From contig CM055095.1 of NCBI GenBank assembly GCA_029204225.1, positions 74,701,501-74,765,500 on the forward strand: a stretch of 64,000 nucleotides of DNA, in the 5' to 3' direction. The position numbers and the translations under genes were made by a program. The notes below the pieces were generated by a model. The model was given only the letters and a program-made list of their open reading frames with translations. It had not been told where the DNA came from and ran no database searches. Positions 1 through 64,000 of the stretch are shown one piece after another; the first letter of the stretch is position 1, and every line of letters begins with the position of its first letter. Source of the stretch: Diphasiastrum complanatum. Taxonomy: Eukaryota; Streptophyta; Lycopodiopsida; Lycopodiales; Lycopodiaceae.

Positions 1-1169
1 CAAAGATCAGGGGATCAAGAGACAAACCACTACACCCTATTCACCACAATAGAACGGAGTTGCAGAACGGAAAAACAGATCCATTATGGAGATGGCTAGG
101 GCAATGCTTAAGAGCAAGGGTTTGCCAAATACTTTTTGGGCAGAAGCATGCAACACAGCTACTCATATCTTGAATCGGTGTCCTACGAAGTCCGTGGAGG
201 GTAAGACACCTTATGAAGATTTTACTGGAAAGAAACCTAATGTTTCTCATTTACGAATATTTGGTTGTGATGCTTACGCTCATGTACCTGATGAAAAACG
301 AAAGAAACTGGATGCAAAAGCTGTTAATTGTATTTTCCTTGGATATGATGAAAGAGCCAAGGCATACATGATGTATGACATAGATGCACAAAAGATTGTG
401 ATTTCTAGAGATGCTACTTTTGATGAGATGGGTCAAGATGACCAAATAAAATTGACAACTGATTCCTTTGATGATAAAGCTAAAATGCAAGTGAAGAGAG
501 AAGTTGGTGTCGATATGGAAGAGCCAATGGAAAAAGACAGGGTCAATAATGAGATTCCTAGGAGAGTGCCTAAGTAGTACTTGTCAGTAACAAGTGATGC
601 TAATAAGGGAGATACTCCTGAATCAAGTGAGTAGGGAGAGCTTAGAAGATGAAGTAGAAATCGAAAACCTCCTACAAGATTAGAGATGAATCTAGCCCTA
701 ATGAGTTTTGTGCTCAAGGCTCAGGAACCAAAAACGTTTGATAAAGCAAAGGAGCACAAGGAGTGACATGAAGCTATGGAAACAGAAATGGAAGTTATAT
801 CGAAAAATAGGACGTGGAACTTGGTTGAGCTACCTGATGGTAAGACGATATACAAGATCAAATATGGAGCTGATGGGCAACTCAACAAGTATGAAGCACG
901 GTTGGTTGCGAGAGGATTTGAGCAGCAGGAAGGTATTGATTTTGAAGAAACCTTCGCACCCGTAGCTAAGATGGTAACTATATGTTCTATCATTGCTATT
1001 TCTGTTTTCTATGGTTGGAAGATCCAGCAAATGGACGTTAAATTTGCTTTTCTTAATGGAGTGCTGGATGAAGAGGTGTACTTAGTACAACCTCAAGGAT
1101 TTGTTGAGCCAGGGAGAGAGCATCTCATTTGTAAGCTCAACAAAGCCATTTATGGATTGAAGCAGGCAC
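1..1169 (+). pseudogene. copia A pol, part 1: integrase C-terminal half and RT start (broken)
   Basis: Translation gives the end of the copia integrase core (the PQ-stop-NGVAERKN stretch near 41-73), the WAEACNTATHILNRCP and LRIFGCDAYAHVP motifs at about 140-290, a linker, then the RT start (KNRTWNLVELP, about 805-840; ARLVARGFEQQ; FEETFAPVAKM; QQMDVKFAFLNG; YGLKQA at 1152-1169). Premature stops include TAG at 50-52, TAG at 575-577, and a TGA near 764 in place of a Trp. Open pieces are 86-577 and 776-1169. The frame is cut by the D1 LTR, not by decay. No function remains. Confidence 0.9.
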
Positions 1170-1824
1170 TGTGAAAAATACAGATCCTAAGTGGATCTAA
1201 ACTCCAAGATCATTGGCTTGAATGCTTGCACTCCAAACTACATAAGCTAGGAATTGGCAACACATTCTATGCTACCTAGAATGCAAAGAACTTGATCAAA
1301 AAGCATTTATCACAAATGGAAACTTCCATAAACATCAAGTGCGGCCCAAAATAGCATTATACAGTCCATAATACATCAGCCTATCACTTTTGGAAAGCAC
1401 CTAAGATCATACACAATAGCTTGAAGACAATACACACAACAATGCTCTCAATGGAGGAAGAAACAATGACAATGATCTATTGATCTCAATGAAGCATACA
1501 AAAGGTTTCTCCAACCTGTTCTCCACGACTTCCCTACTATTTATGGATGAGGAAGATGACTCTCTCTCCTCTCTCTAGAAGGTACTTGACCCTAGATATT
1601 CCCTATATAGGAAAAATAGCTAAAAATGGCTTATATGACCAAAATACATCAAAATGGTCTCATTTTGAAGGGTATGAAGTTTGACACTTCATCATACTGA
1701 AAAAATACAGTAAATAAAAACATTGTGGCCTGGTTCACACGTGTGAAACTCCAGAACCAAAACTATTTACAATTTTAGCCAATTTAGGCCTCAAACTAGC
1801 TAGGAAATGTTGACAATTTTCACA
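1170..1824 (-). repeat. 3' LTR of D1
   Basis: Direct repeat of 6945-7599, 655 bp, with short inverted ends TGTGAAAA/TTTTCACA. In element orientation the U3 begins at 1824. The G-box palindrome lies at 1733-1749 and a TATATAG box at about 1602-1612, which would be the promoter. The pol stop codon (1820-1822) lies inside this LTR. Confidence 0.96.
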
Positions 1825-3064
1825 CTCCCTCTTCAACATTGGATGCTAGTTTCAACATAGTCTTTGAGCACATTCCAAGATTAGATCTATGCATTAAATA
1901 TAGGTCCTTTCCCAATGGTTTGGTGAAGATATCAGCCACACACTCCTTTGAAGAGACATGTTGAAGCTCCACCTCTTTGGCAATGACTTGATCTCTCACA
2001 AAATGGTGAGCAATCTCAATGTGCTTGCTCCTTGCATGAAAAACAGGATTGCTTGCCAAGCTTTGGGCTGAAAGGTTATCACAAAGTATGATTGGAGTCT
2101 TCTCTGGTTCCAGCAAGTGAAGATCCAATAACATCCTCTTGATCCAAAGAATCTCCTTGGTGCATGTTGTTAATGCCTTGTACTCGGCTTCGGTGGAAGA
2201 TAGAGAGATAGTTGGTTGCTTCTTTGATAGCCATGAGACCACTCCATCTCCAAGATAGATTGCAAAGGCACTTGTTGACTTCCTATCCATTTGATCACCT
2301 GCAAAATCTGAATCTGAAAATCCACAAAGGTTAGGTGTAGTACCTCCATACAAGATGCCAAAATCTCTAGATCCCGAGATGTATCTAAGTACTCTCTTTC
2401 CTAGCTTCCAATGAGCCTCACTAGGATCTTGCATAAATTGACTTAGTTTACCAACCACAAAGCTTAGATCAGGTCTTGTGATGGTTAACCATATAAGAGA
2501 TCCTATTAGCTTTCTATAGAGAGTAATGTCCTTGAAGGATCTTTCATTACTTCTTGTAGTTAGCTTTACATTTGATTCCATAGGAGTAGAAACAACTTTA
2601 CAATCTTCCATATGAAACCTTTTTAGAATAGAGTTAACATACTTTTCTTGACATATGAATGTAGATTTAGAAGTTCTAATAATCTCTATTCCTAAGATAT
2701 AATGAAGTTTACCAAGATCTTGAATTTCAAACTCTCTTTTGAGTGCCATCTTGATTTCATCTATATCTAGATTGTTACCACCACTTAAGATAATGTCATC
2801 AACATAGATCAAAAGTAAAGTGATATCATTTTCATTCAATCTAAAGTAGAGAGAATGATCATACTCACTCATAACAAAGTTTTGAGAAAGTAAGAAGGAA
2901 TTGAGCTTAGCATACCAACTCCTTGGTGCTTGCTTTAGCCCATACAAACTCTTTTGGAGATAGCACACATGATTAGGCTCATCATGTGAAACATAGCCCT
3001 CGGGTTGCTCCATGTAAATATCTTCTTCAAGATCACCATTCAAGAAGGCATTAGTAACATCCAT
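1820..3064 (-). CDS. D1 pol C-terminal part: RT palm and RNase H
   Basis: 414 codons continuing the frame of 3068-5773 after one in-frame TGA (3068-3070). It holds the copia RT motifs MDVTNAFLNG (start), YGLKQAPRSWY, the catalytic YVDD (about residue 86), the GSLIWLTITRPDLSF region, then RNase H with DSDFAGD, SLSSTEAEYKAL, CDNLSAQ and ARSKHIEIAHHFVRD, and the C-terminal DIFTKPL. Length and motif order are normal for copia. The first Met is not a true start: the preceding codon belongs to the same frame. The stop TGA is provided by the first bases of the LTR (TGTGA). Only the TGA upstream separates this from a full polyprotein. Confidence 0.95.
   Translation of the reverse strand: MDVTNAFLNGDLEEDIYMEQPEGYVSHDEPNHVCYLQKSLYGLKQAPRSWYAKLNSFLLSQNFVMSEYDHSLYFRLNENDITLLLIYVDDIILSGGNNLDIDEIKMALKREFEIQDLGKLHYILGIEIIRTSKSTFICQEKYVNSILKRFHMEDCKVVSTPMESNVKLTTRSNERSFKDITLYRKLIGSLIWLTITRPDLSFVVGKLSQFMQDPSEAHWKLGKRVLRYISGSRDFGILYGGTTPNLCGFSDSDFAGDQMDRKSTSAFAIYLGDGVVSWLSKKQPTISLSSTEAEYKALTTCTKEILWIKRMLLDLHLLEPEKTPIILCDNLSAQSLASNPVFHARSKHIEIAHHFVRDQVIAKEVELQHVSSKECVADIFTKPLGKDLYLMHRSNLGMCSKTMLKLASNVEEGV
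1825..1837 (-). promoter_or_regulatory. Polypurine tract of D1
   Basis: On the - strand the 13 bases before the 3' LTR read TTGAAGAGGGAG-rich purine sequence. This is the expected primer for plus-strand DNA synthesis. It also encodes the last residues of pol (VEEGV), so tract and protein end overlap. Confidence 0.85.
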
Positions 3065-3067
3065 TTG

Positions 3068-5773
3068 TCACATATCCCAATCATAAAGAGTTGCAAGAGA
3101 GATTAGGATTCGAATAGTTACCATCTTTGCCACGGGTGCAAAGGTCTCATCATAGTCAATACCATATTCTTGAGCATACCCCTTTGCCACCAACCTTGCC
3201 TTGTACTTGTTGATTGATCCATCTTGATTTGTCTTGATCTTGAAGATCCACTTACAACCAATTGCCTTCTTGTCCTTTGGAAGCTTTACCAACCTCCATG
3301 TGTTGCTTTTGATGAGTGCTTGATGCTCATGATCCATGGCTTGGATCCATTCCTTCTTTTGAATTGCTTCACCTACACAAGTTGGTTCATCAAAAGAGGT
3401 AAGAAAAGCAAAGTTAGAGTTGTCCACCACTTGCTTTCCTTTTTCATCATAGGTTAGCCTTGATGGCTTAGCCCTTTGCCTTTGAGTCTTCCTTGAAGTT
3501 TGCTTTGGAGTGGCATCTCCATCTTCATCCAAGACATCTTGCACATCATGATGATTAGTAGGCACATCAACATCAACATCAACAACATTGGAAACATTCT
3601 CTTCATGAAAGATGACATCCCTACTTATGACAACTTTCTTTGTAGAAGGAATGTACACTTTGTAAGCCTTGCTTACTTCACTATAGCCAACAAACACACC
3701 CTTCTTTGATGAAGGATCTTCTTTAGTTCTATCATCAAGTGTGATATTGACAAAACATGTACATCCAAAGATCCTACAATGCTTGACACTCGGCCTTCTA
3801 CCATAAAGAACCTCATGAGGAGTTTTACCATCCAAGGAAGCACTTGTCCATCTATTACATAGATAGTTAGCACATGCTAAAGCTTCCCCCCAAAAAGACT
3901 TAGCAAGATTAGCATGTAGTCTCATTGCCTTGGCACATTCACAAAGGGTTCTATTCTTCCTCTCGGCCACTCCATTCTGTTGTGGAGTCCTAGGACTAGA
4001 CATCTCCCTCTTAATCCCATGTGCTATACAAAAGTCTTTGAACCTATTTGAGGTGTATTCCCCTCCATTATCAGATCTTAAGCATTTGATCTTTGTATTG
4101 AATTGGTTTTCCATTTCATTCTTGAACTTGACAAATGCAGCAAACACTTCATCCTTACTTTTAAGAAGATAGATCCAAGTATACCTACTAAAGTCATCAA
4201 TGAAAGTTGCATACATCTTTGCCCCACCATTGCTAGTTGTACTAGAAGAATGAATATCAGAATGCACAAGTTGAAAAGCTTCTTTAGATCTAGAAGTAGA
4301 TCTAGAATAAGCAAGTCTATGAGATTTGGACAAGGCACAATGTTCACAAACACTATTGTTTGCAACAAGACTTTTAGGGAGACCAAGAACAAGCTCTTTC
4401 TTTGCCATTACCTCCAAAGATTTGAAGTTGGGATGGCCCAACCTCTTGTGCCAAACTTCTTGGTTTGTCAATTGCTCCCTAGCCATACATCCTTCATGAT
4501 TAGAGATCACACATGCATCAAGCTTGAAAAGTTTACCATGCCTCCTACCTTGAGCAATCAAGGATCCACATTTACTTATCAAACATGCATCTCCAATGAA
4601 CTCCACATCAAGTCCTTTGTCAATCATTTGACTTACACTAAGCAAATTCTTAGTGATTGAAGGAATGTACAAAACATTTTCAAGATTTGCTTTCCTATTT
4701 GTTGAAAGGGAAATAGGAATAGTGCCTATGCCTTTGATGTCACATTGACCATCATTTGCAGTGTAGATGATGTTACCTTCTCCCTCATAAGACAATAAGG
4801 ATGTAAAGTATTCCTTATGTCTTGTCATGTGAGATGAGGCTCCACTATCAATCCACCAAGGATCATTATCATCTATGTTGGCTAACAAACTTGAAGTCAT
4901 AACAAGTGATTCACATGTGTTATGTTCTTCCTCATCTATTGTAAGATTTCCTTGCCTCTCTCCTTGCTCTCTTTTCTTCTTATAACATTCATTTGCAAAA
5001 TGACCTTTTATCCCACAATAAAAGCACTTGAACTTTGACTTATTGTTCTTAGTAGAAGAGGAAGAGGAAGAGTGATCATCATGATCAAAGTTACCACCTT
5101 TGGACCATTTCCCTTTGCCTTTACCTTTGCCCTTGAATTTGCCTTTTGTGAAGAAAGCCTCTTCACCTCCACCTTGCAAGGATGCACCATCAAGCTTTGA
5201 TTGCAACCTATGTTCTTCAGCCAATAAGATTTCTTGCAAGTCAACCACACTTGGCAAGACTCTTTGAATGGCAAAACTTTGCACAAGGTTAGCATGTTCA
5301 TTTAGCAAACCATTCAACATAACTTGGACTATTTCACCATCTTTTATGTTCTCATCAATGCATGCTAAATCATCACTTAGGGACTTAACTCTCAAGATAA
5401 ATGCATGAGCACTTTCACCCTCTCTTTGCCTACTAGAAAATATTTGTCTCCTTAGGGTCAATACCCTAGATGTGGACTTTGATTCAAAGGGCTTCTTTAA
5501 GGCATTCCATGCCTCACTTGCACTTTGACACTTTCCAACTTCCTTGAGAAGTTCATTTGTAACATTCATTTTAATGATATGAAGAGCCCTTTTGGCCTTC
5601 TTATCAAACCTTTGTTGCTCTTGAAGTGTGAGAGGTCTCTCTTCAATTTCTGCAACTATGTCCATGAGTTCATTCAACTCAAGTAAGGACTCCATCCTCA
5701 CTTTCCAAGTAGAGTAGTTTGATGAACTCAACCTTTCACTAGACTCTAGCATGATCCCACCATTGGAAGCCAT
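3068..5773 (-). CDS. D1 gag-pol N-terminal part: gag, protease, integrase, RT start
   Basis: 901 residues from an ATG at 5771-5773 to a TGA at 3068-3070. Gag (UBN2-like copia gag) spans about 1-245, with a Lys/Gly-rich stretch before a CX2CX4HX4C zinc knuckle (CFYCGIKGHFANEC, about 250-263). The aspartic protease active site DSGAS is at about 309. The integrase HHCC finger starts at WHKRLGH (about 441) with CEHC near 476; the core follows with HSD, DNGGEY and PQQNGVAERKN motifs. The RT begins near 830 (KWIFKIKTNQDG, DETFAPVAKM). The frame stops within RT at LYDWDM-stop-QMDV. The related copy at 24410-24425 has TGG here, so TGA is a Trp to stop change. Otherwise no break is seen. Confidence 0.95.
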   Translation of the reverse strand: MASNGGIMLESSERLSSSNYSTWKVRMESLLELNELMDIVAEIEERPLTLQEQQRFDKKAKRALHIIKMNVTNELLKEVGKCQSASEAWNALKKPFESKSTSRVLTLRRQIFSSRQREGESAHAFILRVKSLSDDLACIDENIKDGEIVQVMLNGLLNEHANLVQSFAIQRVLPSVVDLQEILLAEEHRLQSKLDGASLQGGGEEAFFTKGKFKGKGKGKGKWSKGGNFDHDDHSSSSSSTKNNKSKFKCFYCGIKGHFANECYKKKREQGERQGNLTIDEEEHNTCESLVMTSSLLANIDDNDPWWIDSGASSHMTRHKEYFTSLLSYEGEGNIIYTANDGQCDIKGIGTIPISLSTNRKANLENVLYIPSITKNLLSVSQMIDKGLDVEFIGDACLISKCGSLIAQGRRHGKLFKLDACVISNHEGCMAREQLTNQEVWHKRLGHPNFKSLEVMAKKELVLGLPKSLVANNSVCEHCALSKSHRLAYSRSTSRSKEAFQLVHSDIHSSSTTSNGGAKMYATFIDDFSRYTWIYLLKSKDEVFAAFVKFKNEMENQFNTKIKCLRSDNGGEYTSNRFKDFCIAHGIKREMSSPRTPQQNGVAERKNRTLCECAKAMRLHANLAKSFWGEALACANYLCNRWTSASLDGKTPHEVLYGRRPSVKHCRIFGCTCFVNITLDDRTKEDPSSKKGVFVGYSEVSKAYKVYIPSTKKVVISRDVIFHEENVSNVVDVDVDVPTNHHDVQDVLDEDGDATPKQTSRKTQRQRAKPSRLTYDEKGKQVVDNSNFAFLTSFDEPTCVGEAIQKKEWIQAMDHEHQALIKSNTWRLVKLPKDKKAIGCKWIFKIKTNQDGSINKYKARLVAKGYAQEYGIDYDETFAPVAKMVTIRILISLATLYDWDM

Positions 5774-6932
5774 GATTCTAATGTTTCTTCAACTTTTAGG
5801 TTCTGTCCTAAAGCACTTAGCACTCACTTTTCTCTCAACAAATGATAGATAAAGAGATCTATGAAGATTTAGGACCCTAAAACACTTCTATCTTGAACCT
5901 AGATGGTTTCCAAGCATAGAAAGGAAGATTGAAACACATGCAACACTTTGCACACACTAAGAATGGATTACAAAATCAAACCAACCTGAACACACTCTTG
6001 CTTAAGCTCTCAAACTTTCCAGCAAGTGACCAAATCAAGTTATGGTGTGAAGAGTTACTTGCATTCTTAGAAAATACCCAAAACTAGGATGCCAAGATTA
6101 CCTAGTAATGAACAAACTTGATCAACATATGATCAACACACTAAGATATTGATTCAACCTGTAAAACCACATGTAAACCACACTTCTAAAAGTTTATAAA
6201 CTCCAGCAAGTGATAAATACAAGATTTAGAGGTGAATGAATGAGCACACTTAGTGAATCACAAGACTAGCTTCACTATCTTGTCAAATCTTGGTGTTTAG
6301 ATGTAGATCTAAGATCACTTCACATGAGAATGTTCCTCAACCTGTTAAGAACCTGAAAACACACTTGCATAATGGTTAACACCTTCCAGCAAATGCTCCA
6401 ATCAAATTACATAAGGAGAGTTACTTACATGCTCAACAAAGTACACCAAAATTTATGCCAAATTGATGACAATCTTTACAATATGCTCTTCACAATGGAG
6501 CTTGCAATATGTTCACCCAAAAAAGGGGATCTTTCATCCAAATGGGAGCTTTGCTCAGCCTTTAGGAGAATTACAACTCACTCAAAAGAGCATTTGTCAT
6601 CCACTTAAGGAGAAGTTTCATCCACTTAAGGAGAGTGTTCATCCAAGAATGGAGATTGTCAACAATAGGATTGAAAAGAACATTGTTAGTATTGAATATG
6701 CACAAGCCTCACAATAACAAATGATTAGGTGTTATGATCTGATCCAAAATAGTTTCTTTTCAGCCTCTGATCTTCAATAGACCTGAAATATGCTTTTGAT
6801 CCACAAGTTCAACTCACAAAACAAAGGTTAGTAAGATTTGATCAACAAAGCAATGCAAAATCATGCTAGAACTTGATCAAACATCCAAATATCACCAAAA
6901 ATGGAATACTTACTGTAAATAGAAGCCAACCA
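5774..6932 (-). repeat. D1 untranslated leader with internal tandem repeats
   Basis: This 1.16-kb stretch between primer site and gag ATG has no supported gene. It contains three diverged repeats of about 183 bp, each marked by a CCAGCAA(G/A)TG core at 6019, 6203 and 6386 (+ coordinates), and a short tandem repeat of about 21 bp around 6595-6660 (TTCATCCACTTAAGGAGA units). The same arrangement recurs in D4 at 20750-21720. Open frames here (e.g. 6372-6717) are on the antisense strand and are not supported. Confidence 0.75.
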
Positions 6933-6944
6933 GCTCTGATACCA
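6933..6944 (-). promoter_or_regulatory. Primer binding site of D1 (initiator Met-tRNA type)
   Basis: The - strand reads TGGTATCAGAGC directly after the 5' LTR end. This is the standard plant copia primer site, complementary to the 3' end of initiator Met-tRNA. Confidence 0.93.
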
Positions 6945-7599
6945 TGTGAAAAATACAGATCCTAAGTGGATCTAAACTCCAAGATCATTGGCTTGAATGC
7001 TTGCACTCCAAACTACATAAGCTAGGAATTGGCAACACATTCTATGCTACCTAGAATGCAAAGAACTTGATCAAAAAGCATTTATCACAAATGGAAACTT
7101 CCATAAACATCAAGTGCGGCCCAAAATAGCATTATACAGTCCATAATACATCAGCCTATCACTTTTGGAAAGCACCTAAGATCATACACAATAGCTTGAA
7201 GACAATACACACAACAATGCTCTCAATGGAGGAAGAAACAATGACAATGATCTATTGATCTCAATGAAGCATACAAAAGGTTTCTCCAACCTGTTCTCCA
7301 CGACTTCCCTACTATTTATGGATGAGGAAGATGACTCTCTCTCCTCTCTCTAGAAGGTACTTGACCCTAGATATTCCCTATATAGGAAAAATAGCTAAAA
7401 ATGGCTTATATGACCAAAATACATCAAAATGGTCTCATTTTGAAGGGTATGAAGTTTGACACTTCATCATACTGAAAAAATACAGTAAATAAAAACATTG
7501 TGGCCTGGTTCACACGTGTGAAACTCCAGAACCAAAACTATTTACAATTTTAGCCAATTTAGGCCTCAAACTAGCTAGGAAATGTTGACAATTTTCACA
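6945..7599 (-). repeat. 5' LTR of D1
   Basis: 655-bp direct repeat of 1170-1824. Element transcription would run leftward from here: G-box palindrome at 7508-7524 and TATATAG box at about 7377-7387. The right flank 7600-7604 (GGCAC) duplicates 1165-1169. Confidence 0.96.
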
Positions 7600-8687
7600 G
7601 GCACCACGGGCGTGGTACTCTTGCATTGATGAACACTTCAAGCGAAGGGGAATGATAAAGAGTGATGTTGATTCTAATCTTTACATTCTAAGACAAGATT
7701 CAGATATAGTGTTCATTGTGTTGTACGTGGATGATTTGATTATTATAGGAAGTAATGAGAGCTTAATTGATGAAATAAAATCAGATCTTTCCAAAGCTTT
7801 TGACATGAGTGATCTAGGATTGATGCACTATTGTCTTGGCATTGAAGTATGGCAAAATGAAGACATGGTCTTTCTTATACAAAGCAAATATGCACGAGAT
7901 TTGTTTTATAAGTTCAATATACAAGATTGTAAGCCTTTGAGTACACCTATGGATGTCAACATGAAGCTTACTGCATATGATGAATCTGAAAAAGTGGATG
8001 CTTATTTGTATAGATAGCTGGTGGGTAGTTTGATTTATTTGACACACACACGACCTGATATTTCTTATGATGTTGGTGTTGTTAGTCAATTTATGCAAGA
8101 TCCTAGTTAAGCACACTGGAAGTCTGCTAAACGTATTCTCAGATACATTCGAGGGACATTGAATTTTGGTTTGAAGTATGATCAACCTGAAACGCCAATG
8201 TTGGTAGGTTATACAGATCCCGATTGGGCAGGTAATATTGATGACAGAAGATCTACAAGTGGTCATACATTCAGTTATGGTACAGCTGCAATTTCATGGA
8301 GCAGCAAAAAGCAACCTACAGTAGCCTTATCATCGACCGAAGCTGAATATCGAGCACTCAACAATGCTACACAAGAAGCGGTATGGTTACAAAAATTGCT
8401 TGTGGATTTAAGTCACCCACAGGTGGATGCGACTACTATATCTTGCGATAATCAAAGTTGCATTCACCTTGCCAAAAATCCAGTTTTACATGCTCAAACC
8501 AAGCACATCGAAATACACTACCATTTTGTTCGAGAGAAAATTCTTGATAGAGCCATTGATCTTGTTTTTTGTAAATCTGAAGATCAAAAGACAGATATTT
8601 TTACTAAGTCATTAGGTAGATGTAAATTTGAGAGGTTTCGTACTCTATTAGAGATAGAAAAATGTAATTTTATCATTGAGGGAGAGT
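7600..8687 (+). pseudogene. copia A pol, part 2: RT end and RNase H (broken)
   Basis: Continues the frame cut at 1169: RAWYSCIDEHFKRRGM, the catalytic YVDD (about 7721-7735), the IEVWQNEDMVFLIQ and STPMDVNMKL motifs, then RNase H with YTDPDWAG, KKQPTVALSSTEAEYRAL, CDNQSCIHL and TKHIEIHYHFVREK. Stops at 8016-8018 (TAG) and 8108-8110 (TAA) interrupt it. From 8159 the RNase H stays open to the end at 8690-8692. The terminal purine-rich TTGAGGGAGAG before the LTR is the probable polypurine tract. Confidence 0.92.
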
Positions 8688-9070
8688 TGTAGAAATCAAT
8701 GATAAACTTCATTGTTACCGTTTACGATGCACATTAATGTTGACAGCTGTGACCAGCTGTCAATAGTCGTAGGCTAGTCTATTAGTCTACTCGTAGGTTT
8801 TCTCTCTCTATCAGGGTTCAGGGTTTATTTGTACATCTTACATTCTGTATGAGTTAGTGTGATAGAGTGATAGTATGTGTTCTTCTTTTGTCTTCTTGTG
8901 GTGATTGCTTATGGTGAATGCTTGATGTTGCATATCTAATTATTGACATTCTATCCTCTCCATCCCTATCTCTCTAGTAATCTGTATCCATTCACTAGTT
9001 GTTGTAAATACTTGTACATTTGCATACTCTACATAAATACACTTGTTTCTTGATAGTTTGCAGAAATACA
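8688..9070 (+). repeat. 3' LTR of copia A
   Basis: Starts with TGTAGAAATC immediately after the purine tract GAGGGAGAGT and probably ends at ...GAAATACA (9070), about 383 bp. No second copy is in the window, so the right edge is inferred from the TGTA...TACA ends. Confidence 0.65.
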
Positions 9071-9976
9071 AAGGAATAGATGACAGTGTCCTGATGACGC
9101 TCGGCCGACACTGACTATTCGGTCGCCCTTCGACTATTTGGCCTACCCCGACTATTCATCGGTCACATCAACTCATCCGACACCAACTATTCGTCGGACA
9201 CCCCACATCGACAATTCGACTTCACCAATTAGTCGTATGTCACTATCAACTCCAAAAGTTGACTCGAACAATCGGCGGGTCATCAGGACCTTCATCACGA
9301 CTGGACAGAATCTCTAACAGATTAAGATACTGACCGAAGGTGACTGCCAATAGCACGTAGTGCCTTAATCCTAATTGTAAAGTACAAATTAAGTATTCTT
9401 TTAATTAGTTAGACATGTGTATATATCCATCAACTTATCAATTGTTCGGTTAAGCTCCACAAACATTGAATTAGCTCAATTATCTATCAAGTCGATCAAT
9501 TGAACATCCAGAGCATAATTGTTTTGTTCTTTCTCTTTGTTATTACATAGTATTGATTTAGGAAGACCGCAACTTTGTCTGCATTCAAACTGTATTTTCT
9601 TCACGATTGAGTAATTATTGTTCCATAATTTAGGTCGTGTATGCTGTGATTGAATGCTCATTTTATTCATGTTCAGATTGCTTCTTGCTTGCAAATGAAC
9701 TTATTCGTAGAATTATTCATATGACTGATAACCGATGTCGATTTGTCACTCTAGTTTCCGCACCTAATACACATCTGCAAGCTCTAAAACTCAGTTAACT
9801 TGTGCATGGCTATGGAATTGATCATGTTGATCCAATGACTTCGAAGCCATAATCAAGTAGGATAGTTGTCGAAGTCGGTTCTGAATTCGATAGACGTAGT
9901 TGCATGCACTAAGAATTCTGCACGCCCGCGCCTCTGCTGCGCCACAACATATCGTAGAGCCCCAACAATTCACATG
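9071..9976. other. Intergenic, no gene recognised; short degenerate CGACTATTCG-like repeats
   Basis: No credible coding region. Between about 9100 and 9260 the motif (C/G)ACTATTCG(G/T)C recurs several times in variants (GACTATTCGG, GACTATTTGG, CAACTATTCGTCGG, CGACAATTCGAC). The rest is ordinary AT-rich sequence, perhaps the remnant of another element. Confidence 0.4.
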
Positions 9977-10466
9977 TGTGAAACACAACCTGTAGTACGG
10001 CCTGCAAACAGAGAATGGAATTTATAACACTTTGATTGCATTTGGATCATAAAAACTCAATACAAATGTGGAGTAGCTCGAGATTGCCAATAAGCTCTCA
10101 AAAATATTCTAAGTGTTTACTATGGAGAGCTCACGACATAGAAAAGCCTCTTTCTTTGTAAAGTTAGGTGAATTTCAAGCATGTAATAAGGAAGTTAACT
10201 TGGCTTTCTTGCCCTAATTTGCCAGCATAGCATCATTCCTAGAGTCATGCCAAGAAGTGGCTAGTTGGTCAATCTCCACCACAAATCTAGGATTTAGGTC
10301 CTATAAAGTAGGAATCGCTACCAAATTGACTTGACCTAGTCGATCTAACCTATACTAGGCTAGGTTTTCCACGTGGCTCCATGGCCTCACACTTGTGGGG
10401 CCCACTTATGTACATAATTTAGAATATTTGACATGCTAGATTTGCCTACATAGGCAATTTTTCACA
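9977..10466 (-). repeat. Probable 3' LTR of copia B
   Basis: The inner edge is clear: the - strand reads TGTGAAAAATTGCC just after the purine-rich end of pol (AAATTTGAGGAG). The outer edge is placed at a TGTGAAAC on the + strand at 9977, giving inverted TGTGAAA/TTTCACA ends and 490 bp. It is a single copy here, so the outer edge is uncertain. Confidence 0.5.
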
Positions 10467-11546
10467 CTCCTCAAATTTAGCTTTGGAAATTATGATACTT
10501 CTATCACTTACTCCAATTTTAGATCTTAGCTTAACAAATGAATCCTTAGGCAAAGATTTAGTGAATAGATCAGCTAAGCAATTCGATGAAGACACATGTT
10601 GCAGCTTGATCTCTTTGGCTTGCACCTTCTCCCTCACAAAATGATGAGCAATCTTGATGTGCGTGCTCCTTGCATGGAATGTAGGATTATTAGCAAGTGA
10701 TTGGGCTGATTGGTTGTCACAATAGATGGTAGAAACCTCCTCCTCCATGACATGAAGCTCCACCAATAGCCTCTTGAGGCATAAGACCTCCTTGCATGTT
10801 GATGTCAAAACCTTATACTCGGATTCTGTGGAAGATAAGGAAATTGTATCTTGCTTTTTGGAAAGCCATGATACTATTCCATCACATAAGAAAGTAGCAA
10901 ATGCACTTGTAGATTTTGGATCCACTATTTCACCCACAAAATTTGAGTCACTATAAGCTCTTAAGACAAGATTAGTCCCATTGTACAATATGCCAAAATT
11001 CCTAGTTGATGAGATATATCTTATGACTCTTTTGGCCATTTTCCAATGTGATACCAAAGGACTTTGCATAAAATTTTTCAACACTATAACTAAGATCAGG
11101 TCTAGTTATAGTCGAATAGATTAAGGAGCCTATAAGCCTTCTATATAGAGTGATGTTCTCAAAGGATGCTTCATCACCATCAATAAATGCTTTTACATGT
11201 GGCTCCATTGGAGTCTCCATGCCTTTACAATTCTTCATTCTACATCTATCTAGGATGGATGTAGCATACTTAGATTGAAAAATAAAGCTAAAGTCCAATT
11301 CTCTTATGAATTCTGTTCCTAGAATGAAGTTCAATAGGCCGAGATCTACCATTTTAAACTCTTTAGATAAAGCAAGCTTTACATCTCTTATTCCATCTAG
11401 ATCATTTCCACTTAAAATAATGTCATCAACATACAATACAAGAATAAAGATCTTTCCATCATGAAATCTTATGTACAATGATGGATCATAAAAACTTAAA
11501 ACAAAGTTGATGGAAATAAGAAAAGAGTTTAGCCTGGAGTACCATG
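10446..11546 (-). pseudogene. copia B RT-RNase H fragment, frameshifted
   Basis: From the right: WYSRLNSFLI, SLYIRFHDGKIF, the YVDD motif (about 11420-11435), LGTEFIREL, ETPMEPHVKA, YRRLIGSLIYSTITRPDLSY; a frameshift near 11080; then RNase H with YSDSNFVGE, KKQDTISLSSTESEYKVL, CDNQSAQSL, ARSTHIKIAHHFVREK and ADLFTKSL. The last codons (CEKLPM and stop) run 20 bases into the LTR, as in the related elements. Truncated on the right by a foreign LTR. Confidence 0.88.
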
Positions 11547-12351
11547 TGTTGGATTTACTCCTTCTACTCTCCTAAATCCCATTTTTAATCTGCCTCCATT
11601 CTTGCTGCATATTTACTAACGTTGTCATGCAGCCTACATATTTACACACAAATTCGCATAGACGAATAAAAGGCGAAAGAATCGCGAACACTGTGATTTT
11701 ACACAGGTTATGGTGACAGGCGAAAAGGGGACACTATCCTACAGAATGCCGAAGGTGTCCTAAAAGCTAAGGCACCCTGTAAATCTTATCCTAAGGCCAT
11801 TCGTAAGAGTGACCCACTTTTTGCATCATCACCAACGTTCACTTCAACACTAGCTGATGTCGCACCCTTTTTATGCTCACTCCATGCAGTTGTGCTAACA
11901 AATTGGACAACGATTGCAGCCACCCATGATCGCCTACAAACAACACATCCACTCTGTACTTTCACATATGCACACCTGTAATATTATGTATATATACATA
12001 TTATGGACACCATTCATGTGATGATGATGATCAGATGATCAAGTGAGAGAAGTTGTATTGTGCTCTACTGCATTATTAACATGTATACATGATATACTTA
12101 ATCTGATATAGCTCTTTGTTCTGCATTCCGATTTGTGTTAATATTGCTATGCTTGTTTTTCATTTTGTCTGATCTTTCTAGTTGTTCTTTCTGGTAATAG
12201 ATAATTAACTTCTAGTCTTGTCTTTCGCGAATCATTTGCGACTAATTATCAGTCGAGCACAGTCTAGCTCTTCGCAAATCATTCACGACATATAATTTGT
12301 CTTGCAATTCACAACAAATTATTCATCTAGCGCTTCATCCATTAAATGTTT
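11547..12351 (+). repeat. Truncated LTR of family G
   Basis: Begins TGTTGGATTTACTCC and matches the reverse complement of the LTR at 62881-63884 over most of its length, including the CTCTCCTAAATCCCATTTTTAATCTGC-like start and the later run of TCGCGAA/TTCGCGAC-type motifs. The homology ends at GTTTGG near 12351, before the LTR end, and gag sequence of another copia follows directly. The missing end and absent primer site show a rearranged junction rather than a clean insertion. Confidence 0.75.
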
Positions 12352-13435
12352 GGTTGGTGAAAACACTGATGATCAGGCACTTATGACACACCAAAAGCAA
12401 GGCAAAGGCAAGGGCAAGAAGAAGTCTAAGCAGTAGTTTGCCAAGACTCATAAGGATGAGAGATCTTCCAGCAAGACCAAGAAGAAGGGCAAATGCTTCC
12501 ATTGTGGCAAAAAGGGCCATTGGAAGAGTGAATGTCAGAAATTCTTGGCAGAATCAGACAAGGGAAAACCAAAGCAAGCAGGTAACCTTGTCGTTGAGGG
12601 TGAAATTGAAGACTCTAGTATCTTCATATCAGGATTGTCATCTAATCAAGATGATAAAGCATGGTACATTGACTCGAGAGCCACAAGACCTATGACAGGT
12701 AACAAGGATTGGTTCAGTAGCTTGAAAGTTTTGGATAATGGAACATCCGTTTTACAAGCAAATGGTGATGTGTGCAAGATCAAGGGGATAGGCACCGTTT
12801 CAATCCAACTACCTAATGGCAAAAGCATGATGACCAAGGAGGTGCTTTATGTACCAGGTTTGAAGAAAAATCTACTTTCCGTTGGCATCATTATTGATCA
12901 AAAGTTGAAATTTGAATTTTCCCATGATCGTTGCTTTGTAAAGGATGTGAACCAAAAGTTCAAGGTCATTGCTGATGGTATAGGGGATCCCAACACTAAA
13001 TTGTACAGGTTGAATGCTACAATCAAGAAACAACATGGTCTTATCTCATCCATTCCATGGCAAACTGAACTGTGGCATAAGAGGCTTGGTCATTTGAACT
13101 TAGGAAGCCTCAGTTTGATGAGGAAACTGGAAATGGTGAGATGATTGCCTATGATGGAAGTCCATTTGAAGACGATGTGCGAATCATGTGTGTATGGAAA
13201 GAAACATCGAGAGAAGTTCAATAAAGGTGGTGTTGCAAGGGCAAAGAACATTTTGGATCTGATCCACACAGATCTATGCGGGCCTATGAGAACTATGTCC
13301 TTAGGTAAAGCCTTCTATTTCATGACCTTCATTGATGAATATGTCACGTAAGACGTGGATTTACTTCTTGAAGAGGAAATTGGATGCGTTTGACACTTTC
13401 AAGAGCTTCAAAACATTGGTAAAAAATAAGACAGT
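12352..13435 (+). pseudogene. copia gag-protease-integrase fragment (element K)
   Basis: Starts mid-gag with a Lys/Gly-rich segment. It has a CX2CX4HX4C knuckle (CFHCGKKGHWKSEC, 12493-12534) and a protease region where the active site reads DSRA instead of DSGA (about 12670). The HHCC finger is WHKRLGHLNLGSL...CESCVYG (13073-13195), then the integrase start HTDLCGPM (about 13265). Stops at 12436 (TAG), 13142 (TGA) and 13349 (TAA) interrupt it. It ends where the truncated LTR of the next element begins. Confidence 0.88.
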
Positions 13436-13746
13436 GTTGTCTAATTTGATTGCTTAACTGATATCCAAAGAGCCTGGAAGATAAAGTAGTCTTTATAACC
13501 ACAGACCTTGACCAAATTGTTTCATCATTGGTGTTCCTGAATGCCAATTTACTCAAATATATTTGGATAACCAGATATGTTGTTGTAGTATTCACTGTGA
13601 ATATTGCACATTCCATTCCGTTAACCGTCACATATACACTTATCATACAAAAGATGAGATTATTCTCTCTCTTGGGGAACGATCAAACCTTTTATACTAC
13701 TTAATTCATTGATTTTGTGAAAATCTATAATGACTAGGCCACCACA
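13436..13746 (+). repeat. Left LTR of J, 5'-truncated
   Basis: About 311 bp homologous to 15588-15892, ending CCACCACA. The first 700 bp or so present in the right LTR are missing, and copia fragment K abuts directly. Confidence 0.8.
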
Positions 13747-13751
13747 TAATT

Positions 13752-13769
13752 TGGCGCCGTTGCCGGGGA
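13752..13769 (+). promoter_or_regulatory. Primer binding site of J (TGGCGCCGTTGCCGGGGA)
   Basis: TGGCGCCGTTGCCGGGGA five bases after the LTR end matches the primer site typical of plant Athila/Tat-type gypsy elements and differs from the TGGTATCAGAGC of the copia elements around it. Confidence 0.8.
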
Positions 13770-13834
13770 GATGAATTTCATTTTTTGCAATATTTTTAAG
13801 TGTATTACATCTACGAATCTTTCTCATGTGATGC

Positions 13835-14827
13835 ATGCCAAGAACATACTCTCAAGTAACTCTTGAACAAAAACATTTAGAGCGTGCACATCGATTAGAA
13901 GCATATAGAAAATCTAGAGATTTGTATTTGTAGAATTTCAAAACTCGTCAGTTAGAGCAAGATTAACACCTAAAGCGTTTAATGATCTTCTAAATGCTAC
14001 TATAGCATTTGTAGATTCATTTGAGAAAAAATCCGTTAAAACACCAAGTTCTACAGATTCGTCTGATTCTACTTTTGAACCAAGTTCAGAATCAAAATCT
14101 TCTTCTTCAGAACCATTATCTGAGCATAGTCTAGATTCTGATCCTCCAAATCCTCCGAGTCCTCCAAGTTCACCTGGTTCGTCATCATCTGATAATATGG
14201 CTAACCCAGCGCCACCCACATCTACAAAAATCAGATATGATTTCTTTGCTGGATCATCATCTAAAGATGCAGATAGTTATTTGTCGTGGTTTGAATCCAT
14301 TACCATAGCAAATAAAGAACATACGGACGTGGGAAATCTACATAGATTGAGAACCCAACTATTCTCATTATTTGGAGGAAGTCAAAACAAATAATATACT
14401 TCGCTCCACTAATCCAATAACCAGACCATACTATACTTACAGTTATGTAAATATTGCTTCTCTCATCTCATATGCCCTTTTATCCGTTCAACAACTGTAC
14501 ATTAAAGCAAAATTCCTAGAATATACATATGCTGCCCTCTCACTCACTGTCCCTTCTGCTGAGATGTCTGAAATCTTGTCTGAGGATAGTTGGTACAAGC
14601 ATCTTGTAAACAACACATTGATCGATAACCCTTTCGCACCAGTGGGGAATCAAGGAATGGGAGGATATCCCAATCTGTCATTTCAGGAAGATTACAACCA
14701 GAAGAATAATTATTTCCTCGCTACAAAAGGAATGACCTTGGAGCAAGTTAATGAAGAGAACGAAGCCCAAGCTAAGATTATCTTTCATAGCAAGCCAGCC
14801 AACAGAAAGCAACAAAGAAGGATGTAA
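13835..14827 (+). pseudogene. gag-like remnant of element J
   Basis: An ATG at 13835 opens a short basic stretch ending in a stop near 13932. Later pieces (14197-14394, with DFFAGSSSKDADSYLSWFES, and 14372-14827) are in different frames. The first piece resembles the N-terminus of plant gypsy gag (F-G-...-DA...W...FE). The C-terminal piece has no domain I recognise. A Ser/Asp/Pro-rich coding stretch precedes it at 13940-14200. Probably a decayed gag with at least two frameshifts. Confidence 0.5.
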
Positions 14828-14869
14828 ATAAATTGTTTGCGAGCCGCTACATAGCTGAGGAAGGGAATA

Positions 14870-15892
14870 TGTGGAGCCTCATGATCCCACATTATCCAAG
14901 TGATTGTTATATATTATAAAAATTTTCAATTTTTATATATGTAAATGTGCTATAGTGCCTACATACATGTAAAGGCCTATTTTCACTTTGTAATTCACAT
15001 CTAGGAGAGAACTCGCGACGTTTGTGCGACGTTCTATAGAGACGCAGTAGCGGATCTCAATCGACTTTTTGACGTTTGGTAAACGACATTGAGACCGGTG
15101 ATCGTTCTCATAAGGACGACACTTCGTGCCATTGTACTTACGTATTTGCACAGTTCTGAGTATCAATAGAGAGAGAAGAGCAAGTTTTCTATAGCTCAAG
15201 CATTCTTCTCTCTACCATCTTTTACAGTATTACTTCTTATCAATTGAGCGAATACACTCTGTATGATCTGTGAATGTTTGTGATACTGCTCTGTTTGTGT
15301 CATACACATTTCTCATGTTTTACTGAATTTTAGCCACTCTAACGTGGATTTTTAGGCATAACCAGCAAGCAACAATTCTGACTAATGAGTGCAGAGAATA
15401 AGCCGAAGCTGTTAAGCATAACCTTTATCAAAACTTCTTTCAATTCTGAATGAGCTATGTGTTCAGATAACGAACTTGTTTGATGCTCTGTTTTGTTAGC
15501 TTCCTGCGATAAGAACTAAATCTATGTGTTTGATTAAGAGGAATCTTTAGCCAATGTGATTCTATTTGATGAATCTATTTGCTAGTTGTTGTCTGATCTG
15601 ATTGCTTAACTGATATCCAAAGAACCTGAAAGATAAAATAATCTTTATAACCACAGACCTTGACCAAATCGTTTCATCATTGGTGTTCCTGGATGCCAAT
15701 TTACCCAAATATCTTTGGATAACCAAATATGTCGCTGTGGTATTCATTGTGGATATTGCACATTCCATTCCGTTAACCATCACATATACACTTATGATAC
15801 AAAAAATGAGATTATTCTCTCTCTTGGATCAAATCTTTTATACTACTTAATTCATTGATTTTGTGGAAATCTATAATGACTAGGCCACCACA
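14870..15892 (+). repeat. Right (3') LTR of J
   Basis: 1,023 bp with ends TGTGG...CCACA, preceded by the purine tract GAGGAAGGGAATA (14857-14869). Its last 305 bp repeat the left LTR with scattered differences. Flanked on the right by the leader of copia D2. Confidence 0.75.
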
Positions 15893-17019
15893 GTTTCAAA
15901 TCTTGGTGCATTATTTTGAAAGCATTTGTTGTTGTTCAAAGGAGTGCTTTGTGCATTGAAACAGGTTGAAAGAGAAGATCAAGTCATTGCTACATGGCAA
16001 CCTCAATTGGAGTCATGTTGGAAGCCAATGATAGACTTACCTCAAGTAACTATTCATTGTGGAAAGTGAGGATGGAATCACTTCTTGAGATGAATGATGT
16101 TTTGGATATTGTTGTAGGTTTGGAGGAGAGACCAGCAATACAACAAGATCAACTGAGGTATGATAAGAGGGCCAAGAAGGCTCTACACATGATAAAGATG
16201 AATGTTACCAATGAGCTTCTCAAGGAAGTAGGTAAGTGCATATCATCTTTGGAAGCTTGGGATTCATTGAAGCAGCTTTATGAATCCAAGTATACTTCTA
16301 GAGTGTTACTCTAAGAAGTCAAATCTTATCTTGTTGCAAAAGAATGAAGAAAGTCCAAGTACTTTTGTTTTGACGATGAAAGCATTGAATGATGAGTTGG
16401 CTTGCATTGTTGAAAGCATTAAGGAAGGAGAGCTTATTCAAGTGATTCTTAATGGCTTGTTGGATGCTCATGCTAATATTGTTCAAAGTATTGCTATTCA
16501 AAAGAATTTGCCAAGTTTGATGGATCTTCAAGAGATCTTGATCAATGAAGAATATAGGCTTCAAGCAAGAGGTGGATCTACATCGATACTTCAAGATGAT
16601 GCTATGTTCAGAAAGGGCAAATTCAAGGGCAAAGCCAAAAGCAAGTGGTCTAAAGGGCAAGATCAAGTGGATGCTTCTTCAAGTGGCAAAAAGAAGGATA
16701 GATCAAAGCTCAAGTGCTTCTATTGTGACATCAAAGGACACTTTGCAAGTGAGTGCTACAAGAAGAAGAGAGATCAAGGAGACAAGCAAGGTAATCTTAC
16801 TCTTGATGAGGATGGTTTGGATGTGCAAGATGCAAATGACGATGCTTTTGTGATGTCTTCATGTATGCTTGCTAATGATGGAGATCTAGATCCTTGGTGG
16901 ATTGATAGTGGAGCAAGTTCACACATGACCTTTCACAAAGAGTACTTCACTTCTTTGTTGGCATATGGAGATGACAAGAGGGTGATCTACACGGCCAATG
17001 ATGGTGAGTGTGCAATCAA
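15893..17019 (+). pseudogene. copia D2, part 1: leader, gag and protease start
   Basis: Same family as D1, + strand. ATG at 15994 starts MATSIGVMLEANDRLTSSNY. A one-base frameshift near 16306 moves translation to the frame open at 16280-17026. The zinc knuckle CFYCDIKGHFASEC lies at about 16718-16760 and protease DSGASSHMT at 16903-16930. It ends after GECAIK at 17019, where a truncated LTR of D4 begins. Sequence 16814-17019 is repeated at 22545-22745, so the two halves overlap rather than abut. Confidence 0.88.
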
Positions 17020-17166
17020 AGTTTGAGACTTCTTCAACATGAAATATATACTAAAATAAAAGTATCTAGGCCTCTTTCACACGTGTGAAATGTTAGATCC
17101 AAAACTACGTACAAAAATTGCCAATTTAGGCCTCAAACTAGCTAGGAAATGTTGACAATTTTCACA
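17020..17166 (-). repeat. 3' LTR of D4, truncated
   Basis: 147 bp matching 22391-22539, ending TTTTCACA. The outer 500 bp are missing. The break shares AAAG with the host sequence (ATCAAAG versus CTAAAG), a microhomology junction. The G-box palindrome is at 17075-17090. Confidence 0.88.
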
Positions 17167-17179
17167 CTCCCTCTTCAAG

Positions 17180-18343
17180 TTAACTTGCTAGTTTTACAAC
17201 ACTAATTTGCTCCAACCTAAGAATGATCTCCATCATGATAATAGACCTCTTCTCAAGTGTTCTAATATGTACAATATGAAGTACAACATAATTGATATAG
17301 ATAACAGTGTCCATATAGGATGCTTCACTATTTCTTACATCAATTTTACATAGAATGGTGAACATGATACATGTAAAAGAACATAGAATTATAATGAAAG
17401 GATTCCTCCATGTATCCACCTTTGAATTCTCCGTAAAATAGCAGCAAACAAGCTGTAAGTGAAAGTAACTAAGTGTTTGCATGCCTCCTCCACATTCCAC
17501 TATGCCCATAGTGAATGCACCATGTATCTCCATGAATGAACCTCCATCACCACCTTGCCTTTGTAGATCTCCAATCCATGAAAGCCCTTGAGTGAATGAA
17601 TGCCAAAATGATGTGTTCTCTGCTCCATTAGAATGAGCAAAACTTGAACCTGAAATACTTGTAGTATCTCCACAATATTTGCATACAACCCTTGATCCTA
17701 CATTGTCAACAATTTGCCAATTTGCCAACACTAGGATGCTAGATCTTGAACTTTGCTCAAAAGTAAACATATTGACCACTTCAATATCTTTCAAGATTTG
17801 AATGAATACATGTACTTGATCATAAGAACCAGCAATGATAACTATTCCATCTCCAAGATCCAAATGATGCAAAACTATGGAACTAGTTTCATTGAATTTT
17901 GACAATTTCAACACATTGACATGACAATGTTCATACATGAGATTAAACAAATAAGGTAGAGTAAAAGGACACTTCCTTGCTGCTCCAAGAACCTTACTTG
18001 AACCTTCAAGAACCTGTAAAAATAGATTCAAAATGCTTTGCCCATGTGGCTCTCCTTTGATGCTTTTGACTAGCTTCCAATTGCTACTTGCCTCTTGGTG
18101 TTGATGAAGCAATTCAAGATCAACATCTTGATCTTCCAATAAAACATCAAGGACTTTGCATTTATAAACATCTTCATATATGAACCTCTGAAGATACTCC
18201 CTCTCAAACACATGATTAACATCCCATAGGATCTCATCATTGCTTGATTTCAACTTTTCAATATAGTTAGTGAAAACAATGTCACCATCATAAACCAAAA
18301 GATAGATTTCTACAATTCTATCCAACATGAAGTAGAGTATCAA
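17180..18343 (-). CDS. Orphan module ORF of D4 (387 residues), function unknown
   Basis: Uninterrupted 387-codon frame (the first codon is TTG, so the true start lies in the upstream frame or is not used). No recognised domain. Segments shared with F and D5: EDQDVDLELLHQHQ, LVKSIKGE, GSSKVLGAARKC, YLFNLMYEHCHVNVLKLSKF, GGDGGSFMEIHG, GGGMQ, CKIDVRNSEASYMDT. Two Cys pairs (VVCKYCGD) are visible but no complete zinc finger. The C-terminus (VVKLAS) is followed in frame by LEEGV and stop across the polypurine tract, matching the last codons of D1 pol (LKLASNVEEGV). It therefore behaves like a replacement of RT and RNase H in the pol frame. Function is not known. Confidence 0.6.
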   Translation of the reverse strand: MILYFMLDRIVEIYLLVYDGDIVFTNYIEKLKSSNDEILWDVNHVFEREYLQRFIYEDVYKCKVLDVLLEDQDVDLELLHQHQEASSNWKLVKSIKGEPHGQSILNLFLQVLEGSSKVLGAARKCPFTLPYLFNLMYEHCHVNVLKLSKFNETSSIVLHHLDLGDGIVIIAGSYDQVHVFIQILKDIEVVNMFTFEQSSRSSILVLANWQIVDNVGSRVVCKYCGDTTSISGSSFAHSNGAENTSFWHSFTQGLSWIGDLQRQGGDGGSFMEIHGAFTMGIVECGGGMQTLSYFHLQLVCCYFTENSKVDTWRNPFIIILCSFTCIMFTILCKIDVRNSEASYMDTVIYINYVVLHIVHIRTLEKRSIIMMEIILRLEQISVVKLAS

Positions 18344-18887
18344 ACCTAATCAAACTAGCCCATTTGAGATCAAACCAAATCTCAATGAGCTCACCAATGA
18401 GATCTTCCTTGCCTTGGAGAAATTGCCACTTGAGTTGCTCCATGTAGTCTTCTTCATCCAACCTTTTGCCATCTTGATCATGCATGAACACTCCACCACA
18501 ATCATAGCAACCTTTGAGTTGATGAAGAGATGTAAGATCCATGTCTTGAATCTTCCCAAGAGTCACTCTTCCTTTGCCCTTTCCTTCACAAGACTCCCTC
18601 TTAATGATCACACCACAAAAGTTAGCAATCTCCCTCTTGATAGTTGCATCATAAGAAATGGAAGATTCTTGAACATTAGAAGCCATGAAAAGAATACATA
18701 GTTCCTTCAACATAAGAATGATTAAAGTACTTTTTCTTGTCAAACCTGGACTTTTAATCAATGATATAGGTAATGATAATGAACCCTCACTATCATTCAC
18801 AAGAGCATCATTCAAAGTACATTCTACTTTGAACACTTCACATTCATCTCTCCCTTTTGACTTGAGATCTTCCTCACCAAGTCTCAC
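18318..18887 (-). CDS. Orphan frame of D4, middle part (189 residues)
   Basis: Open frame on the same strand, overlapping the ends of both neighbours by a few bases, so the three frames probably derive from one longer coding region broken by frameshifts. Acidic-basic mix with KREIANFCGVIIKRESCEG and LHQLKGCYDCGGVFMHDQDG; the LHQLKG segment resembles LHQHQLKG in D5. The listed start is GTG, not ATG. No known family recognised. Confidence 0.45.
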   Translation of the reverse strand: MRLGEEDLKSKGRDECEVFKVECTLNDALVNDSEGSLSLPISLIKSPGLTRKSTLIILMLKELCILFMASNVQESSISYDATIKREIANFCGVIIKRESCEGKGKGRVTLGKIQDMDLTSLHQLKGCYDCGGVFMHDQDGKRLDEEDYMEQLKWQFLQGKEDLIGELIEIWFDLKWASLIRFDTLLHVG

Positions 18888-19861
18888 GATAGAACCTTTT
18901 GATTACTTTCTTTATGAATACATGTGACACCACTTGTTTCACAAATGACTTTTTTGGACTCATCACATAAAGATACAAAAGAAACTTTTTCTTCAATCAT
19001 GCTCAAAGCACCATCTCTTTCCAAATGAGTAAGTAAGTCATTAGCAATAACCAGTTCCAAAGAAGAGTTTTCATCACCTCCATTGATGAAGTTATCTCTC
19101 TTCTTACCTTTTTCATTTTTGCACTTGCCATGTAGTTCCATTGAAGATCCACCAAGACTTGGAAATCTATGAGTAGAAGAGTTCAAACATGATACTAATT
19201 TAGCACCACCAGACTCCATTTGACTAGTAGGTAGCACTAGTCCATCTTCAAGATCCAATGGATCCAAAACATTGATCATAGATTCACCAAAAGTTGCTAA
19301 GTTAGCACAACAATAACTATCTCCAAGAAGCTCATTAGATCTCAACCTAGATCTAGCATAAGGAAGTTCTTTAGACTTTGCATAAGATCTACCAATCTTA
19401 TTGATACTAGGGATTGACTTTTGAAAGTTGAGAGAACCACCAACATCCATTTCATTCCTCTTGCTAGACATAACAAATGCATCAAGCTTGTAAAGTCTAT
19501 TGCCCATAGCAATCAAGACATATCCCTTAGTAATGAAGCAAACATCCCCAACAAACTTTGTCTTGTACCCTTTTTTGAACATTTGACCAACACTTAGCAA
19601 ATTCCTTGAAAGTGAAGGAATGTAAAGAACACCATCAAGCCTTAAATTCCTATTAGTAGAAAGGCAATTTGGAATTGAGCCAATACCTTTGATCATACAC
19701 TCACCACCATTTGGCATGTGAACGACTTTCTTGGTTCCAACATAAGAGATCAAAGAAGTAAAGAACTCCTTGTGACTAGTCATGTGTGAACTAGATCCAC
19801 TATCTATCCACCATGAATCCTTGTCACTTCCACTTGACATTAGACTTGAAGAACACATCAT
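18884..19861 (-). CDS. D4 protease with integrase remnant and orphan extension
   Basis: Begins within gag-pro: WWIDSGSSSHMT gives the aspartic protease active site (about residues 17-25), followed by the usual copia protease stretch to LLSVGQMFKKG and YKLDAFVMSS. A short KSKELPYARSRLRSNELLG is a worn version of the integrase-finger tail (KSHRLAYSRSTSRSKE in D1). After it the sequence changes to orphan module: FGESMINVLDPLDLEDGLVL, PTSQMESGGAKLVS and GGSSMELHG. The first two segments have counterparts in D5 at 60960-61070. 325 codons, no internal stop. Confidence 0.65.
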   Translation of the reverse strand: MMCSSSLMSSGSDKDSWWIDSGSSSHMTSHKEFFTSLISYVGTKKVVHMPNGGECMIKGIGSIPNCLSTNRNLRLDGVLYIPSLSRNLLSVGQMFKKGYKTKFVGDVCFITKGYVLIAMGNRLYKLDAFVMSSKRNEMDVGGSLNFQKSIPSINKIGRSYAKSKELPYARSRLRSNELLGDSYCCANLATFGESMINVLDPLDLEDGLVLPTSQMESGGAKLVSCLNSSTHRFPSLGGSSMELHGKCKNEKGKKRDNFINGGDENSSLELVIANDLLTHLERDGALSMIEEKVSFVSLCDESKKVICETSGVTCIHKESNQKVLS

Positions 19862-20738
19862 GAGATAATCACAAGAATCTAGATCCTCATTAGAAGTACA
19901 AAAGTTGTTTTGTTTGCTACCTTCATTACTTTGCTTCTTATGACATTCATTTGCAAAATGACCTTTTATCCCACAATAAAAGCACTTGAACTTTGACTTG
20001 TCTTTCTTTCTAAAAGAAGTAGAAGAGGAGGAAGAGTGATCATCATGATCCGAGTTACCACCTTTCGACTATTTCCCTTTGCCTTTACCTTTGCCTTTGA
20101 CTTTGCCTTTTGTGAAGAAAGCCTCTTCACCTCCACCTTGCAAGGATCCACCATCAAGCTTTGATTGCAACCTATGTTCTTCAGCCAATAAGATTTCTTG
20201 CAAGTCAACCACACTTGGCAAGACTCTTTGAATGACAAAACTTTGCACAAGGTTAGCATGTTCATCTAGCAAACCATTCAACATAACCTAGACTATTTCA
20301 CCATCTTTTATGTTCTCATCAATACATGCTAGATCATCACTTAAGAACTTAACCCTCAAGACAAATGCATGAGCACTTTCACCCTCTCTTTGCCTACTAG
20401 AAAATATTTTCTTCCTTGGGGTCAATACCCTAGATGTGGACTTTGATTCAAAGAGCTTCTTCAAGGCATTCCATGCCTCACTTGCACTTTGACTAGTACC
20501 AACTTCCTTGAGAAGTTCATTGGTAACATTCATTTTAATGATACGAAGAGCCCTTTTAGCCTTCTTATCAAACCTTTGTTGCTCTTGAACTATGGGTGGT
20601 CTCTCTTCAGTTCCGACAACTATGTCCATGAGTTCATTCAACTCAAGTAAGGATTCCATCCTCACTTTTCAGGTAGAGTAGTTTGATGAACTCAACCTAT
20701 CATTAGTTTCTAACATGATCCCACCATTGGAAGCCATG
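19862..20738 (-). pseudogene. D4 gag, broken by three stops
   Basis: ATG at about 20736. MASNGGIMLE start and about 86% or higher visible identity with D1 gag, including VRMESLLELNELMDIV, NVTNELLKEVG, SSRQREGESAHAF and the zinc knuckle CFYCGIKGHFANEC (about 19945-19990). Nonsense codons replace Trp near 20668 (STWK to ST-stop-K), Gln near 20287 and Trp near 20068. All are explained by C to T or G to A change, typical of decay in methylated transposons. Long pieces remain open (20288-20665, 20069-20284). Confidence 0.9.
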
Positions 20739-21872
20739 AATATAATGATTCTTCAACTTTTAGGCTCTGTCCTAATGCACCTAGCACTCACTTTCCTCTC
20801 AACAAATGATGGATAAGGAGATCTCAGAAGATCTAGGACCCTAAAACACTTCTATCTTGAACCTGGCTGGTTTTCAAACATAGAAAGGAAGATTGAAAAC
20901 ACATGCAACACTTTGCACACACTAAGAATGGATTACAAACTCAAACCAACTTGAACACACTCTTGCTTAAGCTCTCAAACATTCCAGCAAGTGACCAAAT
21001 CAAGTTATGGTGTGAAGAGTTACTTGCATTCTTAGAAAATACAAAAGACTAGGCTGCCAAGAATACCTAGAACTGAACAAACTTGATCAACACACTAAGA
21101 TATTGATTCAACTTGTAAAACCACATGTAAACCACAATTCTAAAAGTTTATAAATCCAGCAAGTGATAAATACAAGCTTTAGAGGTGAATGAAAGAGCAC
21201 ACTTAGTGAATCACAAGACTAGCTTCACTAGCTTGTCAAATCTTGGTGTTTAGATGTAGATCTAAGGTCACTTCACATGAGAATGTTCCTCAACCTATTA
21301 AGAACCTGAAAACTCATTTGCATAATGGTTAAAACCTTCCAGCAAATGCTCCAATCAAATTATATTAGGAGATTTACTTACATGCTCAACAAAGTACACC
21401 AAAATCTATGCAAAAGATTGTTGACAATTTGTTCACCCAAAAGGGGATCTTTCATCGAAGTGGGAGCTTTGCTCAGCCTTTTAGAGAAATACAAAATCAC
21501 TCAAAGAGTATTTGTCATCCACTTAAGGAGAAGGTTCATCCACTTAAGGAGAGTGTTCATCCACAAAGGAGAGTGTTCATCCACAGAAGTGGAGATTGTC
21601 AACAATACATTGAACATAACATTGTTAGTATTGAATATGCACAAGCCTCACAATCAACAAATGATTAGGTGTTATGATCCAATCCAAAATAGCTTCTTCT
21701 CAGACTCTCATCTTCAATAGATCTGAAATATGCTTTGGATCCACAAGTTCAACTCACAAAACAAATGTTAGTAAGATTTGATCAACAATGCAATGCATAA
21801 TCATGCTAGAACTTGATCAAACATCCAAATATCACCATAAATGAAAACTTTACTAAAAATAATATCCAACTA
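20739..21872 (-). repeat. D4 untranslated leader with tandem repeats
   Basis: Counterpart of 5774-6932. CCAGCAA cores at 20984, 21156 and 21339 mark three leader repeats. The 21-bp GTTCATCCACTTAAGGAGA array at about 21510-21600 has an extra unit compared with D1. No gene is supported. Confidence 0.75.
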
Positions 21873-21884
21873 GATCTGATACCA
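21873..21884 (-). promoter_or_regulatory. Primer binding site of D4
   Basis: TGGTATCAGATC on the - strand next to the LTR, one base from the D1 site TGGTATCAGAGC. Confidence 0.85.
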
Positions 21885-22539
21885 TTTGAAAAAAGTGGAT
21901 CTTGAATGGATTCAAACTCCCAAAATACTTGGCTAAGATCTTTGCACAACAAGCTACAAAAGCTAGAAATGGTAAAGCATCCTAATGCTACCTTTGATAC
22001 ACATGAACTTGACAAAGCATTCAAGAGACAAAAGAAACTAATAAAAGGTACTGATGGCAGCCAGAAACAGCAAAATACCAGCCCTACAATAGCACCCTAC
22101 CACTTTTGAAAACCTCTTAAGATCATACACAAAAGCTTGAAGACAATACACAAAGCAATGCTCTCAATGGAGGAAGAAACTGTGACAATGATCTATTGAT
22201 CTCTTTCAACAATACAATAAGTTTCTCCAACCTGTTCTCCACAAATTTCAGACTAATATAGGTGAGAGAGATGACTCTCTCTCCTCTCTCTAGAACTTAG
22301 GACCCAAATTTAGGGCACCAATAGCCTAAAATAGCCAATTTTGGCCTATATGTCCAAATAACATGATTTTGGTGTCATTTCAAAGGTCCTAAAGTTTGAG
22401 ACTTCTTCAACATGAAATATATACTAAAATAAAAGTATCTAGGCCTCTTTCACACGTGTGAAATGCTAGATCCAAAACTATGTACAAAAACTGCCAATTT
22501 AGGCCTCAAACTAACTAGGAAATGTTGACAATTTTCACA
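21885..22539 (-). repeat. 5' LTR of D4
   Basis: 655 bp, same length as D1 LTRs but clearly diverged from them. The outer + strand end reads TTTGAAAA instead of TGTGAAAA. It carries the perfect palindrome TTTCACACGTGTGAAA at 22448-22463. Confidence 0.9.
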
Positions 22540-25075
22540 TATGGTTTGGATGTTCAAGATGCAAATGATGATGCTTTGTAATGTCTTCATGTATGATTGC
22601 TAATGATGGAGATCTATATCCTTGGTGGATTGATAGTGGAGCAATTTCACACATGACTTTTCACAAAGAGTACTTCACTTCTTTGTTAGCATATGGAGAT
22701 GACAAGAGGGTGATCTACACGGCCAATGATGGTGAGTGTGCAATCAAAGGGATTGGCACAATTCCAATTTCTCTCTCTACAAATAGCAATGTTCATTTGG
22801 AGGATGTCTTGTTTATTCCATATATTACCAAGAATTTGCTTAGTGTGAGTCAAATGCTAAGTAAAGGCCTCAAGGTGGAGTTTGATGGAGATGCTTGTAT
22901 GATAAAAAGGAAGGATGTCTTGGTTGGAAAAGGTAAAAGACAAGGGAAGTTGTTCAAACTAGATGCTTGTGTTATTGCTAACCAAGTTGGATGTGTTGCA
23001 AGGGAGCAAATTTCTATTCAAGAGGTTTGGCACAAAAGGATGGGACACCTCAACTTCAAGTCATTGGTGGTAATGGCAAGGAAGAAGGTTGTGATTGGTC
23101 TTCCAAGTTTCTTAAGTGATGTCAAGCATGTTGTGAGTCTTGTGCTTTGTCTAAGTCACATAGACTACCTTATACTAAATCTATTTCTAGATCTACAAAG
23201 CCTTTTCAACTTGTACATTTGGATATTCATGGATTTACTACAATTAGCAATAGTCGATCTAAGATGTATGTAACATTCATTGATGATTTTAATAGATTTT
23301 GTTGGATCTATCTAATAAAGAGCAGGGATGAAGTGTATGATGTCTTTATCAAGTTCAAGAATGCAAGGGAGAACCAATTTTTCACAAGGATCAAGTGCTC
23401 AAGGAGTGACAATGGTGGTGAGTACCTATCTACCAAGTTCAAGGCCTTTTGTGATGAGCATGGGATCAAGAGGGAGTATACAACATCAAGGACCCCACAA
23501 CAAAATGGAGTGGCTGAAAGGAAGAATAGAACTTTATGTGAAAGTGCTAAAGCTATGAGGTTATGTGCTAATCTTGACAAACCATTTTAGGATCAAGCTT
23601 TGTTGTGTGCCAATTTCTTGTGCAATAGGTGGCCGAGTGCTATTTTGGATGAAAGGACACCTTTTGAGATGCTATTCAAGAGGAGGCTGAGTGTCAACTT
23701 TCTAGGAACCTTTGGATGCACATGCTATGTCAACATTACTCTTGAAGATAGGACCAAGGAGGATCTATCTTCAAGAAGAGGTATTTTTTGTTGGATATAG
23801 TGAGGTGAGTAAAGCCTATAAGGTTTACATTCCTTCTACTAACAAAGTGATTGTTGGCAGAGATGTCATCTTTGATGAGGGGAACATTCCAAAAGTGTCT
23901 TCAAGCATGATTGATGGTGGTGTGGATGGATCTAACATTTTTGATGTTGATGGAAAGGATCCTACTTTGGATGGTGATGGTGATGGACCTTCATCAAGTC
24001 AAAAGCCAAGGAGAACATCAAGGGAAAGACAAAGGCCTTCAAGGCTCACATATGATCAAAAGGGTAAGCAAGTATTTTTTGGAAGTTACGTTGCTTTCCT
24101 AACATCTTTGGATGACCCTACAAGTGTAGATCAAGCAAGGAAAGAAGAGGAGTGGATCCAAGCAATGGATCTTTAGTATCAAGCTCTTATGAAGAATGGA
24201 ACCTGGAGATTGGTGGAGTTATCTAAGGACAAGAAAGCTATTGGATGCAAATGGATCTTCAAGGTGAAGACAAACCAAGATGGATCTATCAACAAGTACA
24301 AGGCAAGGTTAATGGAAAAAGGATATGCTCAACAACAAGGGATTGAGACCTTTGCACCCATGGCAAAGATGTAAGGAGTCGAGTCATCATTTCACTTGCT
24401 ACACTTTATGGATGGGATCTATGGAAATGGACATTTCAAATGAATTCTTGAATGGTGATCTTGAGGAGGAAGTGTATATGGAGCAAGCCGAGAGCTACAT
24501 TTGATCAACAAAGCCAAATCATGTGTGTCTACTACAAAAGAGCTTGTATGGCCTTAAGCAGGCACCAAGGAGTTGGTATGCTAAGCTTAACACTTTTTTA
24601 CTCTCTCAAGGCTTTGTTATGAGTGAGTATGATCATTCACTTTATTATAGGTTTGCTGGAAATGATGTTACCATCTTGCTAATCTATGTGGATGATTTCA
24701 TCTTGAGTGGTGGAGACAATCAAGATGTGGAGGATATCAAGAGTGCTCTTAAGAAGGAGTTTGAGGTGCATGATCTTGGTAATTTGCATTACATTTTGGG
24801 AATAGAAATCATTAGATCTTCTCAATCTACTTTCATTTTTCAAGAGAAGTATACTAATTATATTCTACAAAGATTTCATATGGTAGATGCAAAAGCTAGT
24901 GATACGCCTATGGAGTCTCATGTAAAGCTAACTATAAGAGGTAATGAAAGATCCTTCGAGGACATTACTCTCTATAGGAAGCTAGTTGGTTCATGTTAAA
25001 TTAGTCCAAGTAAATTCATGGCTATGCCTAGGGAAACTCTTTGGAAAGCTGCAAAGAGAAATCTTCACTACATTA
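22540..25075 (+). pseudogene. copia D2, part 2: protease, integrase and RT (broken)
   Basis: Protease with DSGAIS (the Ser of DSGASS changed) near 22636. HHCC finger WHKRMGHLNFKSL; integrase core with LDIHGF, DDFNRFCW, DNGGEYLSTKF and PQQNGVAERKN. Stop at 23588 (TAG for Trp), frameshifts near 23150 and 23790, TAG near 24174, RT start KWIFKVKTNQDG, frameshift at 24375-24425 and a TGA near 24503, then YGLKQAPRSWY, YVDD (about 24687) and LGIEIIRS. It ends at 25075 against a truncated family-E LTR. At the position of D1's internal TGA this copy has TGG. Confidence 0.9.
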
Positions 25076-25643
25076 ATAATCGGTTTTAATCTTCTTCCAT
25101 TATTTATCCAGTTTTGCGGATTTTCCCGTGTTCTTTTACAATCTGCAGATTTACATGTGTTTTTACACAGTCTACAGAAATACACGAAATTTGACAATAG
25201 TGTTGCATTTTTAGCCTATCAAGATTTACAAGTAAAAATGCAGTGTCATCTTTTTTGCATTTTAGCGACACTGTCGCCTGTCAAGAATTACGAGTAAATA
25301 TGCAGAGTCGCATTTTTCATTTTTTCCAAAGTGCCTCAAATGTTAAGGAAATGACTCTGGCAAAGTGTGGGGCTACCCTGAATTGGATTTAAGGACACTG
25401 TTGTCTTTTTCACAAAATCCCGACACTGTCATTTTTTTCGCATGTGGCAGTTTTAGTTCATTTATGCAAACAGACTGTTTAAGGCCAATTTCCATCGCTT
25501 ATCAACAATCACTGAGAAAGAACTGGATGGATGCCAATGGACATCAGCCAATTGGCGATCGCATTTGACGACCTAATTACTTAGTATATATAGCTATTAA
25601 TATTCATACAGTTTTCAGGTTATGAAGAAGCATTTGAATAGTT

Positions 25644-25735
<92 letters not shown>

Positions 25736-26299
25736 CATGTGAGCTTGAACATTCTTGAGATTCTAGCTCATTTCTTAGAGTTATTTTAGAGATTGCTATT
25801 GCGCTACTGCTTATCAGCATTGCGCTTAATTCAGACTTTCATCTTAGCCGTTCAAAGATAGCATAGAGTACGCGGCTTCGATCCGCAACTTATTGTACTC
25901 ATTTACTTCTTTTCTGTTTTCATACTGAATCAATACCATTTTTATAAAAATTCAGCTTCGTCTCAAAATGTATGCATTTTGTGTGGTTCTTCGCGACTAA
26001 TTATTTGTCTAGCGATTCGTGAATGATTTGTGAAAATTATTTGTCTGATAATTCAATGCATTATTGTTTGGCTACGTAATCACTGTAGTACTGACGATTT
26101 CAAAGTTAGTTACTATAAGACTCAAACGTGATTTTTATCACTATTGTTTTGTTTGAAATTGATACGCATAGTCATGCATAGAGAAAGATGAAGATAGTTT
26201 ATTCCGCCATGCACAAAAAGTTTTCTTTCTAGACACTCGAATTATTTTCATTCATTTCTTTTCGAGTTCGACCTATTTTCTACACACCTCTTTCCGACA
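25076..26299 (+). repeat. 5' LTR of E, first bases missing
   Basis: Matches 34690-34807 and 35240-35668, starting within the AATCGGTTTTAATCTTC segment, so about 40-45 bp of the LTR start are gone. It ends ...TTTCCGACA just before the primer site. It contains an 88-bp (TC)n run. Confidence 0.82.
25645..25732 (+). repeat. (TC)n microsatellite in the E LTR
   Basis: Uninterrupted CT dinucleotide run of 88 bp. In plant promoters such tracts are common near transcription starts, and here it lies within the LTR. Confidence 0.97.
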
Positions 26300-26311
26300 T
26301 GGTATTAGAGC
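26300..26311 (+). promoter_or_regulatory. Primer binding site of E
   Basis: TGGTATTAGAGC follows the LTR end directly, one base from the standard TGGTATCAGAGC. Confidence 0.88.
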
Positions 26312-26358
26312 TGTGATCTCTATCAGGGCCTAATACTATTTCGATATCAAAGCAAAAG

Positions 26359-26444
26359 CTCTAATACTTAATATCTTTTGTGATATCAAATTGATATCAT
26401 ACTCTAATACTTAATATCTTTTGTGATATCAAATTGATATCATA
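26359..26444 (+). repeat. 43-bp tandem duplication in the E leader
   Basis: CTCTAATACTTAATATC... through TTGATATCATA appears twice with a 43-bp period, and I saw no difference between copies. It is also rich in GATATC/TTGATATCA palindromes. Confidence 0.9.
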
Positions 26445-26547
26445 CTCTTTAGTTCTTTTCAACCTTTCAATATCAAAGAATAAATTTCCTATTGTTGGCA
26501 TTACTGCATCTTAGCGTCATCGATACAATCGATAGACTAAGTTCCAT

Positions 26548-27461
26548 ATGGATTCTCAAAGTAAAGCTGGTCTTATCGTAGACAACCTGAATGGATCCAA
26601 TTATCATTTGTGAAAATTTAAGATGAAGACCTTGCTAATCGCCAATGAATTATGAGATGTTGTTATATGTACAAAAGTAAAAACTGAAGACGATGACTCA
26701 AAGTGGAAATCGAAGGATGGTAAAGCTTTCGCGCTTATTATCCTCAATATATCAAATACACAAATTGGACACATAGCTGAAGCTAAAACGTCAAGAGACA
26801 TTTGGGACATCCTAAACTCACTATATGATGTGAGGGATGTAACTACTAAGTTACATCTACAAAGGAAATTCTTCACATTCAAGATGTCTACTGGTGATTC
26901 TATTCAGAGTCACATTAACCAGTTTAAGAGTCTCTTGCAACAGATGGCCACTATTGGATCAGTCATAGACGATCGAGACACAATAATGACATTGCTTTCA
27001 AGCTTGCCCTCTACATATGAGAACTGGGTGATGATCATATCGACACACTCAGATTTAACTCTTACTAGAGTTATCACTATATTGCTGCAAGAAGACAATA
27101 GAAAAAGTCAAGACACTTTGTCTACTTCCTCCTCTCAGGCTCTATATGTCAACAAAGGCTCTAAGCGACAGAAGCAGAAAAGCTCCAAGAAGGCTGCAAC
27201 GAATCAGATACAGACTCAAAGTCAAGCACAATCATCAGATCCACAATCGAAGAAGAAGATGTTTTGCAGGTATTGCAAGCGCAATAACCATGAGATCAAG
27301 GATTGCCAAATTCTCCAAGCGAAGAATGCCAAGCAAACTGATCAACAAGCAAACACAGTTTCATCATCTCCCCAGATCGAAGTGGACGAAGACGCATTCA
27401 TGGTCAAAGATCAAAGCGCACTTTTGGATGATTCATGGTTTTTGGATTCTGGAGCAACTTA
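26548..27461 (+). pseudogene. E gag, with two Trp to stop changes
   Basis: ATG at 26548 (MDSQSKAGLIVDNLNGSNYH). TGA at about 26611 and 26650 both stand where Trp is expected. Downstream the frame is open (26830-27462): copia gag core with FTFKMSTGDSIQSHINQF and LSSLPSTYENW, then the zinc knuckle CRYCKRNNHEIKDC (about 27265-27306) and the protease start WFLDSGAT, followed by TAA at 27460. Confidence 0.85.
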
Positions 27462-29540
27462 ACATATGAGACATTTTCAACTCCTACACTCCTTACAACA
27501 CAAAGAAATTTGTACATCTTGGTGACAATAGCACTCACACTATTGAAGGCGAAGGTATTGTAAGATTGCGATTCCAGCATGATCAACTATCAAAGGTCTT
27601 ATATGTTTCTAAACTCTCTAAAAATTAGTTATCAGTAAGTAGAATTACAGATTTAGGTCATAAGGTAGAATTCAAATCTGATCAATGTAAAATTATTGAT
27701 AGAAGTAATAAGACCCTTGCACTCGGCAAGAGACAGGGTTACTTATATAGATTGGCACATTGTTATTTTGAGTCTAGTCAAGCGTTGAAAACCTCTGTTC
27801 TAGTCAATAAAGCATTACTATGGCATCATCGCTTAGGACACGTGAATCATGCATCTATTTTGAACATGTCCAGACAATCCATGGTCCTTGATCTTAACTA
27901 TCCTTCTAGTGAGGTCGATCTCCTTGTCTATCATCGATCAAACCATAGGCATGCAACAAAAGATCCGTTAGATGTTGCTCATACAGATATATGTGGACCT
28001 ATGCAAACTCCTTCATTATTAGATGCAAAGTATTTCATCACTTTCATTGACGAGTTCTCTAGAAGAACAATTGTTTATTTCATTAAACAGAAATCAGAGA
28101 CTTTCATAAATTCAGACAATTCAAAGAGCATGTTGAGAATCAAACTGACCAACGAATCAAAGCACTGAGGTCAGATAACGGGGGAAAATACATCTCCACC
28201 AAATTCAAGGAGTATTATCTTAGCAACGACATTGAGCAACAATACATTACCTCCTATTCGCCTCAGTCAAATGGTCTTGCTGAGAGAAAGAACAAAATCT
28301 TAGTTGAATCGGCAAAGTGCATGTTATCACATGCGACACTTTTGAAGTGCTTCTGGGCTGAAGCTATTTCAACAACAACCTATATTCAGAACAGATGTCT
28401 TGCTAAAGGTCTCTCAGACAAAACACCATTCGAAGTTTGGACAGGTAAACCTGCTTTATCAAACTTACGAGTTTTTGGATGTACTGCTTTTGCACAGATA
28501 CCTCATGATCTCAGGAAAAGCTCGACTTCTAGAGTATCAAATGTATTTTCATCAGCTACACTACTTCAGATCAAGCCTACAAGTTGTTCGATCCCATCGA
28601 GTCAAATATATTCACTAGTCGGGATGTCATCTTCATCGAAGTTCAGTGTCAAGACCTCAAAGGAAAGGGCAGTCCCCATGTAGCCGACCTATCAGATTCT
28701 CCTGACGCATTGAACTTTCCAGTTCCTCAGTCGACTATTCCCATTGAAGGTCCAAGCTCTTCTACTTTTCACGAACAACCTACCAGTGGCAAATCAGAAG
28801 ATGATGATGTTGTAGTTCAGCAACTATAGTATGATGGAAATGATCAACTTCCTCTATTACCCAGAAGATCATCAAGAACTAGTAGACCATCTCATAGGTA
28901 TATCGACGAGTCTGCAACTTACCTTGTTCAGGAACCGACGTCTATCCAAGAGGCACTTAGTCAGCCTGATTCAGATCCATGGAAAGAAGCTATGGATAAA
29001 GAGTATTCATCTCTTATCAAGAACCAGACATGGACAGTTGTCGAATTACCTACCAACAGAAATGTAGTTGATTGCAAATGGATTTACAAAATCAAATACA
29101 ATGTAGATAAAAGCATCAACAGGAGAAAGGCACAACTTGTTTTCAGAGGTTTTTCTCAGATATACAACATCGATTACACTGAGACCTTCAGTCCAGTAGT
29201 CAAGCATTCTTCTATTCGACTGTTGCTATCATTTGCCGCAGCAGCAGATTTGGAAATACATCAAATGGATGTACAGAAAACATATCTCAATGGAGTTATC
29301 GAAGAAGACATTTACATGGTGCAACCCGAAGGTTATATTATCGAGGGTAAACACAATGATGTGTATAAACTCCATAAGGCACTTTATGGCTTGAAGCAAT
29401 CTGCTCGAGAATGATTTCAAAGGATCAATACGTTCCTTATTGATCACGACTACACACCTAGCTCTTCAGATTAAAACGTTTACTTCAAAGCATTGCAACA
29501 GTCTTTTATCATTATCACTTTATATCTGGATGATACATTG
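27462..29540 (+). pseudogene. E pol, part 1: protease, integrase and RT start (broken)
   Basis: Multiply frameshifted. Recognisable pieces: HHCC-type LLWHHRLGHVNHASIL (27820-27865), HTDICGPMQTPS, DEFSRRTIVYF, ALRSDNGGKYISTKF (28160-28205), SYSPQSNGLAERKN (28255-28295), CFWAEAISTTTYIQNRC, LRVFGCTAF, then RT in one open run 28992-29414 (NQTWTVVELPTNRNVVDCKW, ETFSPVVKHSSIRLLLS, HQMDVQKTYLNG, YGLKQSARE, stop). The catalytic motif at 29523-29534 reads YLDD rather than YVDD. It is cut at 29540 by element F. Confidence 0.88.
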
Positions 29541-30190
29541 TGTGAAAGATTTCAGATCCTTAAGATCCAATCTACTTGAATGATCTTTGGTTAGAAAGAG
29601 AAATACACTACCAATCTCACCAATGTAGAAAAATCAGCATCTACACACAATTTGAGATGCAAACACTAATAGAACTTGATCAAACTTGAATGAAATGATT
29701 ATGTACTGTTGCTTTCCGTACAAAACCAGCAAGCTACTGTATTTCACATGTGTGGATCCAAAAATAACAAATATAGATCATTCTACACATAAAATTGCAA
29801 GCAATCACCAAGATAGTGCACCAATGGATAGTAGAACCCAAGAGAACCATGTATAAGCATGAAATGAGATAGAGAAGAGAGAAGATTACTCTCTCCATGA
29901 GTTACATCCTTTTATAACAGGTCCAAACCCTATTTGGCCACTTGGCTTTCCCACCAAAATGCTAACCCTACCAATTTTGGGTCTAGATTCAATGTACCCA
30001 ACATATTCAAATTGAATCTACTCAAACTCGCATTCTATCTTTCCCACACTTTCAAAAAGTGTTTATTTAAATGAAATTTAGACTAATGAACTTTGAAAAG
30101 TCAACCTCTAAGTCTAAAACAAGTTTTGGCCTCAATATGCCAAATATGGAAATATTGCAAAATGTGATGAAACTAGTTGAATCTTTCACA
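29541..30190 (-). repeat. 3' LTR of F
   Basis: 650 bp, ends TGTGAAAG/CTTTCACA. A handful of substitutions and a 4-bp length difference separate it from 33026-33681. Modified palindrome TTTCACATGTGTGG at 29742-29755. Confidence 0.93.
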
Positions 30191-30771
30191 CATTGCTCTT
30201 CAACTAGTTTTAGCATAGACTTTGATAATACTCCAAGTAAAGTCCTATGCTTCATAAACAAGTCTTTTCCCAATGCTTTGGTGAAGATATCAGCTACACA
30301 TTTCCTTGAAGACACATGTTGAAGCTCCACTTTTTTTGGAATGACTCGCTCCCTCACAAAATGATATTGTATTTCAATATGCTTGCTCCTAGCATGAAAG
30401 ATAGGATTGGATGCCATTCTTTGGGCTGATTGATTGTCGCAAAAGATGATTGGGCTCTCTGAAAAATCCATCAAGTAAAGGTCCTTGATCATCCTTTTGA
30501 TCCATACCATCTCCTTTGTGCAATGTGTAAGAGCTTTGTACTCGGCCTCACTAGATGACAATGAGATAGTGGCTTGTTTCTTTAACATCCATGATATAGC
30601 TCCATCACCTATGAAAGTACAATAAGAACTAATGGATTTTCTATCCATTACATCTCCAGCATAGTCCGAATCTGAAAATCCAAAAAGATTAGGTGATGCT
30701 CCCTCATACAATATGCCAAAATCTCGAGTTTCAATGATGTACCTCAAAAATCGCTTTCCTAGCTTCCAATG
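30067..30771 (-). CDS. F RNase H domain (open)
   Basis: Intact RNase H: KRFLRYI, SDSDYAGDVMDRKS, KKQATISLSSSEAEYKAL, FCDNQSAQRMASNP, ARSKHIEIQYHFVRER, ADIFTKALGKDL. The pol end (LVEEQ) reaches the LTR edge at 30190. The frame continues about 40 codons into the LTR because the D1-type stop TGTGA is out of phase here. No stop within the domain. On its own it cannot retrotranspose the element. Confidence 0.88.
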   Translation of the reverse strand, partial: HWKLGKRFLRYIIETRDFGILYEGASPNLFGFSDSDYAGDVMDRKSISSYCTFIGDGAISWMLKKQATISLSSSEAEYKALTHCTKEMVWIKRMIKDLYLMDFSESPIIFCDNQSAQRMASNPIFHARSKHIEIQYHFVRERVIPKKVELQHVSSRKCVADIFTKALGKDLFMKHRTLLGVLSKSMLKLVEEQCVKDSTSFITFCNISIFGILRPKLVLDLEVDFSKFISLNFI

Positions 30772-32022
30772 CTCTTAGCATAGTTTTTGCCAATAGAACT
30801 TTGATCCATCATAAGAATGATCTTCTTCCTAAGAATAGATCTCCTTTCAATGATCATGTAATGCTCAAAATAAAAACAACCATAATTTATAGAGAATAGT
30901 GTCCACTTGGGATGCTTCACTATTTCTTACATCAATTTTACATGTAAAAATGTGACTAGAACATGAAGAATCAAATAGAATGTAAGTGAGATGATTCCAC
31001 CATGCTTCCAACTCTGAACTCTCTGAAAAAATACAGCAAACAAACAATAAATGTGAGTGATCAACTTTTGCTTGCATGTCTCCTCCTCCTTTGTCCTTTG
31101 TTGCCTTGTATCCACCATGATACTCCATGAATGAGCCTCCATCTTCATCTTGTCTCAAGATACCATCATACCTTGATGACTTGACCATGAATGAGTGACA
31201 TAATGAACCTCCAATAGCTTCATTTCCATCAGCAAAATCAGCCAAGAATGCTAGTACAAATCCAACATCAAAACAATGCTCACCAATGTAGCTAGTTTTA
31301 CCATATCTTGACAATTTACACACATCAACATGAAATTGCTCAAACATGAGATAGAACAAGTAAAGTAAACTTGAACAACACTTCCTTGCTGCTCCTTTGA
31401 CCTTACTTGAGTCTTCAATATTTTTCAAAAACAGATCCATAACACCTTTGCCAATTACCTCTCCTTTGATGCTCTTGACTAGCTCCAAATTGCCAGCTTC
31501 CCTTTTGACTAGTTGAAGCGCTTTGAGATCAACCTCTTGATCTTCAACTTGACCATCAAAGTCATTGAACAAAATTTGCTTTCCAGATCTATTATTTGAT
31601 TTTACAGCAAGATAACATCCATCCACTTGCATAGCTCCATGTACACAAGAAGATCCTCCAAAAGATGTTCCACTCTTCATAAGAGATCGATACTCAAGAT
31701 CCAATGCTTGGATCCACTCCTCTTCTTTCCTTGCTTGATCTGCACTTGTAGGCTCATCCAAAGAGGTTAGGAAAGCAACATAATTTCCAGAAACTATTTG
31801 ATTACCCTTTTGATCATATGTGAGCCTTGAAGGTACTTGTCTTTCTTTCGATGTTCTCCTTGGCTTTTGACTTGATGAAGGTCCATCATCACCACCATCC
31901 AAAGTAGGATCCTTCTCATCAACATCAATAATGTTAGATCCATCCACTTTACCATCAATCATGCTTGAAGACACCTTTGGAATGTTTCTCTCATAAAAAA
32001 AGACATCTCTACCAACAATCAC
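30772..32022 (-). CDS. F pol linker fused to the orphan module
   Basis: 385-codon open frame 30865-32022, with module homology continuing to about 30772. The first 119 residues are the copia integrase-RT linker (VSSSMIDG, SSSQKPRRTSKERQ, SRLTYDQKG, AFLTSLDEPTSADQ, EEEWIQALD, LMKSGT). From SSCVHGAMQVDG the sequence is orphan module and aligns with D5 and D4: NDFDGQVEDQEVDLKALQ, LELVKSIKGE, EDSSKVKGAARKC, YLFYLMFEQFHVDV, DEDGGSFMEYHG, CKIDVRNSEASQVDT. In-frame joining to pol and absence of stops suggest a fusion protein. Function unknown. Confidence 0.6.
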
Positions 32023-32175
32023 TTTGTTAGTAGAAGGAATGTAAACCTTGTACGCTTACTCACCTCACTATATCCAACAAAAAAACCTCTTCTTGAAGAT
32101 GGATCCTCCTTGGTCCTATCATCAAGAGTAATGTTGACATAGCATGTGCATCCAAAGGTTCTTATAAAGTTGACA
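32023..32175 (-). pseudogene. F integrase C-terminal fragment
   Basis: RTFGCTCYVNITLDDRTKEDPSS and FVGYSEVSK are the end of the copia integrase region, with a one-base loss near 32055 that shifts it out of frame with the linker downstream. Integrase core is absent upstream. Confidence 0.8.
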
Positions 32176-32404
32176 CTCGGCCTCCTCAAAAGTCGTCATT
32201 TGAGTCAGTTCCTAAATAGAGAAATGAGAGGAGAGTTGATCTTGCCCGAAATACTCACCCACTCACTGTAGATCTTCTCATCCTTCAACCTCTCGGTAAG
32301 TTGGAAGCCATAGCCATTGGTTGGGAAAGTTCTAGTTGGGAGTCCGCCATAGCACTTGTTAGTTGGAGCCATATCCAGGGTTGGGGAATGCGAAGAGCCA
32401 ACAG
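32176..32404 (-). other. Segment of unknown origin inside F, possibly captured host sequence
   Basis: Lies between two copies of the pol-linker motif (SSSQKPRRTSRERQ at about 32405-32470 and 31830-31870). Reads TNKCYGGLPTRTFPTNGYGF and LTERLKDEKIYSEW on the element strand, with a potential splice donor (GGGTGAGTAT) after it. Base composition is richer in GC than the element. Not recognised as any retroelement domain. A captured exon is plausible but unproven. Confidence 0.4.
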
Positions 32405-32498
32405 TGAGCCTTGAAGGTACTTGTCTTTCTCTTGATGTTCTCCTTGGCTTTTGACTTGATGAAGGTCCATCATCACCACCATCCAAAGTAGGATCCAA

Positions 32499-33013
32499 AT
32501 CACCCTAAATCACCAAGATTTGAAATTATCTCATAAATTCTCTTCTAGCACTTATCCAAGCAAATCAACACATATAATCATGGAATCTTGATCAACCTAT
32601 GATCTATCCTCAATCTAATGACTTTTGCCACTTCCTAAGATTGAAACACACTCAAATGAGGTCCATCAACCTCACTATCTAGAGATCCAATCAAAATTAG
32701 GGTTTTGACAAAATCACAAAAAATTGACTATTCCAAATCTACATGCAAATGCTGAAAATTTTATATGCAATCTATAAGCCACCACTTAGGCTGAACCAAT
32801 GATCCAAAAATCGGCCAAATCCAGTATGTGAATTCAAAAATCGGAATTGAACAAGTATATTGACCTATTTAGTGTTTTGATCTACAAAAGATCCAATCTA
32901 CAAAAGCAAAAAATCCAATTTTGGTGTAGAATCCTCTCTAGTATGCTCTAGACTTGATATCTTCACCAAATCATTGATAGATATGATTTCCTCCTTCATA
33001 ACCTGAAACACAA
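32499..33013 (-). other. F leader, no gene
   Basis: AT-rich untranslated sequence between primer site and the truncated pol. It is homologous in the region next to the primer site to 45824-46300 (D3 leader). No coding potential is seen. Confidence 0.7.
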
Positions 33014-33025
33014 GCTCTGATACCA
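33014..33025 (-). promoter_or_regulatory. Primer binding site of F
   Basis: TGGTATCAGAGC on the - strand immediately inside the 5' LTR. Confidence 0.92.
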
Positions 33026-33681
33026 TGTGAAAGATTTTAGATCCTTAAGATCCAATCTACTTGAATGATCTTTGGTTAGAAAGAGAAATACACTACCAAT
33101 CTCACCAATGTAGAAAAATCAGCATCTACACACAATTTGAGATGCAAACACTAATAGAACTTGATCAAACTTGAATGAAATGATTATGTACTATTACTGT
33201 CCATACAAAACCAGCAAGCTACTGTATTTCACACGTGTGGATTCAAAAATAGCAGATATAGATCATTCTACACATAGAATTGCAAGCAATCACCAAGATA
33301 GTGCACCAATGGATAGTAGAACCCAAGAGAACCATGTATAAGCATGAAATGAGATAGAGAAGAGAGAAGATTACTCTCTCCATGAGTTACATCCTTTTAT
33401 AGCAGGTCCAAACCCCCTATTTGGCCACTTGGCTTTCCCACCAAAATGCTAACCCTACCAATTTTGGGTCTAAATTCAATGTACCCAACATATTCAAATT
33501 GAATCTACTCAAATTCGCATTCTATCTTTCCCACACTTTCAAAAAGTGTTTATTCAAATGAAATTTAGACTAATGAACTTCGAAAAGTCAACCTCTAAGT
33601 CTAAAACAAGTTTTGGCCTCAATATGCCAAATATGGAAATATTACAAAATGTGATGAAACTAGTTGAATGAATCTTTCACA
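33026..33681 (-). repeat. 5' LTR of F
   Basis: 656 bp with TGTGAAAG/CTTTCACA ends. G-box TTTCACACGTGTGG at 33227-33240. The right flank CATTG completes the target duplication. Confidence 0.93.
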
Positions 33682-34652
33682 CATTGCTTTTCAACAACAA
33701 TATCGATCTGATAAAAGAGGACAAGAAAATACTATCTTCTAAATTCGACATGACCGATCTAGGCAAAGCTCATTTCTGCCTTGGTATACAAATTCACAGA
33801 GACAGAAAACAAAAGTTGTCTACATTACACAGAGGTACATCTACAACATGTTAGTTAGATATAATTTGACTAATTGCAAGTTAGCTCTCTCAGCAATGGA
33901 ACCAGGTCTCAAATTGTCAAAGGACTAGTGTCCCCAAACAATATATGAGAAGCAACAAATGCGCGAGTATCCTTACCATTCTATAGGAGCTCTTATGTAC
34001 GCCATGATCTGTACCAGACCAGACATAGCTTTTGCAGTCAACTATCTTAATAAGTTTATGACTAATCCTGGTGTAATACATAAGAAGGCTCTTATCAGAT
34101 TCATGAGGTATCTTTGAGCTACTATGGAATTTTGCATTTGTTATGGAGCAGTCGACAACGACAAACTCAATTTACTCAGTGGTTACATATGCAAGTTGGG
34201 CTGGAGATGTAGATACTCATAAATCCAGTTTCGGATTTACATTCTTCCTCAACAATGGTCCAATTTCTTGGAACAGTTGCAAGCAATCTTCAATAGCTCT
34301 GTTTTCCACTGAATCAGAGTATATCGCAGCCTCTCAAGCTAAAAAGAAAGCAATTTGGTTGAGAAATTTACTCTCAGATATTGGTCTGAATCAATATGCT
34401 CCGACGACATTATTTTGTGATAATCAAAGTGCCATTGCTTTATCAGACAACCCTAGATTTCATTCTAGGAGTAAGCATATTGAACTGAAGTATCATTTCG
34501 TCAGAAGCAAAGTTCTCAACAAAGAGGTCAGACTGCAGTACTGTAGAACGTAAGACATGACAGCAGACATTTTAACCAAAGCATTAAGTTTGGATACACA
34601 CAGAAGATTCTGTGTAGAATTAAGTTTGAAGGTCAAGACATTCAAGGATTCG
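33682..34652 (+). pseudogene. E pol, part 2: RT end and RNase H
   Basis: Resumes the RT frame interrupted at 29540 (KKILSSKFDMTDLGKAHFCL, about 33730-33785), then frameshifts near 33830. RNase H is open from 34143 to 34553 (YASWAGDVDTHKSS, STESEYIAASQAKKKAIWLR, FCDNQSAIALSDNP, SRSKHIELKYHFVRSK), TAA near 34551, then ADILTKALSLDTHRRFC up to the LTR at 34653. Confidence 0.88.
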
Positions 34653-35361
34653 TGTTGGATTAGTCTCCTTCTTACTAATCGACTAATCGGTTTCAATTTT
34701 CATCCATTGTTTATCCAGTTCTGCGAATTTTTCCGTGTTCTTTTACAGTCTGCAGATTTACAAGTGTTTTTACACAGTCTGCAAAAATACACGGATTTAC
34801 GAGTCAATTTCCTGAAATAATCGCAAACAATTTTCAATAGCTTTGTCTTCCACTGAACCAGAGTATATCACAGTCTCTCAAGCTAAAAAAAAAACAATTT
34901 GGTTGAGGAATTTACTTTCAGATATCAGTCTAAATCAATATGCTCTGACGACATTATTTTGTGATAATCAAAGTGCCATTGCTTTATCAGCTAGCCCTAG
35001 ATTTCATTCTAGGAGTAAGCACATTGAACTGAAGTATCATTTCGTCAGAAGCAAAGTTCATAATGAAGAGGTCAGACTGCAGTACTGTAGAACGCAAGAT
35101 ATGACAGCAGATATTTTTACCAAAGCATTAAGTTTGGATACACACAGAAGATTTTGTGTAGAATTAAGTTTGAAGGTCAAGGCATTCAAGGATTTGTGTT
35201 GGATTAGTCTCCTTCTTACTAATCGACTAATCGGTTTTAATCTTCATCCATTGTTTATCCAGTTCTACAGATTTTCTCGTGTTCTTTTATAGTCTGCAGA
35301 TTTACAAGTGTTTTTACATAGTCTACAGAAATACACGGATTTACGAGTCAAGATTTACGAG
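34274..35361 (+). repeat. Tandem duplication of 544 bp spanning RNase H and LTR start
   Basis: The stretch from about 34274 (GCAATCTTCAATAGCTCTG) to 34817 repeats as 34818-35361 with a constant offset of 544 bp: RNase H CDNQSA motif, TKAL tail, LTR start TGTTGGATTAGTC at 34653 and 35197, and GAGTCAA at 34801 and 35345. The copies differ by scattered substitutions, so the duplication is not recent or joins two related elements. The second copy keeps an open RNase H (34843-35292). Confidence 0.92.
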
Positions 35362-35668
35362 TAAAAATGCAGTGTTGTTTTTTTCGCATTTTAGTGACAC
35401 TGACACTTGTCAGAAATTACAAGTAAATATGCAAAGTCGCATTTTTCACTTTTTTCAAAGTGCCTCAAATGTTAAGGGAATGACTCTGGCAAAGTGTGGG
35501 GCTACCCTAAATGGGATTTAAGGACATTGTCGTCTTTTTCGCAAAATCCCGACACTGTTTTTTTTTTTTTCGCATTTGGTAGTTTTAGTTCATTTCTGCA
35601 GAGTGACAGTTTCAGTTCATTTATGCAGAGAGACTATTTACGGCCAATTTCCAACGCTTATCAACAAT
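35197..35668 (+). repeat. 3' LTR of E (second start), truncated
   Basis: Parallels 25076-25536 of the 5' LTR, including AAAATGCAGTGT and TGACTCTGGCAAAGTGTGGGGCTACCC-type sequence, and stops at ATCAACAATT. A first, short LTR start lies at 34653-34817 in the duplicated unit. Confidence 0.82.
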
Positions 35669-37615
35669 TAGGATTGGATTAGCCTAATCTACCTAATCTT
35701 AGTTTTAGTACTAGGATCAGAGAGAGATTGATTGAGTGGAAGCAATTATGCTATTAGAGATAAGTTGGATTGGAAAAACTGTTGAGAGTGAATTTTATTC
35801 GTCTCAGAGATTTCTCGGTACTCATGAGAAATATGAAATATTTTGTAGCTTAGATCTCAGTGAAATACATGTGAGTTTTGGCGAAATTTGCTAGGTATGA
35901 ATGTGTTTATGTACTGGGTCATAGTGAGATTATTCTCATATGTGCATGGTTAATCTTGTATGAATCTACTATGTAATCCTAGTTACTAAGGTTATCTGGT
36001 GCACTTAACCTAGTCGGCGAGAACATAAGCATATGATCAAGTATTGTTTTGACAGATACTTGTAGAGTTAACAAATCTTTGTAGAGAAGATTTATGGATT
36101 AACTTATAAATGATTTGGGTAAGGATCTAAATGTGGTGTTATACTAGTTCTTCACCTAGATATTTGAGATTTCTGAATCATTGGCAATTAACTTGAGTAG
36201 TTGATTACTCCAGAGTAAAATTAATTGGTAAAACGATCAATGTGATGTGGATTCACCAGAAACTGATGGTTTTGAGTTATATTGCTTGTAAGATGCATGA
36301 TTAGTGAATCATTTGGGTTCATCAGTTAAAATTATGTGCATTGGATATACAATATTCTTAGGATAGAGTATTCTTTAAGTAAGGAATAGACTCAGCTCAT
36401 TAGTGATTGTATCCCAGAGAGCTCAAATGGATAACGAATCATAATGAATCCAAGAAGAATAACTGAATTGATTTTCAGCAAGACTTTGGGTATCTAGATT
36501 TGATTCTAGACAAGAATCTAAAGTTTTTTTTGTAGTTGAAGATGATTGTCATTATCATTTTGATGGCTTTCTGTCTTTAATCATCAATGGTATATAGAAC
36601 TTGGAAATCTAGCACTTATTTTAGAGGATCCTTTTAGGAGAATGTTCCTAAAATCCCGTATTTTCCTGTCGGGAAAGTTTTTGAAATGATTCTTACTTTT
36701 TCCGAGTTATGTCGGACATATACTCCAGTATCTTGTAAATGACTAAGTATGGTTTTGGATTCCAGGAAATTATGGTGACGATTCTTAAGTGTGATAAATT
36801 ATTCTTGACCTATTATATGAGTAAGAATTCGAATCAGTGTTTTGAATCTCTCTCCTCCAGTATTTTATTTGAGGACATATGGATCTCATAGACATTCTCA
36901 CAAGATAAGTATTTTATTTGTGGATAATTTATTTAATTAGTGGATGCTATTCTGCTACAAGTTATGGTCTATAGATTCTTGAGTACAGTTCTTCATTTGA
37001 TTGGATCTCCAATTATCATAGGAGATAGACAAATCTATTAAGATGAATAAATGCTATTTTCTTGTATTTGGTGCTAGAAACAGGAGCATTTAACTCAAAT
37101 GAGTATCTGGGATACTCAGAGCTGAGTTCTAATCATTCTATATCTTAAAGATTTTCCTAGAGATTCTAATTGAATGAATTATCATATTTTAGAATTTGGA
37201 TTCTAAGGATATTTGTACTTGAAAGCTTATGCATTATCTGTCAGAGTTGTGGATAATTTCAGACTATAATTATAATTATTTTATTATTATTTTTAACTTT
37301 GATCTCTTAAAATAGGTCATTTCACCCAGTGTTTCATGTAAGTGCTTTACATGAAGGTGATGTTACTAACTTGAGGTGAATGTAACCTTGATGGAAAAAA
37401 ATTTACGCTCAGTGTACTTTTCAAACTTGACTTGTACTCCAGTGCAGAGATTATCACTTGGTAAGTAGGATTATCTCTGAGTACTTGTTTGATGTGAAAG
37501 GTAGACTAAGAATAATAATTTTCTAGGTGGACATTGAAGGTTAAAAGAACTGTTCCTATTATTCTTTTCTATTTAGAGAGCTTCTAAGGATAGAAGCAGT
37601 TTAAGGAGGGAAGAA
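35669..37615. other. AT-rich region, no gene; probable inner part of a gypsy element
   Basis: No coding frame supported on either strand. The right edge ends in TTTAAGGAGGGAAGAA, a polypurine tract next to a TGTTATG LTR start, so this is likely the decayed 3' interior of a gypsy element. Confidence 0.45.
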
Positions 37616-38233
37616 TGTTATGTCCATGGCCAGTAAGTAGGATTCAGTATACTCCTAGTCTTGGATACATGGTACTCCAATAAATCAAGCTGTTAGTTAT
37701 GCCACGTCATATTGGATGTGACCCGAAAGTAACTAATATCCTTGTGAGGCCCAGAACACACTAAATGGAGTTAGTATAAGGTTTGGGAAAGTCAAGGCAT
37801 GTGTAGAGTTATCAATAGCAATTCTATGAATAGAGGAACTATGCATAGAGACTCTATTATGGAGAAACCTATGTATAGGGAGTTAGGGCCTTGCATGTCT
37901 ATGTGCACAAGTGGCTCATGGCTATATAAGAAGAGGCCAAACTCGCCCTACTCCTCATTGTGATCATTGATTCATTGCCAGGGTTTCACTCTACCTTCAT
38001 GCTTCCTATTCCTTGGCTTGGGAGTGAAGCTTCTAGAGTTGATTGGTTGCTTCTACTTGGTTGGGTGGTTGCTCCATAGTGTGTTTTCCATTGTGTTTTG
38101 TCTTGTAAGCAGGAGGGAGCTTCCCTTACACGAAGTAGCTCTTGGGAAATCAATGGTATAATCTGTGGTTGAGGAGTCACAATCTTAGGTGGTATAGGTC
38201 TCACTATCCATGTGAAGCAATTTTGTGCTCACA
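37616..38233 (+). repeat. Probable gypsy-type LTR
   Basis: Begins TGTTATGTCC directly after a purine tract (37601-37615). A consensus TATA box (GGCTATATAAGAAG) lies at 37920-37933, as expected inside an LTR. The right end is placed at CTCACA (38233) but there is no second copy to confirm it. Confidence 0.5.
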
Positions 38234-39415
38234 TCTTGCTAAGACTTTTTGATGGCATTGACGAGTCTTTTGATGATATTATATTTGGCAGGTCTTATCT
38301 TGAAGCATGATCAATATTTTCCTTCTAAAGAATCTTTTGATTTTGAGATAGAAAACTTACATTCATGTTTATGCTCTAGTTTTAAATGTTTCAAAGGCTT
38401 TGTTTATGAAAATTTTAGTCATATTTTTTTTACAAATTGTGCAATACACAGTAAGATTTTACATTATTATTTGAGAAAGGGATTTAACCATATTGTCTTA
38501 CAACAAATAAAATTTTTTCGTTATCAAGCTTATGAAACTTATACCTGCTTATGCACACCCAGACGAGGATACTTTTTGAATGTGTAATGTTTTGTAAAAG
38601 TGTTGTCCTAGATTTTTGAAAAACAATAAATGTTCAACAAAAATTAATAGGTCTTACTACAGTTGAAAAAGAGAAATTAATTATATGAGTATATGTGTGG
38701 ATAAGAATGTTATACCTATGCAGTGGTTGCAACATGTCTTATGATTAAGAAAAGTTTATAATTATGACTAGTAGTGAGGTTGCACCTCTATGAAAGAAAG
38801 CATACGATACCTCTATGAAAGAAAGCATTTAGTATGCCTACTTACAAATGTGGGTTGGCATGTGGCTCATGATTTGCTACCTCCCCTACTAACATGCACG
38901 GGTTATATGGTCTTTACATACCCTTGAGAATTTGAATTATGGAAGGAACTAGGGGGAAAAGACATTCATGAAAAAAAAATAAGAGATAATTAGAGAGAGG
39001 AATTTTTTTGAAGGGATTGGCTTCAAATCCAAGCTCTTCAATTATAGTTCTCATGTCGAGCTACCCAACAATTCTTGGAATGTACAAGACAAGGCAAGAG
39101 CTTGTTAATTATGCTCCAAAAACCAAGCTTGAATCAATAGCTTCTACTTCAAAAATGTTATGGCTATTCCATTTTCAAGATTTGTTGTCATGTATAAAGT
39201 TTCTCTTTCCTATAAATTTTCACTCCACTATTACATTTTCTGCATTTTGAAGACAATTGGAATTATATTTTTTAATTGATGTTGTTCTATTATCTTTTCA
39301 AATAAGGCTACCCTTGCTCTGAGTAAGGTCAAATTTGCAAAGTCAATGTTCACAGCTATTTGATCGTAGTAGAAGTTTTGAAATATAAAAGCATTAAAAT
39401 TTGTTTGAAGTTTTT
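38234..39415. other. Intergenic, nothing recognised
   Basis: AT-rich. The only longer frame (38249-38587) has no recognisable motif and a composition expected by chance. Confidence 0.5.
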
Positions 39416-39416
39416 G

Positions 39417-39537
39417 CAACTTGGCTACTAAGAGACACCGAATATTAAGTGGATAATGTATAATCAATCACAATTGCAACTTGGCTACTAAGAGACACCG
39501 AGTATTAAGTGGATAATGTATAAACAATCACAATTGC
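39417..39537 (+). repeat. Two-copy 60-bp tandem repeat
   Basis: The line CAACTTGGCTACTAAGAGAC... through CAATCACAATTG repeats with an exact 60-bp period (39417 and 39477) and about two differences. Confidence 0.95.
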
Positions 39538-39605
39538 AAACATTCAAGAGAAAAAAAACCAAGTATAGAAAAGTATCGTATATGAACGAAGCAAGCATTT
39601 AAACA

Positions 39606-40989
<1,384 letters not shown>

Positions 40990-41052
40990 TTGCCTGTTAA
41001 CAAGGAACGTGAGAAGTCTGCTAAGACTTTTTCGACCAAGGAAAATGTCTGG

Positions 41053-42133
41053 TGTTCCATTTGTACGGGCAATCACACAACAAACGAATGTCCACAATTG
41101 AAAAAAGGAATACAAACTAGTATTTTGCCATTTGTGCAATTCACATGATCATGAGACTTCTTATTGCCATTTTAATCTGCGGATTATCCAGCAACGATAT
41201 GCCCAAATGAGATATTGGTAACTCCATTATGGAAAGGATTCTGCAGCAAAACCTCATCAATCTGCTCTTGGGTATCCGGAGAGACTACCTTTACCAACCC
41301 CACAACCACAACTGGCTCCTCTTGCTAATCTGATGGAACCAAAACCTTACAGAGGTAACGAATAATGGAATTACAGTAATGATCATGAAAGTGGACCTTC
41401 AGAACAGTATGCTATTTATGCTGCCGCACAACAACAGGCATCTAGAAATTGGACCAAAGCGCCGCTTGAATGCTTTGCATGTGGAGAAAATCACAGAGCT
41501 GCAAAATGTCCAATCAAAGGCAAATTTGTACCATTCGGTCGTGAATGTGGTTATGGGAATTGCTATAAGGAGTGTCTAGCAAGACCAAAGCTGCCACCGG
41601 CTGCAGCTCTCGTAAATTTGATAACAATCAAGCAAAGACTAACAGTTCAACCTGAACCAAGTATACCCTTGATGGTGGTTACTAGAGCTCAGAAGCAAAA
41701 AGTAGTTATAGTAGATTCAGTATTTGCTGATTCTATACCATTGACTGATATGCCAACAACATCTGGAGTCTATCCAAATCTCCACATAGAAAAGAGGAGA
41801 TATTAGGATATGAGGCAGTGGATTAAACATTTGCAAGAAGAAGAGGAGCTTGAAGCCGCTAAGGCAGCAGCCAAAATCTATTCTTCACCTATGCAACCAC
41901 CGAATAATCCACGAACGTATATGAATACTCAGTTGCATCATCATGAAGAACCCTTCAAGATGACTGAACCGGAAGCATCGCAAACAGAGTTACTCATGAA
42001 TATTCTATCTAGTAAGATAGATATTACATTGGGAGAATTTCTGAAGTTGGTACCGAAAGCAAAAGAAGTATTGGCGCAGAAGTTAACTCGGATCGAACTA
42101 GAAGCCCATCAGGAACCACTTTTTTGTGCTTGA
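41053..42133 (+). pseudogene. H gag with several zinc knuckles
   Basis: Three Cys-His boxes: CSICTGNHTTNEC (41053-41091, CX2CX3HX4C), CHLCNSHDHETSYC (41126-41167, CX2CX4HX4C, a different frame) and CFACGENHRAAKC (41470-41508, CX2CX3HX4C), followed by a Cys-rich CGYGNCYKEC. Open pieces at 41379-41579, 41618-41806 and 41810-42133. The last has an acidic KHLQEEEELEAAKAAAK helix and ILSSKIDITLGEFLKLVPKA. Stops and shifts between them show decay. Confidence 0.7.
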
Positions 42134-42239
42134 TTTGAAGAATCTAATGAAGTACTCCATGTTGGAGCAGCCTGGGAAAGTGAGCAAAAAAATATCACTC
42201 TACCGATACAACATAGACAATTCTCTAAAGAAGCAGCCG

Positions 42240-42648
42240 TGATAGATGGAGGTTCAGGAGTTAACCTGATTTCAACGAAGCTATGTGCAAAGTGGGGCCT
42301 TTGAAGCCTGCGACTTTTGCCATTAAGCTAGCTGATCAAACAACAGTTCGTCTGCGAGGAATGGTTGAAGACATCTTTGTCAAAATTGCTGGAGTTCAGT
42401 TTGTCATTACTTTTGTAGTAATGGACTTACCTGACGCACCAAATGTCTACCGAGTCCTACTGGGATGCCCATGGTTACGAGTTGCACAAGTAATTCATAA
42501 CTGGGGTACCAGGAAAATCACTTTTGAGAATCGTGAACGTGCAGTCAAAGTTGATTCGATCACTTGGACTATCAAACCAGTAGCTCAAAAAGAGGATGAT
42601 GATTCATCAACAACGGATCATACCTGTGACCGACCAGTAAAAAATTAG
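42240..42648 (+). pseudogene. H aspartic protease
   Basis: IDGGSGVNLIS near 42242-42275 corresponds to the active-site DGGS loop of plant gypsy proteases. A shift follows at about 42290-42300, then an open frame 42283-42648 with LADQTTVRLRGMVEDIFVKI, VMDLPDAPNVYRVLLGCPWL, VIHNWGTRKITFE, the C-terminal half of the fold. Decayed. Confidence 0.75.
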
Positions 42649-43469
42649 GGAGTTCATTATGACTCTCAAACTGATACTGTCAATTGGAATCAAGCTCTTG
42701 CAACAATTGATTGTACAACAGACTATATGTGTCAACAAGATAATCAGTCCGACTTGAGCGAGATTTCATTATTGGATCAAACTTTGGATACACCGATCAC
42801 CTTTCCTTCGAATGTGCTGAATGTAGCTTGGATATCAACGAAACCCATACCAGATCCGATTGAAGATGAACTTATTCATGTGAGTCACGCCTTGACTTAT
42901 GATGACAATGCATAACTTACTAATGAACATGTTCTAAATCACATGGATCCTACCAGATTTGGAATACGTGATATTCTCCATGAACCAACAATTTAACCGC
43001 CAAAAGCGGTTATATTGAAGGAAGACAATATTACAGGATCAATGACGAAGAAACAAGCTAAGCAACATTATAATACGGTCCTAAAATGAGAAAATCCACC
43101 TCAAAAGGTTGATTCAAAAGGATGTGCCACCCTTATTGAAGAAAGGCAAAGGAAAGTCAAGGATGATTCTTCAAGTCAGAGTTTTCGTGAGACATCACCG
43201 TCCAAGAAGTCATCACCTTCAAAGAAGAATCCATCTTCTCGAAAGTCATCGCCTCCATGATCGAATCCTGCTAAGAAAGCTAAGCGAAGACCCAAGACTA
43301 GTCTTTTGGCAAAGAACAATTAGATGAAGTCCAACATGATATGCTAGAGCATTTCAAACGCTATACTTTGGATGATGTAGTTATCATGTTACCCAAAGCA
43401 CATCGTGAACCTAAAGAACAAGTGCCATAATCGAAAGATATTTACGATAGCCCAGCTAGGACGCAGCCT

Positions 43470-43859
43470 ATGAATATTGCTGAACCAAGAGAACCAGAAA
43501 AGATTGTACAAATTGGAGCACAACTTACTTCTGAACAGTTTCAAGCGCTACAGACATTGCTTATTAGGTATCAAGATTGCTTTGCTTGGACTTATAAAGA
43601 TCTCAAAGGGATTTTGACGTCAGTTATTGAGCATACCATACCCTTAATGCCTGATGTAGTTCCCAAGATCACAAGGTTCTATCGCTGTAATCCTAATGTT
43701 ATGGATATGATAAAGAAAGAGTTACAAAAATTGCTTGAAGCCGATTTCATTTATGAGATGGAGCACACGGAATGGGTTTCACCAATTGTCATTGTTCCTA
43801 AGAAGAGTGGAAAATTGAGAATTTGTGTGAATCTCAAAGCTTTGAACAAAGTGACGTGA
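43470..43859 (+). pseudogene. H reverse transcriptase, N-terminal part
   Basis: Open 129-codon frame: LLIRYQDCFAWTYKDLKGI, IEHTIPLMPDVVPK, LLEADFIYEMEHTEWVSPIV and KKSGKLRICVNLKALNKVT, the classic gypsy RT start. A TGA at 43857-43859 ends it and the palm motif is not found downstream, so the rest of pol is deleted. Confidence 0.9.
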
Positions 43860-44197
43860 AAGGATGATTGCCTTCCAACCTTGGCATTCGATCCGAATGA
43901 ACCAATGGCATCAGATAGTGTTAAAGATCAGCTGCCAATGGCAAGATTGTATTTCTATGCTGCAATGATGGGATGCTCCTGAGAATCTCGGTTCACAGCT
44001 TGGACAACTTCAAAGTGGATCGCCGGAGCCCATCGCTATTTTTTGCCACACAACCTGGATTTCAACACTGCCCAACTCGACTTCATGGAGAAGGTGCAGT
44101 ATCATTTAATAAGAATATGATGCGATGCCAATAAAATTCCACAGTAAATAAATCTCGCAGGTGTCGTGGGACTGCCACCAATTTTGGTGGGGGATAC

Positions 44198-45179
44198 TGT
44201 TGGAGGGTTTGTGGATCTTGAGGCAATCCTAACCTTAGTAAATAGTGAGAGGGATTTGGCACCCTGTGTGTGTAAGTCCAACCCGATGATCACATAGTTA
44301 TTTGATTAGTCACAAGTCAATAAAAGGACTTTAGGCCTTTTTGCGGGACTTTTAATGTCACAGGGCCTAAATGTCAAGTTAGTGAATAAAGTTGGGTCTC
44401 CCACCAAAATTGGCTCAAATTCAAACTCAAATTCGTTCCCTCCAATTATTGAATGGGTTCCCACTCTTTTTTAAGTTTGAATAGTTAGGGAGGTAGAAAT
44501 GGGCCAATAGGATTTTGAGGCCAAGGCCCTCATTGGTTCTCTTATGGAATGGATTTGTGAATGTCCTTGCTCTCTATCTCTTTTCCTCTGTCTCTCATAC
44601 TTTTGTTGTGTTGCTAATTATTGGATCTGAATGTTATTGGGAATTATCTTTATTATACTTTTTGTGAGAGAGAAAGGGAGAGAGAGAAAGAGTAAGCTAT
44701 CTTCATTGTAGATCGTAGGATTAATGGAGTAGTGTTAATGCTTAGGGTTAATGGATGTTAGAGTTAGATGTGAATCTTCCATTCATGCTGAAATCTGAGA
44801 TATGCTATCACTCTCATGGGAACGAACCTACACGTGACAACTAACTTCATCTCCTTGATGCTAGATTGCTTGGATCTTGGGTTGAGGATAGGCTAGGAAA
44901 GAAACCCACTACAAACGGCTGTCCACACAGTGAATTATGAAGCCACCACCGATGATTCTCCAAAACCACCAAAACTGCAAGTTTTTCTGAAGTTCTTTCT
45001 AGAATTCCCTTACGATCGTTCTAATCTTGCCTGAAGCTCCAAGCGAAGGAACTTTGTTGTCTCCTACCATCCGGACTGCCAACACCCCGTATGTCCTCTC
45101 TCCTGAGACACTTCTCATGCCATTTTTCTTGGTGAAAGATGTCGATGATGGTTCCACCGAATCGTGCATACCTGCAACA
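44198..45179 (+). repeat. 3' LTR of gypsy H
   Basis: Preceded by the purine-rich GGTGGGGGATAC (44186-44197). Ends TGTTG...CAACA are inverted repeats. 982 bp, single copy here. Confidence 0.65.
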
Positions 45180-45689
45180 CCCTACCGCTCACCAAGTTAA
45201 AATTCTGATATAATCTAGAGCAATATGCAGATCACATCAATCAATCACCATAACCACTCCTCACAAGCTCTCAAAGATGGCACAACAAAAGTTAATAAAT
45301 TACAAAGAAACATTGTACATATAGGAAAAGTCCCAAGTTGCATGGGCTGAACAGATGTCATTAAAATGATCTACCATCTGTCAAAACAAGCCCAATATGG
45401 CCTAAATAACTGACAAACCCAAGACACGTGCTCGAGTATAGCATAACAAAACCAAAATCCATTGTATAGACTAAATTCTCACCAAAGTGGCTACTCGGCT
45501 AACCCAAGTAGCCGACTATGGGACAAAGACCCGACTGATATATCGATGGCGGGTCAAGTCTCGATAACAACCAAATACAATAAACTAACTAATAGTACAT
45601 TTATTACAATATCACATTTGAAGATTACACAATTGAACCAGAACATTATTTTATGTTTTGGTTAATGTTTGATCAAGATCTATTAGAGT
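45180..45689. other. Intergenic, nothing recognised
   Basis: No gene supported. The frame at 45462-45665 has no features of a protein. Confidence 0.4.
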
Positions 45690-46508
45690 TTGCATCTCAT
45701 TCTTAGAGTACATGCTGATTTTTCTACATTGGCAAGATTGTTGAGTTGTTGTCTTCCTAATCCAAGATCATTTTATGGATTTAGATCTTCATTGATCTAA
45801 AATCTTTCACATGGGATCAGATCTTGTGTTTCAGGTTATGAAGGAAGAATTCACATCTATCAATGATTTGAAGAAGATATCAATGCTAGAGCATGCTAGA
45901 TTGGAATACTACACCAATATCGAGTTTCTTGCATATGTAGATTGGATCTTTTGTAGATCAAAACTCTATTTAGGATTATATTCTTGATCAATTCTGATTT
46001 CACACATTACTTACTGGAAATGGCCAATTTTTAGATCATTGGAAAAGCTTAAGTGGTGGCTACAAGACTGCATATCAAGTTGTAGGCAATTGCATGTAGA
46101 TTTGAAATAATCATCTTTTTGTGATTTTGTCAAAACCCTAATTTTGATTGGATCTCTAGATTGTGAGGTTATCGAACTTCATTTGAGTGTGTTTCAATCT
46201 TAGGAAGTGGAAAGAGTCATTAGAGTGAGGATAGATCATAGGTTGATCAATATTTCACTATTCTATGTGTTGATTTGCTTGGTATAAGTGCTATAAGAGA
46301 ATTGAGAAGTTTCATATATTTGTGATTTCCTTTTGAAAACATTTGTTGTTGTTCAAAGGGTACTTTGTGCATTGAAACAGGTTGAAAGAGAGGATCAGGT
46401 CATTGCTACATGGCTACATCAAGTGGAGTCATGTTGGAAGCCAATGATAGGCTTACCTCAAGTAACTATTTATTATGGAAAGTGAGGATGGAATCACTTC
46501 TTGAGATG
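45690..46508 (+). mobile_element. Head of a copia D-family element (D3)
   Basis: Right end of an LTR related to F (ending ATCTTTCACA at 45811), primer site TGGGATCAGATC (45812-45823), leader, then gag ATG at 46411 with SGVMLEANDRLTSSNY and KVRMESLLEM. It stops at 46508, after 33 codons, where gypsy integrase sequence begins. Confidence 0.85.
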
Positions 46509-47265
46509 ACAAATACTTTTTGACTATTTTATAATAGATGGTCTATTTTTCCATAAGGAACAAGTATGTGTGTTTGACAAGGAGGACATCAAGGTCCAAA
46601 TCCTACAACCATGTCATGAAAACCCATTTGCGGTTCACCCTAGCATACAAATGACACTTGAACTTGTTAAATAGAAATTTTATTGGCCAAAAAAAAAAAA
46701 TTTCATATGTTTAAAAGTGTGAGCAATTAGTAAAAATACTCACAATTTTGGGTCTTTTACATCCCTTGGAAATTCCTACCAAGAAATGAGAAAGTATTTC
46801 AAATGGATTTTATGACGAGACTCCTTAAAACTGAGAAGATCATGATGCTATTTGGGTAGTAGTTTGTAGACTAACCAAAATGGAAAACTTTGTCCCAACC
46901 ATAACCTTATCAAGGCTTTTGGACTTGCCCAACTTTTCGTTGAGAAGTTGTTTACATTGTATGGGTTGCCAAATGGTATTATTAGTGATGGAGACTCTAA
47001 ATTCACTAGCAAATGTTGGTAGTCAATCTTTGAAAAACTTAAAGCTACTCCTAGTCTAAGTTTTTGACATCACCTGGGTTGAACTAATCAGTCAAAGTGT
47101 GGATGATATGCTTGGAGCATAGGTATCTCCTAAACCATTTGATTAGAAAAAGTATCTCCCAATGGTTGACTTTGCGCACATTAGTGTGAAACATTCTCCC
47201 TCAAGATTCAATCATTCTAGTTTATGGATGGCTTTCAAACTATGGTTTCTTAATAACTCCTTGAG
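46509..47265 (+). pseudogene. Ty3/gypsy integrase remnant
   Basis: Reads IIDGLFFHKEQVCVFDKED and CHENPFAVHPSIQMTLELVK (the HHCC region), KFYWPKK, then LFVEKLFTLYGLPNGIISDGDSKF (46930-47000, the core DX..S/DRD motif region), W.SIFEKLKATPSLSF, and near 47150-47210 FAHISVKHSPSRFNHS, the W...AEFAYN..H.S region. Many frameshifts and stops. Not continuous with D3. Confidence 0.82.
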
Positions 47266-47269
47266 CTAA

Positions 47270-47660
47270 AATATGCACAGGGGGCACGTATGGGCTATAC
47301 GCCTCCCCTGGCCCAGCTGCATGTTCTGGCACCCTAGGCCACTGGTGCCCCCTCTCGAGCACTGGTCCCGGTTCATGAAACTTGGGTCCCGGAGCGCTAC
47401 GTGGCAATTTTCTCCTTAAACTCCCTCATTGCTCTCATGTGTGGGTGCCCGAGAGCAGGTGGGCGCCAGCCAGAGACATGTGGGAGGTGGCATCGGGCAG
47501 GACGACATCGGGCAGGTGGGCATCGCTGCCCTGGACAACTTGCCCAACATGGGTGGGCGCAGGCGCTGTGGTGCCCGTGACGCGAGGGCTAGGGAAATTT
47601 TTTTTCTCTACGTACTGCACAGGCATAAATCATGTGCGCATTTCAGCCTAGGGCCTTAAT
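47270..47660. other. GC-rich island, no gene
   Basis: Markedly GC-rich (GGGGCACG, CCCCTGGCCC, GGGCAGGTGGGC and similar) between AT-rich neighbours. The frames at 47382-47651 and 47429-47659 overlap on both strands, lack known motifs, and are what GC-rich sequence yields by chance. Perhaps an inserted element. Confidence 0.5.
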
Positions 47661-49059
47661 AACTAGTATGTTGAAATGGAAAATCAACTGATGAAGACAC
47701 TTGGTAGAGAAAAGACTTGCCTACCTTGCTCCCTTTGGGTTTTGACAATATGCAAGCATATTCTTTGCAAATTTTGCAAGTTTTTACATGATTTTTTATG
47801 AGCAAGAATTGTGGTTTGATACATACTTAATTTGACTATCCATAAAATTTAAAATAGGTCCATCACAAGATATTTTGTTACTCTTTAAATATAGGTTAAA
47901 TTTTGATAATGAGAAAACGTTCATGAAGTTGTAAAAGGTAGCACACCAGCGTGCTAGCTTACGAAAAAATTTAAAAATACCATTTTTATTAAAACTTCAC
48001 GATTTTTTAGTACATTAAAAATGGCTTCCATAATAGTAGCATAATGTTGTGTGAATCTCCTACGATGTCCATTCATCCATATTCACCGATGTCTAAGTCG
48101 TCATATAGGTCATGTTTGCCTACATAATCTAAAATAGCTTCAATGATTGGGTATGAAAGGGATCCTTAGTTATAAAGAGATCTAATTTTTGAGAACTCAG
48201 ACAAACACGTCGCACAGTTGTTATGGGACTACACTCAATGTAAAAAATCCAACTTCTTATGAATTTTCTATCTCACCTTTTACGTTTGTAGCAGAGTAAG
48301 AGTCATTTTATATTGCATTGCCCACAATGGTTTTTCATCGACATACATATCAATGATGTGCATCCTCATTTTAATTGAATTGATTTCATTGTGTGTTTCC
48401 AAACTTAGCATGGTCATTGATTCATAGGTGTAAGTACACAAGCGCTCCTCTGTTGGCATTTATGGAGCTATATGAGCACCCTCAATCACCTCATCAGGGC
48501 TTTTTGCTTCAACCTTTACTTATGATCTTCCTTAGGCGGTTCTAGTTTTGATGCAAATTCTACAATGTCCACACTACTAGTATGGCATCACTTTTTGTTG
48601 TTCGAGTGGTGTAGGTCTTAGATGATGAGCATACATAAGGAATCCAAGTGATTGACTTTGACAAGAGAAATGGTGCAAACAATGTCATAACCCAAACCAA
48701 CATAGATAGTAGATACCTCTTTTGCTCCTAAATTCAACAAGAATGTGAGAAAGATCCCTCAAGATGTCCTCCTTTCCAAGCAAGGGAGGGTAGGGTGGTG
48801 GGGGCCTAAAAGGCATGGCATGGGGCCCCCCTTGACTCTTTTAGTCTTGGCTCGAGGTGCTTGGGCTTCAACTCAACACTCTGGACGTGGAAAAAGAGGC
48901 GCATGCACGTCAACCAGTCACACTCCCCTTCATTTCTAGACGACTAGTAATACAAAGGACTTTTATTGCCGCGTGAAGGATAGAAGGGCCCCGCGAGGGG
49001 GCTTAGTCGCACGGCATGCTCTAGGCCCGCCCAGTCGGATGCTTGCCACGCGTTCAAAA
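47661..49059. other. Intergenic, nothing recognised; second GC-rich patch at 48780-49030
   Basis: AT-rich sequence with no credible gene, then a G/C-rich patch (GGGTGGTGGGGGCC, GGCATGGGGCCCCCC) leading to the promoter of the U-box gene. Confidence 0.45.
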
Positions 49060-49082
49060 TGACACGTGGTGCTATTTATACC
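49060..49082 (+). promoter_or_regulatory. Probable promoter of the U-box gene: G-box and TATA box
   Basis: ACACGTGG (CACGTG at 49063-49068) is directly followed by TATTTATA (49073-49080). Transcription would start near 49105-49115. No transcript evidence is available. Confidence 0.45.
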
Positions 49083-49109
49083 GTTGATTTTTTAAAACGT
49101 GGCAAAATC

Positions 49110-49486
49110 TAGATGCTTGTATAATTAACTAACGGTAGCGCAGTTAATCGTAGCGTGCCATCAAGATCGAGGATTGGCCTCGAATCCATGGAGGAGGAGC
49201 TTTTCTTCTTCAAGATCCAGCAGCAGCCGTGATTCTCCTGCTCTGCTCTGCTCTCTTATCATACATATTCTTAAGGTCATTGCGTTTGTGGATCGTGTTT
49301 TCTGGAGGATCGATGGTGGATCAATTGGTATTTAGATCTGCTAGTATTGATTGTGTGTCTTGCAGATCGGGAATTCCTGCTGCCTGTTTCTGGAGCGGCT
49401 TTAATTGATGGATGAATGAGTTGGTTTTGCTCGACAATGGATGGCGCTGGTGCAAGAGCTGTGCTGACCTGACCCTGCTTTTGGAG
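49110..49486 (+). other. Probable 5' untranslated exon of the U-box gene
   Basis: Lies between the putative TATA box and a candidate splice donor TTGGAG/GTGATT (49486/49487). An acceptor TTTTACAG/GCTTAC at 50263/50264 would join it to the coding exon 22 bases before the ATG. It contains short upstream ATGs, one encoding a 14-residue peptide (49188-49232) and another at 49412. Exon borders are inferred from consensus only. Confidence 0.45.
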
Positions 49487-50285
49487 GTGATTTTTTTCTT
49501 GCGATCTGTGGATTTAGGGAGCTTGACTGTTGAGTTTGACCTGGGATTGTATTGTTGTTGAGTTTCTTGTTCGTGGTTTTCTTTCCGGTTCAGATAAGTT
49601 GGTCAGGGAAAGCAGATAAGGGAAAGTAAATCAGCGAAAGCGGATAAGGGGGATTGCGTTTTGGTTAATCTATATGAAGCTTTTGATATTAGTTGTGAAA
49701 GATGTGGTCGGCTTATTTGGTGAAAATGCGCGGTATGATGGAATGAGGTGAAATTGTTGCTGATAAGAACGTAGCTGTAACATTCGCACTTGGTGTGACT
49801 TATATGTTCGAAATCATCAAATAAGAAGTGAAATGAATGGAGAGGTAGGCAGGCCGCTTGGCTAATCCGGATACGGAACGTCTCTAGGTATGCTTTGACT
49901 GGAACTCTATTGTCTGCTTCTAACAGCAAATTTGGACAAACTTGCCTGAAATGCTTAACCGTCTTATTAGCTTGCTTACAATCAAACCAAGATAGAGTCA
50001 ACCTGCAAGTTTAGATATGATACTTGTTGTGGAATTACTGTTCACATTTGATATAACTTAAGATTCAACTGGCAAATCCAGCAGAAAACCTTTCACTATA
50101 TAATAGGTCAATTTGTTCTTAAGCTCAGCATACAACAGTTTGGTTGAATTATTCCTCTGTTGCAGCCTGTAAGATAGAGTAGCTATTGGAACTAGTACTG
50201 GCTTTTGAATCACGTGTATGAGAAAAGCACTATTTTTCTTGGATTGATTTGACTATTTTACAGGCTTACAGAGCACGCAGACAAG

Positions 50286-53200
50286 ATGGTTGTTCTAGAA
50301 TTGATTCCCATCGGCACTCTACTAGCTATTTTGACAACTCAGGTGCTGGAGACGGCACTTGCAGCGCAGGACGTGCTTATCGAAAAGGAAAGTTTCAAGA
50401 AGATTTCCAAGTATCTCCAGGAAATAGAGCCTATTCTAAGAGAACTCCAAAGGCGCAAGGTTAGAGACACGAGTGCAGTCAGGCAGGCTTTAGAGATTAT
50501 TCAAGAAGATTTGAGAAGAGCTCACGAGCTTGTGGAAACATGCACAAGGAAACCTCGCTTCTTTCTGCTTGTCAACTGTCGCACCATAGTGAGAGATGCA
50601 CAGGAGGTGACAAGAAGTTTAGGGAAATCTTTAGAGATTCTTTCTCTGGCAGCTATTGAAGTGTCTGTGGATGTTCGAGACAATGTGAACAAGCTGAAGG
50701 AACAGATGCTCAGCGCAGAATTCCAGGCCTCTGCTTCAAAGATCCAGGTACTGAACAAGCTAGAGTTTGGTCTTCGGGAGAACAAAACCGATCAAGGTTT
50801 TGCGAATGACCTTGTCGTTGAGATTGCAAGGGCTGTAGGAGTGCCTGTTGAACCTTCAGAAATCAGTAAAGAGCTTGCCAGTTTTAAAAGAGAGAAAGAA
50901 CTTCTAGCAGAGAAGAAGGAGAGAGAAGAAGAAGTATTTATGGAGCAAGTCATCGCCCTACTCTCTCGAGCTGATGCTGCTTACACGTCGGATGTCGCCA
51001 GAGAGACGTACAAAGAGAGAGTCAGCAGTCTAACAAGTAGCCTTTCTCATGACAAGCCAATAGAACCGTTGCACACCTTCATCTGTCCCCTGAAGCAAGA
51101 CGTGATGCTTGATCCTGTAACTGTTGCCACTGGCAAAACGTACGAGAGAGAAGAAATAGAGCGCTGGTTTAAGGACGGCCATAGAAGGGATCCAGTCACC
51201 AACATTGAGCTGTCAGATTTCACATTGAGGTCAAATAACTCTCTCAGAAGATCAATTCAGGAGTGGACGGAACTAAACTATTGCATCAAAATACGTAGAG
51301 CAAGTCGTTTGCTGCACTCAGAAGCTGAGATGGATAAGATACAGGCTTTGAATGACCTCTGTGAACTTTGTCAGGAATCTGAAACAAACAAGAGCTGGAT
51401 TGCAGAAGAAGGGTTGTTTGCTGACCTTGTGGAGGCACTGAAAACTCACAGCATCGAACTGAAGACAACGAGTTTGGCAACACTTTTCATGCTTGTCAAG
51501 GGTGATAATCACAACAAAGTAGGTCATTATGTCATGCTTTCAGTCTATTAAACTTTGTCGTGCAATGTGTTGTTTGGTTCCATCCCTCGTGTTCTTGTAT
51601 ATGAATTAAACATTATGTGGATTGGTTTTATAGTTCTACAGTTTGTGCTGTCTGGGAATAATGAATTGGGACTCCATAAAACACAGACTTCATATTTTTT
51701 ACAAAAATGGAACTATTCTTTAATGAATTTTGACTTCTTATGACTTTTCATGTTTTGGTTTAGCCTAGGTTCGTTTTTGACATCTATCATGGGGTTTTTT
51801 AAAATTTTGTGGATCAGCTCTTTGACTATTATACTTTTTGTTGGCCGATCCTCGGATCTACAAGTTGACCGTCTATTTTTGTACGATGACCAGGAAGAAG
51901 TGGCTGAGGTTGGTGGAGTTGAACAGGTTGTGCGCTGCTTGTCAAGGGAGATTCGTGTATCCAAGCCAGCGGTGGCACTGCTGTGGGAGATGCTTCAAAG
52001 TAACAATACGTTCAACAAGCTCGTCTATACAAAAATTTGTCAAGAAAAGAGTGCTATTCTGTTGCTAGTGACTCTCCTGAGTAGTGAAGATGTGGAAGCT
52101 GTCCTGGCAGCAGAGCATATTCTTCAAGCTCTTTGTGATAAAGATGAAAATGTAGTTCAAATGGCAGCAGTGAACTGGAATATGCCTTTAATCAACCGTC
52201 TTTGTGAAGGTATGAATTTTGCCCTGCTATCTCCCCAACAGTAGAATGAGGTTGAAGATCTGAAATACCTAAAACTTGGCATCGAACTCAATTGTTTATT
52301 ACCATTCCTTAGATTGCCATTTTTGTAGCGTCAAATCATCTCACTTCTTTGTGCTAGTTGGTTGAAGCTTTCAATCAAGGTGCACACTGCAATGTTGTGA
52401 GGACTCATCATAATAAAAAATATTTCAAAACATGAAATAGATAGAATATTACACACTATGTGACTTTTTCCTTGTTAAATTTATCAATATAGCAAAGTCA
52501 GGCAAATAAATTTTTATATAATTACTATTAATTTTTCTGACTAAAAATAAAATTATAGCCAAAAATTGCAAAATAGCACAAATAAAAACTCTACCAGTGA
52601 TCGTATTCCATACTATGATTATTGATATTTTGTTTCAACTTCTATGTATGGGATTTAATGATCATATGACTTGAAGCTTTTAGCAATATTTCTTATGAAG
52701 TCGACATGCTGTTCTGGTCATGTGAGACGAGTCTAATATGATGTATCTATTATGGTAACATTGCAACTTCTACGAGAATATGATTGTGTGTTGCTGGTCC
52801 AAATAAGGGTACACCATTGGATATTAGATTGTTTTGAGAGCTATTACATGCTTAAAATGAACTAAACCAAGGGTGTTGCTATTGTTTAAGATATAACTTC
52901 TTCACTGAGATACGGTGTCTCATCAGTAATCCTTTTTATGCCAGATCTTCAAGTCTCTTTATGATATCAGTTAGTGTGTATCTCTCATTTGCAGGACCTT
53001 GTCTCAAATCTTAATTTTGGTGCACTACCCTAGTACTCTTACGATTGTACTTGGCCGATCTCCCTAAGGTGCCCGCACGACATCCGGCGACACTAACACC
53101 CATTTATAGAGTCACAACCAACGCACCCTTATGCACCAAAGCCATTGACACCAATTGGCCTAATCAAGCCTCCTACAATAACAGGCATTCCACACCATCA

Positions 53201-56200
53201 GCCATTGCACTCAGCTCTCATGGACAACTCATCTCCATGGTTAGAGATACATCTTGCCTCTCGCATGCTCATACCATCCACCCACTCCCTGGGTGGAGTG
53301 AATGAATGATACAAGGTTCTCCCACCTCTATATATATAATGCAAGTGGGTCCCACCATACGCATGGTTCACCAGCAATGAGGCCTTATGGCCTGTTTATA
53401 TTGTATGAGGCCCCAAAAGTTAAGACTAGGTCGGTACTTATAAAACTGGGTCCAGATATTGTCCAAACACTTAATAATGTCTCTGATTAGTGTAACTAAG
53501 AAATGGGAAAGGCCCAACTCCCAAGGAACAAAGTTGTATGTTCTGGTAACCCGTAGTAACAAACAATAGCATGGGCCCAACTATGTGCCAATTATATACC
53601 TGTCACGTCTTATAGTTTATTGCCTGGAGATTATTTTAGTTCGGCATAGATCAGATGTACGTTGAAGTTTGGATTTCATTCAGGTGTTATATTATTAGTT
53701 TATCTTATCTTATTGTTCTATGTTCACGTGATGAGCACAATTACATTTTCCTTGAGTTCTATCAAAGTTCATGTAAGTTTTTAATCATAACTTGCTGTCC
53801 TAACCCCCTTGGGTATCAATATTTGTATAAGGATGATAATTATTGTATCCCTTTTTCACCTTCTATTGAATCTTTTTTAGTTGTTTTATGTAGGAAGGTT
53901 GTTCTTCTCGACATGTTCAGTTTAGTTTCCTTTTTACTATTGGATGCCCCTTTATGTTGTCGATTGGAGTCAAACTCCTAACTTTAAGGAGAGGAAAGGA
54001 TCTCTTCGCCAACACACCAATCTATCTATAAATTACGTGTCACATATCTCTTGTTTGTTGTCTTTTCCATTCGATCCGTAAAGGAAATGCTTGTGGATAG
54101 CTAACGTATCATGTGCTGTGGAGATTGCACTGCATCATGATTGTGGTGTACTCCTTGTTGATCCAGCACAGTGTTCGTTAAGGTCTTTCATACATATATT
54201 ATTGTTTTGACTTAGATCCTTTGACTTTTTGAGTTGCTCGTATATTGTTTCTAAGCTTTACCTTATGACATCACTGACTTCTCTATATAAATTTGTGAAA
54301 TTGGATATATTCTGATTTCACAAATAGATTCTCCTTTTTAGCACACTGTTGCATTCTCGAATTTGGAATGTCAATCAAATAAGCTATGTACTTTCATTGC
54401 CAGGCTTAAAGTGGGGACTATGTACACAAGAAAGGTAGGTGACGGAAATAAACAATTTTCTGCGGTTAACTGCAACCAGTCATTAGAAACACTACTGAGG
54501 GATATTTTATGTCTCTTCTTAAGGTTGTTCTTGATCTAGAAAAGATTGTTATATCATTTGTCAGAAATGATAAGCAACGAGGATAAATTCTAACTAGAAG
54601 ATTCTGCTGTTAATGGTAGTTGCTTTAGTATATTAGTTACAGAGATCAAAATAGTGTATTTGGGTAAAAGGGCAATGACCCTCCTTCATTCAAATGGTGT
54701 TCCAAATCTTTGATTGAAATGTCTTTTAAGATCCAGTTAGATTGTTTGACTAGATCTGTTGGTTCTTCTTCCCTGAAGAGCATAGCACAAGGTCTAACTA
54801 AACAAGAGTAATGGACTGAAGGGAATTGACATCAGACTTCAGCTGTCCAGGTCTCGTTACATGTTTTTATAGAAGTTACAAGTGATGTTAATGATGTCAG
54901 TAGAGATGCCATAGCAAGGAGCATGTAGTTTAAATGTCGATGTTTTAGCTCGGTGGATGTCATGTAACTGAACATTTATTTGGTTATTTCAAACGGTCTC
55001 TTACTTGACATTAATTTTCAAAAAATTAGTGAGCAACATTTTCAGTATATAACATACTGCTCTCCTTAAGCTACCAAATTTGTATGGTGATGGAGGAAGT
55101 ATTAGAGATGTAAGCAATTGGCAGGAAAATACATCTAATGTAGCCCATCTGGCATTGTTTCTATTGTTGTCTGATTACAAAAGATGTTGTCAAGTTAGCC
55201 AACGGTGCATACAGTTACATTAAGGTTTTAACTTATGAAGAAGGAAGCCAAGTGAAGGATTGGTAACATTCGGTTAGTCCAGGTGTGAAAAGTAATTCGT
55301 TTCTCTAGTGTCATAAAAGTATGGTTTAATGGTGATTGTACCATATATGAGAGCTTTTTGTTTACATTGGTTAATACGAGAAATTCTACTTACAGGGTCA
55401 GACAGCTCCAAATTGATTATGGCTCAGGCTCTTTCAAAATTGGAATTGACAGAGCAAAGCAAGCATTCTCTTGGAGATGGAGGAGTGATCCCTCCTCTTG
55501 TCAATATGGTAATTTCAGGAAATCTTGAAGACAGGGCTGCAGCACTGGGGGCACTACAAAATTTGTCTTCCCTCAGCTCAAACCAGAAACATATTGCAAC
55601 AGCTGGAGGCATTGATGCTGTGATAGACTGTTTGACTTCTGATACATCCCCTTCTAAGATAAGAGATTCTGCAGCGATCATTGTAAGAAATTTAATGACA
55701 GGTGATAACGTGCAGTTTTTCATCGACAACACATTTGGGTCAGGGAAGATTGTTCAGAATCTTATTTCGTTGCAGCTAAATTCTTCACATTCTTCGGTTT
55801 TGAGGAGCAATATCATGCAGGCTTTGCTGGGATTGGCATCTCCCTCTGCTGCCGGTGAAGTTAGAACGCTTATGAGGTCTGAAGAAGTGATTGAGGTTCT
55901 ATTGTCTTTGCTGGAAGAGTCTGAGATGGAGGTTCGAGACTGTGTAATCAAATTACTGTCCTGCTTGTCAGAAGAAAGCGGGGCTGAAGTTGCAAAAGCT
56001 GTACTTAAAAAGCAGATGGTAAAAACTTTGGTGTGGATGTTGGGTGATAATGTAAGGGAGGAAGTACGAGTGGCCGTAGCAGGTTTGCTTGGGAGCTTTC
56101 CTGTTGAAGATAGGAATTTGACTAAAGCGTTGACTGATGCTGATGCGATTCCAGCTCTTGTAAGTATGTTACAGGGGACTAGTTCGAGGACTCGAGAAAG

Positions 56201-56861
56201 TTCCATCAGTGCATTAACAAGATTCACAGACCCATCAGATCGTCAAATTCAGCAGTTTTTAGCTGATCTAGATGTTCATAAACTGCTGGTTAATGCTCTA
56301 AATTTTGGCACAAAGCTTGCAAAAGTTAGGGCAGCTCTTGCTCTTGCCAATTTTTCAAAAAGCACTCCCGGGCTGAGTGAGGCTCGAGTTTCTCATTACT
56401 GCTCATGTTTTAAAGCTTCTCCTCCACCGTTATGCAGAGTGCATCTAGGAATCTGCAGTGTAAAGACAACTTTCTGTATTGTAGTGGCTGGGGCTGCCCC
56501 AGGTTTAGTTGCCCTCCTGAAAGAGCCCGACAGTAAGGCTGCTGAAGCTGGTCTTGATGCACTATACACGCTAGTTGCTGAAGATGACATTCGTGATAAA
56601 GGAGTTCGGTACTTGCACGATTTAAAAGCAATTGACCAGGTTTTACAGCTGCTTATACATGGTAGTGTAGAGTCAAAAGAGAAAGCTGTTAAGTTCTTAG
56701 CAACAATATTTGCAGCCAAGGGGATGAAAGAACATTATGCTTCAAAGGCAAAGATTCCTCTTGTAGGGCTAGCTGCAGCCAATAATCAATCATTGAAGAA
56801 AAAAGCTGCAAAGGTTCTAGCTCAACTGGAAATGATACAGGAATCATCTAGCTATTTCTGA
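50286..56861 (+). CDS. U-box/ARM-repeat E3 ubiquitin ligase (PUB42/43/44 type), three exons
   Basis: Coding exons 50286-51518, 51894-52209 and 55396-56861 sum to 3,015 bases, 1,004 residues plus stop. Intron borders are AAA/GTAGGT..CCAG/GAAGAA (phase 0) and GAAG/GTATGA..ACAG/GGTCAG (phase 1). The frame stays open across both. Residues 1-250 are the helical U-box N-terminal domain (IPIGTLLAILTTQVLETALA, AVGVPVEPSEISKELASF). The U-box is at about 258-332 (FICPLKQDVMLDPVTVATGK, YEREEIERWF, RDPVTN, LRRSIQEW). ARM repeats fill about 340-1004 (e.g. SKLELTEQSKHSLGDGGVIP). The family consists of cytoplasmic or membrane-associated ligases passing ubiquitin from E2 to substrates. Arabidopsis SAUL1/PUB44 restrains senescence and cell death, but orthology and substrate here are inference. 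All U-box core residues look intact. The protein is longer than the Arabidopsis members of about 800 residues. Confidence 0.92.
51519..51893 (+). other. Intron 1 of the U-box coding region
   Basis: 375 bases, GTAGGT at the donor and TACGATGACCAG at the acceptor, phase 0. Reading through it gives a stop at 51549-51551, supporting splicing. Confidence 0.85.
52210..55395 (+). other. Intron 2 of the U-box coding region, 3.2 kb
   Basis: Donor GTATGA, acceptor CTTACAG, phase 1. The interior has no supported gene. A segment of about 53000-53640 differs in composition (CCGATCTCCCTAAGGTGCCCGC, TATATATA near 53330) and may be an old insertion. The splice pairing is supported by uninterrupted ARM-repeat sequence across the join (NRLCE to GSDSSK). 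Confidence 0.8.
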
Positions 56862-59149
56862 AGTTTATGAGTATACCAATTAGCATATTCTGCTATAATT
56901 GAAACTCCAACAGCTAAATGTGGTGCTGTGTTGTGATATAGTATTTCACTTGTCAGGCTGGAAGTAGATGGATGTAATCACACAGTCATGCAGAGGAACG
57001 TAACACATTTCTGGGACTCACAGAATGGTAAATCTCTTAAGTAAGTACTTGCTAAGTGTTTGAAATCTTGGTATGTGAAGCTGTCAAGTACTTTGCACAG
57101 CAACATCCATGGCCCCTTTTAGTGGGTATGAGTAAAAAAGCATGTACATTACCATTATAGTTAGTGCCATACATCATACTTGTCTGTCCAGATCAGCTTG
57201 CACATATTGGCTCTATCTTTCTCTTGTATCAACTTTGTTTTTGATAAAAATGGTAATGAGTTCGCCTCAAGACTAGTAATGTTATTTACGGACTTCTATA
57301 GAGTTAACGATAACAATTTCGTGGTAGATGACATTTGAATCAGAGATCAAACAAAAAAGTAGGCAGTTCTTTGTGAATTCCTCCAGTCCAGATTTGTAAA
57401 GAGCTTTTTGGTAGATGATTTGAGGATAAATAAGTCTGGTGGGGCTGGTGGGGAAGTATACACAAAGTATACACAAAGGTCCAGCATACCTTAGAAATTG
57501 GCATAAGGCCACAGTTTACTCTTCAATTGTCCAATTAAGGATATACTCCATTCTGCCATTCTGCTGTGCACTGCTTCTAGTTCTTGCATACTTCCTCATG
57601 TGTACATTAATTTCTAGCGCTACTTATTGATATTATGGATCACTGTCTGATTTCAAAAAATGTGGCCATTGTTTTAATGATTTGAATGTGGTATCTTTTC
57701 TTCTGGTGAACTTTCATGATTCAGTGGATTTTAGACCTGTTTTAGCTACTTGAATTCTACAGTTCACTTATATAATGAGGTCGTTATACTTCCAGCTTCT
57801 TTTTATGTATAGCTCTCTTACAGCAAATGTATGAAAAGCCAATGTAGTTTTAAAAATCTCAAACAGGCATTTTGGCCAGTGTATCCACCCACGCGTGGCC
57901 AGGAAAGTCCAACCCGAGCAAGCTATGTGAGCACACCACAGATTTTTTAACAAACTATCTGCTCAAAATACACTCCACAAATGTCTCATGCACATTTGCC
58001 TTTCAAGCCGCAACACCAAAGTTGATTGTTCTAACCTGTCACAAGTTAGTGTCAACAGGCTCTTCAGCTTGAGGTGCAAATACAAAGCTCTAATAATATG
58101 CTTGAGGGAATTGCAGATTGATGACATAGCAAGACAACAGCTGGCTAAAATTAATGCAAAACAATCAGAGTATAAAGAAAGATTGAATACAATAGAATAT
58201 AAATGTTCATGATTTTTAATACATTTATGACTAGTTTTTGTGATTATATCGTTGTTATATAGACACCCCCAAGCACTAGAAGACAATGTGTTATGGCCAT
58301 CTTCTGCTATTGAGGATTTGGGATAATCCTAGACATAGAATTAGGCCTGTTAGTTGGTTATGCCTTGATTATAGACTCGGTCTATGGATATTGTATCAGT
58401 GAGGCATATTGATTATATATAGTAGACACAATCAAGCAATCTCCCATGTCGAAAAGCATCTAATATAATCAATGGCTAAAGCCCTACAAGCATTGGCCAA
58501 ATGAAGAGCCCAAGCAATACCAATAAGCTGAATAATGAAAAAGAAAGGCCCCAAGCAAAGCTTTTGCAATAGCCAATCATCAAACTAGCTCAAACGGAAA
58601 TGCATAGGAAAAAATGCATGCACCGATGGAGATATTGAAGGAGAGGACATAAGTCGTCACAACAAGTACAAGCGCTCTCTATGTCGAGATTCTATGCACT
58701 TAGGTGATGGGTGATGGATGTTGATATCGACAGATTTGGCAAACTTATCGTGACGGATCTATGGTTTCCTACTAGGACACTTCTAAAGCATTCCCTAGTA
58801 GAGGTGCCAAATGAACCTCTCTGGATAGAATTCGCATGCATGCCTGGGACTCGCACAAGTCAAGATCTTGCCAAAAATTAGGCTATGTGAGTACTAGATA
58901 GTTCTATTTTAGGAGAGATCAGAGATTTTCCACTTGAAAGTATTTCTACAAGTTTGTTCTGGGTTTTCTTACCTTATTTGGGAGTTTTTTTTTTTTTTTT
59001 TGTTTTTTGTTTTTTTTGGAAATTACTCACCTCCTCTAGGATTCTTGTAGCTGACAAAAGTCGTTGCAAAAATCAAGGAATGACTTGTATAGTTGTGTGA
59101 GTTATTTTGGACCTAGTCAACTCAAATGGACCATAGAGTAAGAAAAATA
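56862..59149. other. 3' flank of the U-box gene and intergenic region
   Basis: 3' untranslated sequence follows the stop at 56859-56861. No clear poly(A) signal could be assigned. Further right no gene is recognised; the frame 57988-58212 has no family resemblance. A T-rich run (58985-59018) precedes the minisatellite. Confidence 0.5.
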
Positions 59150-59930
59150 CTGGGGACTCGTACAAAAAATGACTCGTGGACGGAAACGGATGACTCGCAC
59201 AGGACTTGCACATAAGATGACTCGTGCAAAAAAAATGACTCGTGGACGGAAAGGGACGACTTGCACAAGATTCGCACAGAAGATGACTCGTGGACGGAAA
59301 TGGACGACTCGCACAGGACTCGCACAGAAGATGACTTGCGCAAAAAAAATGACTCGTGGACGGAAACAGACAACTCGCACAGGACTCGCACAGAAGATAA
59401 CTCGCGCACTCGTACAAGAGAAGTTTACTACTCGCAGATGGCTTGTATAGAAGATGATTTACAGAAAACAATGACTCATGCAAGCATGACTCGTGCAAGG
59501 GTGGGAGATGACTTGTGGACGGAAACGTACTACACGTAGAGGAGTGGAAAGTGCAAAAAATGACTCGTGGACGGGTAACTTACCACTCACATATGACTCG
59601 TACAGAAGATGACTTGCAAAAAAATGACTTGTGCAACCCTGTGCCCGTGGAGCTAGAACCCGTGGGAATGACTCGCAAAGGAAGTACTCACACAGAAGAT
59701 GATTCGCACAACCGTGGACTCATGGAGCTAGAAACCATGGGGTACTCGCACAAAAGATGACTCGCACAACCATGGAATTGTGGAGCTAGAAATCGTGGGG
59801 TACTCGCACAGAAGATGACTCACACAACCGTGGGCTCGTGGACCTAGAAATCGTGCGGTACTTGCACAGAAGGTGACTCGCACATGAATATGACTCGTAC
59901 ACGACGCGGAAAATGACAAACGAACTATAA
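59150..59930 (+). repeat. Composite minisatellite built on GACTCG(C/T)(A/G) units
   Basis: Units of 66 bp (or 48 bp lacking an 18-bp GACTCGTGCAAAAAAAAT piece) start at GACTCGTGGACGG at 59171, 59237, 59285 and 59351. Degenerate copies follow at about 59512 and 59566. From about 59690 a different unit of roughly 60 bp (GACTCGCACAACC...GGAGCTAGAAATCGTGGGG) repeats three times. Unit lengths are multiples of three, which keeps frames open on both strands and produces spurious repetitive ORFs. Confidence 0.92.
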
Positions 59931-60221
59931 ACGACTATGAACACTAATGAAAAACGTGTAGTAAAAATTAGTCGAAAACCCACTGAAAATGACTGAAAAA
60001 ATGGCTAGAAATGGCTGAAATACGAATGACCACCACCTCCAAAATCTGGAAACAGTAGGAAAACCTTAAAATAACCAGAAAATTTGTTGAAAAGGTTTGA
60101 AAATGACAAAAAACAGCTGAAATATTGATGAAACACAGCTCTAAAATGTTGATGAACATATAAGCTGGAAAAACATACAGTTGAAGGAATGTACAGTTGT
60201 GTGCATGTGCATGATCAACAC
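59931..60221. other. Spacer, nothing recognised
   Basis: A-rich sequence with repeated GAAAATGACTGAAAAA-like phrases. No gene. Confidence 0.5.
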
Positions 60222-60507
60222 TGTGAAAATGATTACAACAATAAGTCCTATAGATGCAAGCATGCACGAGACCTGGGGGTATTAAGCCACAGATTCAGAT
60301 GTTCATAGCGTGATAAACTGGGTTTACAGATAAATGTTCTAGAGGTGTCTTGAACATCCAAAAGCAGAAGTTCTAACCACCTTTGAGAATGTACAGCTAC
60401 AGGCAAAACGACGACTATAAACCACATATATGGGCTGAAAATGTATTTACAACAGAATTACCAATTTTGGCCTAAAACTAGTCAAGGAAATGTTGACAAT
60501 TTTTACA
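60222..60507 (-). repeat. 3' LTR of D5 (outer limit uncertain)
   Basis: The last 70 bases match D1 and D4 LTR ends (AATTTTGGCCTAAAACTAG.. AAATGTTGACAATTTTT). It ends TACA instead of CACA. Farther left the similarity is not obvious. Confidence 0.5.
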
Positions 60508-61395
60508 CTCCCTCTTCAAATTTGCTTGCTAGTTTTGCAACACTACTTTGATATAACTTAAGAATGATTTCCATATTAAGGATAGATCTCCTCTCAATGA
60601 TCCTAATATGTACAAAACAATAAACTTCATAATTGATATAGATAATAGTGTCCATATTGGATGTTTTCACTATTTCTTACATCAATTTTACATTTCAAGA
60701 TGAAACTAGTACATAAAGAATAACATAGAATGGGAATTGAATGATTCCTCCATGTTCCCGCCTTTAAAATCTCTGTAAAACAGCAGCAAACATGTAACAA
60801 ATGAAAGTGAGGAATGCTTGCTTGCATGTCTTCTCCATATTTCACCTCTTGTGAGGTGTATGTGTTGAAATCCACCATGAATGAGCCTCCATTGCCTTCT
60901 TGCCATGAAGAACTATCAAGCCTTCGAAACACATGAGTAAAAGAGTACAACAATTATGCTAAGCTAGCTCCATAAGACTCCACATAACTAGTAGGCAACA
61001 CTAGTCCTTCTTCAAGATCCATTGGATACAAAAAAATGATCATAGATTCACCAAATTTTGACAATTTCCACTCATTGACATAACATAGCTCTTAGATGAG
61101 TAAATTAGGTTTGAACAAGACTTCCTTGCTGCTCCTTTTCCTTTACTTGAGTCTTCAATAACCTGCAAAAACATATCCTTAGTGCCTTGGCCATTTTGAC
61201 TCTTCTTGACTAGCTTCAAATTGCCACCTTTCAATTGGTGTTGATGAAGCACATTAAGATCAACCTCTTGATCTTCCTTTTGAACATCAAAATCATTGAC
61301 CAAAACCTGTTTTCTAGAACGATAAATGACATCCATTTCATGAACACACATCCATATGCATAACATCATCCACACAAGAAGATGTACTAAACCAT
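60508..61395 (-). pseudogene. Orphan module of D5, frameshifted
   Basis: Pieces in two or more frames. 61330 leftward: MDVIYRSRKQVLVNDFDVQK, EDQEVDLNVLHQHQLKGGNL, KLVKKS, IEDSSKGKGAARKSCSN. About 61070: KFGESMIIF, MDLEEGLVLPTSYVESYGAS. 60953-60627: EGNGGSFMVDF, EDMQASIPHFHLLHVCCCF, GTWRNHS, CKIDVRNSE, where an extra base shifts the frame. The end next to the tract reads VAKLASKFEEGV and stop, like D1 and D4. It is the most decayed of the three module copies. Confidence 0.65.
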
Positions 61396-62730
61396 GTGAG
61401 TAAAGCCAAGTTTGTACCTTCCACAACTTGCTTACCCTTCTTATCATATGTAAGCTTTGTTGGCTTTTCTCTTTTCCTTGAGGATCTTCTTGGAACTTGA
61501 CTTGGAGAGGCATCTCCACCATCATCATCCATAGATCCATCACCATCAAGAAAATTAGGAGAAACAACATGAAGATTGTTAGTTTCATCAACATCAACTT
61601 TCTTTGGTACATTGCCTTCTTCAAAGATGACATCTCTAGAAATGAGAATTTTTCTTGTTGAAGGAATGTAAACCTTGTAAGCCTTGCTTACTTCACTATA
61701 GCCAACAAACACATCCTTCTTTGATGAAGGAGCTTCTTTAGTTCTATCATCAAGAGTGATGTTGACAAAACAAGTACAACCAAAGATCCTACAATGCTTT
61801 GACACTCGGCCTTCTACCATGAAGGACCTCAAAAGGATTCTTACCATCCCAGTAAATATTTGTCCACATGTTACAAAGATAGTTAGCACATGCTAAAGCT
61901 TCCTCCCAAAAAGACTTAGCAAGATTAACATGTAGTCTCATTGCCTTGGCACATTCGCAAAGGGTTCTATTCTTCCTCTCGGCCACTCCATTCTGTTGTG
62001 GAGTCCTAGGACTAGAAAACACTCTCTTAATCTCATGTGCTATGCAAAAATCTTTGAACTTAGTTGAAATGTATTCCCCTCCATTATCTGATCTTAAGCA
62101 TTTGATCTTTGTATTGAATTGGTTTTCCATTTCATTCTTGAACTTGACAAATGCAGCAAACACTTCATCTTTGTTTTTAAGAAGATAGACCCAAGTATGC
62201 CTACTAAAGTCATCAATGAAAGTTGCATACATCTTTGGCCCACCATTGCTAGTTGTACTAACAGAATGAATATCCAAATGCACAAGTTGAAAAACTTCTT
62301 TAGATCTACAAGTAGATCTAGAATAAGCAAGTCTATGAGATTTGGACAAGGCACAATGTTCACAAACACTATTATTTGCAACAAGACTTTTAGGGAGAAC
62401 AAGAACATGCTCTTTCTTTGCCATTGCCTCCAAAGATTTGAAGTTGGGATGGTCCAACCTCTTGTGCCAAACTTCTTGGTTTGTCAATTGTTCCCTAGCC
62501 ATACATCCTTCATGATTAGATATCACACATGCATCAAGCTTGAAAAGTTCACCATGACTCCTTTATTGAGCAATCAAGGATCCACATTTACGTATCTCCA
62601 AATGAACTCAACATCAAGCCCCCTGTCTAACACTAAACAAGTTCTTATTAATTGAAGGAATGTACAATACATTTCAAGATTTGCTTTCCTATTTGTTGAA
62701 AGAGAAATAGGAATTGTGCCTATGCCTTGT
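61396..62730 (-). pseudogene. D5 protease end, integrase and pol linker
   Basis: Protease tail at 62530-62730 with small deletions. HHCC finger VWHKRLDHPNFKSL (the Gly of RLGH is Asp) and CEHCALSKSHRLAYS. Integrase core with HLDIHSVST, DDFSRHTWVYLL, DNGGEYISTKF and PQQNGVAERKN (open 61789-62526). A shift near 61800, then FGCTCFVNITLDDRT, VGYSEVSKAYKVYIPST, and the linker SQVPRRSSRKREKPTKLTYD to LALLTWF. The orphan module follows instead of RT. Confidence 0.88.
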
Positions 62731-62880
62731 CTGTAATCTTGAAATATTTTGAGATGTCATACTTCAAATTTGACAATTAGATATTTGCTCCTGCACAGTA
62801 TCAGGGTGTCGTCCATGTATACAGCAACAATGATGATCTCCCCATTAGTGATCTTCAGACGAAAGAAGAAAGGTGTCGTA
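62731..62880 (-). pseudogene. copia RT fragment from another family
   Basis: The - strand translates to IIIVAVYMDDTLIL with FLRLKITNGE before it: the copia catalytic box with YMDD. It is cut at 62880 by the family-G LTR and at 62730 by D5. Confidence 0.7.
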
Positions 62881-63884
62881 TGTAAGAAACGAAAATTAGC
62901 TCAAAAAGGGGGTAAGACAAAAACGAACGAGAAATGAAACTAAAAAAAAAACGAACTCGAACAGAAAGTGTTCGTGCGCAACAGAACGAGCTATATGACT
63001 CTCTCCGTAAGCATGACTACGCCTATCAGAATGAGCAAAATGTTAGTGATGGAAATCACGGTCATTCTTGATTACGTAGCCAAACCTTAATAAATGAAGT
63101 GCCAGAAGAATAATTTGTCACGAATAGCTAGACAAATTATGTGTCGCGAATGATTCACAAAGAGCTAGACTGTGCTCGACTAATAATTAGTCGCGAAAGA
63201 TTCGCGAAAGACAAGACTAAATGTTAGTCGTCTATTACCAAAATGAGCAACTAGAAAGATCAGACAGAATAAATAATAAGCATAGCAAAATTAACAAACA
63301 CAGATCTGAACGCAGAACAAAGAACTGTTATTAGATTAAGTATATCAAGTATACATGTTAATAATGCGGTAGAGCACAAGACAATAGCAGATGAAACCGC
63401 GTGCTCTACGAAGCTTATTCAATCTGTAAAGGAATGAAACCTTATTACTAACAATAAAGAATCGATGCACAAGGCATCTACTTCATCTATCTCTCTGATA
63501 AGCTTCTGATGCTAATTTACGTACATTTGATCTTCAATCAATGATCTCTGATCAATCAATCTCATCTCATCGTCCTACTGAATACACAAATGGTATTCAA
63601 TATATATACATAATGTTACAGGTGTGCAGATGAAGAAAGTACAAGGTGGATGTGCTATCTGTAGGAGATCGTGGGTGGCTGCAGTTGTTGTCCAGTCCGT
63701 TAGCACAGATGCATGGGGTGAGCGTGAAAAGGGTGTGACGTCAGCCTTTGCTTTTTGTCTTTTCATCGCCTGTGAGAATTTACATGTTAATATGCAGACT
63801 ACATGACAATGTGAGTAAATATGCAGCATTAATGGAAGCAGATTAAAAATGGGATTTAGGAGAGTAGAGGAAATAAATCCAACA
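62881..63884 (-). repeat. 3' LTR of copia G
   Basis: 1,004 bp, element strand ends TGTTGGATTTA...TTCTTACA. Homologous to 11547-12351 and, at its ends, to the E LTRs. Preceded (63885-63894) by the purine run AAGGGGGGGG. Confidence 0.82.
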
Positions 63885-63894
63885 CCCCCCCCTT
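63885..63894 (-). promoter_or_regulatory. Polypurine tract of copia G
   Basis: AAGGGGGGGG on the - strand directly before TGTTGG. The pol stop TAA overlaps its start. Confidence 0.85.
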
Positions 63895-64000
63895 AATCTG
63901 GATCCATGAAGGCCTTGATCTTCAGACTAAGCAATGCACAAAATTTGTTGTGTGCATTAACACTGAGTGCTTTCGTGAATATATCTGCAACCATGTCTTG
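63892..64000 (-). CDS. copia G RNase H C-terminal end (continues beyond the window)
   Basis: QDMVADIFTKALSVNAHNKF and LKIKAFMDPD then TAA. The DIFTKAL tail is diagnostic for copia pol. It closely parallels element E (QDMTADIFTKALSLDTHRRF). Open in the visible 35 codons; the remainder lies to the right. Confidence 0.88.

Follow-up and report, generated by a model that had tools for sequence, protein, structure and literature searches.

Dasheng/RIRE2 of rice, a Gypsy-type system, is among the closest described parallels to the elements reported here. As outlined in its description, it comprises a non-autonomous family, a putative autonomous partner, chimeric elements and recent amplification (PMC5473765). 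TR-GAG elements, in the account available, encode gag and are non-autonomous, and one has been reported to transpose in Arabidopsis ddm1 (PMC8704663). The additional frames of Retand are outlined as a recurrent coding region between POL and the 3' LTR that has no known function, and some of these elements are non-autonomous (PMC11963269). TARE1 of tomato is summarized as a mutant copia-type family with a recent, large amplification (PMC3701649). The elements analyzed here belong to the non-autonomous LTR retrotransposons of copia type and have an autonomous-type partner; they resemble TR-GAG, Dasheng/RIRE2 and recombinant Onsen elements as these are outlined in the literature. What sets them apart is an in-frame orphan replacement present in several families, with a frame that is kept and a sequence that drifts; no shared in-frame orphan module of such a kind was recognized in literature titles and abstract openings, which does not prove its absence.

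The window, a stretch of 64,000 nucleotides of Diphasiastrum complanatum (GCA_029204225.1, contig CM055095.1, positions 74,701,501 to 74,765,500), contains the elements D1, D4, D5 and F (Table 1). Searches of the 1.74 Gb genome (5176 contigs) used best-scoring matches only and cover one genome and few diverged lineages. D4 is related to a young family, Y, but has decayed. It carries gag and protease, and an earlier note on this DNA was right that it has lost the rest of pol: neither Pfam nor tblastn with the Y protease–integrase–RT piece, whose match is limited to the first 185 residues, detects an integrase core, RT or RNase H. The sole accepted Pfam domain in the three D4 frames is Pol_BBD, in the protease region; the CCHC knuckle falls narrowly under its cut-off (20.4 vs 20.8), while in the first two frames a single match appears, below threshold (E 0.11). 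The three frames are open (389, 194 and 394 codons, the 325 codons noted earlier being the post-protease part of the last), but what had been called overlapping frames are fragments of one frame in the relative L006, where the 194- and 389-codon pieces are in the same phase (starts 33730442 and 33731018, 576 apart) with one stop within the second. The 389-codon frame of D4 lacks stops, where its dinucleotide content predicts about 25, and the 194-codon frame has at least 150 scored matches across the genome. The D4 orphan frames run to a stop adjoining the polypurine tract, and the proposed match to the end of pol is exact (VVKLAS-stop-LEEGV-stop in D4, LKLASNVEEGV-stop in D1).

Table 1. Positions of the elements, LTRs, frames and module copies in the window.
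Feature	Position	Strand	Basis or remark
Element D1, autonomous-type partner	1170..7599	minus	gag-PR-IN-RT-RNase H; self-BLAST
D1 LTRs	7599-6945 and 1824-1170	minus	identical to each other
Element D4, decayed non-autonomous Ty1/copia-type	17019..22539	minus	self-BLAST, Y-D4 alignments
D4 5' LTR	22539-21887	minus	self-BLAST
D4 3' LTR	17168-17019	minus	only first ~150-bp fragment left; self-BLAST, Y-D4 alignments
Orphan module in D4, Y-type	17183..18460	minus	from about EEDYMEQLKWQ to VVKLAS stop
D4 module main frame, 389 codons	17180-18349	minus	5' end of module lies in frame 18318-18902
194-codon frame upstream of module in D4-type elements	18318..18902	minus	domain search negative
394-codon frame	18884..20068	minus	CCHC-like knuckle, protease region (Pol_BBD), then orphan sequence
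Second, F-like module fragment inside D4	19142-19291	minus	self-BLAST
Module in D5	30786..31668	minus	frame with integrase C-terminus/RT N-terminus is 30865-32055
RNase H in D5, downstream of module	30774-30204	minus	
Module in F	60524..61383	minus	window copy broken by frameshifts and stops

Self-BLAST and tblastn recover the module in D5 and F as well, as had been noted. At least three diverged families, built on different backbones in their 5' parts, contain it, and it lies in frame behind gag and protease, or behind gag, protease, integrase and the RT N-terminus, taking the place of the RT core and in some cases of RNase H too. Across the D5 family (30 loci, cut from 141 matches) the module follows integrase and the first RT residues in frame, no RT core lies between integrase and RNase H, and RNase H similarity is found downstream in 30 of 30 loci. 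The earlier reading of a replacement for RT and RNase H stands for D4, but in the D5 family the RT core alone has been replaced. In six of eight D5-family loci examined, the module frame runs only as far as its junction with the out-of-frame RNase H, and the last ~80 nt of the module are out of frame in the window copy. Stops number 5 in 4271 codons of RNase H and 17 in 8586 codons of module (28 of the 30 loci, L028 and L038, with scores equal to L027 and L037, being omitted). In the F family (L055, L058 and L059) the module comes after integrase, or what remains of it, and its last residues are KLA(S/T)KVEEGV. The many copies and common borders that had been named as a mark of a maintained protein are present: the 3' module/pol border (VVKLA...) is common to F and Y/D4 and the 5' border, judged by eye, to F and D5, and the F and D5 modules align over 295 codons with zero gaps. 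D5 probably gained its module after the backbones split, since Y and D5 are separated by a dS of 1.55 in integrase and of 0.50 in the module.

The Y family is young and large. The 389-codon D4 frame, used as genome query, gave 106 scored matches among 16357 candidates; the best-scoring matches listed are mostly of 92% identity, and six of the 106 contain a stop. Frame lengths, tallied for 105 of these 106, reach at least 1300 aa in 69 and are exactly 1347 aa in 62, and the Y and D4 modules share 92% amino acid identity over 386 codons. Sixteen Y loci were fetched, picked for frames of at least 1329 aa. An LTR pair longer than 600 bp is present in 14 of them, with at least 99.1% identity in 12 of the 14 pairs (the exceptions are L015, 97.9%, and L017, 88.0%); target duplications of 5 bp at TG...CA ends were found in nine of the 16 and, by the same test, not in the other seven. 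The Y piece P0002 contains, in order, the Pfam domains Pol_BBD, gag_pre-integrs, rve, SH3_retrovirus and RVT_2. In L016 a single frame runs through gag (CCHC knuckle), protease, integrase, RT up to FLNGDLEEDIYMEQ and the module, ending about a dozen nt short of the 3' LTR. Y and D1 are 98% identical in DNA over 4600 bp, and the similarity is lost past YMEQ, so that Y has no complete RT with YVDD and no RNase H.

Comparison of L016 with D1 and D4 reveals a mosaic. Its LTR starts with ~250 bp that are 94% D4-like and 73% D1-like; from there to the YMEQ junction it is 95–100% D1, and past the junction, after a mixed 80% bin, it is 94–97% D4 up to the polypurine tract. L016 thus has a D1-type portion from R/U5 to RT motif A (R/U5 and leader 95–100% alike) and a D4-like module, polypurine end and U3, the U3 differing from that of D1. 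In the established logic of retroviral replication, both LTRs take their U3 from the RNA's 3' end. A D4-like U3 in L016 therefore fits one template switch between a D1 and a D4-like RNA, and such a switch between two co-packaged RNAs would have given rise to the Y-type mosaic, which we infer from the map of the single copy L016.

The window contains both parent kinds of the probable recombination behind a large young family. D1 has the order gag-PR-IN-RT-RNase H of Ty1/copia (from its frames, RNase H being read by eye), and the window copy has a single in-frame stop within RT. The 101 listed genome matches to its RT/RNase H all have 100% protein identity and all lie on contigs C1–C4; 73 of them have D1-type frames of at least 1300 aa. 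These long-frame D1-type copies, common in the genome, are the likely helper for Y. The elements that carry the module probably need a complete relative to spread, and their young insertions without a complete RT suggest that RT and RNase H for copying Y, D4, D5 and F would be supplied in trans by D1-type elements.

This arrangement departs from each of the systems above. Y (L016) and D1 have terminal and leader sequences in common, as expected of a Dasheng/RIRE2-like pair, but an in-frame orphan module is absent from the Dasheng/RIRE2 description (PMC5473765). The earlier note had likened D4 to TR-GAG, and the likeness holds insofar as both are gag-encoding, non-autonomous elements with a close autonomous relative in the same genome (PMC8704663). 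However, TR-GAG elements as defined in that account have a single GAG frame, whereas Y keeps protease, integrase and the RT N-terminus with the module within the same ~1347-aa frame. Onsen of Arabidopsis, as outlined, yields recombinant progeny that resemble Y, but within one family; Y joins the 5' half of one element to an RT-replacing module and forms a large family. TARE1 is marked by an altered LTR end, with no replaced RT module in its summary (PMC3701649). Retand is a Gypsy element whose frames, in the account available, are antisense, downstream of pol and mostly with a TRP28 domain (PMC11963269); unlike such Retand or env-like frames, the module is in sense and in frame, replaces RT and has no accepted domain.

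Selection on the module was assessed between the families Y/D4, D5 and F, which are 28–32% apart, with 1000 simulations per pair (Table 2). The F copies F1–F3 (L055, L058 and L059) were picked for open frames among six loci fetched from 150 matches, and D5 is represented by the long-frame copy L026. Three loci were omitted from these pairs: L056, fused to unrelated sequence; L057, with frameshifts and a piece containing two stops (included, as G, only in the slow-block comparison); and L060, with a shorter frame. Choosing long-frame copies may conceal stops that arose recently on terminal branches, but it would not hide the stops expected along the long branches that separate the families.

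Table 2. Stops and dN/dS (w) in between-family comparisons of the module.
Pair	Alignment	Stops found	Stops expected	w
F1-D5	295 ungapped codons, 31% different	0	14.5	0.86
F2-D5		0	13.2	0.93
F3-D5		0	12.7	0.74
F1-Y		0	12.1	0.71
F2-Y		0	11.0	0.73
F2-D4		0	10.8	0.74
Y-D5	254 codons	0	10.6	0.80

None of the 1000 simulations was free of stops for any between-family pair. Plain neutrality is refuted, because each comparison should contain 10–15 stops and has none. The earlier note had expected dN/dS well below 1 for a maintained protein and had taken neutral dN/dS as refuting one; w between families is 0.71–0.93, compared with 0.15 for integrase between Y and D5, and lies inside the range of simulations that are neutral but exclude stops (medians 0.82–0.89, 95% ranges within 0.57–1.29). 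Changes at the three codon positions are flat in the module (95, 95 and 84, F1-D5) and strongly skewed in integrase (100, 95 and 234, Y-D5); integrase w between F and Y is 0.42. Under a codon model with kappa fixed at 2, the module log-likelihood is -3249.6 at w=0.8, -3250.8 at w=1.0 and -3373.5 at w=0.15, and the integrase likelihood is best at 0.15 among the five fixed values tried (four rows, E24 being left out owing to its stops). Statistically, stops and frameshifts have been excluded along the long between-family branches while amino acids drifted near-neutrally. The module frame is kept open while its amino acid content is nearly free, so that of the maintained protein there remains a maintained reading frame with a sequence hardly constrained as far as these tests reach.

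Comparisons on shorter branches are less sharp. Between Y and D4, w is 0.46 (0.25–0.86), as low as in 7.6–9.2% of neutral simulations, and the absence of stops is only mildly unexpected (P 0.08–0.10). Within the D5 family, a low-power test gives pN/pS for module and integrase of 0.84 and 0.83 (singletons) and 1.03 and 0.90 (shared), from the 28 loci used for the stop counts, 26 of them with integrase data. Integrase itself may be relaxed in the non-autonomous D5 lineage, as its w suggests (D5-E24b, 2.35 over 219 codons with one stop; D5-E24, 0.39 over 129 codons).

We give about an even chance to the explanation in which the module serves as a C-terminal filler, translated and tolerant of sequence change, that is handed among non-autonomous copia-type retrotransposons by recombination. 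At its weakest step, selection would act on uninterrupted translation of the RNA in cis, not on a particular protein activity. Reading the RNA through to its end would be what counts, probably for its stability or its packaging in cis. With a premature stop, a long 3' part of the RNA would go untranslated and lie open to nonsense-mediated decay, an idea weakened by the D5 window copy, in which some 570 nt separate the end of the module frame from the LTR; the low stop count of the out-of-frame RNase H in that family, as low as in the module, likewise speaks against the filler. Alternatively, a stop would alter ribosome transit or a polyprotein size on which packaging of the same RNA depends.

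The main rival, unlikely though weightier than the others, is a fast-evolving accessory protein freed by the protease and directed, for example, against host silencing or the RT of another element, with diversifying and purifying selection averaging near 1. Such a protein would account for a frame open over 254–295 codons with few indels (none in F1-D5 and F2-D5), for a coding-like base composition (GC1 0.45–0.46, GC2 0.30–0.35), for invariant residues such as the GGS and DVRNSE-like blocks, for changes at position 3 slightly below those at positions 1 and 2 in F-D5 and Y-D5, and for the low Y-D4 ratio. Weighing against the filler are also the amino acid identity, slightly above neutral (matched by 0.7–9.5% of simulations), and the Y-D5 replacements, slightly conservative (2.8–4.8% of simulations). 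Against the accessory protein, F-D5 and F-Y replacements are no more conservative than neutral ones; in Y-D5 and F2-D5, conservation at positions 1 and 2 does not clearly exceed that at position 3 in any 40-codon block; in the slower half of the module all three codon positions change slowly (87, 97 and 74); and the alignment, by eye, has no conserved hydrophobic segment. Nor does the module have an accepted domain, in line with the earlier failure to recognize one. Pfam searches of ten window frames in several phases found none, NCBIfam gave no match at E up to 0.1, a PDB sequence search with two module alignment profiles reached E 0.3 at best, and none of 163 pattern matches in IMG/VR was confirmed. 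TMEM18, zf-BED, MxiC_C and DUF4315 were rejected as sub-cut-off Pfam matches (E 0.06–0.13), as was a group II intron in Rfam (E 0.096, under the gathering score). The PDB entry 4eog, a "putative uncharacterized protein" matched by the Y module alone (E 0.0036), did not recur with the profiles and is taken as chance. Coding in other phases or on the opposite strand was likewise rejected, plus frames 2 and 3 having 10–39 stops and the minus frames 19–41.

Slow nucleotide blocks recur across pairs (rho 0.57, p 0.007; 0.68, p 0.0007; the pairs are partly dependent, F and G being closer), and some constraint may act on the module at the nucleotide level. These blocks are compatible with a cis-acting RNA signal for packaging, dimerization or 3' processing, the open frame being secondary, and a ~55-nt hairpin in the 3' part of the module is conserved, with z of -3.35 to -4.49 in five variants; of the 157 consensus pairs predicted, 21 carry changes on both sides. 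However, this hairpin was chosen after the fact and other 60-nt windows of the module fold equally well or better, covariation contributes only -2.2 of the -80.9 kcal/mol of the consensus fold, and a signal alone leaves the lack of stops and frameshifts unexplained. We regard it as improbable.

Equally improbable are independent recent captures from a diverged host gene family, with the divergence predating capture. No source is known for the module, its composition is coding-like and, between D5 and Y, integrase dS far exceeds module dS, all of which such captures would accommodate. Yet F and Y/D4, 28–30% different with zero stops, have the same 3' module/pol junction, from which one capture is probable for both, and between F1 and Y integrase dS (0.58) agrees with module dS (0.51). 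Very improbable, finally, is a degenerate RT/RNase H or a known pol or env-like domain, despite the comparable length (427 aa in the Y module, 415 aa in the D1 segment) and a superficially YVDD-region-like stretch seen by eye, LLVYDGDIVFTN, because that stretch is missing in the D5 and F modules, the module frames have no RVT_2 or RNase H match in Pfam, and a profile comparison with D1 RT/RNase H, which largely refutes this reading, aligns only the last 18 residues of pol at 2.2% probability; the module is accordingly no 3' end piece of the autonomous partner either, a finding that by the earlier note would have refuted its own reading.

Non-autonomous LTR elements are usually viewed as passengers whose coding sequence is at liberty to decay. 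Returning to the translated filler, it is possible, though somewhat short of an even chance, that the sequence is selected as an open frame and not for its encoded content: a translated spacer moved among families by template switching, in which a trans-mobilized RNA must be read through in cis. Drift without stops or frameshifts at ~30% divergence would make the need for translation in cis before copying directly testable in these elements.

The decayed, non-autonomous Ty1/copia-type element D4 is flanked by a 210-bp direct duplication, the two copies of which are 95.7% identical in a self-comparison of the window, and the point at which its 3' LTR is truncated coincides with the edge of this duplication. 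The same self-comparison identifies a ~560-bp stretch that matches its own reverse complement at 70% identity.

Within the 3' part of the module, the orphan in-frame segment replacing the RT core, a well conserved stretch can form a hairpin that is long and imperfect, with z values between -3.35 and -4.49, although this fold is not clearly superior to those of other module windows. In a genome search, modules of Y, a young family related to D4, occur in pairs on two contigs with a spacing of exactly 5868 bp, as in tandem elements with one LTR in common.

In those D5-family loci of the L025–L054 set in which the frame was examined, RNase H lies directly 3' of the module but in a different frame. 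This RNase H is nearly free of stops (5 in 4271 codons, n = 28 loci); because it is out of frame with the module yet nearly stop-free, it either was joined to the module recently or is read via a frame shift. Separately, one D5-type module match falls within a reported open frame of 4423 aa, every single-element frame seen being far shorter, and at an F-type locus, L056, one 390-codon frame joins the module tail to sequence that by eye resembles a LINE endonuclease.

Locations of the features described, with the basis of each or a remark
Feature	Location	Basis or remark
Potential hairpin, module 3' part	module alignment A3, columns 939-994	RNA folding
~560-bp self-reverse-complementary stretch	window 39606-40169	self-comparison of window
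210-bp direct duplication flanking D4	window 16812-17021 and 22541-22749	part of plus-strand gag-protease element
D5-type module match in 4423-aa frame	G000:C21:31074816-31075619	genome search
L056, F-type module tail fusion	G000:C8:32639000-32640900	frame reading, by eye
Y module pairs	G000:C12:1664619/1670487 and C19:19455989/19461857	genome match positions
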